NCBI RefSeq assembly: GCF_029625215.1
Contig: NZ_CP121197.1
Span: 2,480,001 to 2,544,000, forward strand
Direction: 5' to 3'
Origin: Aurantibacillus circumpalustris
Lineage (GTDB): Bacteria; Bacteroidota; Bacteroidia; B-17B0; Aurantibacillaceae
DNA length: 64,000 nt
The notes beneath the pieces are model-generated. The model was not told the origin of the DNA and searched no databases. It was given only the letters and a program-made list of their open reading frames with translations. Shown piece after piece: positions 1 through 64,000 of this stretch. A program made the position numbers and the translations under genes. Within the stretch, counting starts at the first letter, position 1; every line of letters begins with the position of its first letter.

Positions 1-399
1 AAGTTAGACGCCTATCGACATAGTTTGTACATGGCTGCTTGTGCACAAAAAATTAAAGTGCGAAAACTTCGAAGACTGGGTATTGCACATGAAAAAACAA
101 ATTACCGACAGTTTTTAAAATCCGAAAAGGAAGAAGGAGAGTTGGCAGATAGTTTAAGTTCTGTAATGGATCTTTTTAATAATGAACTTGGATTTAAAAT
201 CGGCTTTCAAAATAAAAAGATATTTCTGGAACATATAAGTGAACTTGTAATCGATGAAATAAAAAAGGGAAATGCACTTATCATGAAAAGAAATAGGTCT
301 GGAGCATATTTAGATTGTGAAGGAAATCTTATTGATTTGAAAAAATATAATCGAACTTGGAACATTCCTAAATGTCTTGTATCATCAAAGAATAATTAG
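1..399 (+). CDS. C-terminal part of a DUF6973-like protein (5' end outside window)
   Basis: The reading frame is open from the first base, so the gene starts before the window; the in-frame ATG at 31 is probably internal. The visible part is about 132 residues. It begins with DAYRH, followed about 20 residues later by LGIAHE. This spacing of a DAxRH motif and an AHE motif resembles a domain of unknown function (DUF6973-type) found in Bacteroidota and Firmicutes proteins, where the charged residues look like a possible active or metal site. The rest is lysine-rich and ends with a short basic tail. No membrane segment is visible. The gene converges on the acetyltransferase gene with a 23-base gap. 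Family assignment is by motif memory only and function is unknown. Confidence 0.6.
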   Translation, partial: KLDAYRHSLYMAACAQKIKVRKLRRLGIAHEKTNYRQFLKSEKEEGELADSLSSVMDLFNNELGFKIGFQNKKIFLEHISELVIDEIKKGNALIMKRNRSGAYLDCEGNLIDLKKYNRTWNIPKCLVSSKNN

Positions 400-422
400 A
401 TCATACACAATTCTCGAAGGTT

Positions 423-908
423 CTAAGATTTCTTCCCCTCGTCAAAACTCTGCAATTGCTCAAAATTTAATTTGCAATTAATCCACTCCGCATCAAAATT
501 CGAATCATATTTTTTGTAGAAATTAATGGCAGCCTCATTCCAATCCAGCACCTGCCATTCCATTCGTTTTACTTTTTCTTTTTGTGCAATTTTCGCAACT
601 TCGTTAAACAGTAATTTTCCGTAACCATTTTTGCGTTCTTCTTCTGTAACGATAATATCTTCTAGAAAAAGACATCTACCTTTCCAGGTTGAATATTTGT
701 AGTAATAGAGAGCAATACCAATTATCTCGTTTTCTTTTTCAAGCACAAAAAAATCAAAGAGTTTGTTTTTCCCAAAACCTGAATTTGTCATTTCTTGAAT
801 ATTTACTTCTACTTCAGTAGGTGCATTTTCAAATACAGCGAGTTCTTTTACCAAATTGAGCGCTTGTGGCACATCGTTTTCTGTTCCTTTTCTGATGATG
901 ATTGACAT
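423..908 (-). CDS. GNAT-family N-acetyltransferase (diamine/thialysine acetyltransferase-like)
   Basis: This 161-residue protein has the full GNAT fold. An N-terminal IRKGTENDVPQAL strand-helix is followed by FENAPTEV. The central LEDIIVTEEERKNGYGKLL carries the acetyl-CoA pyrophosphate loop (R/Q-x-x-G-x-G/A type, here RKNGYG), and WQVLDWNEAAINFYKKY is motif B. The FENAPTEV and VLDWN..AINFY blocks are typical of the spermidine/spermine and thialysine N-acetyltransferase branch, which acetylates small amines with acetyl-CoA in the cytoplasm. Length is normal for the family. The gene is monocistronic. Its start lies beside the first copy of the repeats at 924-1500. The actual substrate cannot be read from the sequence. 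Confidence 0.85.
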   Translation of the reverse strand: MSIIIRKGTENDVPQALNLVKELAVFENAPTEVEVNIQEMTNSGFGKNKLFDFFVLEKENEIIGIALYYYKYSTWKGRCLFLEDIIVTEEERKNGYGKLLFNEVAKIAQKEKVKRMEWQVLDWNEAAINFYKKYDSNFDAEWINCKLNFEQLQSFDEGKKS

Positions 909-923
909 GATGCTAAAATACTA

Positions 924-1500
924 TTTTTTACCAAAAAATTAAATGAGTGTAAAATATAACCGCATAGGATCATAGGATCAACTAAATGCTTAATAACATA
1001 GGGACACATAGAATTTGAAGCGAAGCTTCAAATTCTATGTTTGCTTAAAACTACCTTATTAGAATTCGATAAAACCTATGTGTCTATGTGGTTTATTTTA
1101 TGTAGAATGCATTGTAACCTTATGTAGTAAAGAATTTCTGCAGAGTCTTTCTAAACTTACTCCGTGCCTCAACGCCTCCGTTTTTCAGTGTTGAACAGTG
1201 CACTTTTTACCACAGTGTCGAAGGAGTAAAAGAGTTCCACTGAGTTTTTCTAAATTCCCTCTGTGCCTCAGCGTCTCCGTTTCTTAGTGCAGACTGTAAA
1301 CATTTTTGCCAAAGAAATGAATGAGTGTAAAATATAAACACATAAGATCAATTAAATGCTATGTTTCCTAAAAATTGAACTGATATGATCCAATAAAACC
1401 TATGTGCCTATGTGGTTTAATTAAGTAGCCCAAGTTTTTATCACAGAGAGTTTTTCTAAACTTCCTCTGTGCCTCAGCGTCTCCGTTTCTCAGTGTTGAA
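924..1500. repeat. Two degenerate fold-back repeat copies with three short direct repeats
   Basis: This gene-free stretch is built from repeats. Two related segments (924-990 with 1069-1100, and 1302-1360 with 1391-1423) share a left part containing AATGAGTGTAAAATATAA and a right part containing CTATGTGG. Left and right parts are imperfect inverted repeats of each other. Inside the first copy is a perfect 16-bp hairpin (1006-1021 with 1025-1040, 3-base loop). A third motif, rich in CCTCTGTGCCTCAGCGTCTC, occurs at 1141-1195, 1240-1290 and 1444-1500 in the same orientation. No coding potential is evident. This looks like dispersed, decaying intergenic repeats, possibly MITE- or REP-like; no transposase is nearby. 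Confidence 0.75.
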
Positions 1501-1524
1501 AAGCAGCAAGGTCTCAGCCAGCAA

Positions 1525-1884
1525 CTACCCGTTCTTAGTAGAGTAGGTTTTTTTTAAAATGACTTTTTGCAGGATGCGTTTAATAATTAACTCAGCAAGC
1601 ACCTCTTCAAAACTAAGCGATGAATTTTTCAATTGATAATTACGAATTTGAATTTCACTAATGTCTATTCGGTACAATAAACTTGCAATTAAAGTACTAC
1701 TGTTGTTAGAAATAATTTTCAGTTCATGTAAAAGAACTAATTTAAGTGCTTCTAGGTCTCTTGGTAAATCGCCAGTAAAATCAGAGTTTGCACCGGCACC
1801 TTCAAAATCTTTTTTAAGTTGTTCTTTAAATAAATCGAAAAGATTTTCTTTAAACAAATAAGTATTTACATCGATTTCTTCCAT
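1525..1884 (-). CDS. Hypothetical protein coupled to a 2Fe-2S ferredoxin gene
   Basis: This 119-residue protein is not recognised. It is soluble, acidic at the N-terminus and basic at the C-terminus, and predicted largely helical, with no signal peptide, membrane segment or cysteine motif. Its ATG (1882-1884) directly follows the TAA stop of the upstream ferredoxin gene (1885-1887) with no spacer, so the two are almost certainly co-transcribed and translationally coupled. That suggests a role linked to the ferredoxin, but no function can be assigned. Confidence 0.7.
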   Translation of the reverse strand: MEEIDVNTYLFKENLFDLFKEQLKKDFEGAGANSDFTGDLPRDLEALKLVLLHELKIISNNSSTLIASLLYRIDISEIQIRNYQLKNSSLSFEEVLAELIIKRILQKVILKKTYSTKNG

Positions 1885-2193
1885 TTATCTTTTAAGTAAC
1901 AAACGCTCAACCGGTTTTTTATTTAGAATATGCGATTCAATTATTTCTTTCACATCTTCTTTTTTAACACCGACATAAAATGTTCCTTCTGGATAAATTG
2001 CCACGGTTGGGCCAAAATCGCAAATACCCAGACAACCACTTCTATTGGCACGCATTTTTAAACCAACATTCAACTCTTTTAGTTGCTTCTTGAATTCCCC
2101 AACTAATTCCAATCCATGTGCATCACCGCAACTTAATTTTTCGCTTCCGCTTCGCTGATTGTTGCAAACAAAAATATGAACATCGTACTCCAT
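1885..2193 (-). CDS. Thioredoxin-like [2Fe-2S] ferredoxin
   Basis: This 102-residue protein matches the thioredoxin-fold 2Fe-2S ferredoxin family. It has cysteines at positions 10 and 22 (C-x11-C) and at 54 and 58 in SGCLGICDFGP (C-x3-C), the standard four cluster ligands. The VHIFVCNN start and the PTVAIYPEGTFYVGV strand are also typical. Such proteins carry electrons or hold a structural cluster in the cytoplasm; the partner is unknown. It is the first gene of a two-gene unit with the hypothetical gene at 1525-1884. The promoter must lie in the 34 bases shared with the divergent epimerase gene at 2228. Confidence 0.88.
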   Translation of the reverse strand: MEYDVHIFVCNNQRSGSEKLSCGDAHGLELVGEFKKQLKELNVGLKMRANRSGCLGICDFGPTVAIYPEGTFYVGVKKEDVKEIIESHILNKKPVERLLLKR

Positions 2194-2227
2194 AAACTTT
2201 TTGTAATTTAAACTGTTAGTTGTATAT

Positions 2228-3139
2228 ATGACAAAGATATTAATTACAGGTGGAAGTGGTTTGGTTGGGAAAACAATTTCTGAATTATTATTAAAACAAG
2301 GTCATGAACCGCGCTGGTTAAGTCGAGAAGCAGGCACGTGGAAGGAAATTCGAAAATATAAGTGGAATCTGAATGAAAAATATGTTGATGAATCAGCCTT
2401 TGAAGGCGTAGAAGCTGTTATTCATCTTGCAGGAGCAGGAATAATAGAGAAACGCTGGACAGATTCTTACAAAAAAGAAATAATTGATTCGCGTGTAAAA
2501 AGTACTCAGCTTTTGTTTGATGTTATTTCGAAAAATAAATTCCCAATAAAAACAGTTGTCGGTTCTAGTGCCGTTGGATTTTATGGAAGCGTGCCAAGCG
2601 AACATTCATTTTCTGAAGTGGATTCTGCTGGAAATGATTTTCTTGCTGAAACTTGTGTAGACTGGGAAAAAAGTTACCAACCTTTTGTCGATTACGGAAT
2701 AAGAACAGTTATTGTAAGAACAGGAATTGTTTTGAGTAACAAAGGTGGAGCTTATGCAAAGATGAAACCGATTTTTAATTTAGGACTTGGAGCAGCGGCG
2801 GCTTCTGGTAAACAGTATTTTCCATGGATTCACATAAATGATCTGACGAATATTTATTCTCAAAGTGTTTTAAAACCAAAATATCACGGAGTGTATAATG
2901 CTGCCGCTTCGCAAGCACCAACGAATAAAGAATTCTCAAAACAATTAGCGAAAAGTTTACACAAACCATTTTTTTTACCAAATATTCCTGAATTTATATT
3001 GAACTCTGTTTTAGGAGAACGTGCTATTACGCTTACTTCCGGCTTGAAAATAAGTAACGAAAAAATAAAAAATACAGGTTTTGTTTTTGGATTTGATGAT
3101 TTAGCAGTTGCTTTGAAAGATTTAAGTAGCCATGACTAA
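2228..3139 (+). CDS. TIGR01777-family NAD(P)-dependent epimerase (YfcH/SDR39U1-like)
   Basis: This 303-residue extended SDR protein has a dinucleotide-binding GGSGLVG motif at residues 8-14. VIHLAGAGI and RVKSTQLL follow, then SSAVGFYG, the typical TIGR01777 active-site region in place of the classical SDR S...YxxxK. FPWIHINDL follows, and a C-terminal segment resembles DUF1731 (PEFILNSVLGERA). The substrate of this family is not established; some members have been linked to cell division or plastid-type functions. The gene is divergent from the ferredoxin and converges with birA, the two reading frames sharing four bases (3136-3139). Confidence 0.88.
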   Translation: MTKILITGGSGLVGKTISELLLKQGHEPRWLSREAGTWKEIRKYKWNLNEKYVDESAFEGVEAVIHLAGAGIIEKRWTDSYKKEIIDSRVKSTQLLFDVISKNKFPIKTVVGSSAVGFYGSVPSEHSFSEVDSAGNDFLAETCVDWEKSYQPFVDYGIRTVIVRTGIVLSNKGGAYAKMKPIFNLGLGAAAASGKQYFPWIHINDLTNIYSQSVLKPKYHGVYNAAASQAPTNKEFSKQLAKSLHKPFFLPNIPEFILNSVLGERAITLTSGLKISNEKIKNTGFVFGFDDLAVALKDLSSHD

Positions 3140-3894
3140 AGAAACCATTTTACTTCTTTCACATCAAGTTCATTAATTTTTCCAGATGAATCTTCGAGTA
3201 AAAGTAGTCCACTTTCGCTTAGACCTTTAACGAGTAATTTTTTTCTTTCACCATGAATTTCAAATTCTAAAAATTGATTTAAACCATACAGGTGTTTTAA
3301 ATAAGCTTCGCTAATTGAGCTGAGTTTTGAGTTGCGCAATACGAGGTAGTGTTTTTCAAAATGTTTGCACAGCGTCTCTAAAACCAATGTGATACTGTAA
3401 TCAGATCCAGTTATTAATTTTAAAGATGTGGCAGTGATTGTTGGATCAAATTCTACTTGATTTACATTTATTCCAATACCTGTAACGCACCAATTAATCT
3501 GATTATTTTGAATGTTATTCTCAATTAAGATGCCCGCTATTTTTTTTTTGTTTACCAAAATGTCATTAGGCCATTTTATTTTAATGTCAATTTGGCTACT
3601 CTTCATTATTTCCGCCACGCTGTCATAACAAGCCAAAGCAACAATTTGATATAAAAAGAACTGATTTTTAATGCTGAGAAATGTCGGTTTCAAAATTATA
3701 GAAGCCGTCAGATTCCTTTTAGCTTGTGCGTTCCAGACCGAGCCACGTTGTCCCTTACCATGTGTTTGATTAGCAGTATGCACAACAGTGCCTTCAGAAA
3801 GGTTAACGTTCTTTAACAGGTCTATGGCATAAGAATTGGTGCTATGTATTTCAGGTAAAAAAATGATGTTTTTCCCAATAAATAGTGTTTCCAT
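3136..3894 (-). CDS. birA: Biotin--[acetyl-CoA-carboxylase] ligase (BirA, catalytic form without HTH)
   Basis: The enzyme activates biotin with ATP to biotinyl-AMP and transfers it to the lysine of the biotin carboxyl carrier protein. The 252-residue sequence has STNSYAIDLL, GKGQRGSVWNAQAKRNL (biotinyl-AMP loop, GRGRxGR-like) and KWPNDILVNKKKIAGILIE, the diagnostic KWPND...K.AGIL motif. It ends with a small SH3-like domain. No DNA-binding N-terminus is present, so this is a class I ligase that should not act as a repressor. It shares 4 bp of its 3' end with the epimerase gene and is divergent from rsfS across 73 bp. Confidence 0.93.
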   Translation of the reverse strand: METLFIGKNIIFLPEIHSTNSYAIDLLKNVNLSEGTVVHTANQTHGKGQRGSVWNAQAKRNLTASIILKPTFLSIKNQFFLYQIVALACYDSVAEIMKSSQIDIKIKWPNDILVNKKKIAGILIENNIQNNQINWCVTGIGINVNQVEFDPTITATSLKLITGSDYSITLVLETLCKHFEKHYLVLRNSKLSSISEAYLKHLYGLNQFLEFEIHGERKKLLVKGLSESGLLLLEDSSGKINELDVKEVKWFL

Positions 3895-3967
3895 TACGCC
3901 AAATAGGTTAAATTTGTTGTTTGGTGTAAACCTAATAAAATTAATTAAAAGCTAGTAAAATATCTTC

Positions 3968-4591
3968 ATGGCTAAAAAACCATCCGCGGCGAGTGCGAAA
4001 AAATCTCCAGTAAAAAAAGCTTCTGCAAAAGGAGTAAAATCAATTGCTAAAAAATTATCTTCTGGCACAAAGTCTAAATCTTCTGTGGTGAAAAAATCAC
4101 CGGCAAAAAAAGGTAAGACTCCAGTAAAAAAAGTTTTAACCGACAAGGAACGTGAACTACGCGAAGCAAATGTGATCGCTAATTCTGAGAAAAAGAAAAA
4201 ACCAGCGGCGTCTAAACGCCCTAAAAAAATTACTACCGAAAAAGAAACATCTACATTGCTAGATGCTATTGTAGAAGGTATGCAAGAAAGAAAGGCGAAA
4301 AATATTCTGATCATGAATTTACAGGAAATTGAAAACCGTGTAACAGATTATTTTGTTATTTGTGACGCGGATAGTAATACGCACGTAAATTCAATTGCAG
4401 ATAGCGTTGAGGAAATGGTTGAAAAATTAGCTAAGGAAAAAGCTTATCACACCGAAGGAAGTCAAAATGGTGAGTGGATTCTCATGGATTACATAAACAT
4501 TGTGGTACACGTGTTTTTACGTGAAACAAGAGAGCATTATAACATTGAAGGTTTGTGGGGTGATGCTGAAATCACACACATAAAAAATTAA
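3968..4591 (+). CDS. rsfS: Ribosomal silencing factor RsfS with a histone-H1-like N-terminal tail
   Basis: Residues about 95-207 are a complete RsfS/Iojap domain (LLDAIVEGMQERKAKNILIM, DYFVICDADSNTHVNSIADSVEE, EWILMDYINIVVHVF, REHYNIEGLWGDAE). This factor binds ribosomal protein uL14 and blocks subunit joining under starvation. Residues 1-93 are unusual: an Ala/Lys/Pro/Ser-rich, strongly basic and probably disordered tail with repeats of the type KKSPVKK, KKSPAKK and TPVKK, like histone H1 C-terminal tails. Normal RsfS proteins are about 105-130 residues, so the tail nearly doubles the length. The ATG at 3968 is the first start and the tail is in frame with the domain. ftsH follows 21 bp downstream, so the two are probably co-transcribed. 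Confidence 0.9.
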   Translation: MAKKPSAASAKKSPVKKASAKGVKSIAKKLSSGTKSKSSVVKKSPAKKGKTPVKKVLTDKERELREANVIANSEKKKKPAASKRPKKITTEKETSTLLDAIVEGMQERKAKNILIMNLQEIENRVTDYFVICDADSNTHVNSIADSVEEMVEKLAKEKAYHTEGSQNGEWILMDYINIVVHVFLRETREHYNIEGLWGDAEITHIKN

Positions 4592-4612
4592 TTAAACGAT
4601 ATTTAATATAAA

Positions 4613-6739
4613 ATGAGCGAAGAACAAAAACAGGAACCGACCCAGAATACAAATAGCAATCAGCCTTCGTCGCCAGAGGAAGAGAGAAAGAAGCAGTTTG
4701 AGCGCATGAAAGAAAAATTCGGACGTCAAAACTCCCCATTTGGTGGTGGTGGCAACAAAGGCGGTAACGGTGGAAATAATTTCTATTGGATTTATGGCGT
4801 TGTTGTTGTAGTGCTGTTAATGGTAGTGTTTTATGGCAATGATTTTAATTCACACTTAAAAGAAGTACCTCAAAGCAAGTTTTATCATGACATGCTTCTT
4901 AAAGGTGATGTTCAGGAAGTAGTGATCGTAAACAAAAGTATTGCACGTATTACCGTGAATCCTGATAGTGTTGCAACAGCGAATCGTTACAAAGATCCGA
5001 AAACCGGATTGGCCATGTTTGATAAAAAATTTAAAGGACCCCAGTTTTTTGTAACTATTCCTTCTATTGATTATTTTTTATCAAGCATGGAAAAAGTACA
5101 AACTGAGGCAGGTATTCCAAAGGATAGACAAATTTCCGCCCGCAGTATTGAAGAATCAAATTGGATGACTGATAATCTTTCTTTTATTATTCCAATTTTA
5201 TTAATGATTGTTATTTGGGTTGTAATGATGCGTCGTATGGGCGGTGGCGGCAGTGGCGGACCCGGGCAAATCTTTAATATTGGAAAATCAAAAGCTACTT
5301 TATTTGATAAGGATACACATGTAAACATTACGTTTAATGATGTTGCAGGATTAGACGGTGCTAAAATGGAGGTGATGGAAATTGTAGATTTCTTGAAGAA
5401 TCCGAAAAAGTACACCGACTTAGGAGCAAAAATTCCGAAAGGTGCATTACTGGTAGGACCTCCGGGTACAGGCAAAACCTTACTTGCAAAAGCTGTAGCA
5501 GGTGAAGCTAAAGTTCCTTTCTTTTCTCTGAGTGGATCTGATTTCGTTGAAATGTTTGTTGGAGTGGGAGCATCGCGTGTGCGTGACTTATTCAGACAAG
5601 CAAAAGAAAAAGCACCTTGTATTATTTTTATTGATGAGATTGATGCCATTGGTCGTGCACGTGGTAAAAGTGCGTCGGCAGGAGCAAACGATGAACGTGA
5701 AAACACTTTGAATCAATTACTAACCGAAATGGATGGTTTTGGTACTAACAGCGGTGTAATTATTCTTGCAGCAACAAACCGCGCAGATATTTTAGATCGC
5801 GCTTTAATGCGTGCAGGTCGTTTCGATAGACAGATTTATGTTGACATGCCTGACTTAAATGAGCGTAAAGAAATTTTCGCGGTGCATTTAAAGAAAATTA
5901 AAATTGATGAAAGTGTACACATTGATTTCCTTGCAAAACAAACACCAGGATTTAGTGGTGCAGATATTGCTAATATTTGTAACGAAGCAGCTTTAATTGC
6001 CGCGCGTTCAAACAAAAAGGTTGTTCAGAAGCAAGATTTTTTAGATGCGGTAGATAGAATTATTGCCGGCTTAGAAAAGAAAAATAAAATTATCACTGTG
6101 CAGGAAAAACGTGTGATCGCTTTTCATGAAGCAGGTCACGCCACTGTGAGTTGGATGTTAGAGCACGCAAGTCCTTTGGTAAAAGTTACGATTGTGCCGC
6201 GTGGAAGATCTTTGGGTGCAGCCTGGTATTTGCCTGAAGAACGTCAGATCACTACACTCGATCAAATTCTCGATGAAATGTGCGCTGCATTAGGTGGACG
6301 TGCTGCAGAAGAAATTGTTTTCGGTAAAGTGAGTACAGGTGCGTTAAGCGATCTTGAAAAAATAACCAAACAAGCCTATGCCTGTATTGTATATTATGGC
6401 TTAAATGAGAAGATTGGTAACATCAGTTATTACGATAGTTCAGGACAAAGTGAGTACGCTTTTAGCAAACCATATAGCGAGAACACTGCCAGAACAATTG
6501 ATGAAGAGGTGAAGAAAATGACGGATATTGCTTATGCAAAAACGAAACAGATCTTAATGAGCAATAAAGATAAACTGACCATGCTTGCAGAAAAACTTCT
6601 TGAAAAAGAGGTAATTTTTAAAGAAGACTTGGAAGAAATTTTCGGTAAACGTCCTTTCGATAAACACGAAGAATTACCACCAACGAAAGTGGAAATTCCT
6701 CCGGCACCTAAGTTGGATAACCCTCAGATTAATTTATAA
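4613..6739 (+). CDS. ftsH: ATP-dependent zinc metalloprotease FtsH
   Basis: This membrane-anchored AAA+ protease degrades misfolded and regulatory membrane and cytosolic proteins. The 708-residue protein has a Gly/Asn-rich N-terminus (about 43-56), a first membrane segment at about 57-75, a periplasmic domain, a second membrane segment at about 190-207 and a Gly-rich linker. Next come the AAA domain (Walker A GPPGTGKT at 282-289, Walker [10 protein letters not shown] near 338-346, SRH with RAGRFDRQ) and the M41 peptidase domain with zinc motif HEAGH at 505-509. The C-terminal tail is Pro/Lys-rich. A clear hairpin terminator follows (6762-6788). It lies downstream of rsfS, a pairing often seen in Bacteroidota. 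Confidence 0.97.
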
Positions 6740-6761
6740 TTTCAAATAAATTAAAAAAAAT

Positions 6762-6788
6762 GCAAGTCATTTGGCTTGCGTTTTTTTT
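6762..6788 (+). terminator. Rho-independent terminator after ftsH
   Basis: A 7-bp stem (6762-6768 with 6773-6779, one G-U pair) with a 4-base loop is followed by a run of eight T. An A-tract precedes the stem, so the T-run can extend the pairing. It lies 22 bases after the ftsH stop. Confidence 0.85.
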
Positions 6789-7032
6789 GTGCAGAAACGA
6801 GAAACAATTCTGTGCGCTTATTTTCCTGCGGTATAATACCATTTAGGATTCGCAAACAGATTTCACTAAGACAGTATCGAAACCATTCAAGCGGGAAGCC
6901 TGTTTAGAAATGACTTTGTTGGACGCTGCGCGGAACGGCGGTAACCTAACTCAGTAAATATTTTCTTTAATCTTTGATATTCAGCTTGTTAATTAAGTTT
7001 TTTCTTATCTTAGTATATCATTTAAAGCCCAT

Positions 7033-7305
7033 TTGAAAAAGACGCTTCTATATTTTTTTGTTTTTTCAGTCAGTTTTGTTTCGTATGGCCAAAACGAAAC
7101 CGCTAGTGTTTATTTTGGCACTTTTGCAGGATTGAGCTTTACGACAAACCCACCCACAAGTTTAAACAACAGTACTATGGCTACGGGAGGAAATGCTGCT
7201 TCTACAATAAGTGATGCCGCAGGTAGTTTATTGTTTTATACTAATGGTAACGACCAACGACTATCAACTAAAATGCTCACTTCAGGTCTAAAACAGGATA
7301 TTTAA
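7033..7305 (+). pseudogene. Truncated 5' relic of a secreted gliding/T9SS adhesin gene
   Basis: The 90-residue frame starts with TTG at 7033 and encodes a good signal peptide (MKKTLLYFFVFSVSFVSYGQ). It continues with YFGTFAGLSFTT, ISDAAGSLLFYTNGN. The latter is the conserved opening of very large Bacteroidota surface proteins of the gliding-motility-associated type (usual form: STISDxxGNLLFYTDG). Similarity stops right after TNGN; the last 17 residues are unrelated, and the frame ends inside the 3' end of the convergent transglycosylase gene (29-bp overlap). Normal relatives run to many hundreds of residues. I read this as a gene remnant left by deletion, although a short expressed secreted peptide cannot be excluded. 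Confidence 0.65.
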
Positions 7306-8509
7306 TGATTAAAGTTTGTCCTGTAACAGCCTGTTGTTTTTCATCAAATTTATTCCATCGGCGAATATCTTCTTCTTTTACTTTTAAAAAGGTGGCAAGA
7401 TTTTTTAAAGGCTCGTCTACCTTAACATGGTACATTACTATTTTTTTAGGGGGAGTCAATGCAATACTATCTGGTTTTTGAGTGATGGCAGTTGTTGTTA
7501 TTAAAGCCTCTTGTACATCTTGAAGTTTCATACCTTCATGAGTTGTAAGATCTTTTGTATACCCAGAGTAATCAATGCTACTATTTTTTGGAACTCTTAT
7601 CTCATATACTTTTTTGTTGGGATTTGTAAGTTCATTTGTCAGTAACCAGGGATTAAATTGGTGAACGGTTTCTGCAGAATAACCAATTTGTTTTGCGAAA
7701 GCTTGAATGTTCTTAATAGTTGTATCTACCTTGTAAGTTTTAAATGGAATTTTAGAATAGTAGACTAGCTTTTTCTTCTTGAGTCCGAAATGTCCGGGAC
7801 TAGAAAACAATGTTTTGTACGCCATGATACGATAAATAAAACTGGCCGTTTCACGATTTAATAATAGATCGTGGTAGTTATCTGCGTTTTGTTTCGCCAT
7901 GGCATTTTGAATACCGCCGATACCACGGTTATAAGCAGCCGCAGCTAGTGTCCAGTTATTAAATTTCCGAAAAGCATCTTTAATATGTTCGCAAGCCGCT
8001 ACTGTGGCTTTTTCCACGTGGTAACGTTCATCTATTTCGCTGTTTACTTCTAAACCATAGTTACGGGCCGATGGCGGCACCAATTGCCAGAATCCAGCAG
8101 CGCCTGCATGAGAAGCAGCGTTTGATAAATGACTTTCGATCACACAGAGGTATTTAAAATCATCGGGGACACCTTTTTGTTTTAAAATAGGTTCAATGTA
8201 TGGAAACCAACGTTGTGCTTTTTGAAATAAGGCGAGTGAGTTGTTTTTCCAATAAGATGTGTTAAAGAATTCTTTTTCTAAACCCTTTTTAATACGGTAA
8301 TTGTTAGAAGGTATTTTTTCCCCGCAAAATTCAAGGTTTGCAGGGATGTTAAGATCAAGAACGTAAAAATTATTATTGGTGTAAGAAACCGTATTTGGTT
8401 TGGGAGCTATTACATAGGTTTTAACGAGAATGTAAACAACCACTAACAATAAAAATAGCAGAAAGGAACGGGAAAAATTATTTAAGATTGAAATCCAATT
8501 AATCTTCAT
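7277..8509 (-). CDS. Membrane-bound lytic murein transglycosylase with LysM domain (MltD-like)
   Basis: This periplasmic enzyme cleaves the MurNAc-GlcNAc bond of peptidoglycan. The 410-residue protein has an N-terminal membrane anchor (about 14-35). The SLT family-1 domain contains the catalytic glutamate at about 125 (CVIESHL), followed by the AAGFWQLVP and AAAAYNRGIGGI motifs. LysM-like segments sit near the C-terminus (MYHVKVDEPLKNLATFL...TGQTLIIKYP, about 355-406) for peptidoglycan binding. It is the last gene on the minus strand after the exopolysaccharide cluster, 90 bp downstream of the WecA-like gene. It may be read with that cluster or from its own promoter. Confidence 0.92.
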   Translation of the reverse strand: MKINWISILNNFSRSFLLFLLLVVVYILVKTYVIAPKPNTVSYTNNNFYVLDLNIPANLEFCGEKIPSNNYRIKKGLEKEFFNTSYWKNNSLALFQKAQRWFPYIEPILKQKGVPDDFKYLCVIESHLSNAASHAGAAGFWQLVPPSARNYGLEVNSEIDERYHVEKATVAACEHIKDAFRKFNNWTLAAAAYNRGIGGIQNAMAKQNADNYHDLLLNRETASFIYRIMAYKTLFSSPGHFGLKKKKLVYYSKIPFKTYKVDTTIKNIQAFAKQIGYSAETVHQFNPWLLTNELTNPNKKVYEIRVPKNSSIDYSGYTKDLTTHEGMKLQDVQEALITTTAITQKPDSIALTPPKKIVMYHVKVDEPLKNLATFLKVKEEDIRRWNKFDEKQQAVTGQTLIIKYPVLDLK

Positions 8510-8599
8510 TTATTGTAAGTTTAATATACGTTTTGCCTACGAATCCTCAATTTGTTTTACGTAGCCCTTTTTGTTTCGTTGCAAAAAGATATAAGGTAA

Positions 8600-9661
8600 T
8601 TAGGATTTCTTTTTAACTATCGTAAGAAGGTACAAAGAAAAAAATACCAAAAGAACAAAGAAAATGGAACTATAAAAAAGGGTGTAAGAAAAACGAACCA
8701 CTAACAAATACGCCATCAAAATACCTATATCACCCAATCCAAAGAAAAGAAGAGCAATTCTTTTTTCTGTTAACCCCCTAAAAAAGAGGTGATGAGTGGT
8801 GTGATCTTTTCCTCCAATAAAGGGTGAGCGACCTTCTTTGAGTCTGTTAATTACAACAGTGATTGTATCGGTAAGTGGCAATAAAAAAACAAGTACAACA
8901 ATAACTATGTTGGCGATAGGAAAGCCATTTACTAATGGGGATGTGGGATTATTCCAACAGTTATCGATACCCATCACCGCAAGGAAGAGTCCTAAAAATT
9001 GACTGCCTGTATCACCCATAAACATTTTTGATGGGTGGAAATTAAAAACGAGAAAGCCGCATAAGGCACCTAAAACGCCTAAATTAAGCGTGGTGGCGTA
9101 ACTATTGGTGTTAAATAGAGAAACATTAACCGCCACCATGAAAAAGCAACCCAAAATGGACACCAAACAACTAATGCCATCCATATTATCCAACATGTTA
9201 ATTGAATTCATGAGTCCAACCACCCAAAGGATCGTAATGAGATAATTTAAAAAAAGATTTTCAAAAATGTGAATACTATGTCCTGAGAAAATAAGAATGA
9301 GTGCGCAAAATATTTGAGTTAAAAATTTTAATAAAGGTTGAGTATTAAATGCATCGTCGGCTAATCCCATTAAAAAAGCAAGCGTTGCAGATAAAAGAAT
9401 ACCAATTATTTGTATGTTGAAGCCGGCATTTTGGTGAGGAAGAATGATAGTGAAAATAAATGCAAAAAGAAATACTACATAAAAAGAAATGCCACCTAAT
9501 GAAGGTTTAGAGTCTAAGTTCCATCTTACCTGTTGGTGTAATTCACGATTCCGCATCCCTAAAGTTTGCGCAAAACGAAGTAATATGTAATTAATCAAAA
9601 GAGAAAAAACAAAACATACAATAAAAATTGTAGTAAGTATGAAATGAAAACTTAGATTCAT
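8600..9661 (-). CDS. WecA/TagO/MraY-type undecaprenyl-phosphate sugar-1-phosphate transferase
   Basis: This polytopic membrane enzyme (353 residues, about ten hydrophobic segments) transfers a sugar-1-phosphate from UDP-sugar to undecaprenyl phosphate, starting polysaccharide assembly at the inner face of the membrane. Diagnostic motifs are LADDAFNTQP (Asp pair near 102-103), NMLDNMDGI (155-163), FMGDTGSQFLG (Asp near 217) and DHTTHHLFFRG (His cluster 287-291). The WecA/TagO branch is favoured over MraY because it sits with rfbC, wzc and wza genes rather than a mur cluster. It is 42 bp downstream of rfbC on the same strand, so it is likely the last gene of the exopolysaccharide operon. Confidence 0.9.
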   Translation of the reverse strand: MNLSFHFILTTIFIVCFVFSLLINYILLRFAQTLGMRNRELHQQVRWNLDSKPSLGGISFYVVFLFAFIFTIILPHQNAGFNIQIIGILLSATLAFLMGLADDAFNTQPLLKFLTQIFCALILIFSGHSIHIFENLFLNYLITILWVVGLMNSINMLDNMDGISCLVSILGCFFMVAVNVSLFNTNSYATTLNLGVLGALCGFLVFNFHPSKMFMGDTGSQFLGLFLAVMGIDNCWNNPTSPLVNGFPIANIVIVVLVFLLPLTDTITVVINRLKEGRSPFIGGKDHTTHHLFFRGLTEKRIALLFFGLGDIGILMAYLLVVRFSYTLFYSSIFFVLLVFFSLYLLTIVKKKS

Positions 9662-9703
9662 ATAATAGTTTTTAAGAGTGCATTTTTCTGAGTTAAAAAT
9701 TAT

Positions 9704-10249
9704 TTACTCAAAAAGACTCACAAAATCTTTTATTAATTTTCCCTGGAGGTCTTTCTCAGAAAGTAATGGGTTTTGAAGTTTCCAGTCAATTCCAATAGTG
9801 GGATCGTTCCATAAAAGACAATCTTCTGATGCTTTGTTATAAAAATTCGTGCATTTATAAGAAAAAATAGTGTTGTCCTCTAAGGTAGCAAACCCATGCG
9901 CAAATCCTGGTGGAATATACATCATCGTTTTGTTTTTTTCGTTAAGCTCCATGCCAAACCATTGCCCGTATGTGGGTGAGCTTTTGCGAATATCAACCGC
10001 TGCATCGAAAACAGATCCATTAATAACGCGCACAAGTTTACCTTGCGCCCAGGGATTGTTTTGAAAATGTAGTCCACGCAAAACTCCTTTTTGTGAGAGC
10101 GATTGATTATCCTGCACAAAATTAAGATCTAAGCCAGCATTTTTAAATAAATTGGCATTATAACTTTCAAAAAAATAACCTCTTGCATCTTCAAATACTT
10201 TTGGTTGAAGAACTAAAAGGCCTTTTAATTTTGTTTCAATAACTTCCAT
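9704..10249 (-). CDS. rfbC: dTDP-4-dehydrorhamnose 3,5-epimerase (RmlC/RfbC)
   Basis: The protein converts dTDP-4-keto-6-deoxyglucose to dTDP-4-keto-rhamnose for rhamnose-containing polysaccharide. At 181 residues it has the normal length. Visible landmarks are DARGYFFESYN, FVQDNQSLSQKGVLRGLHFQ (catalytic His at about 61), GSVFDAAVDIRKSSPTYGQW, IPPGFAHGFATLED and SYKCTNFY (Tyr near 131, matching the catalytic Tyr of RmlC). The start codon shares one base with the stop of the upstream wzc gene (TAATG arrangement), showing translational coupling. The other rhamnose genes (rmlA, rmlB, rmlD) are not in the window. Confidence 0.95.
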   Translation of the reverse strand: MEVIETKLKGLLVLQPKVFEDARGYFFESYNANLFKNAGLDLNFVQDNQSLSQKGVLRGLHFQNNPWAQGKLVRVINGSVFDAAVDIRKSSPTYGQWFGMELNEKNKTMMYIPPGFAHGFATLEDNTIFSYKCTNFYNKASEDCLLWNDPTIGIDWKLQNPLLSEKDLQGKLIKDFVSLFE

Positions 10250-12669
10250 TATTTCTTTTTTCTTGTTCTTGATTTAAACTTTTCATCATCACTGTAATAT
10301 CCGCTTCCGTAGCCGTAGCCATAGCCATAACCGTATCCATAGTTGTAACTGTATATCTTACGACTTACATCCACATCATTTAATACAACCGACAAGTTAG
10401 AAACTTTTGATTCATTTTTTAAACGATCAAGTATTTGCGTAAATAATTTTCTTGAGTAACCCGCTCTAAAAACATAAATCGGATAATCTGCTCTTTGTAT
10501 GGTAGCAATACCATCGGTCACAAGTCCAATAGGCGCATTGTCAATTACAATATAGTCAAACTTGGTTTTTAAATATTCCAAAATCTCATCCAACTTTTTA
10601 CTCAAAATTAATTCGGAAGGATTAGGAGGAGAAGGGCCGGCAGTAATGAATTTTAAATTGTCCATAGGGCTATTCATAAAACAATCCTGAACGGGAGTAA
10701 TACCGGTTAAAATGGTACTCATTCCGATATTATTAGAAACACCAAATCCTTTATGGATTTTTGGTTTACGCATGTCAAGGTCAATAATCACCACACTTTT
10801 TCCCGTAAAGGCAAGTACCCCTGCAATATTAATGGCAACGAAGGTTTTACCCTCACCACTAATTGTAGATGTGATGGATACTATTTTGGTACCTTCACTG
10901 GCATCTATAAAGCCAAGATTAGTTCGAATTGTTCTAAAAGCCTCACTTATGAGTGCTTTTGGGTTTTTATCTACAATTAATTGTGAAACAGGAATATCGT
11001 TTTCATATTTTGGAATAATGCCCAGCAGCGATACATTTCCTGAAGAATAGCGAGTAATATCTGCCAGAGAATAAATCTTGTCATGGAAAATATATCTAAT
11101 AAAAACCAAACCAATTGAAAATAAAAATGAAAGTAGAAAAGCTATTGACATTGCGTTACGTCTGCTAGGTGAAACCTGCGCTCCAATTCCTAAAGCTTTT
11201 TCTAAAATAATGTTTTTGGATACGTAACCCGCTTTTGAAATGGAAAACTCTGTTTTTTTCTCAAGAAGCATGGTGTAATATTTTTCGCTTATTGAATATA
11301 GCCGTGTTAATCTTGAAAACTCCACTTCGTCTTCGGGAGCTTCAATCATTTTTGTTTTGAAGCTGGAAGATCTTTCTAATAAGCTCTTATACTTGCTTTT
11401 ATATTTTAATCTCACACCATCAAGACTTTCGATGAGAAGTTTTTTTTGATTTTCTATCTGGTAATTAACTTGTTTTATGTTTTCAGAATTTGGAGTAGCG
11501 GCATAAAGCATATTCTCTTTTTCATTTAAGAGCTTTTGGATGTGTTGTGTTACGTCTTTTACTAAATTTTCATATTCGGTACCAGAGATAAGTGATATGA
11601 GTTGATAAACATCTATATTTTTGTTTTTAGAAATATTAGCTTGTATTTCGCTAATAATACGCTCTTCCATTTCAACCTTTAACAATTGCTCTTCAATGCT
11701 TGAATAACGTTGTAATTCGTTGTTAATTAAATTATCCTTTTCACTAACTTTTTTTTCTTTTTTGAAAGACTGCAAATCTTCTTCCGTTTTCTTTAAATCA
11801 TTATAAACATTACCTAATTGACTATCGATAAACGCTAAAATATTTCTTGAACTTTCGCTTTTGCGTTCCACATCATAATTTAAGTACTCTTCTGTGATGG
11901 CATTTACTATGTCTGTAGATTTAGATGAATTAACATCTTTTACTTTTATTAAAATTGTTTTTGCTAATTCGTTTAAAAGTTTTAATTCTACTTTTGCTTG
12001 TAGCTGTGCCGTAATAGCATCTACATCATGAACAACAAAGTAAAAACCACTATTTTCCTTCAGCATTTGTTTAATTATAGCTTCGGGCATTTTTGGATTG
12101 ATAAAGACGTTAATATCAAAGTTAGGGGTGCTTACCCATGAATTTAATTGAAAGTTAAAATTCTTACCTCCAAAACTTAAAACACCTCCGGTAAGTTCTT
12201 TATTAATGTCAACACCGATGTTTTGACCGTAAGGAGCGTCTTCCTTTAAATTTATTTTAACTAAATAAGGTGATGAATGGTACAGTTCGCTATTTTTAAA
12301 CATCCCTTCGCTATAGTAATTAACGCTGATATCGAGTTTTTCAACTACGCGCTTCAAGAATATTTTCGAGCGTATTTGTTCAATAGCCTCTGCCAGAACA
12401 TTGTTATTGCCACCCAAACTATTAAGCTTTAAAATGTCTTCTGCTTTATTAGCATCGTTTATCTGGATAATAGCCCTAGATTCATATACCGTTTGACTGT
12501 ATCTTAAATAAAGAAATACGGTGGTAAAGCTTATTAAAAAAAATAGAACAATATAAATCCTGCTCTTATTGAACAAAAAAGCAATTACTCCAATGTCAAA
12601 ATTGGAGTTAAACTTTTCAGTTATATCTTTTAGTTGATTATTTGCTGACTCTACCTGGGGATTAAACAT
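10249..12669 (-). CDS. Wzc-like polysaccharide co-polymerase and BY-type tyrosine autokinase
   Basis: This inner-membrane protein controls chain length and export of polysaccharide. The 806-residue sequence has an N-terminal Wzz domain with a membrane segment near 36-55, a long coiled-coil periplasmic region (about 260-480) and a second membrane segment near 505-525. The cytoplasmic BY-kinase has Walker A SGEGKT (Lys about 608), Walker A' VVIIDLDMRKPK and Walker B YIVIDNAP. The C-terminus ends in a striking tyrosine cluster, SYNYGYGYGYGYGYGSGYY, then a basic KSRTRKKK. Tyrosine clusters at this place are the usual autophosphorylation sites, but this Tyr-Gly alternation comes from a hexamer DNA repeat. 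It overlaps rfbC by one base and follows the export lipoprotein gene by 5 bp. Confidence 0.93.
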   Translation of the reverse strand: MFNPQVESANNQLKDITEKFNSNFDIGVIAFLFNKSRIYIVLFFLISFTTVFLYLRYSQTVYESRAIIQINDANKAEDILKLNSLGGNNNVLAEAIEQIRSKIFLKRVVEKLDISVNYYSEGMFKNSELYHSSPYLVKINLKEDAPYGQNIGVDINKELTGGVLSFGGKNFNFQLNSWVSTPNFDINVFINPKMPEAIIKQMLKENSGFYFVVHDVDAITAQLQAKVELKLLNELAKTILIKVKDVNSSKSTDIVNAITEEYLNYDVERKSESSRNILAFIDSQLGNVYNDLKKTEEDLQSFKKEKKVSEKDNLINNELQRYSSIEEQLLKVEMEERIISEIQANISKNKNIDVYQLISLISGTEYENLVKDVTQHIQKLLNEKENMLYAATPNSENIKQVNYQIENQKKLLIESLDGVRLKYKSKYKSLLERSSSFKTKMIEAPEDEVEFSRLTRLYSISEKYYTMLLEKKTEFSISKAGYVSKNIILEKALGIGAQVSPSRRNAMSIAFLLSFLFSIGLVFIRYIFHDKIYSLADITRYSSGNVSLLGIIPKYENDIPVSQLIVDKNPKALISEAFRTIRTNLGFIDASEGTKIVSITSTISGEGKTFVAINIAGVLAFTGKSVVIIDLDMRKPKIHKGFGVSNNIGMSTILTGITPVQDCFMNSPMDNLKFITAGPSPPNPSELILSKKLDEILEYLKTKFDYIVIDNAPIGLVTDGIATIQRADYPIYVFRAGYSRKLFTQILDRLKNESKVSNLSVVLNDVDVSRKIYSYNYGYGYGYGYGYGSGYYSDDEKFKSRTRKKK
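10303..10345. repeat. Hexanucleotide repeat encoding the Wzc Tyr-Gly tail
   Basis: On the plus strand the sequence is a run of CCGTAG, CCATAG, CCATAA and CCGTAT hexamers, i.e. alternating Gly and Tyr codons on the minus strand. Changes in repeat number by whole hexamers would keep the frame and only alter the number of tyrosines. Confidence 0.8.
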
Positions 12670-12674
12670 TTATC

Positions 12675-13439
12675 TTACCTTTTTGAATATGAATAAAGGA
12701 TTAAGAATGCTGTTAGAAGAGTAAGAACAGGGGCAACCTCTTTGGTGAATGTTGCAAGTGGCCTGTATCTTGGTTCTACATAAATAATATCTCCAGCCTG
12801 AACAATACTTTGTCCCGCCAAGATTCCATCTATTTGAGAAAGATCCATAAGGTACACTAAAGGTTTTTGAGTAGGATCAGGGTTATTACGAATCAACTTT
12901 ACTTTATAGGCTTTACCATCTTCTAAAATACCCCCAGCGCCAGCCAGGGCCTCCATTACAGATGTGTTATTATTTGCCAATGGTAACACTTTAGCTACGC
13001 CTCCATTTCCTGGGAAAACGATTACTCGTCTGTTAGTTACCCTTAAGCTTACAAATGGTTCTACGTAAAATTCAGCGTATTTTTCTTGCAGCAATTTCTC
13101 TGCTTCTTTAATGGTCAATCCCGCTACTTTTACCCTTCCTAGCAAAGGCATTTTAATAGAATCATTACTCTCTACAATTACGTCAATATCATTTCTGAAA
13201 ACAGCATTGGCTTCTGATGCCAGATTAATGAGTTTGAAACCATTGTTTGTAAATAGGCGGTACACAATTACGTCGTTTGTAGCAATCTTATAATCAAGTC
13301 GGCTTAATGAATCAACCAATTTATCATAACTAAAGTCTTTAGGAGTTTTAAGCATTAAATTCGACCTAAATATTTGGCAGGAAGAAAAAATGAAAATTGA
13401 AAATAAAAAGATAATGAGATTGCGCATAGTTATATACAA
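12675..13439 (-). CDS. Wza-type polysaccharide export lipoprotein (SLBB)
   Basis: This is an outer-membrane-associated exporter for capsule or exopolysaccharide. The 254-residue protein has a lipoprotein signal with lipobox FSSC (lipidated Cys about 21). The internal Met at residue 5 (MRNLIIFLF) is the more natural start. A Poly_export domain (YDVVYRLF-like opening, IDVIVESNDSIKMPLLGRVKVAGLTIKEAEKLL) is followed by an SLBB-like domain (VVIVFPGNGGVAKVLPLANNNTSVMEALAGAGG). The C-terminal hydrophobic helix (VAPVLTLLTAFLILYSYS) is typical of the Bacteroidota form. It is the first gene of the operon with wzc, rfbC and the WecA-like gene; the promoter should lie in 13440-13488. Confidence 0.9.
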   Translation of the reverse strand: MYITMRNLIIFLFSIFIFSSCQIFRSNLMLKTPKDFSYDKLVDSLSRLDYKIATNDVIVYRLFTNNGFKLINLASEANAVFRNDIDVIVESNDSIKMPLLGRVKVAGLTIKEAEKLLQEKYAEFYVEPFVSLRVTNRRVIVFPGNGGVAKVLPLANNNTSVMEALAGAGGILEDGKAYKVKLIRNNPDPTQKPLVYLMDLSQIDGILAGQSIVQAGDIIYVEPRYRPLATFTKEVAPVLTLLTAFLILYSYSKR

Positions 13440-13488
13440 ATATATTATTTTTAGTCTGATCTATCTAAAAAAATAGTTATTGGCCTTG

Positions 13489-15477
13489 TTACGAGGGGTA
13501 TTCGATACGGGCATGATAAATATTCATTAATCGTTTTTTAAATATTTTTTTGATGGTAGTAATGTCTTTAAAAGTTATGTCAGAATTAATAAACTGATTA
13601 TTTGCAATTTTATAATCAATAATATTGTCTACCAAATCGTTAATTGTTAAAGCGTCGTGATTTTTTAAACTTCTAGAAGCTGCCTCAACTCCATCCGCAA
13701 TCATTAATACCGCCGTTTCTTTGCTAAACGGAATTGGTCCGGGGTAGCGAAACTGACTTTCGGCAATTTTCGAATCATGGCCTTGTTTACGAAAGAGATT
13801 TAAAAAATAACTCACCGAAGTAGTGCCATGATGCGTTCGTATAAAATCAATTATTTGCTCTGGTAGCTTATATTTCTTAGCCATTTCAACCCCAAGTATA
13901 ACATGATTAATAATAATTCTGGCACTTTCAATGGGGTCTATTTCTTGGTGTGGACTAAAACCATCCGGTTGATTTTCGGTAAAAAAATAGGGATTTTCAA
14001 GTTTTCCAATATCGTGATACATGGCTCCTGTTCTCACAAGTAAAGAGTTTCCGCCTATGTAATAAATTGCCTCTTCCGCAAGATTTGCAACTTGTAAGCT
14101 GTGTTGAAAGGTTCCCGGTACGTCTTTTGAAAGCCTTCTTAACAAGGGATGGTTGAGATCGCTTAATTCGAGAAGTTTGAAATCGGAAATAAATCCAAAA
14201 AAACGTTCGGTTAAGAAAATAAGTGGGTAAGCTAACAAAACCAGCATCGCACTTATAGCGAAAGGAATGTAAGAACTAAATTTCATAACAGTTTCAGGAG
14301 TTCCGAAACTCAATTGATAGGTTACAAAAATTAAAACATAAAATAAAAATACCAGTAGCGCTGCATTCAAAATTTGTTGCCTTCTCCGCATCTCCGCCAC
14401 AACAAATAAAGTACCAATTCCAGGAATAAGTTGCAGCAAAATAAACTCAAGCCTATCGGCCATAAAAAAACTACATAACAATAAAATCATTAAATAAGTA
14501 AATAATGCAGTACGACCGTCAAAAAACACTCTTACCATAATTGGTACCAAGGCAAAAGGAAGTGCAAATAACATTAAACCGTATTTATGAAAAAAGAAAC
14601 TAAAGTATACTGAGCCTAACATTAACAAGAATAGAAAGGCTACCTGTTTGTTTTGGCCAAAGATTTGTTTTCTGAAAAAGGCCAGAAACACAAGTAAAAC
14701 CATTGAAATAATGTAAGTTAAACCCCATTTGGCCATAAAACGAACAAATGAAAAGCTTGCGTTTTTATTCTGCGCGTTAAAATACCTGTTAATGAGATAG
14801 CGCTTGCTGTTTGTTAAAGGTTCAGATTCTTTTACAAGTGTTTGGCCTTCTTTGATTATATTTTTGTAAAGAGATAGTTGTTCAAGTTTAGAGCTTATAT
14901 AAAGATTTGTTTTCTCCTTGTTTAATAAATAATTAATAGTCAAATAATCTAAATAATTTTTGTCGATGAGATCTGAATTAATATTTCTACTTAAATACTC
15001 AACCGCCGTTTGTATGGTAAAATAGTCGTAGTATACCGCCGGTTCTGCGTAACTGCCTATTGTTATAAAAATCGCTTTTTTGCGCGAATCTTCGTCTAGC
15101 GTTTCGATAACACCTCTTTTGTAAATGCTATCAAATAGAGGTTTTAAAATTTTGTAAGCCTGTGCATCAACTAAATCTAAATGTTGAAGTTTTACTAATT
15201 TGTTATTTCTTTCGGTATTGTTTACTTCAAAAAATAAAGGAGCCGCTTTTTTAATCTGATCTTTTTCTTCTTTAATCTCTGCTGGGGTTTTGCTAATCAA
15301 AAAATCATGGTCAACTACCAAATCGCGATAAGGCCATATAGCTGTGAACGAATCTACTTTATGACCCTTTATTTCTTTATCGGGAAGCATTAATGCAAAT
15401 AGAAAAGAACAAGCTGCTACAATAATCATTTTAAAAACGAGATTGTGTTTTGCCTGTATATACGCCAGAAGATTCAC
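13489..15477 (-). CDS. 7TM-HD membrane phosphohydrolase (PgpH/YqfF-like c-di-AMP phosphodiesterase)
   Basis: The 662-residue protein has an N-terminal membrane helix (about 15-31) and an extracytoplasmic 7TMR-HDED region (about 35-240). About seven membrane segments follow (245-430), then a cytoplasmic HD domain with HSLQVANLAEEA (His about 458), MYHDIGK (HD about 488-489), HHGTTSVSYF and a C-terminal IADGVEAASRSL block. This architecture is that of PgpH, which hydrolyses cyclic di-AMP in Firmicutes; related proteins are widespread in Bacteroidota. The activity here is inferred. The gene is 49 bp upstream of the wza-type gene on the same strand, so read-through into the polysaccharide operon is possible. 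Confidence 0.9.
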   Translation of the reverse strand: MNLLAYIQAKHNLVFKMIIVAACSFLFALMLPDKEIKGHKVDSFTAIWPYRDLVVDHDFLISKTPAEIKEEKDQIKKAAPLFFEVNNTERNNKLVKLQHLDLVDAQAYKILKPLFDSIYKRGVIETLDEDSRKKAIFITIGSYAEPAVYYDYFTIQTAVEYLSRNINSDLIDKNYLDYLTINYLLNKEKTNLYISSKLEQLSLYKNIIKEGQTLVKESEPLTNSKRYLINRYFNAQNKNASFSFVRFMAKWGLTYIISMVLLVFLAFFRKQIFGQNKQVAFLFLLMLGSVYFSFFFHKYGLMLFALPFALVPIMVRVFFDGRTALFTYLMILLLCSFFMADRLEFILLQLIPGIGTLFVVAEMRRRQQILNAALLVFLFYVLIFVTYQLSFGTPETVMKFSSYIPFAISAMLVLLAYPLIFLTERFFGFISDFKLLELSDLNHPLLRRLSKDVPGTFQHSLQVANLAEEAIYYIGGNSLLVRTGAMYHDIGKLENPYFFTENQPDGFSPHQEIDPIESARIIINHVILGVEMAKKYKLPEQIIDFIRTHHGTTSVSYFLNLFRKQGHDSKIAESQFRYPGPIPFSKETAVLMIADGVEAASRSLKNHDALTINDLVDNIIDYKIANNQFINSDITFKDITTIKKIFKKRLMNIYHARIEYPS

Positions 15478-15649
15478 TTATACAAAGAAATGATTTTAGC
15501 CGCTAAATAGCTGGCGCCAAAGATAGGGTTTTTAACAGTCTTATTTTAATAGTAAGGTGGGTAAAATAGAACAATTCACTAGTTTTTCAGAATTCATTAT
15601 TCTCTTGAGGTAAAAAAGTCTTTAGTGTAATTTGTGAAATTAGTGGCTC

Positions 15650-16360
15650 TTAACAGTAGATACCATAAACCACAGGTACCTTATGCATGGCTGGTTTTTG
15701 AGCCTTTTTCCACTCCACAACAGTTTTAGCAACCAAATACTGCTTTGCAGAAGTAATGTCACGGCCAATAAAAACAAGCGTTTGTGGAGATAAACACTCA
15801 AGTAAGGTATCGAACATTTGTTCATTGCGGTAAGGTGTCTCTATAAAAAATTGAGCCTGTTTTTGTTTGAATACTAATTGTTCCAATTCCTTCAAACGTT
15901 TTATTTTTTGAGTTTTGTCAATAGGTAAATACCCAACAAAAGCAAAATTTTGACCGTTAAATCCTGCGGCCATTATGCTTAAAACAATTGAACTTGGCCC
16001 AACCAAGGGTACAACTTCAATGTTTTTTTGATGAGCTAATTTTACAACCTCGGCACCAGGGTCTGCAATACCGGGACAGCCTGCATCACTCATTAAGCCT
16101 ATATTTTCACCGTTTAATAAAGGATTAAGAAGTGACGATAATTCGCCGGTTTTTGTATGTTCGTTCAATAAGAATATTTCTGCATTCTGAATGGTTGTAT
16201 ATCCAAAACCTTTTAAAAAACGACGCGCAGTTTTTGCATCTTCGCATATAAATTTTGTAAGCGTATTTATAATACCAGAATTATAATCCGGAATAAACCG
16301 GTGTCCGTTTTCTTCAACAATGGGTACCGGCAATAAATAGAGTTTTCCAAATGACTTCAC
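15650..16360 (-). CDS. Tetrapyrrole-methylase-fold SAM methyltransferase (RsmI-like)
   Basis: This 236-residue protein belongs to the RsmI/YraL family, which 2'-O-methylates C1402 of 16S rRNA. It shows GLMSDAGCPGIADPGAEVV (the SDAGxPxxxDPG SAM-binding motif), VVPLVGPSSIVLSIMAAGFNG, FVGYLPIDKTQKIKRLKEL and FFIETPYRNEQMFDTLL. It lacks the usual first GTLYLVATPIGN segment, having LYLLPVPIVEENG instead, and has no C-terminal extension. This is the short variant common in Bacteroidota, which may not have the same target as E. coli RsmI. It is divergent from miaE over 58 bp. Confidence 0.85.
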   Translation of the reverse strand: MKSFGKLYLLPVPIVEENGHRFIPDYNSGIINTLTKFICEDAKTARRFLKGFGYTTIQNAEIFLLNEHTKTGELSSLLNPLLNGENIGLMSDAGCPGIADPGAEVVKLAHQKNIEVVPLVGPSSIVLSIMAAGFNGQNFAFVGYLPIDKTQKIKRLKELEQLVFKQKQAQFFIETPYRNEQMFDTLLECLSPQTLVFIGRDITSAKQYLVAKTVVEWKKAQKPAMHKVPVVYGIYC

Positions 16361-16418
16361 TCTGTAATATTAGATAAAATATTTTATCGTTACTTTGTAT
16401 TGAATTAAATTAATAAAC

Positions 16419-17003
16419 ATGTTAGGCTTAAAACTTGAAACCGATCCGCACTGGGTAAATATTGTTGAGAAGAATATCGAAGAAATCCTTACTGATCATG
16501 CCTGGTGTGAACAAAAGGCTGCCACCAATGCCATCTCTATTATGATAAGTTATCCGTATCACAGTGATTTGGTAGATGAGTTGTTAAGTTTAGCGAAGGA
16601 AGAGTTAAGCCATTTTGAAATGGTTCATCAAAAGATTAAAGAGCGGGGCTATAAATTAGGTTTTGAAAGAAGAGATGAATACGTGAATGAACTGTATAAG
16701 TTTATGCGTAAGGGTCACAAGAAAGAAATTGTGCTTATTGATAGATTGTTATTTTCTGCCATGATAGAAGCCCGAAGTTGCGAACGTTTTCGGATTTTAT
16801 CTCAACACATCGCTGATCAGGAATTACGTGCTTTTTATCACGAACTAATGATTAGTGAAGCAAATCATTACACAACATTTTTAGCCTTTGCGCGTAAATA
16901 TGGAAACGAAGTAGAGGATGTGAACGCTCGCTGGCAGCAATGGTTAGATTATGAAGCTGAAGTGGTGAAAAACTACGGAAAACAAGAAACAATTCATGGT
17001 TAG
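16419..17003 (+). CDS. miaE: tRNA-(ms2io6A)-hydroxylase MiaE
   Basis: This non-heme diiron monooxygenase hydroxylates the isopentenyl side chain of ms2i6A37 in tRNA. The 194-residue protein is all-helical with a ferritin-like four-helix core. Iron-ligand motifs are visible: a first Glu in HAWCEQKAA, AKEELSHFEMVHQ (E...ExxH), MIEARSCERF, and MISEANHYTTFL (ExxH). Family landmarks such as LGLKLETDPHWV and the EARSCERF block are present, and the length is normal. A family-9 glycosyltransferase gene starts 9 bp after the stop, implying co-transcription without an obvious functional link. Confidence 0.93.
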   Translation: MLGLKLETDPHWVNIVEKNIEEILTDHAWCEQKAATNAISIMISYPYHSDLVDELLSLAKEELSHFEMVHQKIKERGYKLGFERRDEYVNELYKFMRKGHKKEIVLIDRLLFSAMIEARSCERFRILSQHIADQELRAFYHELMISEANHYTTFLAFARKYGNEVEDVNARWQQWLDYEAEVVKNYGKQETIHG

Positions 17004-17011
17004 TAGTATCA

Positions 17012-18016
17012 ATGCTAAAGAACTTGCGCAAGTTGACTCCATTTAAAAATATACTGGTAATACAAACGGCTTTTATTGGTGATGCGATATTGGCTTCAAG
17101 TTTGTTGGAAAAGTTACACAAATATTTTCCGGATGCAACGCTAAGTATCTTGGTAAGAAAGGGAAACGAAGGTATTTACGAGGCGCATCCCTTTTTAAAA
17201 GAAACCTTGGTTTGGAATAAAAAGGAGAAAAAGATTAAAAATTTATTCGGTCTTCTTTCAATCATTCGAAAGAATAAATTCGATGCCGTTATAAATTGCC
17301 ACCGGTATGGAAGCTCAGGCTTTTTGACAGCTTTTTCCGGCGCTAGACACACCGCAGGCTACAAAGAAAATCCATTTTCCTTTATGTTTAATTTTACGTC
17401 CAAACACATTATTGGTGACGGTAGACATGAAGTAGAGCGCTATAATCAACTCATAGAAGACTTTACAGATAAAACGCTTTCTAATCCTAAATTATATCCT
17501 TCGATTAAAGATGAGGAAAAAATTAAGAGCTTAATGAATGGCTCCTACGTTTGCATGGCGCCGGCTTCGGTATGGTATACAAAACAACTTCCTCTCGAAA
17601 AATGGATTAAACTCTGTGATAAAATTCCTTCTGAAAATACTATTTACCTGCTGGGTGCAAAAGGTGATATACACTTATGCAATGAAATAAAAAGTAGATC
17701 CAAGCACTTAAAAATTGAGATTCTTGCAGGAACATTGACTTTGTTGCAATCATGCGTTCTAATGAAAGGTGCTTTGATGAACTACGTAAACGATAGTGGT
17801 CCTTTACACATGGCATCATCAGTGAATGCTCCTGTAACCGCTTTCTTTTGTTCAACTGTCCCGGAATTTGGTTTTGGCCCCTTATCTGACAATAAAACTG
17901 TAATTCAAGTGGAAGACTTAAAATGTAGGCCTTGTGGTTTACACGGCCATAAAGCTTGCCCCGAAGGGCATTTCAAATGTGGAAATTTAATTCCCCTTGA
18001 GAATAGTTGGAGTTAA
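17012..18016 (+). CDS. Family 9 glycosyltransferase (ADP-heptose:LPS heptosyltransferase-like)
   Basis: The 334-residue protein opens with NILVIQTAFIGDAILASSLLEKL, the GT9 start with the GD.(I/V) motif. It then shows ILVRKGNEG, VWNKKEKK, HRYGSSGFLTAFSGARHTAGY, VCMAPASVWYTKQLPLEKW (nucleotide-sugar site, APxxxWxTKxxP) and NYVNDSGPLHMASSVNAPVTAFF (NDSGPxHxAxAxGxP). The C-terminal cysteine cluster CRPCGLHGHKACPEGHFKCG is typical of the family. It is a cytoplasmic or peripheral membrane enzyme that should add heptose or another sugar to the LPS core. It is 9 bp downstream of miaE. The exact sugar cannot be told from the sequence. Confidence 0.92.
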   Translation: MLKNLRKLTPFKNILVIQTAFIGDAILASSLLEKLHKYFPDATLSILVRKGNEGIYEAHPFLKETLVWNKKEKKIKNLFGLLSIIRKNKFDAVINCHRYGSSGFLTAFSGARHTAGYKENPFSFMFNFTSKHIIGDGRHEVERYNQLIEDFTDKTLSNPKLYPSIKDEEKIKSLMNGSYVCMAPASVWYTKQLPLEKWIKLCDKIPSENTIYLLGAKGDIHLCNEIKSRSKHLKIEILAGTLTLLQSCVLMKGALMNYVNDSGPLHMASSVNAPVTAFFCSTVPEFGFGPLSDNKTVIQVEDLKCRPCGLHGHKACPEGHFKCGNLIPLENSWS

Positions 18017-18044
18017 AAACAGAAATAAATTTGAGATACAGTGA

Positions 18045-18527
18045 ATGGAAATAATTCCTAAAATAAAAACTCTTGAAGAAAAAAAACTCATTGGCATGAA
18101 TACAACAATGAGTTTAGCGGAAAATAAAACGACGGAGTTATGGAGAGAGCTTATGACCAGGAGAGAAGAAATTAAGTCCGCGATTGGTAAAGATCTCTAT
18201 TCTTTGCAGATTTATAATTCAAACTATTTCGAGAATTTTGACCTGAAAAACAGTTTTAAAAAATGGGCCTGTGTGGAAGTGACTAATTTTATATCGATTC
18301 CAGAAAAAATGGACACACTCGTTCTGCAATCTGGCCTTTATGCCGTTTTTTTATACAAGGGTTCAAGTGCGAATAATGCAGTTTTTAATTATATTTTTTC
18401 GGAATGGCTGCCAAATTCTGAATATAACTTGGATCTAAGACCACATTTTGAGGTGATTGGTGAAAAGTATAAAAACAATAGTCCCGATTCAGAAGAAGAA
18501 ATATGGATTCCAATAAAACCCAAATAA
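18045..18527 (+). CDS. Stand-alone GyrI-like / AraC-type effector-binding domain protein
   Basis: This 160-residue protein has the SOUL/GyrI-like small-molecule binding fold: PKIKTLEEKKLIGMNTTMSL, ELWRELMTRREEI, FKKWACVEVTNFISIPEKM, LQSGLYAVFLYKG, YIFSEWLPNSEYNLDLRPHFEVIGEKY and a final EEIWIPIKPK strand. In multidomain relatives this module follows an AraC or MerR DNA-binding domain and senses ligands. Here no DNA-binding domain is present, as in E. coli SbmC/GyrI, so it may buffer or sequester a small molecule. It follows the GT9 gene by 28 bp. Confidence 0.8.
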   Translation: MEIIPKIKTLEEKKLIGMNTTMSLAENKTTELWRELMTRREEIKSAIGKDLYSLQIYNSNYFENFDLKNSFKKWACVEVTNFISIPEKMDTLVLQSGLYAVFLYKGSSANNAVFNYIFSEWLPNSEYNLDLRPHFEVIGEKYKNNSPDSEEEIWIPIKPK

Positions 18528-18620
18528 GTTGAAAACTAGTTAATCAAGGTTTAAAACCTTTTTGCTTTTTTGACTCTAGGGTTGTATTTTTAATGCTAGG
18601 TTAATTTAAAACTATCAGCC

Positions 18621-18839
18621 ATGACGATTCAAAAAACAAATGTTCTGTATAGAAATAGAAATTACGAGGTAATTCTTGAAGATGGTATTGTTTCTTACAT
18701 CGACCCTCTAAAACCTGGCTTTCGCAAAACTACTAATCAAGCGCCTGGGCATAAAATTACAACCATCGAAGGAGCTAAAAGAGCCGCTTTACAGGTAATT
18801 GAAAAGCGAATAGTACCTAATATGCGTTTTTCGGATTAA
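18621..18839 (+). CDS. Small hypothetical protein (72 aa)
   Basis: A basic soluble protein of 72 residues with no signal peptide, membrane segment or known motif. The sequence starts MTIQKTNVLYRNRNYEVIL and ends RIVPNMRFSD; a beta-rich N-half and one helix (TIEGAKRAALQVIEKRI) are likely. The gene ends inside the left arm and loop of a strong terminator (18822-18864), and codon use is like its neighbours, which supports a real gene. Function unknown. Confidence 0.6.
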   Translation: MTIQKTNVLYRNRNYEVILEDGIVSYIDPLKPGFRKTTNQAPGHKITTIEGAKRAALQVIEKRIVPNMRFSD

Positions 18840-18864
18840 AGCAAAAACGCATTTTTCTTTTTTT
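18822..18864 (+). terminator. Terminator overlapping the end of the 72-aa gene
   Basis: A perfect 10-bp stem (18822-18831 with 18843-18852) has an 11-base loop that contains the TAA stop, followed by a T-rich tail. The last codons are therefore part of the terminator stem. Confidence 0.85.
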
Positions 18865-19019
18865 AGCTTATGAACGTGGGTTAAAGGGATATTTTTAGTT
18901 TATTTCAATTCGTAAGTCTTTTTCGCTGTGCAAGTTCGGATCAGTTGGAATTTTTGGGAATTTGGATGCTTTTCGTGTACGCGCAGGCAGCGTATTTTGA
19001 ATCCTCACTAAAATTTCCA

Positions 19020-19295
19020 GTTCTTTTTTCTTGAAAAAAAAGAACCAAAAATTCAAGGCTACATAAAATTTTGCGGAAAATCTTCAGCAATTTAAGCTGG
19101 CCCTTTGATCATGTCTCGGCCGTCATTTTTTTGAAGTTAAGCCGAGACAGCAAAGTGCCCAAGCGCTCATTGCAAATACCGTTTCCTTTCTCGAAAAGCC
19201 TTTAAGCAACGTTGTGTGTTAGACTACTGCAAGCTTTTCGAGAACTCCATTTAAATTACTGAAGATTTGTCTTGCAAAATTTTATGAGGCCAAGT
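19020..19295. repeat. Large nested inverted-repeat element
   Basis: Several inverted repeats are nested around a common centre. The outer arms are about 19062-19095 and 19252-19290, both containing ATAAAATTTTGC and AAATCTTCAG with opposite orientation and small gaps. Perfect arms TGTCTCGGC at 19112-19120 and its complement at 19141-19149 form an internal hairpin. A perfect 12-bp pair lies at 19188-19199 and 19233-19244 (TTCTCGAAAAGC). A separate A/T hairpin precedes it at 19020-19045. The element lies alone in a 620-bp gene-free gap. I suspect a dispersed Bacteroidota intergenic repeat, but copy number cannot be tested here. Confidence 0.7.
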
Positions 19296-19461
19296 AAACT
19301 TCACTAGTCAATTTTCTATGACCTCTGAGTTATTTTTGGATTTCTTCTCCCAAGCTTTTCAGATTGATCCGCAAATTCAAGTCAATTAACAAGTCATCTT
19401 TAGTAAGTTTAACAGGATTAGCCAGTAAATTCGAGATCTTTCTCTTAGTTTTAATGAAATT

Positions 19462-20241
19462 ATGGAGAAGGTGGAACGACCAATAATATTAGTTACCAAC
19501 GATGATGGGATATTTGCGCCTGGTATTACTTTTTTGGCAAAAGTAGCATCTAAATTTGGCCGCATTGTGGTGGTAGCGCCAGATAAACCTCAAAGTGGCA
19601 TGGGTCACGCCATTACAATCAACTCAACTTTACGTATTCAGAAAACCAACCATCACAATGCAGAAATCGAGTACGCTTGCAGCGGTACGCCTGTTGATTG
19701 TGTGAAAATGGCTGTGAACCACATCTTAAAAAAAAGACCAGATATTGTACTTAGTGGAATTAATCACGGTAGCAATAGTTCAATTAATGTAATATACAGC
19801 GGAACGATGAGCGCCGCTATTGAAGGAGCACTTGAAGGAACGCCAAGCATTGGCTTTAGTTTATGTGATTATGCCATGGAAGCTGATTTTAGCCAAGCTG
19901 AAAAATTTGTTTCTAAAATTATTGAAGAGAGTTTGAAAAATAAGATGCCTAAGGGTGTTTGTTTGAATGTAAATATTCCAAAATTAAAAGAAGCAGATTT
20001 TAAAGGCATAAAAGTTGTTCGTCAAGCGCGCGCTAATTGGGTAGAGCGTTTTGAAGAGCGTAAAGATCCTTATGGACGAGAGTATTATTGGCTCACAGGT
20101 GAGTTTGTAAATTTTGAACCAGAGTCTTTAGACACAGATGAATGGGCGCTAAAAAACGGTTATATCTCTGTTGTTCCCACACAGGCAGATCTTACAGCAC
20201 ATAAATACTTAACCGACTTAAAACATTTCGAAAAAATATGA
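19462..20241 (+). CDS. surE: 5'/3'-nucleotidase SurE
   Basis: SurE removes phosphate from nucleoside 5'- and 3'-monophosphates. The 259-residue protein starts RPIILVTNDDGIFAPGI with the metal-binding Asp pair at 14-15. It continues with VVVAPDKPQSGMGHAIT (metal Ser), CSGTPVDCVKMA, PDIVLSGINHGSNSS (metal Asn) and YSGTMSAAIEGALEGTPSIGFSL, all diagnostic. It is the first gene of a tight cluster; its stop overlaps the next start (ATGA-type, 4 bp). The ATG at 19462 puts the conserved N-terminus eight residues in, which is normal. Confidence 0.97.
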   Translation: MEKVERPIILVTNDDGIFAPGITFLAKVASKFGRIVVVAPDKPQSGMGHAITINSTLRIQKTNHHNAEIEYACSGTPVDCVKMAVNHILKKRPDIVLSGINHGSNSSINVIYSGTMSAAIEGALEGTPSIGFSLCDYAMEADFSQAEKFVSKIIEESLKNKMPKGVCLNVNIPKLKEADFKGIKVVRQARANWVERFEERKDPYGREYYWLTGEFVNFEPESLDTDEWALKNGYISVVPTQADLTAHKYLTDLKHFEKI

Positions 20242-20555
20242 ATAGGATTCAAAAAGCAGATAGATGGTGGATAGGTTTATTGGTAGGGATTATTTTTCCG
20301 GGACTAATATTTATGCTTTACTGGCTTTTTTTTCATCATGGAATTAGTTTTCCAGGACGATTCATTAAATATTTAATGAATGGTTACCTGTTAAGTAATA
20401 TCGTGAAGTTATGCGGGCTCGGAAACCTGGTCATTTTTTACCTCGCTTTAAATTATAAGATGGATAAGTTTAACAAGGGAATTATTTTGAGTGTGTTTTT
20501 ATATGTACTTCTTATCGCCTATATAACTTACTATCACGAACCGGAACTACTCTAA
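20238..20555 (+). CDS. Small integral membrane protein between surE and lpxB
   Basis: This 105-residue protein has three clear hydrophobic segments (about 13-32, 44-66, 77-96) and a basic N-terminus (MNRIQKADRWWIG). No known motif is visible. Its start overlaps the surE stop by 4 bp and its stop shares one base with the lpxB start, so it is translationally coupled on both sides. Its placement suggests an accessory role at the membrane, perhaps linked to lipid A synthesis, but this is inference from position only. Confidence 0.8.
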   Translation: MNRIQKADRWWIGLLVGIIFPGLIFMLYWLFFHHGISFPGRFIKYLMNGYLLSNIVKLCGLGNLVIFYLALNYKMDKFNKGIILSVFLYVLLIAYITYYHEPELL

Positions 20556-21682
20556 TGAAATACTATTTCATAGCAGGCGAGGCCAGCGGCGATCTTCATG
20601 GAAGTAATTGCATGCGCGAAATTCAAAAGTTAGATGAGGATGCAGCTTTTGCATTCACTGGTGGAGATTTGATGGAAGCCGTGAGCAATGTAAAACCTGG
20701 GATCCACATTAAGCAAATGGCTTTCATGGGTTTTGTTGATGTTCTTAAAAACATTCGTACAATTAAAAAAAATTTTAAAATTGTAAAAGAAGAAATTTTA
20801 AAATTTAAGCCAGATCTATTAGTCCTGGTTGATTATCCGGGTTTCAATCTTCGTATGGCTAAGTGGGCAACACAGCAGGGTATTAGAGTAGATTATTATA
20901 TTTCTCCTACGGTGTGGGCTTGGAAAGAGGGCAGGGTAGAAGAAATAAGGAAATACACGCATAAACTATTTGTGATCCTTCCCTTCGAAGAAGCTTTTTA
21001 TCAAAAACACAATCATAAAGTTTATTTTACAGGACATCCACTCATTGATGCTATAGAACAACAAAAACAAAAATTTAAATCCAAAGAGCTTTTTATAAAG
21101 GTCAATGAACTGTCTGGAAAGCCTATTATAGCCGTGCTTCCTGGGAGTCGCGTTCAAGAAATTGAGCGCATGCTTAAAATTATGCTCGAGGTAACAAACG
21201 ATTTTAAAGAGTATGAGTTTGTTGTTGCTGGCACAACAAATCTTCCAATATCTCATTACGACTCCTTAAAAAAACATAAGATTAAAGTGGTGTTTAATCA
21301 AACCTATGAATTAATGTCTTATGCTAAAGCTGGTATTATTAAGTCCGGCACTTCAACCCTAGAAAGTGCGTTATTTAAATTACCGCAAGTAGTTTGTTAC
21401 AAAGCTGGCAGTTTGTCTTTTGCAATAGGTAAACGCTTGGTGAACGTTAAGTACATAAGCCTTGTAAATTTAATTATGGACAAGTTAATTGTGAAGGAAC
21501 TTATACAACAGGATTTTACTTCAAAAAATATTTCTGAAGAATTGAAACGACTACTTGAAGACCAGTTTTATAAAAATAATATGATTGCGGAATACACGGA
21601 ATTAACAAAACAGCTTGGCGGCGTGGGTGCTTCAGAAAGAATAGCAAAGCATTTAGTACTTGATGCCTCAGAAAAAAAATAA
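20555..21682 (+). CDS. lpxB: Lipid-A-disaccharide synthase LpxB
   Basis: LpxB joins UDP-2,3-diacylglucosamine and lipid X to the lipid A disaccharide at the inner membrane. The 375-residue protein shows YYFIAGEASGDLHGSNCM, FTGGDLM, MAFMGFVDVLKN, LVLVDYPGFNLRMAKWA, YYISPTVWAWKEGRV, HPLIDA, IAVLPGSRVQEI and KSGTSTLESALFKLPQVVCYK. All match the family in order. It indicates a Gram-negative cell with lipid A, and its surE neighbour is a frequent association in Bacteroidota. Confidence 0.97.
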   Translation: MKYYFIAGEASGDLHGSNCMREIQKLDEDAAFAFTGGDLMEAVSNVKPGIHIKQMAFMGFVDVLKNIRTIKKNFKIVKEEILKFKPDLLVLVDYPGFNLRMAKWATQQGIRVDYYISPTVWAWKEGRVEEIRKYTHKLFVILPFEEAFYQKHNHKVYFTGHPLIDAIEQQKQKFKSKELFIKVNELSGKPIIAVLPGSRVQEIERMLKIMLEVTNDFKEYEFVVAGTTNLPISHYDSLKKHKIKVVFNQTYELMSYAKAGIIKSGTSTLESALFKLPQVVCYKAGSLSFAIGKRLVNVKYISLVNLIMDKLIVKELIQQDFTSKNISEELKRLLEDQFYKNNMIAEYTELTKQLGGVGASERIAKHLVLDASEKK

Positions 21683-21683
21683 A

Positions 21684-22868
21684 ATGAATAAACTAAAACA
21701 AAAAATAAAGTTCTTATTGATCCCGATATTGGCCTTCGCGGGTTCTACCTCGTTTTTTGTTCCAGCAGAAAGCATTCAAATTAGGGTCTTCGCCCACTTA
21801 AAAATTTCAGAATTACATACCATTATTAATCTTGGAACCTATCAATTATTGGGTGATGGAGTCATGATTGCTGAGTGTAGACCCCTTATGGATTTTAAAT
21901 TGAGGGTAAAAGGAGATAGTGTTGAGGTTTGGAAAAATGATATTTTAATGGGCGTATTTCGTTACATTAAATTTGTAAGTGATAACGGGAGTGAGCTAAA
22001 ATTAAGGCTGACAAATCCAGATAGAAAAGTACGGACCTATCAAGATGATTTAAGTTTTTCTGTCAGTGAAGGATTTTTGAGAGTTATTAATGACATTGTT
22101 CTTGATAATTACATTGCCGGTGTAACTGAAGCTGAAGCAGGCTCTCGTTCTACTTTAGAATTTTATAAAGTGCAGGCAATACTTGCACGAACCTTCGCTT
22201 TAGCACACTCAGATAAACACGCTTTAGAAGGATTTAATTTATGTGATCAGGTGCATTGCCAGGCATATTACGGTAAGCCGCGAGATGAAAACATTTATAG
22301 AGCAATGGAAGGAACACGTGGTAAAGTTGTTGTGGATGAAAATCTCAATTTAATTACCGCGGCTTTTCATAGTAATAGCGGTGGACAAACTGCAAACAGT
22401 GAGGATGTGTGGGGCTCACGAACGACTTATCTAAAAAGTATTATAGATACATTTAGCGTAAAAATGCCTAATTCGCATTGGGAACGACGTATGTTAAAGG
22501 ACGATTGGTTAAGTTATTTAAAACTAAAACATAATTTTCCTGTAGATAAGGTCCAAGAGAAAGAAGCAGCATTAAACTTCACTCAGAATTCACGTAAGAT
22601 ATTTTTAGAATGCAATAATTCTCGCGTACCGCTTAAAAACATACGATTGGATTTGCAGTTAAAGTCAACTTTTTTTAGTGTATCACAAATAAACAAAGAT
22701 ACCGTTCTTTTTACCGGCAGGGGCTACGGGCATGGTTTAGGCATGTGTCAGGAAGGTGCTATGAGAATGGTTAAACTGGGCTATTCTTATACCGATGTTT
22801 TAAATTTCTATTATCAAAACATTCAGTTAATTGATTTGCATAAATTGAGTTTCTTTAAGGATGAATAA
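21684..22868 (+). CDS. SpoIID/LytB-domain cell-wall protein
   Basis: The protein (394 residues from the ATG at 21684; an upstream in-frame TTG at 21660 overlaps lpxB and is less likely) has a hydrophobic N-terminal segment that should be a signal peptide or anchor. The SpoIID domain is visible as VINDIVLDNYIAGVTEAEAG, KVQAILARTFAL, CDQVHCQAYYG, AFHSNSGGQTANSEDVWG and GRGYGHGLGMCQEGAMRM. SpoIID is a lytic transglycosylase acting on peptide-free glycan strands in Bacillus. In Bacteroidota the homologues are probably periplasmic peptidoglycan enzymes. The catalytic glutamate region EAEAG is present. Confidence 0.9.
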   Translation: MNKLKQKIKFLLIPILAFAGSTSFFVPAESIQIRVFAHLKISELHTIINLGTYQLLGDGVMIAECRPLMDFKLRVKGDSVEVWKNDILMGVFRYIKFVSDNGSELKLRLTNPDRKVRTYQDDLSFSVSEGFLRVINDIVLDNYIAGVTEAEAGSRSTLEFYKVQAILARTFALAHSDKHALEGFNLCDQVHCQAYYGKPRDENIYRAMEGTRGKVVVDENLNLITAAFHSNSGGQTANSEDVWGSRTTYLKSIIDTFSVKMPNSHWERRMLKDDWLSYLKLKHNFPVDKVQEKEAALNFTQNSRKIFLECNNSRVPLKNIRLDLQLKSTFFSVSQINKDTVLFTGRGYGHGLGMCQEGAMRMVKLGYSYTDVLNFYYQNIQLIDLHKLSFFKDE

Positions 22869-22915
22869 GCTTTTCTTGAATTGTTTTTGATGTAACTTTC
22901 TCTTAAATTTAATAA

Positions 22916-23335
22916 ATGAAAATTCCTTTCACTAAAATAATTGCCTTGATTTTTTTAGGTTTTAGCACTTCAATTTATAAAGCGCAAGAGCCACAAACCA
23001 TTCGTGTTAAGAAGGAATCCAATTTAGCAAAAGTTGTTTTTGATATCACAGATCCAAGATTGTTTGTAGTTGATCGTTTTGGGAATCCTAGAGAAAATAA
23101 AATCTTATCCTATAAACTTTACGTAAAAGGAAAGCGTGAAACAAAAGAATTTAGTGGTCATAGCAATCGTTTAAATCAGGAAATGCTAACGTATTTAAGG
23201 AAGCAAACGGTTGCAACAAAGATCTTTTTCACAGAAATCTCTGCTGAAGACGATGATGGCCACTTAATTAAATTGCCCGATGCCATTGATGTTTGGTTCC
23301 CTGATTGCAAAAATTGCGAGAAGAAAAAGAGGTAG
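22916..23335 (+). CDS. Exported protein resembling the GldM C-terminal domain
   Basis: This 139-residue protein has a signal peptide (MKIPFTKIIALIFLGFSTSIYKAQ) and one domain. Its ITDPRLFVVDRFGNPRENKI, SGHSNRLNQEMLTYLRK, TKIFFTEISAEDDDGHLIKLP and VWF pieces follow the pattern of the C-terminal beta-sandwich of GldM/PorM, the periplasmic T9SS motor shaft. No transmembrane helix or other GldM domain is present, so it is not GldM itself. A free-standing periplasmic relative is the best guess. The C-terminus has Cys-x2-Cys and KKKR. The family link is by pattern and needs a profile search. Confidence 0.5.
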   Translation: MKIPFTKIIALIFLGFSTSIYKAQEPQTIRVKKESNLAKVVFDITDPRLFVVDRFGNPRENKILSYKLYVKGKRETKEFSGHSNRLNQEMLTYLRKQTVATKIFFTEISAEDDDGHLIKLPDAIDVWFPDCKNCEKKKR

Positions 23336-23372
23336 TTTTATTCATTAATCGATAATTTCTGACACTACAAAA

Positions 23373-23415
23373 AATCGCCGGTGAATTTCTTTGATTAAGA
23401 AACCTACCGGCGATT
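23373..23415 (-). terminator. Terminator for the M49 peptidase gene (possibly bidirectional)
   Basis: A perfect 10-bp stem (23373-23382 with 23406-23415) with additional pairing in the loop lies between two convergent genes. Read on the minus strand it is followed by a T-run, so it best serves the peptidase gene. The plus-strand tail is only moderately T-rich. Confidence 0.8.
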
Positions 23416-23438
23416 AAATTTTAAATAGATCTTTCTGC

Positions 23439-25517
23439 TTAGTTATAAGCAGGTAACAAACCGTAATTTTTACCGTACTCTAACATTTGTTGTGTGAAAT
23501 TTTCAGGATACTCAATTTTCACATCAATCACTTTATCACCTTCCATTGTAGGAACTAATTTAGGTTGAATGAAACCAGCATACGGCGCGATTTTTAGTTT
23601 TTCATAGCGTGCAATAATTTCAGTGTGCAAAGTGGGATCAATTTTCACGCCATAGTTCTCAATTAAATCATGACCAGCTTTGTAATCACCTTGTGATTTT
23701 ACACGTTGAATTTCTCTTAATAGATCGCCAAATAACACACGCAGTTTAGCGTAATCATTCACCACATAATATGTTTTTTCGTTTTCAAATTTTTTCTCAA
23801 TCACATTCTCTTTGGCACCTTTTTCAAAAACCCAAGCAGCAACCATTTTACGGTTACGCATGTGCGCTTCTTCAATTTCTTTACCCGGCTTAATGCGCGA
23901 TAATTGAACAATTAAACCTTTTGTAATGTATTCGTCGTACGCAGCTTTACCGCATTCGAGGTTTGGCATAACACCTAAATCAATTAATTTAGGATCCATT
24001 AAATAATAGAGAGCAACTAAATCGGCGCGACCTTCTTCAAGTGCACTGGCGTAATTTTTTAATGTTTCTGAAGATGAACCAACTCCTTTTTCAATCACAC
24101 CACTGGCATGACCAATTACTTCATGCATATCAGTGTGCAACTTATCAGACAAAGAACCGTATTTAATTACACGTTGTTTGATCTCGTCGTTATAATAAAA
24201 TTCATTTACAACACTTCCACCTGCAGCTTGATCATAAGCTTCAACAATGTTACCTAGATTAACAGATTTACTCCCATGTACTTCTCTAATCCATTCGTTG
24301 TTTGGAAGATTAATTCCAATTGGCGTACTTGGCGCAGCATCACCGCTCTCCATCACCGCATTAATTACTTTAGCTGAAATCCCTTTAACATCTTTCTTTT
24401 TGTGTTGAGGTAAAAGAGGCGAATTGTCTTCAAACCATTGTGCATTTGCACCTATAGTTGCAATACGCTTACTAGCTTCAAAATCTTTTATCGAGACAAC
24501 AGACTCAAACGAACCTTTTTTTCCTAAAGGATCTTGATACACTTCAATAAATCCATTCACAACATCTACAGCACTTTCAGTATCTTTTACCCAAGCAATG
24601 TTATATAAATCGAAATCTTCTAAGCTTCCTGTTTTATAAAATTTCACCAAAGCTTCTAGGGATGCTTTTTGATTTTCGTTTTCAGCAACTGTTATAGCTT
24701 TTTCCAACCAATACACAATTTTCTCAATAGATGGTGAGTACATGCCACCTACCTTGTAAATTTTTTCTACAAGCTTGCCATTTTCCTTCATAAGCTTACT
24801 GTTTAAGCCGTACATCGGATTTTGTTCACTTTTCTTATTTACTTGAGCTGCGTAAAAATCAACCGCTTCTTTTTGTGTTACGCCTTCGTAAAAATTAACT
24901 GCAGAAGATTTTACTAAATCTTTTTTGGAATCCAAACTCACTTTTTTAGCAGCAATGGTTGGATCAAAAATTAAGGGTGTAATAAATTTTATAAAGTCTT
25001 CTTTGCTTTGACCAGCTTGCAAAGGAAGTTGGTCTCCTTCAACATGACTGATTACATGTGTGAAAAATTCTTCGCTGCATTCAGGAATAAATTTATCATT
25101 GTTATAATGATGATGAATACCATTGCTAAACCAAACACGTTTCGCGTAAATTTCTAATTTCTTGAAATCTTCACTTTCAGAATCATGGTTTTCCATGCTT
25201 AAGATCGATTCTAAAGTTTTACGAATAACTAAATTGTATTTATAGTTCTGGTCGTAATTCATGTCACGTCCGCAGAGAGCTGCTTCTGACAAATAATATA
25301 AAAGCGTTTTAGTTTTTAAATCCAGATTTTCAAATCCGTCAACATGATAACGCAAAACACGTAAATCAGCGAATTGTTCGGCAATGTATTTAAAATCGGT
25401 AGCAGGTTTAACTGAATCTGTAACAGTTTCTTTTTTTAAACCAGCTAATTCATTGTCAGAAGATTGACACGAGGCTAGTACGACTGTAAGTGCCGCAATT
25501 GTTAAGTAATTTTTCAT
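23439..25517 (-). CDS. Dipeptidyl-peptidase III family lipoprotein (M49)
   Basis: This zinc exopeptidase releases dipeptides from the N-terminus of peptides. The 692-residue protein has a lipoprotein signal (MKNYLTIAALTVVLASC, Cys 18), so it is anchored in the periplasm or on the surface. The M49 zinc motif HEVIGH (465-470, HExxxH with its extra residue) and the second ligand motif EEGRAD (494-499) are present, as are NNEWIREVHGSKSVNLGNI and a substrate-binding C-terminal lobe. Length and motifs match bacterial DPP III-like enzymes of Bacteroidota. It is monocistronic with a clear terminator. Confidence 0.93.
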   Translation of the reverse strand: MKNYLTIAALTVVLASCQSSDNELAGLKKETVTDSVKPATDFKYIAEQFADLRVLRYHVDGFENLDLKTKTLLYYLSEAALCGRDMNYDQNYKYNLVIRKTLESILSMENHDSESEDFKKLEIYAKRVWFSNGIHHHYNNDKFIPECSEEFFTHVISHVEGDQLPLQAGQSKEDFIKFITPLIFDPTIAAKKVSLDSKKDLVKSSAVNFYEGVTQKEAVDFYAAQVNKKSEQNPMYGLNSKLMKENGKLVEKIYKVGGMYSPSIEKIVYWLEKAITVAENENQKASLEALVKFYKTGSLEDFDLYNIAWVKDTESAVDVVNGFIEVYQDPLGKKGSFESVVSIKDFEASKRIATIGANAQWFEDNSPLLPQHKKKDVKGISAKVINAVMESGDAAPSTPIGINLPNNEWIREVHGSKSVNLGNIVEAYDQAAGGSVVNEFYYNDEIKQRVIKYGSLSDKLHTDMHEVIGHASGVIEKGVGSSSETLKNYASALEEGRADLVALYYLMDPKLIDLGVMPNLECGKAAYDEYITKGLIVQLSRIKPGKEIEEAHMRNRKMVAAWVFEKGAKENVIEKKFENEKTYYVVNDYAKLRVLFGDLLREIQRVKSQGDYKAGHDLIENYGVKIDPTLHTEIIARYEKLKIAPYAGFIQPKLVPTMEGDKVIDVKIEYPENFTQQMLEYGKNYGLLPAYN

Positions 25518-25614
25518 GTTCTTTTTTATTAAGGTTACAAGTTTAGTATTTATTTAATCGGTATGCAAGGTCAAATATCAAGTAAATAGAGGGTAAAATA
25601 GGACCAGCCAAAAT

Positions 25615-26856
25615 TTAGAATTTGAAAATTATTTCCTTAGGATAACAAATAAAGTACTTACTCACTGTTTTACTTAAACTTTGCAGATTGAGCTGATCAC
25701 TTGCTGCCGCCACATCAATTAATTTACCATCGCTCATTAAAATATTGATATTAAACTGATCTGCTGTGTAAGCACTATTATTTACTACATCGGTTAATAC
25801 AAAATAATGCGCGTCTTCTTTGGAAATCTTATAAAGCTTGCAAACCCTTTCGGTAAAGCCGTTAATATACGCTTCATCAAACGGTTCGTTTTGCATTTCG
25901 ATTTTAAATAATTTTCTATCCAATAAATTCTGACATAATTTTGCTAGAATTTTGTCTTCACATTCGCACCACACTTTTATGGCTGCGTCTAAATCACTGT
26001 CATCCAACTTCGAAAATTTATTCAGCAAAGCCGCATCCATTTCAAAATCTTTTTGAGTGAAATTGTTTTTTAAGAATAATGATAGAGTAGGTGTAGCAAA
26101 CAGTTCAGTTCCTGAAGCCGTAATTTCTTTGGCACGCTGTAAAATGTTTACAAGCAAGGTTTCCGCACTTAAAACTGTTTTATGCAGATACACCTGCCAG
26201 TACATAAGTCTGCGGGCTATTAAGAATTTTTCAATGCTATAAATTGCTTTATTTTCTACTACAAGTTCGTTATTTGCAACGTTGAGCATTTTAATAATCC
26301 TATCGCTACTAATTACGCCTTCACTCACGCCTGTAAAAAAACTATCGCGTTTTAAATAATCTAGTCTATCCATATCCAATTGTGAACTCACCAATTGATG
26401 AAGGAATTTTTTGGAGTGGCGGTTATTGAAAATTTCAATAGCAAGTGTTAGTTTACCGTCAAACTCTTCATTCAATTTAGCCATAAACAAACTGCTAATG
26501 GCTTCATGACTCACACCACGAACAATACTATGTTCAAGGGCATGTGAAAATGGTCCATGACCAATATCATGCAATAAAATAGCAATTAGCACAGCTTGTT
26601 CTTCTTCCTCTGTAATAAGAATGTCTTTTTGTCTTAAGGTAAGAACAGCCTCCTGCATTAAATGCATAGCGCCAACCGCATGATGAAAACGGGTATGCAA
26701 TGCACCTGGATATACAAGGTTGGTTAAACCCAATTGTTTAATCCTTCTTAGTCTCTGAAAATAAGGGTGATTTATGAGATCGTAGATAAGATCGTTTGGT
26801 ATGCTAACAAAACCATAAATGGGATCGTTAATGATTTTACGTTTGTTCGTGTACAT
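25615..26856 (-). CDS. HD-domain phosphohydrolase (SAMHD1/YdhJ-like)
   Basis: The 413-residue cytoplasmic protein starts IINDPIYGFVSIP, with YFQRLRRIKQLGLTNLVYPGALHTRFHHAVGAMHL. That is the H...RFxHS/H type N-terminus of COG1078 proteins. The metal motif LLHDIGHGPFSHALEH (HD about 96-97) and SQLDMDRLDYLKRDSFFTGV (third Asp motif) follow. This family includes dNTP triphosphohydrolases, but the substrate of the Bacteroidota branch is not defined. It is divergent from porX over 93 bp. Confidence 0.9.
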   Translation of the reverse strand: MYTNKRKIINDPIYGFVSIPNDLIYDLINHPYFQRLRRIKQLGLTNLVYPGALHTRFHHAVGAMHLMQEAVLTLRQKDILITEEEEQAVLIAILLHDIGHGPFSHALEHSIVRGVSHEAISSLFMAKLNEEFDGKLTLAIEIFNNRHSKKFLHQLVSSQLDMDRLDYLKRDSFFTGVSEGVISSDRIIKMLNVANNELVVENKAIYSIEKFLIARRLMYWQVYLHKTVLSAETLLVNILQRAKEITASGTELFATPTLSLFLKNNFTQKDFEMDAALLNKFSKLDDSDLDAAIKVWCECEDKILAKLCQNLLDRKLFKIEMQNEPFDEAYINGFTERVCKLYKISKEDAHYFVLTDVVNNSAYTADQFNINILMSDGKLIDVAAASDQLNLQSLSKTVSKYFICYPKEIIFKF

Positions 26857-26949
26857 TCAGTGATTAAAAACCAAAATTCGTTAATAAATTCGTCAATTGA
26901 AATAATAAGAGATAAATTTAATACGTTATAGTTTATAAAACGATAGTAT

Positions 26950-28509
26950 ATGGATAAAATAAAAATATTATGGGCAGATGACGAGATTGCTCTTTTAAAA
27001 CCACACATTTTATTTTTGGATGGTAAAGGCTATGAGGTAGTAACTGCACTGAGTGGAGACGAAGCTATTGATATTGTTAAGGAAGATCGCGGAATAAGCG
27101 CTGTGCTGTTGGATGAAAACATGCCTGGTATTTCAGGACTAGAAACCCTATTGAAAATTAAACAAGCAAATTCCGACCTTCCCGTAATTATGATTACAAA
27201 AAGTGAGGAAGAACATATTATGGATGATGCCATTGGTGGCAAGATTGCAGATTATCTTATAAAACCGGTAAATCCTAATCAAATTTTACTTTCGCTTAAA
27301 AAAGCACTAGATAACAGACGTTTAGTGAGTGAAAAAACCAATACCGATTACCGTAAAGAATTTGGACAAATTGGTATGACTATTAACGAAAAGTTAAGCT
27401 GGGAAGAATGGGCAGAGCTCTACAAAAAAATTATTTATTGGGAATTGGAAATGGATAAACTTCAAGACAAAAGTATGCTTGACGTTTTAAAGATGCAAAA
27501 ATCAGATGCCAATAATCAGTTTTTTAAATTCATTGAAAGGCATTATTTAGATTGGTTAAGTGGAAAAGATCCCAATCCACCAATAATGAGTCACACACTT
27601 GTGAAGAATCGTTTTTTACAGGAATTAGGAAATGGTCCGGAGCCGGTATTTTTTATTCTAATAGATAATTTGCGTTTCGACCAATGGAAAATAATCCAGC
27701 CTTTAATTCAGGAGTATTACAAAGTGGATAAAGAAGAATCTTTTTTCAGTATTCTACCAACGGCAACACAATATGCGCGTAACGCAATTTTTAGCGGATT
27801 AATGCCAAGCGAAATCGAAAAACGTTTCCCTGATCAATGGTTAAATGATGAAGAAGAGGGCGGGAAAAATTTGCACGAAGAACTTTTTATGCAAGCGCAA
27901 ATGAAACGTTTGGGTAAGGATATTAAAATGAGTTATAATAAAATAACCAATTTTACTGCCGGGAAAAAATTAGCAGACAACGTCAATAATTTATTGCAAA
28001 ATAAATTAAATGTGATTGTTTACAATTTTGTAGATATGTTAAGCCACGCACGTACCGAAATGGAAGTGATTCGTGAGTTAGCTGAAAATGAAACGTCATA
28101 CAGAAGCATTACGTATAGTTGGTTTGAGCATTCGCCCTTGTTTGATATTATTAAGCAGTTGGCCGATAAAAAAATAAAAATCGTTATTACCACCGACCAC
28201 GGAACAGTACATGTAAAAGAGCCGACTAAAATTTTGGGAGATAAAAATGTGAATTCGAATCTTCGTTACAAACAAGGTAAGGCTTTGGAGTATAATGCTA
28301 AAGAAGTGTTTGAAGTTAAGAACCCGGCTGATGCTTATTTACCTAAGCAACATCCAAGTACCCGCTTTGTTTTTGCAAGAGAAGATCGCTTTTTCGCTTA
28401 TCCTAATAATTTTAATCACTATGTGAATTATTATAAAAACACTTTTCAACATGGTGGAATTAGTTTAGAAGAGGTAATTATTCCTTATCTGGTTTTGTCT
28501 CCAAAATAA
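26950..28509 (+). CDS. porX: PorX: response regulator with PglZ-type phosphatase domain (T9SS regulator)
   Basis: The 519-residue protein has a receiver domain at 1-125 with acidic pair D10-D11, phosphorylation site D55 (VLLDENMPG) and the conserved Lys in LIKPV. A helical linker and a PglZ/alkaline-phosphatase-like domain follow (about 210-519: FFILIDNLRFDQWK, LPTATQYARNAIFSG, VYNFVDMLSHAR, VITTDHGT, FQHGGISLEEVIIPYL). This two-domain layout is that of PorX, which with the sensor PorY (and sigma factor SigP in Porphyromonas) controls type IX secretion. Here it sits between an HD hydrolase and tsaE rather than beside porY. It is the only clear T9SS regulatory gene in the window. Confidence 0.92.
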   Translation: MDKIKILWADDEIALLKPHILFLDGKGYEVVTALSGDEAIDIVKEDRGISAVLLDENMPGISGLETLLKIKQANSDLPVIMITKSEEEHIMDDAIGGKIADYLIKPVNPNQILLSLKKALDNRRLVSEKTNTDYRKEFGQIGMTINEKLSWEEWAELYKKIIYWELEMDKLQDKSMLDVLKMQKSDANNQFFKFIERHYLDWLSGKDPNPPIMSHTLVKNRFLQELGNGPEPVFFILIDNLRFDQWKIIQPLIQEYYKVDKEESFFSILPTATQYARNAIFSGLMPSEIEKRFPDQWLNDEEEGGKNLHEELFMQAQMKRLGKDIKMSYNKITNFTAGKKLADNVNNLLQNKLNVIVYNFVDMLSHARTEMEVIRELAENETSYRSITYSWFEHSPLFDIIKQLADKKIKIVITTDHGTVHVKEPTKILGDKNVNSNLRYKQGKALEYNAKEVFEVKNPADAYLPKQHPSTRFVFAREDRFFAYPNNFNHYVNYYKNTFQHGGISLEEVIIPYLVLSPK

Positions 28510-28527
28510 TTCTTTAAAAAAGTTTTT

Positions 28528-28953
28528 GTGACATCTCTCATTGAATTAAATATTTCTGATGTAGAAAAAATATCGTCCTTCGCAAAGTCAATTCTTGATT
28601 TCGCGAAGGACACTAAACTATTTCTGTTCTACGCCCCAATGGGTGCAGGTAAAACAACGCTTATTAAAGAATTGTGTAATCAATTAGGAAGCAAAAATCA
28701 TTTTAGCAGTCCAACCTATTCTATCATTAATGAATATGAATATCCTCGAGGTAAAATTTATCACTTTGATCTATATCGTTTAAAAAGTGAAGAAGAATTA
28801 TTGGATCTTGGAATTGAAGAGCATCTTGATTCAAATAACTACTGTTTTTTTGAATGGCCTGAATTCGTAGAAGGGCTTATCTCTTCAAGTTGCGTCAAAA
28901 TTGAGATCACAGTAAACGGAAATAATCGTTACCTTCGCGCGTCAATTAATTAA
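28528..28953 (+). CDS. tsaE: tRNA threonylcarbamoyladenosine biosynthesis ATPase TsaE
   Basis: TsaE is the ATPase of the TsaBDE complex that makes t6A37 in tRNA. The 141-residue protein has Walker A APMGAGKTTLIKEL, SSPTYSIINEY, YHFDLYRLKSEEELLDLG and FFEWPEF, all in the family order and with normal length. The start is a GTG at 28528, 18 bp after the porX stop, so the gene is likely read with porX. This porX-tsaE adjacency may reflect a shared promoter rather than a shared function. Confidence 0.95.
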   Translation: MTSLIELNISDVEKISSFAKSILDFAKDTKLFLFYAPMGAGKTTLIKELCNQLGSKNHFSSPTYSIINEYEYPRGKIYHFDLYRLKSEEELLDLGIEEHLDSNNYCFFEWPEFVEGLISSSCVKIEITVNGNNRYLRASIN

Positions 28954-28960
28954 GCTAATA

Positions 28961-29785
28961 ATGCGCTATTTTATATTCTTGGTTTTAATGTTTATTTCAG
29001 GATGGGCATTAAGCCAGGCCGATTCCTTAAAAAAGAAAAACAAACAGTTTTACATTTCTTGGGGTTACACGAAGGCTATCTATAGCAAAAGCACCATTCA
29101 CTTTAAAAACACTTCTAATAAATTTAATGAATACAGGGGGAAACCAGATAATTACGATTTCACTATCTATGATGTAACAGCGTCTGACAAGCCGGACATG
29201 GATAAAATAGGTGACGTTGTGAATATTACAATCCCTCAATTTGTTGTTAGAGTAGCGTATATGTTCAATAACAAATGGGGTATTGAAATGAACTACGACC
29301 ACACTAAGTATGTTGTAAACGATTGGCAGAGAACGCACATTAAAGGGCAAATTGATGGTATTGCAATTGATAAAGATACTACGATGAACCCGGACAGATT
29401 CCTTCATTTTGAGCATACAGACGGTGCGAATTTTTGGATGCTGAATGCCGTTAGAAAATTTGAACTTTACAAACCTTCTAGAAAATTCTGTGCTTCAGCA
29501 GTTGTAAAACCCGGTGCAGGCGTTGTCTTTCCAAGAACAGATGTGACTATTTTCGGTCAGGAATTAAATAATGATTGGCATGTTGCTGGTTGGATTGTTG
29601 GTGTGGAAACTGGATTAAGACTCGAGTTTTTTAGAAACGGTTTTTTTGAACTTGTATGCAAAGGGGCATATGCAAATTACCGACGTGCATTAGTTCTTGG
29701 AAGAGGGAATGGAAATGCTAACCATCATTTTTTTGCCGGACAAGTGACAGCAACATTAGGCTTGATTTTTAATAAAAGTAAATAG
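28961..29785 (+). CDS. Predicted outer-membrane beta-barrel protein
   Basis: This 274-residue protein has a signal peptide (MRYFIFLVLMFISGWALSQA) followed by alternating aromatic/hydrophobic strands such as QFYISWGYTKAIY, FVVRVAYMFNNKWGIEMNYDHTKYVV, VVGVETGLRLEFF-like segments and AGQVTATLGLIF near the C-terminus. This suits an outer-membrane barrel of roughly ten strands. No specific family is recognised. It starts 7 bp after tsaE, so it may be the end of the porX-tsaE unit, and it converges with the UbiA gene with only 3 bp between them. Confidence 0.7.
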   Translation: MRYFIFLVLMFISGWALSQADSLKKKNKQFYISWGYTKAIYSKSTIHFKNTSNKFNEYRGKPDNYDFTIYDVTASDKPDMDKIGDVVNITIPQFVVRVAYMFNNKWGIEMNYDHTKYVVNDWQRTHIKGQIDGIAIDKDTTMNPDRFLHFEHTDGANFWMLNAVRKFELYKPSRKFCASAVVKPGAGVVFPRTDVTIFGQELNNDWHVAGWIVGVETGLRLEFFRNGFFELVCKGAYANYRRALVLGRGNGNANHHFFAGQVTATLGLIFNKSK

Positions 29786-29788
29786 ATT

Positions 29789-30658
29789 TTACATCAAAAA
29801 AATATCAGCGCAAACGAACCCACAAAACAAAACGCTGGCAATGCCATTCGTAGTGCCAAAAGCGAGTGTTACTTTACTTAAATCATCCGGCTTCACAAGA
29901 GTATGTTGGTAAATCAATAAGCCTGTAAAACCAATTGCACCCATTATATAAAGCCAACCAAAAAGGCCTGAAAAATAACCCGCAAGTACTAAACAGGCTG
30001 CGATAAAATGTAGAAATTCCGATAAGCGTAAAGCATTTTTACGCCCTAAAAAAACCGGTATCGATTTTAGGTTCTGACTTTTATCAAATTCGTCATCTTG
30101 CAAAGCGTAAATAATGTCAAAGCCACTTACCCATAAAAAAACTATCACGCTCAATAAAACAGGTATAAGATCAAATTCTTCGGTTAGGGCTATGTAAGCG
30201 CCAATAGGAGCAAGTGCAAGTCCTGCGCCGAGTACTAAATGACAAAGGGGTGTAAAACGTTTGGTGTAGCTATAACCCAAAATAACCAAGAGTGCAACTG
30301 GAGACAAGTATAAACAAAGGGTATTAATAAAAAATGTACAAACAATAAAAGCAACACAACATAAAACAACCATAATTAATGCAGCATTCGGTGAAATAAC
30401 TCCTGCAGGAATTTCACGCACGGCAGTTCTTGGATTTTTACCATCAAATTTTCTATCGATGTATCTGTTAAAAGCCATTGCAGCTGTTCTGGCAAAAATC
30501 ATACATAAAATTACCAACACAAATTTTTCCCAACTAAACTGCGCTTTTCCAGATTGAATAGCCAGTGAAAAACCAATTATAGCAAATGGTAATGCAAAAA
30601 TAGTGTGACTGAATTTTATAAGCGACAAATAATTATTGATGGTCTTCAACATAATCAT
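29789..30658 (-). CDS. UbiA-family prenyltransferase (possible menaquinone MqnP type)
   Basis: This polytopic membrane enzyme (289 residues, about eight or nine hydrophobic segments) attaches a polyprenyl chain to an aromatic acceptor. Both Mg-diphosphate motifs are visible: NRYIDRKFDGKNPRT (NxxxDxxxD type, about 64-78) and DIIYALQDDEFDK (about 190). The overall look is the 4-hydroxybenzoate polyprenyltransferase-like branch that serves the futalosine menaquinone pathway (MqnP) in many bacteria without ubiquinone. The branch assignment is inference. The start at the ATG near 30658 follows an in-frame pair MIML, so ATG 30652 is equally possible. Confidence 0.85.
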   Translation of the reverse strand: MIMLKTINNYLSLIKFSHTIFALPFAIIGFSLAIQSGKAQFSWEKFVLVILCMIFARTAAMAFNRYIDRKFDGKNPRTAVREIPAGVISPNAALIMVVLCCVAFIVCTFFINTLCLYLSPVALLVILGYSYTKRFTPLCHLVLGAGLALAPIGAYIALTEEFDLIPVLLSVIVFLWVSGFDIIYALQDDEFDKSQNLKSIPVFLGRKNALRLSEFLHFIAACLVLAGYFSGLFGWLYIMGAIGFTGLLIYQHTLVKPDDLSKVTLAFGTTNGIASVLFCGFVCADIFLM

Positions 30659-30764
30659 TGCAAAGATAAGGATGCTGTGGAAATGACAAACACATTTTGG
30701 AAGGTGATTTTTGTATTTGAAACTTCTGGACTGTGCCTTGTTTTGTGCAACTGCTCACTGCTGA

Positions 30765-30825
30765 CCGATAAACTCAGTGTTCCTAAGTGTCCTCTGTGTC
30801 TTAGTGGTTTAATAGTGAAACTACT
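30765..30825. repeat. Short CTCTGTGTCTTAGTG-type intergenic repeat
   Basis: This stretch holds CTCAGTG, CTAAGTG, CTCTGTG and CTTAGTG in quick succession, between the UbiA gene and the glycosylphosphotransferase gene. It resembles the CCTCTGTGCCTCAGCG motif present three times at 1141-1500. The similarity is partial and could also be simple-sequence convergence. Confidence 0.4.
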
Positions 30826-32242
30826 TCCCTCTTCCTTGCAAAACAATAAGAATAGTATGCACCAAAATCTTAAAATCTAGAAGCAAACTCATGTTTTCAA
30901 CGTACAAAATGTCAAATTTCAAACGATCAATCATTTCATCAACATTCTCTGCATAGCCAAACTTAACTTGACCCCAACTTGTTATGCCAGGGCGAATTTT
31001 ATGCAAATGTTTGTAGTGAGGTGCTTTTACTACTATCCGTTCGATGTAATATTTACGTTCAGGCCTTGGACCAACCAAACTCATATCACCAATAATTACG
31101 TTAAAAAACTGAGGCATTTCGTCTAAACGTACTTTTCTCAGAAATCTTCCAAAAGGAGTTACACGTGGGTCAGTTGCACTCGATAAAGAAGGGCCGTCTT
31201 TTTCTGCGTCCGTTAGCATAGTGCGGTATTTAAAGATGTAAAAGGGTTTTCCGTGAATCCCAATACGCTCTTGTTTAAAGAACATTGGACCGCGCGAACC
31301 TAGGCGAACAATTATTCCAATTAATATATACAACCAACTAAAAAAGATAATGACAATTACAGAAACACTAACGTCAATGAAACGCTTTACGGAAATTTGC
31401 CACTCAGGAATAATTTGATTTTTTATTTCAATTAGCGGAGTACCAAGAATACTGGTCATTTTTACATGACCGCTAAGTATGTCGTACATATCCGGAATGA
31501 TCTTAATAATAACACCAAGATCACCCAAATCATTCACAATGTTTTTTATGTATTCATGTTCCCAGCTTTCTAAGGCAATAATTACTTCTTCAATTTCATG
31601 TTTTTCAAGAATACTTTTTACATTATGGTATTCGCCAAGATGAGGCAATTCTTTCATCAGTTGTTCTGAGTATCCATTCTTGCCTTCAATGTGAACGAAC
31701 CCTATAAATTTGTTCCCAATGCCATATTTAAGGGCGTTTATTTCTTTAAACATTTTTAAAGCACGTTCATTGCTGCCAATAATTACTGTATTGAATCCAA
31801 ACTCACGCTTGTGAATTTTTTTGTTGGTATTACTTGAAAGCAACAAACGAAAAAATGCAGTGATTATAAAATGTGAGGTAAATAAAACAAAATATAATTT
31901 GTAATAAAGTCTATAAGAAACAACAGAATCGTCTAACAGCAAAACAAAAAACAAAACAGTAACGCCAATAATTGAAGTGGCAAGTAATTGCACAAATTCG
32001 TTAATACGAGATTTGCGTAAAACATTATTGTATGAACCAGACAAATAGTACACTAAAACCCATATTATGGGCAAAATACTAACGCTAATAAAGTATTGAT
32101 TATCAAAAATAGCACCTGGTATTTCACCCGTTTTCAAAGAATCAATTTGGGTTTTACGATAATAGTTAAAGATTGTCCATGCCAGAGCCCCAGATAAAAA
32201 ATCGGTAAAAATATAGTAAAGCGTTCGTAGTTTTCGGCTCAT
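30821..32242 (-). CDS. Exopolysaccharide polyprenyl glycosylphosphotransferase (WcaJ/WbaP-like)
   Basis: This membrane enzyme starts polysaccharide synthesis by moving a sugar-1-phosphate onto undecaprenyl phosphate. The 473-residue protein has four N-terminal membrane helices (about 10-130), a nucleotide-fold middle domain (FNTVIIGSNERALKMF) and a fifth helix near 280-305. The catalytic domain contains MFFKQERIGIHGKPFYIFKYRTM, DPRVTPFGRFLRKVRLDEMPQFFNVI (catalytic DE pair), GDMSLVGPRPER and RPGITSWGQV. It is the second initiating transferase in the window besides the WecA-like gene at 8600-9661, so the cell may start two different glycans. Confidence 0.94.
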   Translation of the reverse strand: MSRKLRTLYYIFTDFLSGALAWTIFNYYRKTQIDSLKTGEIPGAIFDNQYFISVSILPIIWVLVYYLSGSYNNVLRKSRINEFVQLLATSIIGVTVLFFVLLLDDSVVSYRLYYKLYFVLFTSHFIITAFFRLLLSSNTNKKIHKREFGFNTVIIGSNERALKMFKEINALKYGIGNKFIGFVHIEGKNGYSEQLMKELPHLGEYHNVKSILEKHEIEEVIIALESWEHEYIKNIVNDLGDLGVIIKIIPDMYDILSGHVKMTSILGTPLIEIKNQIIPEWQISVKRFIDVSVSVIVIIFFSWLYILIGIIVRLGSRGPMFFKQERIGIHGKPFYIFKYRTMLTDAEKDGPSLSSATDPRVTPFGRFLRKVRLDEMPQFFNVIIGDMSLVGPRPERKYYIERIVVKAPHYKHLHKIRPGITSWGQVKFGYAENVDEMIDRLKFDILYVENMSLLLDFKILVHTILIVLQGRGK

Positions 32243-32261
32243 TTAATTTAAAATATCACTG

Positions 32262-33110
32262 CTATGGCTTAATATAAAGTAATTTCAAGTTGTCTAAAAA
32301 AAGATAACTCTGTGCATTACCACTTGGGTTTTGATAAAACTCAAAGTACACTTTGTTTTTCGACGTGTTTAAAAGGGTTACAATGGTAGAAAGTTGAATG
32401 TAGGTTTTATTCCATACTTCTTGCGGATTAAGTGTAATGGCAGGCATGCGTTGCACATCATCCGTTAAACCAATTGTCACAGGCGTATTACATTTATAAT
32501 TCAGTTCAAGAAAAACATCTCCTGTTCCAGTTGGTAAAAAAAAGCCATCACTTGAGCTTTGCAACCTTCCTGCAATTCCTGAATCTGGAAACAAAGTAAC
32601 TTTGAGTGATTTATTTTCAAAACTTTCAGCACCACTTACAATTTCAAATACTGCATCAAGTTCCTTTTTTACTGAAATAGCAGATCCAGAATCAAAATTC
32701 TCGGTCCATGTAAAAGTGGTGACGTTTTTATAGTTGAAAGTAAAGTCCCGTTCTATAGTCTTTCCGGCTGCAACAAATGTATCGATAGTAAGAAAATTGA
32801 AAAAAGGATAAAAAATCCGGGTATCCGAAATACCATTGTTTTTAATGCCTGCAAAAACATTAATTTTAGTTCCATTTTCTTTGGAGGAAATTGGTATAAG
32901 ATTTCCTACTGGATAAACCCCTTGAAATTTACCATCAGTATAAACCCATAAATCAGTTATTTTATTACTCGAAGTACCTTGTAAAGGATTGGTTGTTACA
33001 GAAATTGTTTTCGATTTAAGGAAAAAGGAAGGATCTGCCTCTTTGTATTTTTTACAAGAGTTGAGCAAAAACAGTTGAATAAATAAAACAAAAAGTAAAA
33101 ATAATCTCAT
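32262..33110 (-). CDS. Hypothetical lipoprotein
   Basis: A 282-residue protein with a lipoprotein signal (LFVLFIQLFLLNSC, Cys 19) followed by a beta-rich body: TTNPLQGTSSNKITDLWVYTDG, NVFAGIKNNGISDTRIFYPFF, and a C-terminal part DVFLELNYKCNTPVTIGL...YFEFYQNPSGNAQSYLFLDNLKLLYI. The latter looks like a carbohydrate-binding-type jelly roll. No family is recognised with confidence. It sits 19 bp upstream of the glycosylphosphotransferase gene on the same strand, so the two are likely co-transcribed; it may be a surface lipoprotein tied to polysaccharide. Confidence 0.75.
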   Translation of the reverse strand: MRLFLLFVLFIQLFLLNSCKKYKEADPSFFLKSKTISVTTNPLQGTSSNKITDLWVYTDGKFQGVYPVGNLIPISSKENGTKINVFAGIKNNGISDTRIFYPFFNFLTIDTFVAAGKTIERDFTFNYKNVTTFTWTENFDSGSAISVKKELDAVFEIVSGAESFENKSLKVTLFPDSGIAGRLQSSSDGFFLPTGTGDVFLELNYKCNTPVTIGLTDDVQRMPAITLNPQEVWNKTYIQLSTIVTLLNTSKNKVYFEFYQNPSGNAQSYLFLDNLKLLYIKP

Positions 33111-33184
33111 ACGTTGCCAATAAAACCTGTCTTGCGTCGTTTCAAAAATAATGAATTTAAATCGTTAACTCCGAAATTATTTCG

Positions 33185-34150
33185 CTACGGATTAAGTTTT
33201 TCTTCAATATCAAAGGCTAGTTCGAGGGTGCGGATCGCATCTTCTATACTGCCTTTTGTAACTTTATTCGAAACAACGTTATTATGGAACGTATGCAACT
33301 CTTCATTTATTGCGTTTGTTGGTAAAATTATTGGATGTTCGAAAATTATTTCCTTTTTCGCTAAACCATTACCGGGATCTACTACCAAATTTTTTGAATT
33401 TGGTAATGGATCTTTAATTTTAATAACTTCCGTTATTTTTTCTAATAAATTAATACTCACAAAGTTATCTCTTGTAAAAACTCTAAACTTTCTGCTGTTC
33501 TTAAAAGCCATTCTATTTGCAGTTAAATTGGCAACTACCGAATTCTCAAATTCTATCCGCACATTCGCAATATCAACCTTACTACTAACTAAAGGGCTCC
33601 CCGACACTTGTATTTTCCGCACATTCGATTTTACGAGACTTAAAATCAATTCCAAATCATGCATCATTAAATCAAGAACTACAGATACATCAGTTCCCCG
33701 TGATGTAAATTGAGCTAATCGATGAACCTCAATAAATACTGGATTTTCAAGATAGGGCTGAGCCGAAATAAAAGCCGGATTATATACCTCAACACTACCC
33801 ACTTGAAATATAACTCCCGCTTCATTAACCAGACTTTGAAGTTGCTTGGCTTCTTTGAGTGTGGACGTTATTGGTTTTTCAATAAAAACGTGTTTCCCCG
33901 CAACTATTGCTTTTTTCGCAATTTCAAAATGACTGCTGCTCGGGGTTAGAATAGATATGGCCTCCGAGTGTTCGATTAACTCATCAATATTTTCAAATGC
34001 TTTAACTCCAAATTGAAGGGCAAGATCCTTTGTTAGTTGAACGTCCTTGTCATAAATACCTAACACTTTCCAATTCGCACTTTCTTTTAGTAGTTTTAAG
34101 TGAATCCTACCTATGTGACCCAAACCAATTAATGAAATACTCTTTATCAT
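33185..34150 (-). CDS. Gfo/Idh/MocA-family oxidoreductase
   Basis: The protein is 321 residues from the ATG at 34150, chosen because MIKSISLIGLGHIGRIHLKLL is the natural Rossmann start; an upstream ATG at 34198 would add 16 residues. GLGHIGRIH binds NAD(P), ILTPSSSHFEIAKKAIVAGKHVFIEKPIT carries the family EKP motif, and VGSVEVYNPAF and VLDLMMHDLELIL (catalytic DxxxHD-type) follow. It probably oxidises or reduces a sugar or nucleotide-sugar in the cytoplasm. Its neighbourhood with a glycosylphosphotransferase suggests polysaccharide sugar synthesis, but the substrate is not readable. Confidence 0.9.
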   Translation of the reverse strand: MIKSISLIGLGHIGRIHLKLLKESANWKVLGIYDKDVQLTKDLALQFGVKAFENIDELIEHSEAISILTPSSSHFEIAKKAIVAGKHVFIEKPITSTLKEAKQLQSLVNEAGVIFQVGSVEVYNPAFISAQPYLENPVFIEVHRLAQFTSRGTDVSVVLDLMMHDLELILSLVKSNVRKIQVSGSPLVSSKVDIANVRIEFENSVVANLTANRMAFKNSRKFRVFTRDNFVSINLLEKITEVIKIKDPLPNSKNLVVDPGNGLAKKEIIFEHPIILPTNAINEELHTFHNNVVSNKVTKGSIEDAIRTLELAFDIEEKLNP

Positions 34151-34351
34151 ATCCGTCAAAACTAACGCTTTAAAAAGGCACGTTTCCTGAGATCTCATAT
34201 AATTTTAAACAGTCTGTGTTTAGAAATTCGTTTTCTGTATTATTAATTTGTTATTATTAGTTAAATAGATGAAATAAGTAAATTAATAGGGAAAAGCTAA
34301 TAGTGGATACAATAAACTTCGAGTTAGAATAATCTTTTATTACTTTGGCAC

Positions 34352-35761
34352 ATGAATTTTAAAGCACTCATAGCTTTTTGTCTATTAAATTCCATTGCTC
34401 TTTCTCAAGGTAACTATGGCGTATTAAAAAAGGTCGACTGTTCTCAGTCAGGCTACATTTTGTTTGCACCGCTTTTTTCAAAAAATACATACCTAATTGA
34501 TAAATGTGGAAGAGAAGTTCATAAATGGAAGAGTGCTTACACTCCCGCGCAATCGGCGTACTTCTTGCCAAATGGAAAATTATTAAGAACGGGTAATGAT
34601 ACAATAACGCCAGGCTATACCAACCGCGGTGGTATTATTGAGATTTTGAATTGGAAAAGTGAGGTGGTATGGTCATACAAAATCGCCGATTCAAGTCAAA
34701 GGCAACATCACGACGTTTGTCCAATGCCTAACGGGAATATAGTGGTGTTAGTTTATGACAGAAAATCTGGTGAACAAGCCATGAACATGGGTCGCGACAC
34801 AGCGATTAAAAGTAAGTGGATTTGGAGCGAAAAAATTATCGAGTTACAACCTATAGGTAAAAATGAAGCTAACATCGTTTGGGAATGGAAAGTATGGGAT
34901 CATCTCATACAAGATTTCGATAAAAGTCTCCCAAATTATGGTCTTGTAGCTGATAATCCTCAACGAATAAATATAAATTTTTTAGCATCTAGTGACGAAG
35001 ATTGGTTACACTTTAATTCCATCGATTACAACGAACAACTCAATCAAATTCTAATTAGCAACAGAAATTTTTCTGAAATTTTTATTCTCGATCATAGTAC
35101 AACTACAGTCGAAGCTAGCTCAAATAAGGGTGGTAAACAAAACAAAGGCGGCGATTTACTTTTTAGATGGGGAAATCCAATGTCTTATAAGAGAGGTAAC
35201 CCTGAAATTCAAACCTTTTTTAATCAGCATAACGCACGTTGGATTAAGAAAGGTTTAAAAGATGAAGGAAAAATAATTGTATTTAATAACGGTCTTAACA
35301 GGCCTGGTGAATTGCATTCAACGGTTGATATAATTAACCCGCAAATTGACGATAAAAACAACTATCAATTATCGTCTGGTCTCACTTATTTGCCAGAAAA
35401 GCCTTATTCGCAATATGGCGAAGACGAAACAAATGGATTTTATTCATCTAATGTTTCAAGTGCCCAAAGGCTTTCAAATGGCAATACACTTATTTGTGAA
35501 GGCGAAAATGGCAGGTTTTTTGAAATTGATAAATCAGGAGATGTGGTTTGGGCCTACATTAATCCAATAGGCTTGTTTAAAATTTTGCAAAACGGTTCAC
35601 ATCCCGATAAAAACCAGGTGTTTCGCTGTTTTCTTTATGAGCCATCCTACCCGGGGTTTAGAGGCAATCAACTTAGGCTAGGAAAAACAATAGAAATAAA
35701 TCCTGGTTTGAAAGACTGTAAAATCAATTTCTTAAAGCGTTCCGATTGTAATTCTAAATAA
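34352..35761 (+). CDS. Secreted aryl-sulfotransferase-like (ASST) beta-propeller protein
   Basis: This 469-residue protein has a signal peptide (MNFKALIAFCLLNSIALSQG). Its body contains ASST-family features: TYLIDKCGREVHKWKS, YFLPNGKLLRTGND, GIIEILNWKSEVVWSY, QHHDVCPMPNGNIVVLVYD, DWLHFNSIDYNEQLNQILISNRNFSEIFILDHS, FFNQHNARWI, QRLSNGNTLICEGENGRFFEI. In ASST enzymes conserved histidines in this propeller carry the sulfuryl transfer, and the HHD and QHNA motifs are the candidate sites. No T9SS sorting tail is present, so it is probably periplasmic. It is a single gene; an actual sulfotransfer role is unproven. Confidence 0.8.
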   Translation: MNFKALIAFCLLNSIALSQGNYGVLKKVDCSQSGYILFAPLFSKNTYLIDKCGREVHKWKSAYTPAQSAYFLPNGKLLRTGNDTITPGYTNRGGIIEILNWKSEVVWSYKIADSSQRQHHDVCPMPNGNIVVLVYDRKSGEQAMNMGRDTAIKSKWIWSEKIIELQPIGKNEANIVWEWKVWDHLIQDFDKSLPNYGLVADNPQRININFLASSDEDWLHFNSIDYNEQLNQILISNRNFSEIFILDHSTTTVEASSNKGGKQNKGGDLLFRWGNPMSYKRGNPEIQTFFNQHNARWIKKGLKDEGKIIVFNNGLNRPGELHSTVDIINPQIDDKNNYQLSSGLTYLPEKPYSQYGEDETNGFYSSNVSSAQRLSNGNTLICEGENGRFFEIDKSGDVVWAYINPIGLFKILQNGSHPDKNQVFRCFLYEPSYPGFRGNQLRLGKTIEINPGLKDCKINFLKRSDCNSK

Positions 35762-35869
35762 TCAAACGGTTGTGTAAACGTTAGATTCAACCTTATGGTT
35801 CAAAAAATAAATATATTTTTAGCAATTGCAATTAACTAAATACTAATTTTACTTTCTAAATTAATTATC

Positions 35870-36553
35870 TTGTTTTATAACGTTTCAAAGGAAGATGAAT
35901 ACTTGTTTCAGGGCAAACGAAAACGTTTGGTGGAAATTTTGAAAACCAAAGGGATTAAAAATGAAAAAGTTCTTAGCGCAATTGAAAAAATTCCAAGACA
36001 CTTATTTTTTGATACAACCACCGCAAGACCTGCTCTGCTTGATCATGCGTATAGTGATAAAGCTTTACCAATTGGTGCGGGACAAACAATTTCTCAACCA
36101 TACACGGTTGCTTTTCAAACAGAACAGTTAGACTTAAAACCTGGCGAAAAAGTATTAGAGATTGGAACCGGTTGTGGTTATCAAACTGCAGTGCTATTAG
36201 AAGTTGGAGCAAAGGTATATAGTATAGAAAGGCAAAAAACATTGTTCGATAAAACAAAATTATTTCTCCCATACATTGGTTATGGTGGTGCTAAACTTGT
36301 TTATGGTGACGGTTACAAGGGTATGCCTCAATTTGCTCCGTATGATAAAATCATTGTTACCGCTGGCGCACCCTATATCCCAAACGACTTATTAATCCAA
36401 TTGAAAATTGGAGGAATTTTGTTGATACCATTAGGAGAGGGTGAAACACAAGAAATGGTCTGGTTAAAAAAAATGAGTGAAACTAATTTTGATAAAAAAA
36501 TACTTGGAAATTTTAAATTTGTACCTCTTCTTCAAAACAAATCTGGAAATTAG
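35870..36553 (+). CDS. pcm: Protein-L-isoaspartate O-methyltransferase (PCMT)
   Basis: The enzyme methylates abnormal L-isoaspartyl residues to start their repair. The 227-residue protein has KRLVEILKTKGIKNEKVLSAIEKIPRHLF, YSDKALPIGAGQTISQPYTVAFQTEQL, the SAM motif VLEIGTGCGYQTAVL, VYSIERQ and YDKIIVTAGAPYIP, all diagnostic. The start is a TTG at 35870; no ATG precedes the conserved region and the next upstream in-frame stop is at 35837, leaving little room for another start (an ATT would be the alternative). Monocistronic. Confidence 0.93.
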   Translation: MFYNVSKEDEYLFQGKRKRLVEILKTKGIKNEKVLSAIEKIPRHLFFDTTTARPALLDHAYSDKALPIGAGQTISQPYTVAFQTEQLDLKPGEKVLEIGTGCGYQTAVLLEVGAKVYSIERQKTLFDKTKLFLPYIGYGGAKLVYGDGYKGMPQFAPYDKIIVTAGAPYIPNDLLIQLKIGGILLIPLGEGETQEMVWLKKMSETNFDKKILGNFKFVPLLQNKSGN

Positions 36554-36676
36554 TTTTTTCAAACAAATAAAATAGGGGCTATACACTAAAATGATTTAAT
36601 TTGCGTTAGTTTGTAAAACGTAATTATTTTAAATTCGATACTTCAAGATATACTAAGATAAAAATAGAAACTTTAT

Positions 36677-37591
36677 ATGAAAAAAATAGTTCTAATACTC
36701 CTCGTAACAATTACCGTTAATGGATTTTCACAAGATCTTACTTCTAAAAACGGTGAACCAATTTTACCTCAGGCAAAAGACTGGGCTATTGGCATTGATG
36801 CCACGCAACTTATTAAAAATGCAAATTTTAATTTTGTTTCGTCGTCACAGGCAATTACAGGTAAGTATTTTAAAGATGCACATACTGCTTACCGTATTGG
36901 CGTTAGAATAGGTATTAATAATTGGATCACCAAGGCATTTGTAGTTGATCGTGCTGCTGCAACAGCTTCTATTATTGCATATCCGGCAGCAGTTGCAAGA
37001 AAAGAAAATATTTGGAGTAAAACGGCAACTGCTATTGGTTTAAATTTTGGTATAGAAAAACGACGTGGATCTACCCGTCTTCAAGGTATTTACGGAGGTG
37101 AAATAGGATTATACATCTCTTCTTCCAAAGATAAATTTACTTACGGTAATAAATTAAACACATCTTCTTCACCTCAAATAGTTGTAGACCCTTCAGCTGA
37201 TGCCATGTCTAGTCCTATTTTTGGCGCAGCACGCAACATCGATACGCTTGGATTAATTCAAGGGGTAAAAGGATCTGCACGAATAGTAGAACGTAAAAAC
37301 GGTCTTGCTTTAACTATTGGCGTACGCGTTTTTATGGGCGCCGAATATTTTGTTTTGCCTAAAATGAGTATTGGTGGCGAGTTTGGCTGGGGTTTATCTG
37401 CCTCAACAACCGGTAGAAGTGAAACAAAATTGGAATCTATGGGGCAATCTAATGTGTCTGGCTCAACCGGTGTTTCAATAAATAATACCACAATTGATGG
37501 TGGTACTACAAATCATTTTGGACTCGATACAGATAACACAAATTTACTAGGGGGATTATCCGCCAGCTTGCGTATTAACCTTTACTTCTAG
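36677..37591 (+). CDS. Predicted outer-membrane beta-barrel protein
   Basis: The 304-residue protein has a signal peptide (MKKIVLILLVTITVNGFSQ), then DWAIGIDATQLI, YRIGVRIGINNWIT, TAIGLNFGIEKRRGSTRLQGIYGGEIGLYISS, LALTIGVRVFMGAEYFVLPKMSIGGEFGWGLS and the terminal LLGGLSASLRINLYF. Alternating strands and a C-terminal Phe are the classic BAM-recognised barrel ending. No specific family can be named. It is the last gene before the T9SS cargo array, separated by a 460-bp non-coding gap. Confidence 0.8.
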   Translation: MKKIVLILLVTITVNGFSQDLTSKNGEPILPQAKDWAIGIDATQLIKNANFNFVSSSQAITGKYFKDAHTAYRIGVRIGINNWITKAFVVDRAAATASIIAYPAAVARKENIWSKTATAIGLNFGIEKRRGSTRLQGIYGGEIGLYISSSKDKFTYGNKLNTSSSPQIVVDPSADAMSSPIFGAARNIDTLGLIQGVKGSARIVERKNGLALTIGVRVFMGAEYFVLPKMSIGGEFGWGLSASTTGRSETKLESMGQSNVSGSTGVSINNTTIDGGTTNHFGLDTDNTNLLGGLSASLRINLYF

Positions 37592-37985
37592 GTTTTCCAC
37601 ATTATTATAACCGTAAAGCTTTCTGCCAATTGCTTGAACTATTTAAGAAAGCCGAAGAAGGCTCGATACTTCACATATTTCTTTATCTGCAAATTCCTGA
37701 TTAATTATTTGTTTTACTTTGAATTAAAACCTCAACAAGTTTAACCGCATTTACAGGAGAAGTCTTTGAAAAAGACGAATTATCTGGCTTAATGCGGGTA
37801 ATCCTCATTTGGCAAGCTCATGATGAACTTTAGGGTTTAATTTAACTTTTAAATCATTGATTTTTATCAAACTTTAGAACGTAGCCTTTTTAGTTGGCTG
37901 GTCTCAAACATCTGTAGCACCCTGAACTGCTAAGGGAATTCTTAAAAATAAAAGACGTAAGTTAAATAGCTAATTAAATATTAAA
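37592..37985. other. Gene-free stretch upstream of the T9SS array
   Basis: No open frame of convincing composition, RNA gene or clear repeat was seen here. The sequence is AT-rich with a few short GC-richer pieces. It may hold decayed sequence and regulatory sites for the first cargo gene. Confidence 0.5.
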
Positions 37986-37988
37986 TTT

Positions 37989-38021
37989 TTGTTAATCATT
38001 CCATTTTTTTTGATATGTTTG
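37989..38021 (+). promoter_or_regulatory. Predicted Bacteroidota promoter of the first beta-helix cargo gene
   Basis: TTG (37989-37991) and TATGTTTG (38014-38021) are separated by 22 bases, matching the TTG / TAnnTTTG consensus of Bacteroidota housekeeping sigma factor. The cargo ATG is 30 bases downstream of the -7 box. Confidence 0.6.
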
Positions 38022-38050
38022 CTTTTATAACAATTTAACTTTCTAAACAC

Positions 38051-41000
38051 ATGAAAAAAACTTACAAACTAATTAAGACGTTTATAGTGCTATTGAGCCT
38101 GGTAACGTTGAAAATGGGAGCGCAAATTTCTGGCGTGGTTACTATCAATAGTGGCGCTGCTACTGGTGGTACTAACTATCAAACTTTTACCGCTCTTGCT
38201 AATGCTTTAAATACAAGTGGTATCTCTGGACCTTTAACAGTTAACGTTGTAGTTAATACTGGCCCTTATGTTGAGCAACTTTCGCTTGACCAAATTACGG
38301 GTATGTCTGCCACAAACACAATTACAATTAATGGTAACGGCAATACACTAACTTATAGTGGAGCCGCAGGTAATGTGCACACAGTGCGATTAAACGGAAC
38401 AGACTACTTAACACTTAATAATTTAATTGTTGAGGGAACTAATACCACTTATGCAGTTGCATGTTTGTTAACAAACTCGGCTAATTATAATACCTTCAGC
38501 GCTTGTACCTTTTCTGTTTTCTTTAACGCAACAAGTTCACAAGTAATGGCTTTTTCTTTTAGTTCTTCTGGAACTACTGGTAATAGCTGTTGTGGAGACC
38601 CAGGAAACTACAACACTGTTAAGACTTCTACTCTAGCGGGTGGTTATTACAGTATTTATCACTATGGTTTATCGTCAGGCGCTTACACTCACGATAATGG
38701 ATTCTACAATTGTTTAATTACTGATTTTTATTATTCAGCGATTTATTGTTATTACTCTAAAAATTTAACAATTAAAAGTTGTACATTAAATCGTTTGAAT
38801 AGAACCAGTTTCACAACACTGTATATGATTTATGGATGGTATTCTCAAGGATTTAACTTTGACAGCAATATCATTGAAAAATTATACAACACAAACCAAA
38901 CATACACAGGTACTCTTTACCTTTCGTATTATTTAGGATACTATAATTCAGCAGGAGCTGGCGTTAATCCTAATCATATTACAAACAACATTATAAGAAA
39001 TATTGAATATAACGGAACCATCTACGGTTTTGCCTACTCTTATTATGGCGATAATGAGTTTTTGCATAACACTTTTTCATTTGACCACACGGCTGCTACA
39101 GCCGGAAGTACTTATGCGTTCTATTATTTTTATGGTGGAAACGGTATGAAAACAACCATGAAAAACAATCTCATTAGCATCACTCGCGGTGGAACTGGAT
39201 CAAAGTATGGTTTTTATAATGGAGGTAATGCATTATCTGGATCTATTATTGATTGCAATAATACTTATGTAAACGGGGCTGGTGGTAACAATTACGTAGG
39301 TTACGTTACCTCAGCGGCTACTAATCTTACGCAGTGGCAAGCTCAGGGCGTTGACGCTAACGGTTACACCTTAAATCCTAATTTTGCAAACTTACTTACT
39401 GGCGATTTGCATCCAACAAATGTGAGTTTAAATAATTTGGGTTGCCCTGTAGGAATCTCACAAGATCAAACGGGCGCACCTAGGAGCCAATCTACCCCGG
39501 ATTTTGGAGCTTTAGAGTTTTTAAGTGTGCAGTGCATTGGAACTCCTTCAGCAAATTCAATTGTAACGCCTACTTACGCATTATGCCCTGGCCAAAATGC
39601 AAATTTGAATGTGGCTAATTATACTAGCGATCTTGGAGTTACTTACCAATGGTTAACTTCTGTTAGCTCAACAGTTGGTCCATGGGTGCCTATTTCTGGA
39701 GCTACTGGCATTTATTATTCTACACCTCCTCTTACAAGTCAAATGATTTATGGTGTTGCTATTACTTGTTCAAATGCTGTAGGTAGCACAACCGCTGCGG
39801 GTATTGTTAATGTTGCTGGTACAACAACTAATACCGTGCCGTACCTTGAGAATTTCGATCAAATACCGAAATCAAATGCCTTACCAAACTGTTCATGGTT
39901 TGCTCCAAGTCTTGGTGGAAATGCTTTTACTTACACCTCTTCTAGTGCAAATGGTAGAGTGTCACGTTCAGGAACAAGCTTCGCTTCGTTCTATTATAAT
40001 CCATCTGGCACACAGTACTTCTACACAAATGGTATTCAATTAAACGCCGGTATTACGTATTCAGCTTCGGTATGGTATACAACAGAGTATTACGGTTATA
40101 ATAACTGGACAGATCTTTCCATTATGTATGGAACTACTCAAACATCGGTAGGTCTTGTTACCATTGCGTCTACAAACGGCCCTGCATTGAGTAATGTTTA
40201 TAAATCTTTATCAAACACGTTTTCAGTTGCGTCAAGCGGTCTTTATTATGTTGCTATCAGAGCAACAGGTACAACTAACAGTTCTGCACAATATTTAAGC
40301 TGGGATGATTTAGCAATCGATATTCCGTGTGATGTGAATTCACCAAGCTTAACAGTTACTTGTAATAATACCGTAGTATGTTCTAATGAACAAGTTACAA
40401 TTTTTGCCGGTGGTGCAGATTCATACGCTTGGAATACAGGTGCTACAACTAGTTCAATTACACAAATGCCAACGCAATCTGGATTAGTACCTTACACTGT
40501 TATCGGTACATCTAGCTTAAGTGGTTGCGCAATTGCTGCAACTCAAATGATTTTAGTAAACGTTGCACCAAACATTCTTGCTTATGCAAGCAGTCCTGGT
40601 ATATGTGCAGGAACTCCTGTAAACATTAACGCAATTGGCGCATCAAGTCCTAATTCTTACACTTGGACAACTGGTGCAAACGCTTCTTTCATAACAGTTT
40701 CTCCTACTACAAATACGAGTTATACTGTAGTAGGTTCTAATGCAAACGGATGTGTTGCTCAGGCTGTTCAAGCTGTAATGGTTTATACTTTACCAATTGT
40801 TTCTGCTACAGGTATTCTACCAGAAGAAATTTGTATTGGTGAATTACAAGTGTTAACTGCTGCTGGTGCTGGTACTGGTGCTTCTTACCAATGGATTGCA
40901 AGTGGAACAGGTGCTTTATATCAAGGAGCGTCTATAAACGTGTCTCCTGCTGCACAAACTGTTTACACTGTTACTGGCACTAACTCGCAAGGGTGTTCAG

Positions 41001-41290
41001 GAACATCAACTATTCTTCAAAAGGTTAATGAGTGTGTTGGTTTAACTGAAAATAAATTAAACAACGTGCGAGTTTATCCTAATCCTACCTCAGGTGATAT
41101 TACGCTTGAATTAAATAACATTTCCGAAAAAACCATTACAGTTATGGATGTTACAGGTCGTGTTGTTTCTTCAATGACTAGTTCTTTAGAAGTAGTTAAC
41201 GTGAATTTAAACGAACTTTCAAACGGTATTTATTATGTGAAAATTCAATCAAGCACTTCTACTGAAGTTATTAAGATTGTAAAACAATAA
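38051..41290 (+). CDS. T9SS cargo protein: beta-helix head, jelly-roll, Ig-like stalk, type A sorting domain
   Basis: This 1079-residue secreted protein is built of modules. It has a signal peptide (ends KMGAQ), then a right-handed parallel beta-helix head with many N/G/T strands such as NTITINGNGNTLTYSG and NHITNNIIRNIEYNG (about 25-490). One Ig-like domain (500-590), a jelly-roll module (598-760) with FASFYYNPSGTQYFYTNGIQL and SWDDLAIDIPC, three Ig-like repeats of about 78 residues each with a Cys near either end, and a T9SS type A sorting domain (1000-1079: VYPNPTSGDITLEL...GIYYVKIQ) follow. It is exported by type IX secretion and anchored or released at the surface; the head probably binds or cleaves a polysaccharide, but no catalytic residues are recognised. 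It is a paralogue of the next gene. Confidence 0.88.
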   Translation: MKKTYKLIKTFIVLLSLVTLKMGAQISGVVTINSGAATGGTNYQTFTALANALNTSGISGPLTVNVVVNTGPYVEQLSLDQITGMSATNTITINGNGNTLTYSGAAGNVHTVRLNGTDYLTLNNLIVEGTNTTYAVACLLTNSANYNTFSACTFSVFFNATSSQVMAFSFSSSGTTGNSCCGDPGNYNTVKTSTLAGGYYSIYHYGLSSGAYTHDNGFYNCLITDFYYSAIYCYYSKNLTIKSCTLNRLNRTSFTTLYMIYGWYSQGFNFDSNIIEKLYNTNQTYTGTLYLSYYLGYYNSAGAGVNPNHITNNIIRNIEYNGTIYGFAYSYYGDNEFLHNTFSFDHTAATAGSTYAFYYFYGGNGMKTTMKNNLISITRGGTGSKYGFYNGGNALSGSIIDCNNTYVNGAGGNNYVGYVTSAATNLTQWQAQGVDANGYTLNPNFANLLTGDLHPTNVSLNNLGCPVGISQDQTGAPRSQSTPDFGALEFLSVQCIGTPSANSIVTPTYALCPGQNANLNVANYTSDLGVTYQWLTSVSSTVGPWVPISGATGIYYSTPPLTSQMIYGVAITCSNAVGSTTAAGIVNVAGTTTNTVPYLENFDQIPKSNALPNCSWFAPSLGGNAFTYTSSSANGRVSRSGTSFASFYYNPSGTQYFYTNGIQLNAGITYSASVWYTTEYYGYNNWTDLSIMYGTTQTSVGLVTIASTNGPALSNVYKSLSNTFSVASSGLYYVAIRATGTTNSSAQYLSWDDLAIDIPCDVNSPSLTVTCNNTVVCSNEQVTIFAGGADSYAWNTGATTSSITQMPTQSGLVPYTVIGTSSLSGCAIAATQMILVNVAPNILAYASSPGICAGTPVNINAIGASSPNSYTWTTGANASFITVSPTTNTSYTVVGSNANGCVAQAVQAVMVYTLPIVSATGILPEEICIGELQVLTAAGAGTGASYQWIASGTGALYQGASINVSPAAQTVYTVTGTNSQGCSGTSTILQKVNECVGLTENKLNNVRVYPNPTSGDITLELNNISEKTITVMDVTGRVVSSMTSSLEVVNVNLNELSNGIYYVKIQSSTSTEVIKIVKQ

Positions 41291-41315
41291 TAGATCTAAA
41301 ATTTGCTTAGTAAAA

Positions 41316-41344
41316 AGGCTGTCCAATCGGACAGCCTTTTTTTA
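41316..41344 (+). terminator. Terminator after the first beta-helix cargo gene
   Basis: A perfect 9-bp GC-rich stem (41316-41324 with 41329-41337) has a 4-base loop, flanked by an A-run before and a T-run after. Confidence 0.92.
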
Positions 41345-41497
41345 TGCCAACCTAACTACTCATTTTATATTGGTACAAAAGTTAAAACGAATTTGTTGTG
41401 TTGATTAGTTGTAAAAAGAAAAAATATTTCTAACCAGTTAAAATTTAATATTTTAACATTTTTAACAGTAAATTTTAAATGTTAAATATTTAAATCA

Positions 41498-41529
41498 TTG
41501 TTTATTTCAATTATTTTTTTATAGGTTTG
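41498..41529 (+). promoter_or_regulatory. Predicted promoter of the second beta-helix cargo gene
   Basis: TTG (41498-41500) and TAGGTTTG (41522-41529) are 21 bases apart, and the ATG lies 28 bases after the -7 box. The layout matches the promoter of the preceding paralogue. Confidence 0.62.
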
Positions 41530-41557
41530 TAAATACAACTAATTATACAACATACAC

Positions 41558-44500
41558 ATGAAAAAAAACTACCAATCTATCAAGTTGATGATTGCTTGTC
41601 TTATCCTTTTTGGATTAAAGGCTGGTGCTCAATTATCAGGAATCGTTACAATTAACAACACCATTCCTTCCTCGGCTACAAACTTTACTAGTTTTACGGC
41701 CTTTGCCGCTGTTGTAAATACCGCAGGTGTTAGTGGCCCCTTAACTGTAAACGTCGCTGCAACCTCTAATCTTTACACAGAGCAAGTAAGTTTTTCTCAA
41801 GCTCCCGGTATTTCAGCAACCAACACCATAACTATTAATGGTAATGGCCGTACCATAACGTTTAACGCCACTGCCGCTGCTAATCCACATACAATTGTGT
41901 TAAACGGCGCCGATTACATGTTCTTTAATAATTTAAACATTATTGGAACTGGTGCGTCTTATGCTCTTGTGGTTCACTTATGGAATCAAGCAAACAATAA
42001 CGAGTTTCTTAATTGTGCAATAACAGCTCCATTGAATGCGGCATCAACAACGCAAATTCCATTTTCTCTTAGTAATTCTGGTACGGTTTATTCGACTAGT
42101 GGTAACTCAGGTAACAACAACGTTGTAAATACTTGTACTTTAAGCGGTGGTTATTTTTCCGTATGTTATTATGGCAATACTGTGGCACCCTTTACTGTTG
42201 GAAATAAAGTGTTAAATTCTAAAATTCAAGATTTTTATATTTATGGTGTTTATAACTATTACGGTCAGTATTTAACTATTAAGGGTAATATTATAGAACG
42301 CCCTTTTCGTACAACACTAAGTTCTTGTTATTCAATATATCTTTCTACCAGTTCTATAGATATTTTGGTTGAAGGAAATCATATCAGAAACCCTTATCTA
42401 ACCGGTATTACAAACGCTAATTTGGCATATGGTGTTTACGTTGGTTCGGGAGGCACTTCTGGGCATGAGAATATCATTCGTAATAATGTGATCTCTGATA
42501 TGTATTGTAATGGTACAGTTTACGGCATTTATGTTGCTGGTGTTGCTTACACTCTTGTCTATCATAATACAATTATATTAGACGGTGCAACAAATACTGC
42601 TGGTACAACTTATGGTATTTATTCAACTGTTGCTTCAAGTCCGGTAAAAAATAACATCATTATAATTAATCGTGCTGGCAATGGTACTAAATATTGTTTG
42701 TACGCAGGTACAGCAGCAAATACCTGGAACTCGAATCATAATGTGTTTAATATGCTCTCTACTGCTGGTACGAATGGCCTTGTTTTCGCAAGTGTAAATT
42801 ACACGAGTTTAGCAACATGGCAAGCTATTTCTTTAAATGATAAGGGAAGTACAACTGCCGATCCGCTATTTAACAATCCTGGTGCTTGGGATTTTGCTCC
42901 AACTGCTACGGTTGTTAATAATATGTGCCCGCCTTTAGGTGTTACTACAGATTTTAGTTTAACAACTAGAAGCGTTTTATTCCCAGATCCGGGTGCTGTT
43001 GAAGTATTTAATACACCATGTACTGGAGCTCCGGGACCGAACTCGTTTGTTACTCCAACCGTGGCTTTTTGCCCGGGTATGATGCTTGATCTTACTCTTT
43101 TAAACAGTGGAACTTACACAAATTCTGGTTATACCATCGCTTGGCAAACATCTACGGCTTCAGCTGTGGGTCCATTTGCCTCAGTACCTGGTGCAACTTT
43201 AAATAGTTATAATACAGGCCCAATTAATCAAACAATTCATTACAGGGCGGTAATTACCTGTGCGGCTGGTTCAAGTTTTTCAACAGTTCCTCAGTCAGTA
43301 AACGTTGCTCCTGTTACCACAAGTGTAGTACCTTACCATGAAGGTCTCGAAACGCTTGCTTTAAATAAGCTTCCAAACTGTTCTTGGGCTGCAAGTAATG
43401 TTGGTATAAGTAACTTAACCTATACGGCTCCTGCCGGAAACAATAGGGTTCCTCATGCAGGTAGCCAATTCGCTTCTTTTTATAGCTCGCCGTCCGGTAC
43501 TAGTTATTTTTATACTAACGGTATTCAACTAGTTGCCGGAATTACCTATTCTGCTTCCATGTGGTATATTACTGAGTCTGGTTTTAATAATTGGGCAGAT
43601 TTATCCATCATGGTGGGTGGAGGACAAACTCCTGCTGGTATGGTAACCGTTGCCTCAACAGGTGGTACAGTAACACCAATACTTTACACACCGCTTTCAA
43701 ATACATTTGTAGTACCTCTTTCGGGCTTATATTACGTTGCTGTGAAAGCTACTTCTGGTGCAGGTGTAGCGCCATATTTAACCTGGGATGATTTAAGGAT
43801 TACAATTCCTTGCGAAATTAATGGGCCTAACTTGTCAATTAGCCCTAGTGCTACAACTATTTGTCAAGGACAAAGCGTTTTATTAACGGGTGTTGGTGCC
43901 GACTCTTATTTATGGAGTGATGGTCAAATAACTACAGTAGGTGTATTTGCTCCAACTTTCCCACAAACATATACGCTTACAGGATTTAACACACTTAGTG
44001 GATGTACAACAACATTGACTCAAATGGTTGATGTTCTTCAATCGCCTCAAGTTACTGCATTTGTAAACGGGCCAACTGGTTGTGCCGGAAAAGCTGTTAA
44101 TGTGGTAGCTCAAGGCGCAGATAGTTACTTTTGGAATACTGGTGCACAAGTTGCTTCAACTTTTGTTTATCCAAACGCAACTACAACTTATTCGGTAATT
44201 GGTACAAATTCTTTGGGTTGCACCAGTATAGCAATACTTCAGGTTTCTGTAAGCCCTGCTCCTAATATCACAGTGTTAGTTTCCAGTACACAATTGTGTA
44301 ACGGAGATCAATTAACACTAACAGGATCTGGTGCAGGAACATATAACTGGCTAACAAGTCTCAACTCTTCTCAAAGTGGTAATCCTTTAACAGTAAATCC
44401 AAATGCTTCAGCTACTTACACAGTTATTGGAAAAGATAACATAGGCTGTGAAGGAAAAGCAACTGTGAGTTTCGCTGTTGAAGAGTGTACAAGTTTGACT

Positions 44501-44749
44501 AAATTATCGAGTTCAAATGTTTCAAAACTTTACCCTAATCCAACTACTGGTGTTTTTGCTATCGAGTTAAATAAACCAGCAAGCAAAATAGAAATCAGTG
44601 ATTTAACAGGTCGCGTAATTTCATCTTATCTGAATGTTGAAGGAAAAGTTAGTTTTAATATCAATACGTTAGCTAATGGCATTTATTATGTCAAAATAAG
44701 TCAATCGGATTCGTATGAAGTAGTTAAGCTTGTAAAAAGCAATAACTAA
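41558..44749 (+). CDS. T9SS cargo protein, paralogue of the preceding beta-helix protein
   Basis: This 1063-residue protein has the same order of modules: signal peptide (LKAGAQ), beta-helix head (about 25-480; ITINGNGRTITFN, NNEFLNCAITAPL, ENIIRNNVISDM) and one Ig-like domain. The jelly-roll module is at about 590-752 with FASFYSSPSGTSYFYTNGIQL and TWDDLRITIPC, then three Ig-like repeats and a type A sorting tail (from 991: LYPNPTTGVFAIELNK...GIYYVKISQ). Protein identity to its neighbour is moderate and spread over the whole length, so the duplication is old. Each gene keeps its own promoter and terminator, so they may be expressed separately. Ligand unknown. Confidence 0.87.
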   Translation: MKKNYQSIKLMIACLILFGLKAGAQLSGIVTINNTIPSSATNFTSFTAFAAVVNTAGVSGPLTVNVAATSNLYTEQVSFSQAPGISATNTITINGNGRTITFNATAAANPHTIVLNGADYMFFNNLNIIGTGASYALVVHLWNQANNNEFLNCAITAPLNAASTTQIPFSLSNSGTVYSTSGNSGNNNVVNTCTLSGGYFSVCYYGNTVAPFTVGNKVLNSKIQDFYIYGVYNYYGQYLTIKGNIIERPFRTTLSSCYSIYLSTSSIDILVEGNHIRNPYLTGITNANLAYGVYVGSGGTSGHENIIRNNVISDMYCNGTVYGIYVAGVAYTLVYHNTIILDGATNTAGTTYGIYSTVASSPVKNNIIIINRAGNGTKYCLYAGTAANTWNSNHNVFNMLSTAGTNGLVFASVNYTSLATWQAISLNDKGSTTADPLFNNPGAWDFAPTATVVNNMCPPLGVTTDFSLTTRSVLFPDPGAVEVFNTPCTGAPGPNSFVTPTVAFCPGMMLDLTLLNSGTYTNSGYTIAWQTSTASAVGPFASVPGATLNSYNTGPINQTIHYRAVITCAAGSSFSTVPQSVNVAPVTTSVVPYHEGLETLALNKLPNCSWAASNVGISNLTYTAPAGNNRVPHAGSQFASFYSSPSGTSYFYTNGIQLVAGITYSASMWYITESGFNNWADLSIMVGGGQTPAGMVTVASTGGTVTPILYTPLSNTFVVPLSGLYYVAVKATSGAGVAPYLTWDDLRITIPCEINGPNLSISPSATTICQGQSVLLTGVGADSYLWSDGQITTVGVFAPTFPQTYTLTGFNTLSGCTTTLTQMVDVLQSPQVTAFVNGPTGCAGKAVNVVAQGADSYFWNTGAQVASTFVYPNATTTYSVIGTNSLGCTSIAILQVSVSPAPNITVLVSSTQLCNGDQLTLTGSGAGTYNWLTSLNSSQSGNPLTVNPNASATYTVIGKDNIGCEGKATVSFAVEECTSLTKLSSSNVSKLYPNPTTGVFAIELNKPASKIEISDLTGRVISSYLNVEGKVSFNINTLANGIYYVKISQSDSYEVVKLVKSNN

Positions 44750-44756
44750 ATAATTT

Positions 44757-44792
44757 AAAAAGTCTTCCAAATGAATTTGGAAGACTTTTTTT
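44757..44792 (+). terminator. Terminator after the second beta-helix cargo gene
   Basis: A perfect 11-bp stem (44761-44771 with 44776-44786) with a 4-base loop has A-run and T-run flanks, so pairing extends further. Confidence 0.92.
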
Positions 44793-44895
44793 AAAGATAG
44801 ACTCATCTTCTTGAATGTTTTTGCGATTAAATATTTAATTCTATCAACTATAAAACTTGCGATTCACCACTTTATTTAGTTAAACATACAGTAAC

Positions 44896-46896
44896 ATGAA
44901 AACAAAAATTTACAAATTAGTATCAAGCGCAAAACAAGGATTGTATGCCCTTACTTTGCTTGTGTCTGGAACGGCATACTCACAAAACACTTTTACCTTT
45001 ACATACTCTGGAAACCAACAAACGATGGCCATTCCGGCAGGTCCTTATCAAATAGAGGTTTGGGGAGCTAGTGGAGGATTAGGAAATATTAACTCGGGAT
45101 CGGTTCCGAACAGCCAAATCGCAGGCGGTGTTGGAGGATATTCTTCTGGCACTATTACTGTTAACGCTCCAACTACCTGGTATATCAATGTTGGTGGCAA
45201 GGGCTCAGATGGATTTCTGAATACGACTGCGCCAGGCGGGTATAATGGTGGCGGTGATGGAAGCGTTAACTCTACACATAGAGGCGGTGGTGGTGGCGGA
45301 GCTACCCATGTTGCTAGTGCAACGGGTATCTTGAGTTCTTTATCTGGAAATCAGTCTGCGGTAGTAATTGTTGGTGGTGCTGGCGCTGGCGGCGGAAATC
45401 AGTCTATTGGTGGAGACGGTGGCGGACTAAATGGAATTCAACCTCCAACTACTACACAATTTTCGAATAGAACAGCTGGTGGTGGCGGATCACAAACAGC
45501 TGGTGGTGCGTGCTATACTAGTGGTTTTGGCGCTGGTTTTGGGCAGGGCGGAACAACGATACAAAATTTAGCTGGCGGCGGCGGTGGCGGTTGGTATGGT
45601 GGCTGCTCCGGCGACAATAGTACTGGCGGCGGCGGCGGTTCCGGTTACATTGGCGGTGTGAGTAATGGTACAACAGCAGCATTTGGTCAGCCTGGTTTTG
45701 TTCCCAATCCCGATGTTTCAGGAAACGGTTTGGTAATAATCACCAAGCTTTGCGATGTTACCATAGGATCTAGTTCTAATCCTGTTTGTCAGGGCAGTAG
45801 TGTAACATTAACCACCTCTGCGGTAACTACTCTTTCCTGGAGTGCCAGTGTTTCAACGGCTTCTTCAATTGTTGTAACACCAACAAGTAACACAACTTAT
45901 TACGTTACAGGAATAGGTTCAAATAACAACTGTGTTACCACTGTTGCAATTAATCTTTCTATGACACCTTTACCAAACATTTCATCCATGGTTAATCCTC
46001 CTTTGTTATGTGTTGGCAATTCAGCTACTTTAACAGGACAAGGAGCAAATACTTATACCTGGAGCAACTTAACTTCAGGCCTCACAACAGCTGTTAGTCC
46101 TAGTGTTACAACTACCTACACCGCATCGGGAACAGATGGTTTTGGATGTGTTAATTCCAATACAGTGAGTGTGGTTGTAAATTCTAATTCAATAAGTGTT
46201 CCTGCCGCTACAACTATTTGTAGGGGTTCTTTGGTTAACCTCACCGCAAGTGGCGCTGTAAGCTATATTTGGAGTAATGGAATCCCACTATCTGGTATTC
46301 TTGTAAGTCCAACTGTAAGTACAGTTTATTCTGTTATTGGTATTGATGTAAACAACTGTTCTTTGAGTAATGCAGTTTCAATAACGGTTAACGATTTACC
46401 AAACGTTTTTCCGTCTACTGATAAAGATATTATTTGCAAAAAAGAATCCGTGGTTCTTAGTGCAACAGGAGCAAATACCTATGCTTGGAGTAATCCAATA
46501 ACGGGTTCCTCAACAGGAGCCTCGGTGACTCTAACTTTGAATATTGATGTTCCTTATTTATTTACCGTTGTTGGTACTGGAAGTAATGGTTGCAGCAAAA
46601 CTGCTACCGTATCTGTGGATGTACAAAAATGTGCTGGTGTAAATGAATTGAGTGAACAAAATACTTTTGTAAGTGTTTATCCGAATCCAAATAATGGATT
46701 ATTCACAGTGGAATCAAAACAAATAAGTTCTGGAACAATTGAAATAATGGATCTTTCAGGAAAAATTATTTTCACTGAAACTGTTAGAGGTAATACAACT
46801 CAAGTAAACATGGGTGATTATGCAGCTGGCATTTATTTTGTTAAGGTTAAAAATGAAACTTCTTTTGAAGTTATTAAACTAATAAAAAATCAATAA
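44896..46896 (+). CDS. T9SS cargo protein with glycine-rich (ALK/LTK-like) head, copy 1
   Basis: The 666-residue protein has a signal peptide (GTAYSQ) and a glycine-rich head (about 30-280). The head starts with a beta strand block (TFTYSGNQQTMAIPAGPYQIEVWGA) followed by Gly tracts such as GGGGGGATHVASATG, IVGGAGAGGGN and GGGGGGWYGG. This layout recalls the ALK/LTK glycine-rich domain. Four Ig-like repeats follow from about 285, and a type A sorting domain from 594 (VYPNPNNGLFTVES...GIYFVKVKNE). It is the first of three tandem copies and has no close TTG/TAnnTTTG promoter that I could find. Function is likely surface adhesion or matrix. Confidence 0.87.
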   Translation: MKTKIYKLVSSAKQGLYALTLLVSGTAYSQNTFTFTYSGNQQTMAIPAGPYQIEVWGASGGLGNINSGSVPNSQIAGGVGGYSSGTITVNAPTTWYINVGGKGSDGFLNTTAPGGYNGGGDGSVNSTHRGGGGGGATHVASATGILSSLSGNQSAVVIVGGAGAGGGNQSIGGDGGGLNGIQPPTTTQFSNRTAGGGGSQTAGGACYTSGFGAGFGQGGTTIQNLAGGGGGGWYGGCSGDNSTGGGGGSGYIGGVSNGTTAAFGQPGFVPNPDVSGNGLVIITKLCDVTIGSSSNPVCQGSSVTLTTSAVTTLSWSASVSTASSIVVTPTSNTTYYVTGIGSNNNCVTTVAINLSMTPLPNISSMVNPPLLCVGNSATLTGQGANTYTWSNLTSGLTTAVSPSVTTTYTASGTDGFGCVNSNTVSVVVNSNSISVPAATTICRGSLVNLTASGAVSYIWSNGIPLSGILVSPTVSTVYSVIGIDVNNCSLSNAVSITVNDLPNVFPSTDKDIICKKESVVLSATGANTYAWSNPITGSSTGASVTLTLNIDVPYLFTVVGTGSNGCSKTATVSVDVQKCAGVNELSEQNTFVSVYPNPNNGLFTVESKQISSGTIEIMDLSGKIIFTETVRGNTTQVNMGDYAAGIYFVKVKNETSFEVIKLIKNQ

Positions 46897-46906
46897 TTGT
46901 TATCAT

Positions 46907-46946
46907 AGAAACTTCTCCGGATAAAATCTGTGAGAAGTTTCTTTTA
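46907..46946 (+). terminator. Terminator in the first repeated spacer
   Basis: A perfect 11-bp stem (46907-46917 with 46932-46942) has a 14-base loop and a short T-tail. The same hairpin, including its loop, recurs after the next gene at 49024-49059. Confidence 0.85.
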
Positions 46947-46979
46947 AGTTCTTTAATCTTTAATCTTAAAACCTAGCAC

Positions 46980-49013
46980 ATGAAAAGAAAAATTTACAAA
47001 TTATTATTAGGAGCAAAACAGGGATTGTTTGCACTTTCTTTGCTTGTAGCTGGAATGGCATACTCGCAAACAACATACACTTTCAATTACACCGGAAGTA
47101 CACAAACGATCACCCTTTCGGGAGGCTCGGTTTTTATACAAATGTGGGGTGCTGATGGAGGAAATAATCTTACAGCAGGTACGGGGGGTAAAGGCGGTTA
47201 TTCTACAGGAACTGTCAATGTTGCCCCAGGCACTTATTATGTTTACGTTGGAGGCAAGGGCACAACGCTACAAGCAGCTTCTACTGCGGCTACAGGCGGC
47301 TTTAATGGCGGCGGCAATTCAGGGGCTTATTCTTCTACTGGTAATGCGTGTGGTTCTGGTGGTGGTGCATCGCATGTTGCATCAGCAACAGGGCTTTTAA
47401 GTACTTTATCAGGAAATCAATCGGCTGTATCTATTGTAGCTGGCGGCGGCGGCGGCGGCGGAGCTAATCATGGAGGAACTAATACGCAAGATCTTGGAGC
47501 GAATGGTGGTGGATTAACTGGTGGAAATGGACTAACGGGCACTTATGGTGGATTTGGCGGCACTCAAGTTGCAGGTGGAAGCAACTCATCAGTTCCTCTT
47601 TATTCAGGCACGATGGCTGAAGGTGGTTCTTTTGGTCAAGGAGGTTCGGCTAATTTGGCACCCAGTGGATATGCTGCATATCCTAGTAATACTGGCGGCG
47701 GCGGCGGCGGCGGTTGGTATGGTGGCGCAGCGGCATTGTGGGAAGGTGGTGGCGGCGGTTCAGGATACGTTGGCGGTACAGTTAATGGTACAACCGCTGC
47801 AGTAGGTCAACCTGGTTTTGTTCCCAATCCCGATGTTTCAGGAAATGGTATGGTAATAATTACAAAGCTTTGCGATGTTACCATAGGAGCTAGTTCCAAT
47901 CCTGTTTGTCAGGGCAGCAGTGTAACGTTAACTACTACTGCGATAACTACTCTTTCTTGGAGTGCTAGTGTTTCAACGGCTTCTTCAATTGTTGTAACAC
48001 CAACAAGTAACACAACTTATTATGTTACAGGAATAGGTACAAACAACTGCGTTGCCACTGATGGAATCAATATTACAATGGTACCTTTACCAAACGTTTC
48101 TTCTATGGTTAATCCTCCTTTATTATGCGTTGGCAATACAGCTACTTTAACAGGACAAGGAGCTATCACTTATACCTGGAGCAATTCAACTACAGGCCTC
48201 ACAACAGCTGTTAATCCTAACGTTACAACTAACTATACCGTATCGGGAACAAATGGTTTTGGATGTATCAATAATGCAGTAATCGGTGTTATTGTTAATA
48301 CAAATGTTATTAGCGTATCAGCAAATACAACTATTTGTACTGGAAAGTCTGTTAATATTTCAGCGAGTGGTGCAGTAACCTATACTTGGAGTAATAATAT
48401 TTCTTTATCAGGTTTATCGGTATCACCTACTTTAACTACAGTTTATTCTGTCATAGGAAGGGATGTTAATAACTGTCTACTTTCAAATTCTGTTTCAATA
48501 ACGGTTAACGATTTACCAAACGTTTTTCTGTCTACTGATAAAGATATTATTTGCAAAAAAGAATCCGTGGTTCTTAGTGCAACAGGGGCAAATACCTACG
48601 CTTGGAGTAATCCAATAACTGGTCCGCTAAATGGAGCATCACTAACACTAACTTTAAATATCGACCTTCCTTACTTATTTACCGTTGTTGGTACCGGAAC
48701 TAACGGTTGCAGCAGAACTGCTACCGTATCTGTGGATGTACAAAAATGTGCTGGTGTAAATGAATTGAGTGAACAAAATACTTTTGTGAGTGTTTATCCG
48801 AATCCAAATAATGGATTATTCACAGTGGAATCAAAACAAATAAGTTCTGGAACAATTGAAATCATGGATCTTTCGGGAAAAATCATTTTCACCGAAACTA
48901 TTAAAAGTAATGCTACTGAAGTAAATATGAGTGCTTTTGCAACTGGCATTTATTTTGTTAAGGTTAAAAATGAAACTTCTTCGGAAGTTATTAAACTAAT
49001 AAAAAATCAATAA
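46980..49013 (+). CDS. T9SS cargo protein with glycine-rich head, copy 2
   Basis: The 677-residue protein has a signal peptide (GMAYSQ), a glycine-rich head (30-295; GGNNLTAGTGGKGGYSTG, GGGGGGGANHGG, GGGGGGGWYGG), four Ig-like repeats from about 297 and a sorting domain from 605 (VYPNPNNGLFTVES...GIYFVKVKNE). The last Ig repeat and the sorting domain are almost identical in DNA to copy 1, whereas the heads differ clearly. The first GGC tract of the head (six GGC codons, 47442-47459) and the second (47694-47711) are triplet repeats. The gene begins 34 bp after the repeated terminator. Confidence 0.87.
   Translation: MKRKIYKLLLGAKQGLFALSLLVAGMAYSQTTYTFNYTGSTQTITLSGGSVFIQMWGADGGNNLTAGTGGKGGYSTGTVNVAPGTYYVYVGGKGTTLQAASTAATGGFNGGGNSGAYSSTGNACGSGGGASHVASATGLLSTLSGNQSAVSIVAGGGGGGGANHGGTNTQDLGANGGGLTGGNGLTGTYGGFGGTQVAGGSNSSVPLYSGTMAEGGSFGQGGSANLAPSGYAAYPSNTGGGGGGGWYGGAAALWEGGGGGSGYVGGTVNGTTAAVGQPGFVPNPDVSGNGMVIITKLCDVTIGASSNPVCQGSSVTLTTTAITTLSWSASVSTASSIVVTPTSNTTYYVTGIGTNNCVATDGINITMVPLPNVSSMVNPPLLCVGNTATLTGQGAITYTWSNSTTGLTTAVNPNVTTNYTVSGTNGFGCINNAVIGVIVNTNVISVSANTTICTGKSVNISASGAVTYTWSNNISLSGLSVSPTLTTVYSVIGRDVNNCLLSNSVSITVNDLPNVFLSTDKDIICKKESVVLSATGANTYAWSNPITGPLNGASLTLTLNIDLPYLFTVVGTGTNGCSRTATVSVDVQKCAGVNELSEQNTFVSVYPNPNNGLFTVESKQISSGTIEIMDLSGKIIFTETIKSNATEVNMSAFATGIYFVKVKNETSSEVIKLIKNQ
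47442..47459. repeat. (GGC)6 triplet tract
   Basis: Six consecutive GGC codons for glycine occur in the head of copy 2; a second (GGC)6 lies at 47694-47711. They are conspicuous in an AT-rich genome. Confidence 0.85.
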
Positions 49014-49023
49014 TTGTTATCAT

Positions 49024-49064
49024 AGAAACTTCTCCGGATAAAATCTGTGAGAAGTTTCTTTTTA
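49024..49064 (+). terminator. Terminator in the second repeated spacer
   Basis: The same 11-bp stem as at 46907 (49024-49034 with 49049-49059), with an identical 14-base loop and a longer T-tail. The spacer is part of the duplicated unit. Confidence 0.87.
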
Positions 49065-49088
49065 GTTCTTAATCTTAAATCTTAGCGC

Positions 49089-51125
49089 ATGAAAATAAAA
49101 ATTTACAAATTAGTATCAAACGTAAAACAAGGTTTGCTTGCGCTTGCGTTGACCGTATTTTCGGGTACGGCACATTCGCAAGCAACTTACACTTTCAGTT
49201 ACACAGGAAGTGCACAAACCGTAGCCGTTCAGGCAGGTTCTTATTCAATAGAGTGTTGGGGAGCAGATGGTGGAGATGGTGGAGATCTTGCTGCTTATAT
49301 CGGATCAGGTGGTAAAGGTGGTTATAGCAATGGTGTTTATTCAGTAGCTACACCCACAATTCTATACATTTACGTTGGAGAAAAGGGTCAATCGACAAAT
49401 ACTACGGGCGCAGCAATCGTTACAGCAGCGGGCGGTTGGAATGGCGGCGGCGGTGGTTTTAACGGCTCTTCAGGTAGTTATTACAAAGGCGGCGGCGGCG
49501 GCGGCACTGATGTTAGAACTACTCAAAACACTACTTATTTAAATAGGGTAATTGTTGCCGGCGGCGGCGGCGGCGGCGGCGGCGCCGCTAGTGCACCATA
49601 TATTGGAATTGGAGGTAATGGAGGTGGTACATCCGGCCAAGATGGCATATTAGGATCGTCACAAACTACGCACAACGGTTTAGGAGGAACGCAAAGCGCA
49701 GGTGGTGTTGGTGGTGTATATGGCTCGACTAGTATAGGAGTTACCGGTGGTTTTGGTCTTGGTGGAGATGGAGGAAGTATATCTGGCAATGTTTACCCTG
49801 CCGGTGGCGGTGGTGGTGGTTGGTATGGCGGCGGCGGCGGGGCAACTCAAGGCGGCAGTGGCGGCGGTGGTTCAGGCTACATTGGTGGTGTAACCAGTGG
49901 TACAACTATCATGTTTGCGCAATCTGGTTTTGTTCCCAATCCCGATGTTGCAGGAAACGGTAGGGTAATAATCAGACAGCTTTGTGATGTTGGCATACAA
50001 GCTAGTTCTAATCCTGTTTGCGAAGGTACCAGTGTAACGTTAACCTGTACTGCGGTAACCACACTTTCTTGGAGTTCTACTGTTTCAACAGCTTCTACAA
50101 TTGTTGTAACACCTACAAGTAATACAACTTATTACGTTACGGGTATAGGTTCAAACAATAATTGCGTTTCCACTGCTGCAATCAATATTTCCATAACACC
50201 ATTGCCAAACATTTCTTCCATGGTTAATCCTCCTTTATTATGTGTTGGCAATTCAGCTACTTTAACGGCATCTGGAGCAAATACTTATACCTGGAGTAAC
50301 TTAAGTTCAGGCATCACAACAGCTGTTAATCCCAGTGTTACAACTACTTATTCCTTATCAGGAACAAATGGTTTTGGATGTATCAATAATGCAGTAATCA
50401 GTGTTAATGTTAATACAAATGTTATTACCGCTTCCTCAAATACAACTATTTGCTCTGGCGAATCTGTAAATGTTATGGCAAATGGCGCTGTATCTTATAC
50501 CTGGAGCAATGGAGCCGGTTTATCGGGCTTCATAGTTTCTCCAACCGTAAGTACTGTTTATTCGGTTTTAGGAACTGATGTTTTAAATTGTGAGCTTTCA
50601 AATTCAGTTTCTATTACGGTTAAAGCTTTACCAAACGTTTTTCCGTCTACTGATAAAGACATTATTTGCAAAAAAGAATCAGTGGTTCTTAGCGCAACAG
50701 GAGCAAATACCTATGCCTGGAGTAATCCAGTAGCAGGTTCTTCAACAGGAGCCTCGGTGACTCTAACATTAAGTATAGATATTCCTTATTTATTTACGGT
50801 TGTTGGTACTGGAACAAACGGTTGCAGTAGAACCGCTACCGTATCTGTAGATGTGCAAAAATGTGCTGGGGTAAATGAATTAACTGAACAAAATACTTCT
50901 GTGAGTGTTTATCCAAATCCAAATAATGGATTATTTACAGTAGAATCGAAGCAACTTAATTCTGGAACTATCCATATTACAGATGTAACAGGACGAGTTG
51001 TTTTAGTGACTAATATGGTAGATGAAAAAACTCTCATTAATATAAGTAACTTAAATAATGGTGTTTATTACGTTAGAGTTTCGAATATAAACTCTTTTGA
51101 GACTTTTAAATTTGTGAAAAATTAA
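49089..51125 (+). CDS. T9SS cargo protein with glycine-rich head, copy 3, with a different sorting-domain end
   Basis: The 678-residue protein has a signal peptide (GTAHSQ), a glycine-rich head (30-290) with two long GGC tracts (GGGGGGTDVRTTQ, VAGGGGGGGGAAS), four Ig-like repeats from 298 and a sorting domain from 606. Up to VYPNPNNGLFTVESKQ it matches copies 1 and 2 closely. From there on the last 50 or so residues (GTIHITDVTGRVVLVTN...GVYYVRVSN) differ abruptly and resemble the tail of the beta-helix group (MDVTGRVV). This suggests exchange of the tail. Otherwise it is a normal T9SS type A cargo. Confidence 0.87.
   Translation: MKIKIYKLVSNVKQGLLALALTVFSGTAHSQATYTFSYTGSAQTVAVQAGSYSIECWGADGGDGGDLAAYIGSGGKGGYSNGVYSVATPTILYIYVGEKGQSTNTTGAAIVTAAGGWNGGGGGFNGSSGSYYKGGGGGGTDVRTTQNTTYLNRVIVAGGGGGGGGAASAPYIGIGGNGGGTSGQDGILGSSQTTHNGLGGTQSAGGVGGVYGSTSIGVTGGFGLGGDGGSISGNVYPAGGGGGGWYGGGGGATQGGSGGGGSGYIGGVTSGTTIMFAQSGFVPNPDVAGNGRVIIRQLCDVGIQASSNPVCEGTSVTLTCTAVTTLSWSSTVSTASTIVVTPTSNTTYYVTGIGSNNNCVSTAAINISITPLPNISSMVNPPLLCVGNSATLTASGANTYTWSNLSSGITTAVNPSVTTTYSLSGTNGFGCINNAVISVNVNTNVITASSNTTICSGESVNVMANGAVSYTWSNGAGLSGFIVSPTVSTVYSVLGTDVLNCELSNSVSITVKALPNVFPSTDKDIICKKESVVLSATGANTYAWSNPVAGSSTGASVTLTLSIDIPYLFTVVGTGTNGCSRTATVSVDVQKCAGVNELTEQNTSVSVYPNPNNGLFTVESKQLNSGTIHITDVTGRVVLVTNMVDEKTLINISNLNNGVYYVRVSNINSFETFKFVKN
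49488..49583. repeat. Two GGC triplet tracts, (GGC)6 and (GGC)8
   Basis: Tracts at 49488-49505 (six GGC) and 49560-49583 (eight GGC) encode glycine runs in the head of copy 3. Length change by triplets would vary the number of glycines without a frameshift. Confidence 0.85.
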
Positions 51126-51155
51126 GTTTAACTAAAATAAACATAAAAAATTTCT

Positions 51156-51193
51156 AAAACCCCTTGAGAATATATCTCAAGGGGTTTTTATTT
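51156..51193 (+). terminator. Terminator after copy 3
   Basis: A perfect 14-bp stem (51156-51169 with 51175-51188) with a 5-base loop, then a T-rich tail. It is unrelated in sequence to the terminators of copies 1 and 2. Confidence 0.9.
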
Positions 51194-51432
51194 GCACAAC
51201 CAAATACCATTTTGGTAAACTAATTTAGGTAAGAGTTAGTTATAGTACTTAAAAATGACCCCCTATACATAACCAAAAAGGATTAGAAGTGTTTCAGAGA
51301 ATTAAATCATTTGTGTTTTTTTACCAATAAACAAAATAATGGTTTTTGTTTATTGATTTTAATCAACAGAGCCAAGGTCAAGCTTTCATACCTTTAGATA
51401 TTGATTTTTTAATATTTAGCATATCTTAAAAC
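51194..51432. other. Gap before the large glycine-rich cargo gene
   Basis: No gene or repeat is seen. A near-match to the Bacteroidota -7 box (TACCTTTA, 51389-51396) lies 37 bases before the next start, but no TTG sits at the right distance. Confidence 0.4.
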
Positions 51433-54400
51433 ATGAAACACTTAAACATTTACTCTTTATTGATTGGCCGTCTGAACTTAAGAACAAGAAAATACTTTGT
51501 TTTTCTTGGTTTATGTTTAGGTCTAAACTCAATGATAGCTCAGCAAACATATACTTTTACGAATGCGGGAGCAACAGGAAGATTTGGACCATCTCAGACA
51601 CAAATAAACTCTGCTTATTTAAGTACAAGTTTAAACGGATCTGTTGTTGCAACGGCTGGCATCCAGTCTTTTACGGTATCTGGTGGAGTATATAGAATTA
51701 CTGCATACGGAGCGCAAGGCGGCAATAGTGGGAGTTATGTAGGCGGCTTAGGTGCAAAAATGCAAGGGGATTTTATTCTTAGCGCCGGTGCGGTTATAAA
51801 AGTTTTAGTTGGACAACAAGGCGAAATTCTTACAAACTATAATACTGGTGGTGGTGGTGCTAGCTTTGTTTGGGTTAACGGACAAGCGTTGCCACTTGTT
51901 GTTGCAGGTGGTGGTGGTGGAACAGGTTATAGTGCAGGTGGTGTAAATGCAAGTACAACTACAGCTGGTACAGCTGGTACCGGAGTTTCTGGTGTGGCAG
52001 GAATAAATGGCAATGGTGCCAATCCAGGCGGTGGTGGCTGGCTTTCGGACGGTATCAATTTTCAGGGTGCCAGCTGTGCCGCAAAATGTAGTGGAAATGT
52101 AGCAGGGCTTACTGTTGGTGGGGCTTCTCCCACAACAACAATATTGTATCATGGTTGTGCAGGTACTAGTTCTACAGGTGATGGCGGTTTTGGTGGCGGT
52201 AGTGGAGCAAATGGCAATTGTACAACTTCGTATGGCGGCGGCGGTGGCGGCGGTTATTCTGGAGGTGTAGGACAATCGGGATCAAGTGCCGGCGGTGGCG
52301 GCGGTGGATCGTATAATGGAGGAACTAGTCAAGTTAATACAGCCGCAGCAAATTCAGGTCATGGAAAAGTGGTAATAGAAGAATTATGTAACATTTCCCT
52401 TTCAAGTTTAACCAGCAGCAGTATCAATGCTATTTGTAATGGTAATTCAGCCACTCTAACAACTAACGCTGTAAGTAATTATTCGTGGAGCACAGGTGCA
52501 AGCAGTTCTTCGGTTGTGGTTTCTCCAACAACGACAACAGTGTACACTTTGGGTGCGACAAGTGCGTCTAACTGTACCGCTTATGCAGCAATTACAATAA
52601 CGGTGAACGGATCTCTTCCTGTTTTAACGGTGGCCAATACTGCCAGTTCAAGCGGAGGTATTTGTCCTACGCAAACAGTAATGCTTACTGCAAGTGGCGC
52701 TTTAGTTCACAATTGGGCAGGTGGAGCAATACCTGTAACCAATGGAGTGGTATTTTCTCCAACGTCAGCAGTGAGTTACACCGTGAGTGGCGTGAATGGT
52801 TGTGGAACAACAACGGCTGTGACTTCAGTTTCTGTTCATCCTTTCCCAACAGTTAATCCTGCAACCAGTTCTTCTACTTTATGTGCAGGCGGTAGTGTCA
52901 CTTTAACTGCAACGGGTAATGCAACCAATTACGCGTGGTCTGGTGGCTCGGGTCCTATTACCAATGGTGTCGGATTTGCACCTGCTATCACCGCAACTTA
53001 TGTTGTTATTGGAACAAGTGCTTTGAGTTGTACAGCCTTTGCTACTATGCCAGTTACGGTTTATCCAACACCGATTAATGCGCCTACCGCAAATCCTAAT
53101 TTAATTTGTATTGGTGGTAGTTCAACTCTTTCTGCAACAGGTGCTCTTTCGTATACATGGGCAAGTACTACACAAACTGTAAACACATCAGATTTTACGG
53201 TGACGCCAAGTATTGGAATCACAACATATACCATTACAAAAGCAAATTCTTCGTGTGTTAACACTCAAGTGCTTTCACTTCAGACAAATCCTTTACCGAC
53301 TGTTTTTGCAATTGTAACTCCAACCGTGGTTTGTGCACTAACACCTGCAACGCTTGCCATTGGTGGTGCTCTCACCTATACATGGACCTCTCCTGGACCT
53401 CCAACTTATACCTTTACCGGTTCTAGTCCTATTGTTAGTCCTATTGCGCCTTCAGTTTATTCAGTGGCTGCTTCTGATGGAACTTGTATTAGTACAACCA
53501 CGGTGTTTTTAAATGCAAATCCAAATCCAACAATTACGGTTTCTGCGAGCACACCAACACTCTGTGAAGGTCAAACCGTTAACCTTAATGCTACTGGTGG
53601 AATTAATTATAACTGGACAGCTACCGGTGGTGGTGTTTTTACTGGAGCCAGTATTGCTGATACTCCAACAACTGCTACTGCTTATAATGTAACAGGTGAT
53701 AATTCTTTTGGTTGTACTTCCGGTGCTAGTCAGGTTGTTTTAGTTTATGCAAAACCTAACTTAACGGTAACATCAAATAAAGCCTTGATCTGTTCTGGCG
53801 GTGGCGCCACTTTAACAGCTCTTGGAGCTAGCACATACAGTTGGGATGCAAATGCTAATAATGTTTTAACTGCTATTGCTGTTGTAAATCCAATTGCACT
53901 TACTTCAAGTGCTATTATGTATACCGTGGAAGGAACAAACTCCAGTACAGGTTGTAAAAACACTCAAACAGTTGCAGTAAGCGTATTTATTCCAACACTT
54001 ACTATTAGTGGTAGCACAAACACTTGTTCTGGCGGACTAATTAATCTAAATGGAGGTAATGGCGTTTTGGGTACATACAACTGGCATACAGGTAGTGGGA
54101 CTCCAATTACCAATCAAATTTTACAAATACCGCTTACTGTAGCATCTGTATTCACCCTTACAGCCAATAGCAATTCTGTCGGTTTAATTTGTCCTGCAAC
54201 ACAAACCATTGCTTTGGGTATTTATTACAACCCTACCATTACTGCTGTTCCCGCAAGAACGCTTATTTGTGTAAAAGAATCTGTTGAAATTACGGCAGCC
54301 GGAGGCTCAAGTTATGCGTGGGATAATACCATGACAGGTCCAACCATTACAGTGTCTCCAAACGGCACTGCTGCCAATTATACAGTAACAGGAACAGATG

Positions 54401-54711
54401 ATAACGGTTGTAGTAGTACCGCAACTGTTCAAGTGAAAATATCAAGCTGCGCTGGATTAAATGAATTAAGTCATTTAAATAGCGAAATAAGCATTTATCC
54501 AAATCCGAATGATGGTAAGTTTACTATTCAAACGAATGCCGATTTAAAATTGAGTTTAGTAAATGAACTCGGTCAACTCATTAGAGTGATAAATCTGTCT
54601 GCAATCAATAATCATGAAGTAAACATCAGTGATCTTGCAAAAGGAATTTATTTTGTAAGTGGAAGAAAGGATTCAAGTCAGATTTATCAGAAGATTGTAG
54701 TGATAAAATGA
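51433..54711 (+). CDS. Large T9SS cargo protein: glycine-rich head and nine Ig-like repeats
   Basis: The 1092-residue protein has a long N-terminus and signal peptide (LGLNSMIAQQ), then a glycine-rich head (about 40-315; GGGGASFVWVNG, VVAGGGGGTGYS, GGGGGGGYSGG). From about 318 it has nine Ig-like repeats of about 75 residues, each of the form C.G..V.L.A.GA..Y.W...T.Y.V.G....C, often ending in a P-rich linker. A type A sorting tail from 1021 (IYPNPNDGKFTIQT...KGIYFVSGRKD) ends the protein. The repeat stalk would project the head several tens of nanometres from the cell. It is a distant relative of the three tandem copies, with Ig repeats expanded from four to nine. Surface adhesin is the best guess. 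Confidence 0.88.
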   Translation: MKHLNIYSLLIGRLNLRTRKYFVFLGLCLGLNSMIAQQTYTFTNAGATGRFGPSQTQINSAYLSTSLNGSVVATAGIQSFTVSGGVYRITAYGAQGGNSGSYVGGLGAKMQGDFILSAGAVIKVLVGQQGEILTNYNTGGGGASFVWVNGQALPLVVAGGGGGTGYSAGGVNASTTTAGTAGTGVSGVAGINGNGANPGGGGWLSDGINFQGASCAAKCSGNVAGLTVGGASPTTTILYHGCAGTSSTGDGGFGGGSGANGNCTTSYGGGGGGGYSGGVGQSGSSAGGGGGGSYNGGTSQVNTAAANSGHGKVVIEELCNISLSSLTSSSINAICNGNSATLTTNAVSNYSWSTGASSSSVVVSPTTTTVYTLGATSASNCTAYAAITITVNGSLPVLTVANTASSSGGICPTQTVMLTASGALVHNWAGGAIPVTNGVVFSPTSAVSYTVSGVNGCGTTTAVTSVSVHPFPTVNPATSSSTLCAGGSVTLTATGNATNYAWSGGSGPITNGVGFAPAITATYVVIGTSALSCTAFATMPVTVYPTPINAPTANPNLICIGGSSTLSATGALSYTWASTTQTVNTSDFTVTPSIGITTYTITKANSSCVNTQVLSLQTNPLPTVFAIVTPTVVCALTPATLAIGGALTYTWTSPGPPTYTFTGSSPIVSPIAPSVYSVAASDGTCISTTTVFLNANPNPTITVSASTPTLCEGQTVNLNATGGINYNWTATGGGVFTGASIADTPTTATAYNVTGDNSFGCTSGASQVVLVYAKPNLTVTSNKALICSGGGATLTALGASTYSWDANANNVLTAIAVVNPIALTSSAIMYTVEGTNSSTGCKNTQTVAVSVFIPTLTISGSTNTCSGGLINLNGGNGVLGTYNWHTGSGTPITNQILQIPLTVASVFTLTANSNSVGLICPATQTIALGIYYNPTITAVPARTLICVKESVEITAAGGSSYAWDNTMTGPTITVSPNGTAANYTVTGTDDNGCSSTATVQVKISSCAGLNELSHLNSEISIYPNPNDGKFTIQTNADLKLSLVNELGQLIRVINLSAINNHEVNISDLAKGIYFVSGRKDSSQIYQKIVVIK

Positions 54712-54730
54712 GACTAAATATAGTGCTAAA

Positions 54731-54758
54731 AAAAGCCTCCATTATTGGAGGTTTTTTT
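54731..54758 (+). terminator. Terminator after the large glycine-rich cargo gene
   Basis: A 6-bp stem (54736-54741 with 54746-54751) with a 4-base loop is preceded by an A-run and followed by seven T. Extra G-T and A-T pairs lengthen the stem. Confidence 0.85.
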
Positions 54759-54859
54759 GTTGTAGTTCTCCAAGAATTTTGAAAACACACTTATTCAGAA
54801 CGAAATAAATCAGAGGCAATTTATAATTTGAGTTAATACAATATGTAGCTAATTATCCT

Positions 54860-54867
54860 TATTTTTG
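54860..54867 (+). promoter_or_regulatory. Possible -7 box of pdhB
   Basis: TATTTTTG fits TAnnTTTG and lies 18 bases before the ATG at 54886. No TTG at the usual distance was found, so this is tentative. It supports the ATG at 54886 over the upstream TTG at 54865, which lies within this box. Confidence 0.4.
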
Positions 54868-54885
54868 GACTTTACTTATAAACGT

Positions 54886-55869
54886 ATGAGAGTTATAGAA
54901 TTTAGAGAAGCACTTCGTGAAGCCATGTCGGAAGAAATGCGTCGCGACGATAAAATATTTTTAATGGGCGAAGAAGTTGCCGAATATAACGGTGCTTATA
55001 AAGTGAGTAAAGGAATGCTTGCTGAGTTTGGAGCAAAGCGTGTTATTGATACGCCAATTGCCGAACTTGGATTTGCAGGAATTGGGGTAGGGGCAGCCTC
55101 AAATGGTTTACGCCCTATTATTGAGTTTATGACTTTTAATTTTAGTTTAGTTGCTATTGACCAGATTATTAATAGCGCTGCTAAAATGTATAGTATGAGT
55201 GGTGGTCAGTACAATGTACCTATTGTTTTTAGAGGACCAACTGCTAGTGCAGGTATGTTAAGTTCACAACATTCTCAAGCTTTTGAGAATTGGTTCGCAA
55301 ATTGTCCGGGTTTAAAGGTAGTGGTACCAAGTAATCCCTATGACGCAAAAGGTTTATTAAAAACCGCTATTCGTGACAATGATCCAGTTATTTTTATGGA
55401 GAGTGAGCAGATGTATGGCGATAAAGCAGAAGTTCCTGAAGAGGAATATCTTATTCCGATAGGCGTAGCTGATATAAAAAAAGTGGGTACTGATGTAACC
55501 ATTGTTTCGTTTGGAAAAATAATGAAGGTGGCAATGGCTGCCGCAAAGGAGCTTGAAGGGGAAGGGATAAGTGTTGAGGTGGTTGATTTACGATCTGTTA
55601 GACCAATAGATTACGGTACGGTAATTCAGTCGGTAAAGAAAACGAATCGCCTCGTGATTGTTGAAGAAGCATGGCCGCTTGCAAGTATTTCAAGTGAAAT
55701 TACATTCAAGGTTCAAAAGGACGCTTTCGATTATTTAGACGCACCAATTTTAAGAGTAACAACGGCGGATACACCTTTACCTTATGCACCTACATTAATT
55801 GAAGCGAGTTTACCTAATGTTTCAAAGGTTGTTAAGGCGGTAAAAGAGGTGATGTACGTTAGTAAATAA
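54886..55869 (+). CDS. pdhB: Pyruvate dehydrogenase E1 component, beta subunit
   Basis: This is the beta half of the thiamine-diphosphate E1 that decarboxylates pyruvate and feeds acetyl groups to the E2 lipoyl domain. The 327-residue protein (start ATG 54886, which places the conserved MRVIEFREALREAMSEEM at the N-terminus) has RDDKIFLMGEEVAEYNGAYKVSKGML (the Glu of GEEV activates the cofactor), DTPIAELGFAGIGVGAA, EFMTFNFSLVAIDQI, GPTASAGMLSSQHSQAFENWF and a C-terminal transketolase domain (VEVVDLRSVRPID, LVIVEEAWPLA). The alpha subunit and E2 are not next to it. It stands alone after the adhesin array. Confidence 0.94.
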   Translation: MRVIEFREALREAMSEEMRRDDKIFLMGEEVAEYNGAYKVSKGMLAEFGAKRVIDTPIAELGFAGIGVGAASNGLRPIIEFMTFNFSLVAIDQIINSAAKMYSMSGGQYNVPIVFRGPTASAGMLSSQHSQAFENWFANCPGLKVVVPSNPYDAKGLLKTAIRDNDPVIFMESEQMYGDKAEVPEEEYLIPIGVADIKKVGTDVTIVSFGKIMKVAMAAAKELEGEGISVEVVDLRSVRPIDYGTVIQSVKKTNRLVIVEEAWPLASISSEITFKVQKDAFDYLDAPILRVTTADTPLPYAPTLIEASLPNVSKVVKAVKEVMYVSK

Positions 55870-55924
55870 TGTAAAATGTAATATGTGTGATGTAAAATGT
55901 AAATCTTGGTGGCCATGAAATCTA

Positions 55925-56033
55925 TTAAATCTTCCATCTTACCTTTTCCATTTTCCATTTTACCTTTTCCATCCTATCTTTTCCCTTTTCCATCTTCCTT
56001 TTTCCATCTTCTCTTTCCCTTTTCCATTCCTCA
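55925..56033. repeat. Pyrimidine-rich degenerate repeat (TTTTCCAT-type)
   Basis: About a hundred bases contain many imperfect copies of TTTTCCAT and TTTTCC(C/A) with almost no G on the plus strand. Just upstream (55872-55902) is another short repeat of the form TGTAAAATGTAA. The tract reaches up to the start codon of the next gene, so it forms that gene's whole leader. Confidence 0.8.
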
Positions 56034-57179
56034 ATGCGTGTTGCGTTAATCACCGATGGAATATGGCCCTATGTACTAGGAGGAATGCAAAAGCATTCTT
56101 ATTACTTGTGTAAATACCTTGCGCAAAAAAAAATAGAGGTTGATCTTTTTCATTTTAATCAAAGCACTTACGATATTTCTAAACTTGAGTTTTTTTCTGA
56201 AGAAGAAAAAAAATTTATAAAATCTTTTATTGTTGACTTTCCAAAGAGTTTTCCGCTTCCCGGCCACTACCTCAGAAATTCACGTAATTATTCTAAATTA
56301 ATTTTCGAAAACATTAAAGATAAATTACCAAGCTACGATCTTATTTACACAAAAGGATTTTCAGGTTGGTACCTTATTGATGAAAAAAATAAAAAAAACA
56401 TTCGTTGCGCTTCAATTGGTGTGAAGTTTCACGGGTATGAAATGTTTCAAAAGCCACCTGATTTTAAAATCAAACTGCAGCATCTATTTTTATTAAGAAA
56501 GCCAGTACAATCTATTTCACAAAAAGCCGATTTGGTTTTTTCTTATGGAGGTAAGATCACCGACATTATTAAAGCAATTGGTGTAAAAGAAGAAAATATA
56601 GTTGAATTTCCGTCAGGAGTTGAAGAATCTACCTTAGCAAAAAGTATAAAATCTGTAAATGGAAAAATAAAGTTTTTATTTCTTGGTCGTTACGAAAGAA
56701 GGAAAGGTATTGAAGAGCTTAACAGTGCAATCAAACTTTTTTTTAATACATCAAAAAATAAAAATGCAGAATTTCATTTTATTGGCCCTATTCCAGAAAC
56801 AAAACGTCTGTTAATTGACGGTGTAAATTATCACGGCGAAATAAGAGATAAGATTAAGTTACAAAATCTAATCAAACAATCAGATATATTAATTTGCCCA
56901 AGTTGGAGTGAGGGTATGCCTAATGTTATACTAGAAGCAATGGCCAATGGCCTAGCTGTAATTGCAACAGATGTTGGAGCAACAAATGTGCTCGTTAGTG
57001 AAGCAACTGGTTGGCTGCTCAAGAGTTCAGATCCGTATGAAATTCAGTCAGCGATGGATAATGCCCTGGCGTGCGGTGAAAATGAAATTGAAAAGAAAAA
57101 ACAAAACGGCTTAAATCTTATTTCGAAAAATTTCACTTGGGAAAAACTGATTGAAAAATTTTACCAGCGGTTTTTTTAG
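56034..57179 (+). CDS. Family 4 glycosyltransferase
   Basis: The 381-residue protein begins MRVALITDGIWPYVLGGMQKHSYYLCKYLAQK, the GT4 acceptor loop with GGMQ. It shows KGFSGWYLI, IGVKFHGYEMFQ, FLFLGRYERRKGIEELNSAI (donor-domain start), FHFIGPIP and the C-terminal SWSEGMPNVILEAMANGLAVIATDVGATNVLV (ExFGxxxxE-like, here EGMPNVILE). It is a retaining, NDP-sugar-using cytoplasmic enzyme, probably for polysaccharide or glycolipid. It follows a pyrimidine-rich leader and is read alone. Confidence 0.92.
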   Translation: MRVALITDGIWPYVLGGMQKHSYYLCKYLAQKKIEVDLFHFNQSTYDISKLEFFSEEEKKFIKSFIVDFPKSFPLPGHYLRNSRNYSKLIFENIKDKLPSYDLIYTKGFSGWYLIDEKNKKNIRCASIGVKFHGYEMFQKPPDFKIKLQHLFLLRKPVQSISQKADLVFSYGGKITDIIKAIGVKEENIVEFPSGVEESTLAKSIKSVNGKIKFLFLGRYERRKGIEELNSAIKLFFNTSKNKNAEFHFIGPIPETKRLLIDGVNYHGEIRDKIKLQNLIKQSDILICPSWSEGMPNVILEAMANGLAVIATDVGATNVLVSEATGWLLKSSDPYEIQSAMDNALACGENEIEKKKQNGLNLISKNFTWEKLIEKFYQRFF

Positions 57180-57208
57180 TTAAAAAGCGAATTCTTATCT
57201 TTATTATC

Positions 57209-57685
57209 ATGAAGTATTTGTTGGTATTTACTACAGTGATTTTTAGTCTTTTGTGTTGCACAAAAGAGCAAGGAAAGAATCCTTCGCTTTCGATTACAGA
57301 TGTTTCTTTGTTAGACAGTTGTGCTCAATCAATACACGCTTACTATAATAGTGACCCGAATATACTTTTATCAGGCGCGCACGGTCCTCATGGTACTTTT
57401 AAGTTAAGATTTAATAATATCGCAAATAAGGTCTTAACAGATAAAGGCAAGCTCCCTCTTGGCACAGTTTTTCCTGATGGGTCATTAGTGATAAAGGATA
57501 TTTACAGCGGCTCAGACCTTACTTTATATGCCTTTATGTATAAACATTCAGGATCATGGCTTTGGGCTGAAGTCAAACCCAATGGATCAATACTACACAG
57601 TGTAAATGAGAATTCCGGAGTATGCACTGGTTGCCATAATCAATCAGGTAACCGAGATCTTGTGGTTAGTTTTAATTTTTATTGA
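57209..57685 (+). CDS. Cytochrome P460-like mono-heme lipoprotein
   Basis: The 158-residue protein has a lipoprotein-type signal (MKYLLVFTTVIFSLLCC, Cys 16 or 17) and a domain with HGTFKLRFNNIANKVL, FPDGSLVIKDIYSG, LYAFMYKHSGSWLWAEVKPNG and near the C-terminus CTGCHNQSGNRD. The last is a CxxCH heme c binding motif. These motifs match the cytochrome P460 family, where the heme sits in a beta-sheet domain and can oxidise hydroxylamine or handle other small nitrogen or oxygen compounds. Whether the special Lys-heme link exists is unknown. It converges with the kelch gene, 13 bp between stops. Confidence 0.8.
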   Translation: MKYLLVFTTVIFSLLCCTKEQGKNPSLSITDVSLLDSCAQSIHAYYNSDPNILLSGAHGPHGTFKLRFNNIANKVLTDKGKLPLGTVFPDGSLVIKDIYSGSDLTLYAFMYKHSGSWLWAEVKPNGSILHSVNENSGVCTGCHNQSGNRDLVVSFNFY

Positions 57686-57698
57686 AAAAAGGAAAAAC

Positions 57699-59588
57699 TT
57701 ATTCAAAAACAAGTTTTCCAGAACTTAATCGCTCATTTGACTTCTTTAAAAAGTAGTAATAAGCACCCCTGGGAAGTTCAGTGTTAATAGTTGTTTCTAC
57801 TTCTATAATATTTTTAAATAGCACTTCTTGTCCAAGGGTATTATAAATAAATAATTCTGTACCTAACTCTAAACTATTTAAAGTGATTTTAAACCTACCG
57901 TTTGACGGATTGGGATAAAGTTGAATAATTGATTCTTTATCTAACGCATGACTAACACCCGCACAACTTAAAACCTTGTGTGAATAAGACGCATTGTACT
58001 TACATCCTTTGCTATCTGAAGTGACAACAACGTACGTTGTAGTGATGGTTGGACTAATAACTACATAACTTGTAATAGCTAAATTATGAAGCCACAAATA
58101 ATTCGTTGATCCGGAAACTGTAAGTGAGGTTGTTTCTCCGGCGCAGGTAGTGCTATCTTTGCCAACCACTGTCATTGTAATAGGACTAATATAACAGTTG
58201 GTATACTTCCATAAATCGTTAAGATTACCAGAAGAGCCGCTGGCTGATTTTCCATAGCCTCCAAATAAATATAAATCATTGGAAGAATCCATCCAACCAG
58301 CATGCGTAGTTCTTGACCCAGGTATTAAGGTTGGTCCGGCTGAGTTCTGAGTGCCGTAAATTCCATTTTGATCTATAAGAGAAGTGCCTTTTATCCAAGC
58401 CCATGTATTGCTAGAAATATTATATTTCCAAAGATCATTTAACCCACCGGCTATTGATCCTGCACCTGAGTAACCATCTCCGCCAAAAAGCCAAAGGGTT
58501 CCAATCGCATCGCACCAAGAGATAGATCCAGACCGACTACCTGGGAAATTAGAACTTGATGGAATCCCGTTTAAACCATAAACACCATTTTGGTTTGAAG
58601 CAGTGTTACCTTTAACCCAAGTCCATTGATTGCTCAGTACGTTGTATTTCCATAAGTCGTTTAATAATCCACTATTTGTAGTGGCCGTTGCGTCCCAGCC
58701 TTCTCCACCCAATATCCAAAAATCCCCTGCCGTATCTTTCCATCCTGTGGATAGAGAACGACTTCCTGGATCATTCGTCGGAGCTGCTATGCCAATAGCA
58801 CCATAAGTACCGTTTTGATCTTTCACGTTGCTCCCTTTAATCCATGTCCATTCATTGGTGCTAATGGTGTAGCGCCATAAATCATTCATTGAGCCAATTG
58901 TAACGGAACTTGTAGTATTTCCATATCCTCCGAATAGCCACAATTCACCAGTGCTGCCTTCCCAAGACACAGACCCCATTCTTGCACCAGGAGTATTTGT
59001 TGTTGATGGTATTCCTAATGTTCCGTATTCGCCAGGTTGATAGCCTGTTGTTGATCCATTCACAAAGGTCCATTCGTTTGCAGAAATTGAATATTTCCAA
59101 ATATCATTCAAGTAACCAAGTCCAGAAGAGCCTGAATAGCCAAAGCCACCAAATAGCCATAAATTTCCAGAACCATCTGTCCAAGAAGCACACAAATTTC
59201 TTCCGCCAGGCTTAGCTGTTGGTGTAGAAACACCAATAGGACCATAATCAGTAGTTTGAGCAATGATAGTACTTCCTTTTATATAAACCCATTCGTTGGT
59301 AGTAGAATTGTATTTCCAAAGATCACTTAATAAACCATAGTTGCCAATAAAGTCGTAACCGTTGCCACCAAATAACCAAAAATTTCCAGCTGCGTCAGTC
59401 CATGTGGCAGCACCTTCCCGTGATCCAGGATTGTTTGCTGCTGCCGGCACGCCAATAGTACCATATATCCCAGATTGATCGATGGTATTTGTTCCTTTTT
59501 TCCAAACAAAATCTTGTGAAAAAAGCGTGCTGGATATTAAAAGTAAATAAAAAGCGATACAGAGTTTATTAAATAGTAATGTATTCAT
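57699..59588 (-). CDS. T9SS cargo protein with six kelch-type repeats
   Basis: The 629-residue protein has a signal peptide (ISSTLFSQ) and six kelch-like repeats of about 75-80 residues. Each contains a block like PGSR, W.D..GN.WLFGG.G and LNDLWKY....W.W.KG, giving a six-bladed propeller. One Ig-like domain (VVGKDSTTCAGETTSLTVSG..GC) and a type A sorting tail (from about 556: LYPNPSNGRFKITL...GAYYYFLKK) follow. The Ig domain is of the same type as in the plus-strand cargo array, so the stalk module is shared. Kelch propellers mediate protein or glycan binding; the ligand is unknown. Confidence 0.9.
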   Translation of the reverse strand: MNTLLFNKLCIAFYLLLISSTLFSQDFVWKKGTNTIDQSGIYGTIGVPAAANNPGSREGAATWTDAAGNFWLFGGNGYDFIGNYGLLSDLWKYNSTTNEWVYIKGSTIIAQTTDYGPIGVSTPTAKPGGRNLCASWTDGSGNLWLFGGFGYSGSSGLGYLNDIWKYSISANEWTFVNGSTTGYQPGEYGTLGIPSTTNTPGARMGSVSWEGSTGELWLFGGYGNTTSSVTIGSMNDLWRYTISTNEWTWIKGSNVKDQNGTYGAIGIAAPTNDPGSRSLSTGWKDTAGDFWILGGEGWDATATTNSGLLNDLWKYNVLSNQWTWVKGNTASNQNGVYGLNGIPSSSNFPGSRSGSISWCDAIGTLWLFGGDGYSGAGSIAGGLNDLWKYNISSNTWAWIKGTSLIDQNGIYGTQNSAGPTLIPGSRTTHAGWMDSSNDLYLFGGYGKSASGSSGNLNDLWKYTNCYISPITMTVVGKDSTTCAGETTSLTVSGSTNYLWLHNLAITSYVVISPTITTTYVVVTSDSKGCKYNASYSHKVLSCAGVSHALDKESIIQLYPNPSNGRFKITLNSLELGTELFIYNTLGQEVLFKNIIEVETTINTELPRGAYYYFLKKSNERLSSGKLVFE

Positions 59589-59752
59589 TTGTAAATTATC
59601 AAGATTGTTGAACGAATATATAAAAAAAGTAAGCTATAGTTAACAATTGCACGTTAAAGATTAAACAACACCATGTTGGTATCGGAAATGCTTTTTAATT
59701 TTAGAGGGCGTACTTGATGTTTCATTATTTTTACACCATTAACAAAAACTTT

Positions 59753-60838
59753 ATGGAATCTTTAAAAGAAATGTTTAACCAAGTGTTCTATAAAACATTG
59801 GCAAATGAATTTTCAAAAGCTGATAATAACTTTAATTCAAATAAATTTCTCGACGAAGTAACGAAAAATATAGAAGCTTTGTCTTTAAATCAGCGCATGC
59901 GCAGAACTTCAGAAGTCTTGAAAAGCACCCTTCCTTCTGATTATAAAAAGGCAATACTGATTATGCAAAAAGTTATCCTAAATACAAAAACAGGCTATAC
60001 CAATCTTGTATTTCCTGATTATGTGGGACTTTATGGACACGATCATTTCGAAGTTTCAATGGAAGCCCTTAAATACTTTACGAAATTAGGTTCTTCTGAA
60101 TTTGCAATTCGAGAATACTTAAAACGAGATTTTAATAAAACAATTAAAGTAATGCAAATCTGGGCTGAAGATAAAAGTCACCATGTGAGAAGATTGGCTT
60201 CAGAAGGTAGCAGGCCTCGTTTGCCATGGTCGTTTAAATTAGATGAGGTGATTAAAAACCCGAAATCAACTCAGATTATTTTGGAAAATTTGAAGGCAGA
60301 TAATGACCTTTATGTTCGTAAATCAGTTGCTAACCATTTGAATGATATTTCAAAAGAAAACACTCAGTACATGCTCAATTTGGTAAATGGTTGGGATAAG
60401 GAAAATATGAATACAGCTTGGATAATTAAGCATGCAAGTAGAAGTTTAATAAAAATGGGGCATCCCGGATCTTTATCGGTCTTCGGTTTTGAGAAAAATA
60501 TCAAAGTAACGATAAGAAAATTTAAGCTAAATAAAACAAAAGTAAATCTTGGTGAAAGCCTTAAGTTCTCATTTGAAATCGAATCCCAAAAAGCGAGCAC
60601 ACAAAAATTAGTAATAGATTACATTATTCATTACAAAAAAAAGGCGGGCGAACTTTTTCCAAAAGTCTTTAAATTGAAGGAGGTAAATTTAAAATCAAAT
60701 GAAAAAAATCATATTTCAAAATCACAACTGTTTAAGGATTTTACAACTCGCATACATTATACAGGGCAACATCTCCTCGAAATTCAGGTAAATGGCAAGG
60801 TTTTGGCAAGAAAGAAATTTACAATTCTGATTGGCTAA
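59753..60838 (+). CDS. AlkC-like DNA alkylation repair protein (HEAT-like repeats plus Ig-like C-terminal domain)
   Basis: The ATG at 59753 gives 361 residues and starts MESLKEMFNQVFYKTLANEF; TTG/ATG starts at 59714/59717 would add about 13 residues and are less likely. Helical HEAT-like repeats fill about 1-240, with KTGYTNLVFPDYVGLYG, WAEDKSHHVRRLASEGSRPRLPW (the signature loop of AlkC/AlkD relatives), DNDLYVRKSVANHLNDIS and HASRSLIKMG. After about 255 comes a beta-sandwich domain (KVNLGESLKFSFEIES...LEIQVNGKVLARKKFTILIG), as in AlkC proteins with an Ig-like domain. It is a glycosylase that removes alkylated purines without base flipping. It is a single gene. Confidence 0.88.
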   Translation: MESLKEMFNQVFYKTLANEFSKADNNFNSNKFLDEVTKNIEALSLNQRMRRTSEVLKSTLPSDYKKAILIMQKVILNTKTGYTNLVFPDYVGLYGHDHFEVSMEALKYFTKLGSSEFAIREYLKRDFNKTIKVMQIWAEDKSHHVRRLASEGSRPRLPWSFKLDEVIKNPKSTQIILENLKADNDLYVRKSVANHLNDISKENTQYMLNLVNGWDKENMNTAWIIKHASRSLIKMGHPGSLSVFGFEKNIKVTIRKFKLNKTKVNLGESLKFSFEIESQKASTQKLVIDYIIHYKKKAGELFPKVFKLKEVNLKSNEKNHISKSQLFKDFTTRIHYTGQHLLEIQVNGKVLARKKFTILIG

Positions 60839-61150
60839 ATACTTTTATTTAATTGACTTTTGATTACATAAGTTCGCTAAAAGTTTATTTTTGATTTCAT
60901 TGGATAAGGACAAACACACATATATATATATAATATTAGGAATGCAACAATAATGGATAAGAATTATCGGGGGAGTAGCCTGAAAGGACTTTTCATGGAT
61001 TTCTTAAACGGCAAAAACAGAAACAATGATTATGTCTACCATAAATGTGTGTGTGTTATTACTTAGTAGACAATAGATTTAAATAAATGGTAAGATTTGA
61101 TTAACTCTCATGCCGTTTTTTTGAAAAAAATTAATTATTAATTTTAAATT
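60839..61150. other. Gene-free stretch with a (TA)n tract and inverted repeats
   Basis: The stretch holds an AACACACAT arm (60913-60921) joined to a TA dinucleotide run, a complementary ATGTGTGT-type arm about 110 bases away near 61044-61056, and a 7-bp inverted repeat 61033-61039 with 61066-61072. The G-rich piece TCGGGGGAGTAGC lies between. No coding frame is convincing. A structured leader or small RNA is possible but not shown. Confidence 0.4.
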
Positions 61151-61182
61151 TTGGTAATATTATCTTTTTTTTTATATATTTG
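61151..61182 (+). promoter_or_regulatory. Predicted promoter of the GEVED cargo gene
   Basis: TTG (61151-61153) and TATATTTG (61175-61182) are separated by 21 bases, and the ATG is 54 bases after the -7 box. It has the same layout as the promoters at 37989 and 41498. Confidence 0.62.
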
Positions 61183-61236
61183 TTATACAGACAAAGTAGT
61201 TTTAAAAACAAGTATTAATTAACTAAAACGTTTCAG

Positions 61237-63588
61237 ATGAAAAAAAATTACAACATTCTAAAAAAACTGACGGTGGTCTTAGCCCTAGGCACGTCGAGTT
61301 TACAAGCACAAGTTTATTGCACTGCTCAATCTTATAGTATGTATGATGAGGAGATTACTAATGTTATGCTTAATGGAGCAAATACAAATCCAGCGTATTC
61401 GTTTGCTAATGCATGTACAACAACACCTCCAGGTCCCGGTTCTATATTGCACCAGTATGGAAATTTTACAGGCACTTCGTTAACTAATTTAGTTGCAGGA
61501 ACAGTGTCAACATTCTCAGTTTTTCAAGATGAGTGTGATGGCGCTTCATTTTATTATAATGGTTGTGGTGTATGGATTGATTGGAATCAAAATGGTGTAT
61601 TCACAGACCCAGGTGAAACAATATTTATAGATGGAACAACACTTCAAGGACCAAGAACAATTTCAGGTCCTGTATCAGTTCCTGGCGCAGCGCTTACAGG
61701 AAGTACTGTAATGCGTGTTATTGTTGCTGAAGGATATTCCGGCAGTAGTCTTAACCCTTGTCTTAGCCCTTCTTATGGTGAGGTTGAAGACTATAGGATT
61801 GATGTTTATCCTGCTGTTCCTTGCACAGGTATTCCAGTTTCTAACTCTGTGGCAGGTCCTACTGCTGCAATTTGTCCTAATTCAACTGCAAACTTAGGTT
61901 TAGCTTCAAATTATACAGTTGTTGGTCTTACTTACCAATGGCAATCTTCAACAAATTCTGCTGTTGGACCATTTTTTTCAGTACCTGGCGCAACAAATTC
62001 AGCATTTTCTGCACCTAATGTAACTGTTAATACTTGGTACACTGCTGTTATTACTTGTACTAACAGTACTGGTACTTATACTACTGCAGGACTTTCTGTT
62101 TCAGTACAGCCGGTTACTATTAACACAGTTCCTTACGAGGAAGGATTTGAAGGAATTGCAGGGCCTAATAAGCTTCCAAATTGTTCGTGGGCGACAAGTA
62201 ACTTGCCGGCAAATTGTCAAACTTACGTTTCGTCTAACACCCTTGGAAGAACTGCTCATACTGGTAGCAAGTTTGCTTCTTTTTACTATAATCCAACCGG
62301 TACAAATTATTTTTACACGAATGGTATTCAATTAAATGCTGGGGTTACTTATTCGGCAGGATTGTGGTTTCAAACTGATTATTCTGGAGCAGCTACTTGG
62401 ACAGATTTATCTATTTTATATGGTACTGCACAAAATCCAACAGGCTTAGTACCAATTGTTTCAACAAATGGACCAGTTATTAGTAATGTTTATAAGCCTT
62501 TATCAAATTTATTTACAGTGCCTTCAAGTGGTCTTTATTATATAGCAATTAAGGCGGTTGGTAGCTCTAACTGTTGTGCTTATTATGTAAGTTGGGATGA
62601 TTTATCTATTACTATTCCTTGTACTGCTACTTCGCCAAATACACCTTCAGTAACTATTAATACTGCTGGAACAACTACAATTTGTTCAGGAGATCAAATT
62701 ACATTGAATGCAGCTGGTGCGGATACATACACTTGGAACACTGGTTCTAATGCTGTAACACTTTCTGAAACACCTCCTGCTGGGATGATACCTTATGTTC
62801 TTGTTGGAACAAGTGCATTAACTGGTTGTACTAATACGGCTACTCAATATGTTTTAGTTAACGCTACCCCAACAATTTACATTGTTGCAAGTACTCAGAG
62901 TGTTTGTTCTGGATCACCAGTTCAACTGCAGGGCTTAGGAGCTTCAACTTACACATGGAGTAATGGTTCAGTTGCTCAAAATATTACTGTAAAACCTACA
63001 GTAGCTACCACTTACATTGCTTTGACTTCTGATGTTAATGGCTGTACAGGTACTGCAACGCAATTAATTGGCATTCACGAATTGCCAAACGTAACTGCTT
63101 CTACAGATCGTGCAGATATGTGCCCAACAGAAGTGGTTTCTTTATCAGCGGCAACCAATGCTTCAGGTTCTAATGTATCGTTTCAATGGGTTTCAAATAT
63201 TTCTCAAGTGGTATTAATTGGTAATCCTGTTAGTGTTTCTCCAAGTGCTCCTTCTCTTTATACAGTAACTGTAACAGATGGTAATGGTTGTAAAAAAGAA
63301 GCAGCTATTTTTCAAAATGTTCTTAACTGTACTGGAATAACTGAGAGAACTATTTTAAGTGGTTTAACAGTATACCCTAATCCAACTCATGGTGAGTTTT
63401 CAATTGAAACAGCAAATACTTTCGAGAAATCAATAGAAATTATTGATGTAGCTGGTAAGGTTGTTGTTAAATCTACTAGTAGTGCTGAAGTAGTTAAATT
63501 AAATCTAAAAGATTTCTCAAGTGGAATTTATTATGTAAAAATTCAATCAAACAATTCAGTTGATGTTGTTAAGGTTGTAAAACAATAA
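61237..63588 (+). CDS. T9SS cargo protein with GEVED head, jelly-roll, Ig-like stalk and type A sorting domain
   Basis: The 783-residue protein has a signal peptide (GTSSLQAQ), a head with the GEVED motif (VWIDWNQNGVFTDPGE ... YGEVEDYRIDVYP, about 25-190), one Ig-like domain and the same jelly-roll module as the beta-helix pair (298-461, FASFYYNPTGTNYFYTNGIQL, SWDDLSITIPC). Three Ig-like repeats and a sorting tail (from 711: VYPNPTHGEFSIET...GIYYVKIQS) follow. From the Ig domain onward it is a close homologue of the gene at 38051, while the head is entirely different. The GEVED domain is a common head of Bacteroidota surface proteins, ligand unknown. Confidence 0.9.
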   Translation: MKKNYNILKKLTVVLALGTSSLQAQVYCTAQSYSMYDEEITNVMLNGANTNPAYSFANACTTTPPGPGSILHQYGNFTGTSLTNLVAGTVSTFSVFQDECDGASFYYNGCGVWIDWNQNGVFTDPGETIFIDGTTLQGPRTISGPVSVPGAALTGSTVMRVIVAEGYSGSSLNPCLSPSYGEVEDYRIDVYPAVPCTGIPVSNSVAGPTAAICPNSTANLGLASNYTVVGLTYQWQSSTNSAVGPFFSVPGATNSAFSAPNVTVNTWYTAVITCTNSTGTYTTAGLSVSVQPVTINTVPYEEGFEGIAGPNKLPNCSWATSNLPANCQTYVSSNTLGRTAHTGSKFASFYYNPTGTNYFYTNGIQLNAGVTYSAGLWFQTDYSGAATWTDLSILYGTAQNPTGLVPIVSTNGPVISNVYKPLSNLFTVPSSGLYYIAIKAVGSSNCCAYYVSWDDLSITIPCTATSPNTPSVTINTAGTTTICSGDQITLNAAGADTYTWNTGSNAVTLSETPPAGMIPYVLVGTSALTGCTNTATQYVLVNATPTIYIVASTQSVCSGSPVQLQGLGASTYTWSNGSVAQNITVKPTVATTYIALTSDVNGCTGTATQLIGIHELPNVTASTDRADMCPTEVVSLSAATNASGSNVSFQWVSNISQVVLIGNPVSVSPSAPSLYTVTVTDGNGCKKEAAIFQNVLNCTGITERTILSGLTVYPNPTHGEFSIETANTFEKSIEIIDVAGKVVVKSTSSAEVVKLNLKDFSSGIYYVKIQSNNSVDVVKVVKQ

Positions 63589-63610
63589 ATAATTATTGAC
63601 CTTATTATTA

Positions 63611-63642
63611 AAAGCCTGCCTCGAAAGAGGCAGGCTTTTTTT
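63611..63642 (+). terminator. Terminator after the GEVED cargo gene
   Basis: A perfect 12-bp stem (63611-63622 with 63627-63638) is closed by a GAAA tetraloop and followed by a T-run. Confidence 0.93.
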
Positions 63643-63961
63643 GGTTAATAAAAAAATCCCTCGAAGCTTTGCTCAGGATTAGCCTGGCTTTTGACCACGA
63701 ACCTGTCAGCCGTCGTGGAGCTTTGGTAAAAACACGAATTAACGCGAATGAATTTTGTTAGCGAAAATCAGTATAATTAGTAGCAGAATACCTCTAGACT
63801 CTGTTTCGGGTTATTTATTCCAAAAATATAATTTGCTAGTATTAGAATTTTGATGATTGAAGTAAGACCCCTTTTGTCTAACATCCTCACATTGTTAGTT
63901 ATTAAACTTTAAATTATCCTAAACGTGTTGGCATTTTTCGCTCTTAGCAGAACATAAATGC
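63643..63961. other. Gene-free right end
   Basis: No gene is supported here. There is a piece reading AACACGAATTAACGCGAATG, of a kind common between Bacteroidota genes, but only one copy is in the window. Confidence 0.4.
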
Positions 63962-64000
63962 TAAATTTGTGGTGAACAATTAAAATTTAATATTATGGCT
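63962..64000 (+). promoter_or_regulatory. Possible promoter and start of a gene cut by the window end
   Basis: TAAATTTG (63962-63969) fits the -7 box, and ATGGCT begins at 63995, 25 bases later. Only two codons are visible, so the gene cannot be identified and may not exist. No TTG box is at the usual distance. Confidence 0.3.

Follow-up and report, generated by a model that had tools for sequence, protein, structure and literature searches.

How neighbouring genes can be nearly the same at one end and clearly different at the other is the question raised by a tandem array (array A) in the 64,000-nucleotide stretch of DNA analysed here. This stretch, the window, corresponds to G000:C1:2480001-2544000 of a single-contig genome of 4.6 Mb (G000). 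The array consists of three intact, in-frame paralogues on one strand (+), with start-to-start distances of 2084 and 2109 bp, as the original prediction had it. We consider it probable that the array belongs to a bank of T9SS-exported, presumably binding heads, whose Ig stalk and sorting tail are homogenised by recombination.

Gene layout and uneven divergence of array A

A1, A2 and A3 have the same architecture: a signal peptide is followed by a glycine-rich head, by Ig-like repeats, of which an inspection of the alignment by eye gives four, and by a T9SS sorting domain of type A. The head is recognised by PF12810 with scores of 105, 79 and 109 bits, respectively, the gathering score being 24.5. 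The features of the region are the following, B0 to B3 being genes of a second array:

41558..44749 (+): A0, large T9SS cargo gene upstream of array A; homologue of B0 and colinear anchor of both arrays
44896..46896 (+): A1, 666 aa, array position 1, T9SS cargo with a glycine-rich head; same head allele as B3
44986..45753 (+): glycine-rich head of A1, predicted ALK/LTK GRD fold (PF12810, E 8e-30; AlphaFold2 model; Foldseek match to ALK/LTK GRD)
46404..46953 (+): homogenised tail of A1 (Ig4, sorting domain, hairpin spacer), common to A2, B1, B2 and B3
46897..46979 (+): spacer after A1 with a terminator-like hairpin, nearly identical after A2, B1, B2 and B3
46980..49013 (+): A2, 677 aa, array position 2; allele shared with B2
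47070..47870 (+): glycine-rich head of A2 (PF12810, E 5e-22)
49014..49088 (+): spacer after A2, containing the hairpin found after A1 (sequence comparison, folding)
49089..51125 (+): A3, 678 aa, array position 3, with a sorting-domain variant of its own
49182..49985 (+): glycine-rich head of A3 (PF12810, E 5e-31)
51126..51200 (+): strong terminator hairpin after A3, unrelated to the others, at the end of the array (comparison, folding)
51433..54711 (+): family II gene, next after array A, with a different, weakly GRD head and a second type of tail

By domain content, the array proteins look like ordinary T9SS cargo, with predicted export and tail cleavage. Specifically, A1-A3 and their neighbours carry a C-terminal Por_Secre_tail (PF18962)/TIGR04183 domain above the curated cut-off, and the same genome contains the T9SS machinery (SprA_N at E 2e-155, in one gene) together with at least 150 T9SS sorting tails.

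Synonymous divergence is uneven along the array genes. In particular, dS between A1 and A2 amounts to 0.91 in the glycine-rich head and 1.26 in Ig3, and falls to 0.31 in Ig4 and 0.15 in the sorting domain, which bears out the expectation that heads and middle repeats would be clearly different. The last Ig repeat and the sorting domain had been described as nearly identical in these two copies; the likeness is patchy, however, with tracts at 97-99% alternating with patches at 81-85%. In A3, Ig4 is shared and the last ~60 codons differ from the other copies. The longest shared tracts of the pairs A1-A2, A1-A3 and A2-A3 were reached in 0 of 500 permutations and, together with the dS of the single modules, they support the proposed homogenisation of the 3' half by recombination.

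The spacers after A1 and A2 are nearly the same over about 49 nt, as had been noticed, and contain a hairpin of the form AGAAACTTCTC-14 nt-GAGAAGTTTCT, that is, an 11-bp stem with a 14-nt loop, whose folding energy of -19 kcal/mol was equalled by 0 of 200 shuffled sequences. Spacer and terminator had been assigned to the repeated unit, which holds for copies 1 and 2, but copy 3 is followed by another terminator. No Bacteroidota-type promoter motif lies in the array spacers, and in the window such motifs are no commoner than chance; an Rfam search of the window returned no match.

Apparent exchange between two arrays and a tail common to many loci

A second array (array B) is located at G000:C1:1278222-1284450 (locus L016), 1.24 Mb from array A, with the same upstream neighbour (A0/B0), the same three heads and the same strand, and with the genes in reverse order: A1 corresponds to B3, A2 to B2 and, more loosely, A3 to B1. 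A1 and B3 are 97.5% identical in DNA over 2075 bp including the spacer; they show zero differences in codons 1-111 and 295-666, and their codon differences, 39 in number and mostly synonymous, almost all fall in codons 175-243. Between A2 and B2, most differences lie in codons 1-53 and the others in a few short patches, and in both pairs the runs of identity end sharply within the genes. B1 joins an A3-like head to an A1-type sorting domain (dS 0.00, versus 1.16 for the head), and the comparison of A0 with B0 reveals a mosaic, 55-80% identical at the 5' end and 96-99% at the 3' end.

The flanks 5' of the start codon track the position in the array (A1-B1 0.72, A2-B2 0.91 and A3-B3 0.97, versus 0.57 for A1-B3), whereas the first 250 codons track the allele (A1-B3 0.94, A3-B1 0.84). 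In other words, the 5' flanks of the two arrays are colinear and the heads are reversed, so that reading frames have apparently been exchanged as cassettes. A colinear duplication of the array, followed by exchange of reading frames, would be the best explanation of this mismatch between flanks and alleles, although the 5' flanks of A3 and B3 may match merely because the A2/B2 units brought their own spacer along.

The gene that follows array A (51433-54711) carries a second tail of ~2.3 kb (tail II), which recurs with 78-92% DNA identity in 17 genes at six loci, behind glycine-rich heads and heads of other kinds. In these genes (family II), the head region has a median dS of 1.70, and the values drop to 0.18-0.51 in the fourth and all later tail modules. 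Stretches of 971, 850 and 746 bp are exactly the same at distant loci, the nearest paralogue switches along the tail, and near-identical patches and patches with dS>0.5 occur inside one and the same tail. Genes at the same locus have hardly any advantage in tail II similarity (0.887, versus 0.869 between different loci). In G000 as a whole, the genes with a homogenised stalk and tail number more than 20 and occupy eight loci.

This region would be one of several banks on the chromosome for modular surface proteins that leave through the T9SS; each of their genes encodes a signal peptide, a glycine-rich head of putative ALK/LTK fold (or another head), an Ig-like stalk and a sorting domain. The process that we propose is homologous recombination, either gene conversion or double crossover, which would use the similar ends as arms. 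DNA that is alike would be overwritten, and heads that are too different would stay untouched; alternatively, two arms would carry the whole head that lies between them to a new position or locus. Heads newly gained by transfer would then acquire the local tail over time.

Birth by tail capture would be another route to such genes: duplications or translocations would time and again have put a copy of a tail behind unrelated heads already present (domain shuffling), all in one recent burst and with little conversion thereafter. The presence of tail II behind heads that are not glycine-rich agrees with this explanation, as does the lineage-specific expansion of PF12810, with 21 matches in G000, 0-8 in 39 congeners and 0 in 14 control genomes; a pattern that is similar in part would also arise if tails had been duplicated again and again behind older heads. 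However, the patchwork of nearest neighbours along tail II, with its mixture of near-identical and dS>0.5 patches, would need many later events, the signal peptides are likewise homogenised, and the identity runs of A1-B3 and A2-B2 break off sharply inside genes, which makes a single burst rather unlikely.

A further reading, and an unlikely one in our judgement, is that the arrays serve a position-dependent display, recombination at the signal-peptide and tail arms moving heads between positions and loci. The A1 head, for example, takes position 1 in array A and position 3 in array B. Since the hairpin after every gene would limit read-through, the head in position 1 would dominate, and the displayed adhesin would change without a site-specific recombinase. 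Head cassettes would also arrive from other species and be refitted with the local tail.

Separate histories of heads and tails

The proposed bank of heads on tails homogenised by recombination can be set against the history of the single modules, for which head and tail trees were built from 30 GRD genes of G000 and five congeners. In the tail tree, family I (the array genes) and family II form a clade each (100/100). The head tree disperses these genes, many heads being paired with heads of other species, and at least three (family I) and at least eight (family II) changes are needed, the means after shuffling being 5.6 and 7.9. On the head tree, AU tests accept neither the six array heads (family I, p 5e-39) nor the family II heads (p 3e-5) as one clade. 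On the tail tree they reject five head groupings (p 1e-6 or lower), these latter p-values being descriptive because the groupings were picked after the head comparison. Specifically, a gene of G019, one of the congeners, joins the heads of A1 and B3 (100/100), those of A3 and B1 cluster with two G000 genes bearing the other tail and with one G047 gene (100/98), and those of A2 and B2 stand alone.

These trees bear directly on the original prediction of a recent tandem triplication of one gene, with fast divergence of the heads and a 3' half kept alike by gene conversion. Tandem order, the common spacer and terminator and the low dS of the 3' end speak for it. Nevertheless, the heads of A1, A2 and A3 belong to three different old lineages, two of which have members in other species or with another tail, the rejection of a single clade for the six array heads rules out a whole-gene triplication, and head evolution is purifying rather than accelerated. 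The model, very unlikely as a whole, is refuted for the heads, and its conversion part stands.

DNA identity also depends on the module. Signal peptides are closer within G000 (0.78-0.83) than to the congener (0.52-0.72), whereas heads are closer to the congener (0.70-0.81) than within the genome (0.53-0.63). In seven of eight pairs the best tail again lies in the own genome (0.85-1.00, versus 0.47-0.54), the exception being L088, whose tail is nearer to G041 (0.61) than to any other compared GRD gene of G000 (0.52). In terms of concerted evolution, likeness within the genome exceeds likeness between species for the tails and not for the heads, and sharp-ended tracts longer than expected are present. 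Signal peptides, stalks, sorting domains and spacers are, by these sequence comparisons, homogenised per genome and strongly different between species.

In trans-species pairs, the heads have a dN/dS of ~0.06-0.14, with saturated dS, and because this between-species ratio is low, head types look conserved rather than diversifying. Most heads thus fall into old trans-species lineages under purifying selection, older than the species; they are also older than the tails, which would have been copied over them. The likeness of A3 to gene L146 of G047 (76% DNA) is limited to gene bases 89-889. At fourfold sites, differences amount to 0.31 for L018_112114 and G008 and to 0.36 for A3 and G047, compared with 0.45-0.57 for unrelated heads and with 0.73 and 0.67 for the pdhB control. 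Such values are suggestive of head transfer between species after speciation, codon bias in glycine runs being an alternative cause of low fourfold-site values.

Neither array is present at its site in the congeners compared there (five for the pdhB site, three for the other), in line with the lineage-specific presence that had been anticipated, and the same three copies were not found at the same positions in the congeners compared. Neighbouring genes with similar tails and different heads occur as independent cases in two congeners (G041, 90%; G046, 89%). An assembly or polishing artefact, in which consensus polishing would render repeats falsely identical and which could produce long exact tracts between distant loci, is extremely improbable, given that the tails are alike within the genome at the protein level and reach at most about 52% to congener tails, that the pattern recurs in the independent assemblies G041 and G046, and that each array is flanked by unique DNA and has no counterpart at its site in congeners. 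Old and distinct heads, joined to tails made uniform by recombination, argue for a bank of different heads on one standard export stalk.

Predicted head fold and relation to known systems

The A1 head is predicted to adopt the ALK/LTK glycine-rich fold, ALK being an animal receptor. Its AlphaFold2 model, built from a 71-sequence alignment, reached a pLDDT of 94.4 and a pTM of 0.92, whereas the three window sequences alone gave a pLDDT of 34. In Foldseek, the 21 top-ranking PDB matches of this model all come from the glycine-rich domains of ALK or LTK (E 4e-8 to 5e-5, TM ~0.5), the next being the tail-tip protein of phage Bxb1 (E 2e-4). Predicted phage proteins, several of them named virion or tail proteins, match the model with TM up to 0.75. 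A PDB search by sequence gave no match, and gp38 of phage S16 is not among the structure matches listed.

ALK and the phage S16 adhesin gp38 have both been named glycine-rich bundles of polyglycine/PPII helices (PMC13243192). As the predicted fold is like that of ALK/LTK and of phage tail or adhesin proteins, a binding role of the heads can reasonably be inferred. Each head would bind its own ligand, that is, a glycan or protein on the surface of prey, host or particle, and would act as an adhesin, and the common tail would keep all heads compatible with the secretion and anchoring machinery of the cell. The likeness to ALK/LTK consists of the PF12810 match in all three array genes and of the predicted fold match; the array proteins, however, are bacterial, T9SS-exported and without a kinase, and the TM is ~0.5. 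With phage tail adhesins (S16 gp38, phage GRD proteins), the heads share a glycine-rich bundle or fold, which does not imply common ancestry.

By analogy, the nearest precedent would be P. gingivalis, whose surface protein genes share adhesin domains and rearrange them. RgpA, Kgp and HagA are T9SS cargo with adhesin domains and sorting tails in common, and both domain rearrangement and the exchange of alleles have diversified them (PMC5266723). Compared by description and not by sequence, the shared part is the adhesin domains in P. gingivalis and the stalk and tail here, where the heads vary; moreover, the head fold is another one, and so is the scale, G000 having more than 20 such genes spread over eight loci. 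In gingipains, the shared adhesin domains stand behind a protease. Polymorphic toxin systems combine a constant, uniform delivery region with an exchangeable business end; in the array genes, in contrast, it is the N-terminal end that varies, and its predicted role is binding rather than poisoning.

Like a shufflon, the array provides one surface protein with a stock of alternative ends, but the window copies are all complete genes on the same strand, without inverted sites. A shufflon or other site-specific inversion in the window is ruled out, since there are no inverted repeats of at least 30 nt in window positions 44000-52500 and all copies share one strand. With respect to silent cassettes of the pilin kind, every array copy is a complete ORF. 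As a separate observation, Segatella albensis has a shufflon-like GRD array (L051, L081). No description of the head/tail pattern was found in the open-licence papers searched.

T9SS proteins without an assigned role are numerous in Bacteroidota, and in G000 many of these pair trans-species heads with genome-specific tails homogenised by recombination. Annotation or orthology based on whole proteins or on tails is misleading, because ancestry is carried by the head alone. The ~20 natural glycine-rich domains of predicted ALK fold in one genome would represent a tractable set for asking what such domains bind.

A divergent tract in otherwise similar genes

A1, the first gene of the tandem T9SS cargo array, and B3, which carries the same head allele in a second array 1.24 Mb away, are nearly identical outside codons 175-243 (45418-45626), where most of their 39 codon differences, chiefly synonymous, fall. 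This stretch is either an old tract that escaped conversion or a tract from an unsampled donor.

Uneven divergence in other T9SS cargo and T9SS-like genes

In the congener G041, the array site upstream of pdhB is occupied by an unrelated tandem pair of T9SS-like genes (L165:15033-18010). The last 300 residues of this pair are 85% alike, against 65% for the first 300, which is the same uneven divergence as in the array genes, in a different protein family. The cargo genes upstream of the two arrays, the large A0 (41558-44749) and its homologue B0, form a mosaic: their identity is 55-80% over the 5' portion and rises to 96-99% at the 3' end; a third cargo family therefore also has tail homogenisation. 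In the window itself, short tandem repeats with periods of 14, 21 and 35 (55932-56028) separate the pdhB-like gene from the next gene.

Glycine-rich domain reading frames in other genomes

Several reading frames for the glycine-rich domain (GRD), in mixed orientation and lacking starts of their own, lie on each of two contigs of Segatella albensis DSM 11370:

L051:1-5802, GRD reading frames, contig NZ_AUFP01000034.1
L081:1-5230, GRD reading frames, contig NZ_AUFP01000035.1

Most of these frames begin at the 18-bp motif ACACACGGGAAGTGTGCA, present on both strands in 6 (L051) and 5 (L081) copies where 0 are expected. The two contigs look like a candidate shufflon-type bank of glycine-rich heads.

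A congener GRD gene (G009:C256:31843-33690, L150) has a TGA within it, between the head and the tail, and is possibly a pseudogene or an assembly error.

About eight adjacent GRD reading frames of 400-660 aa each run on one strand of a Bacilli MAG (JAFYYX010000001.1, L060:9560-20252); hence, tandem GRD banks also occur outside Bacteroidota.
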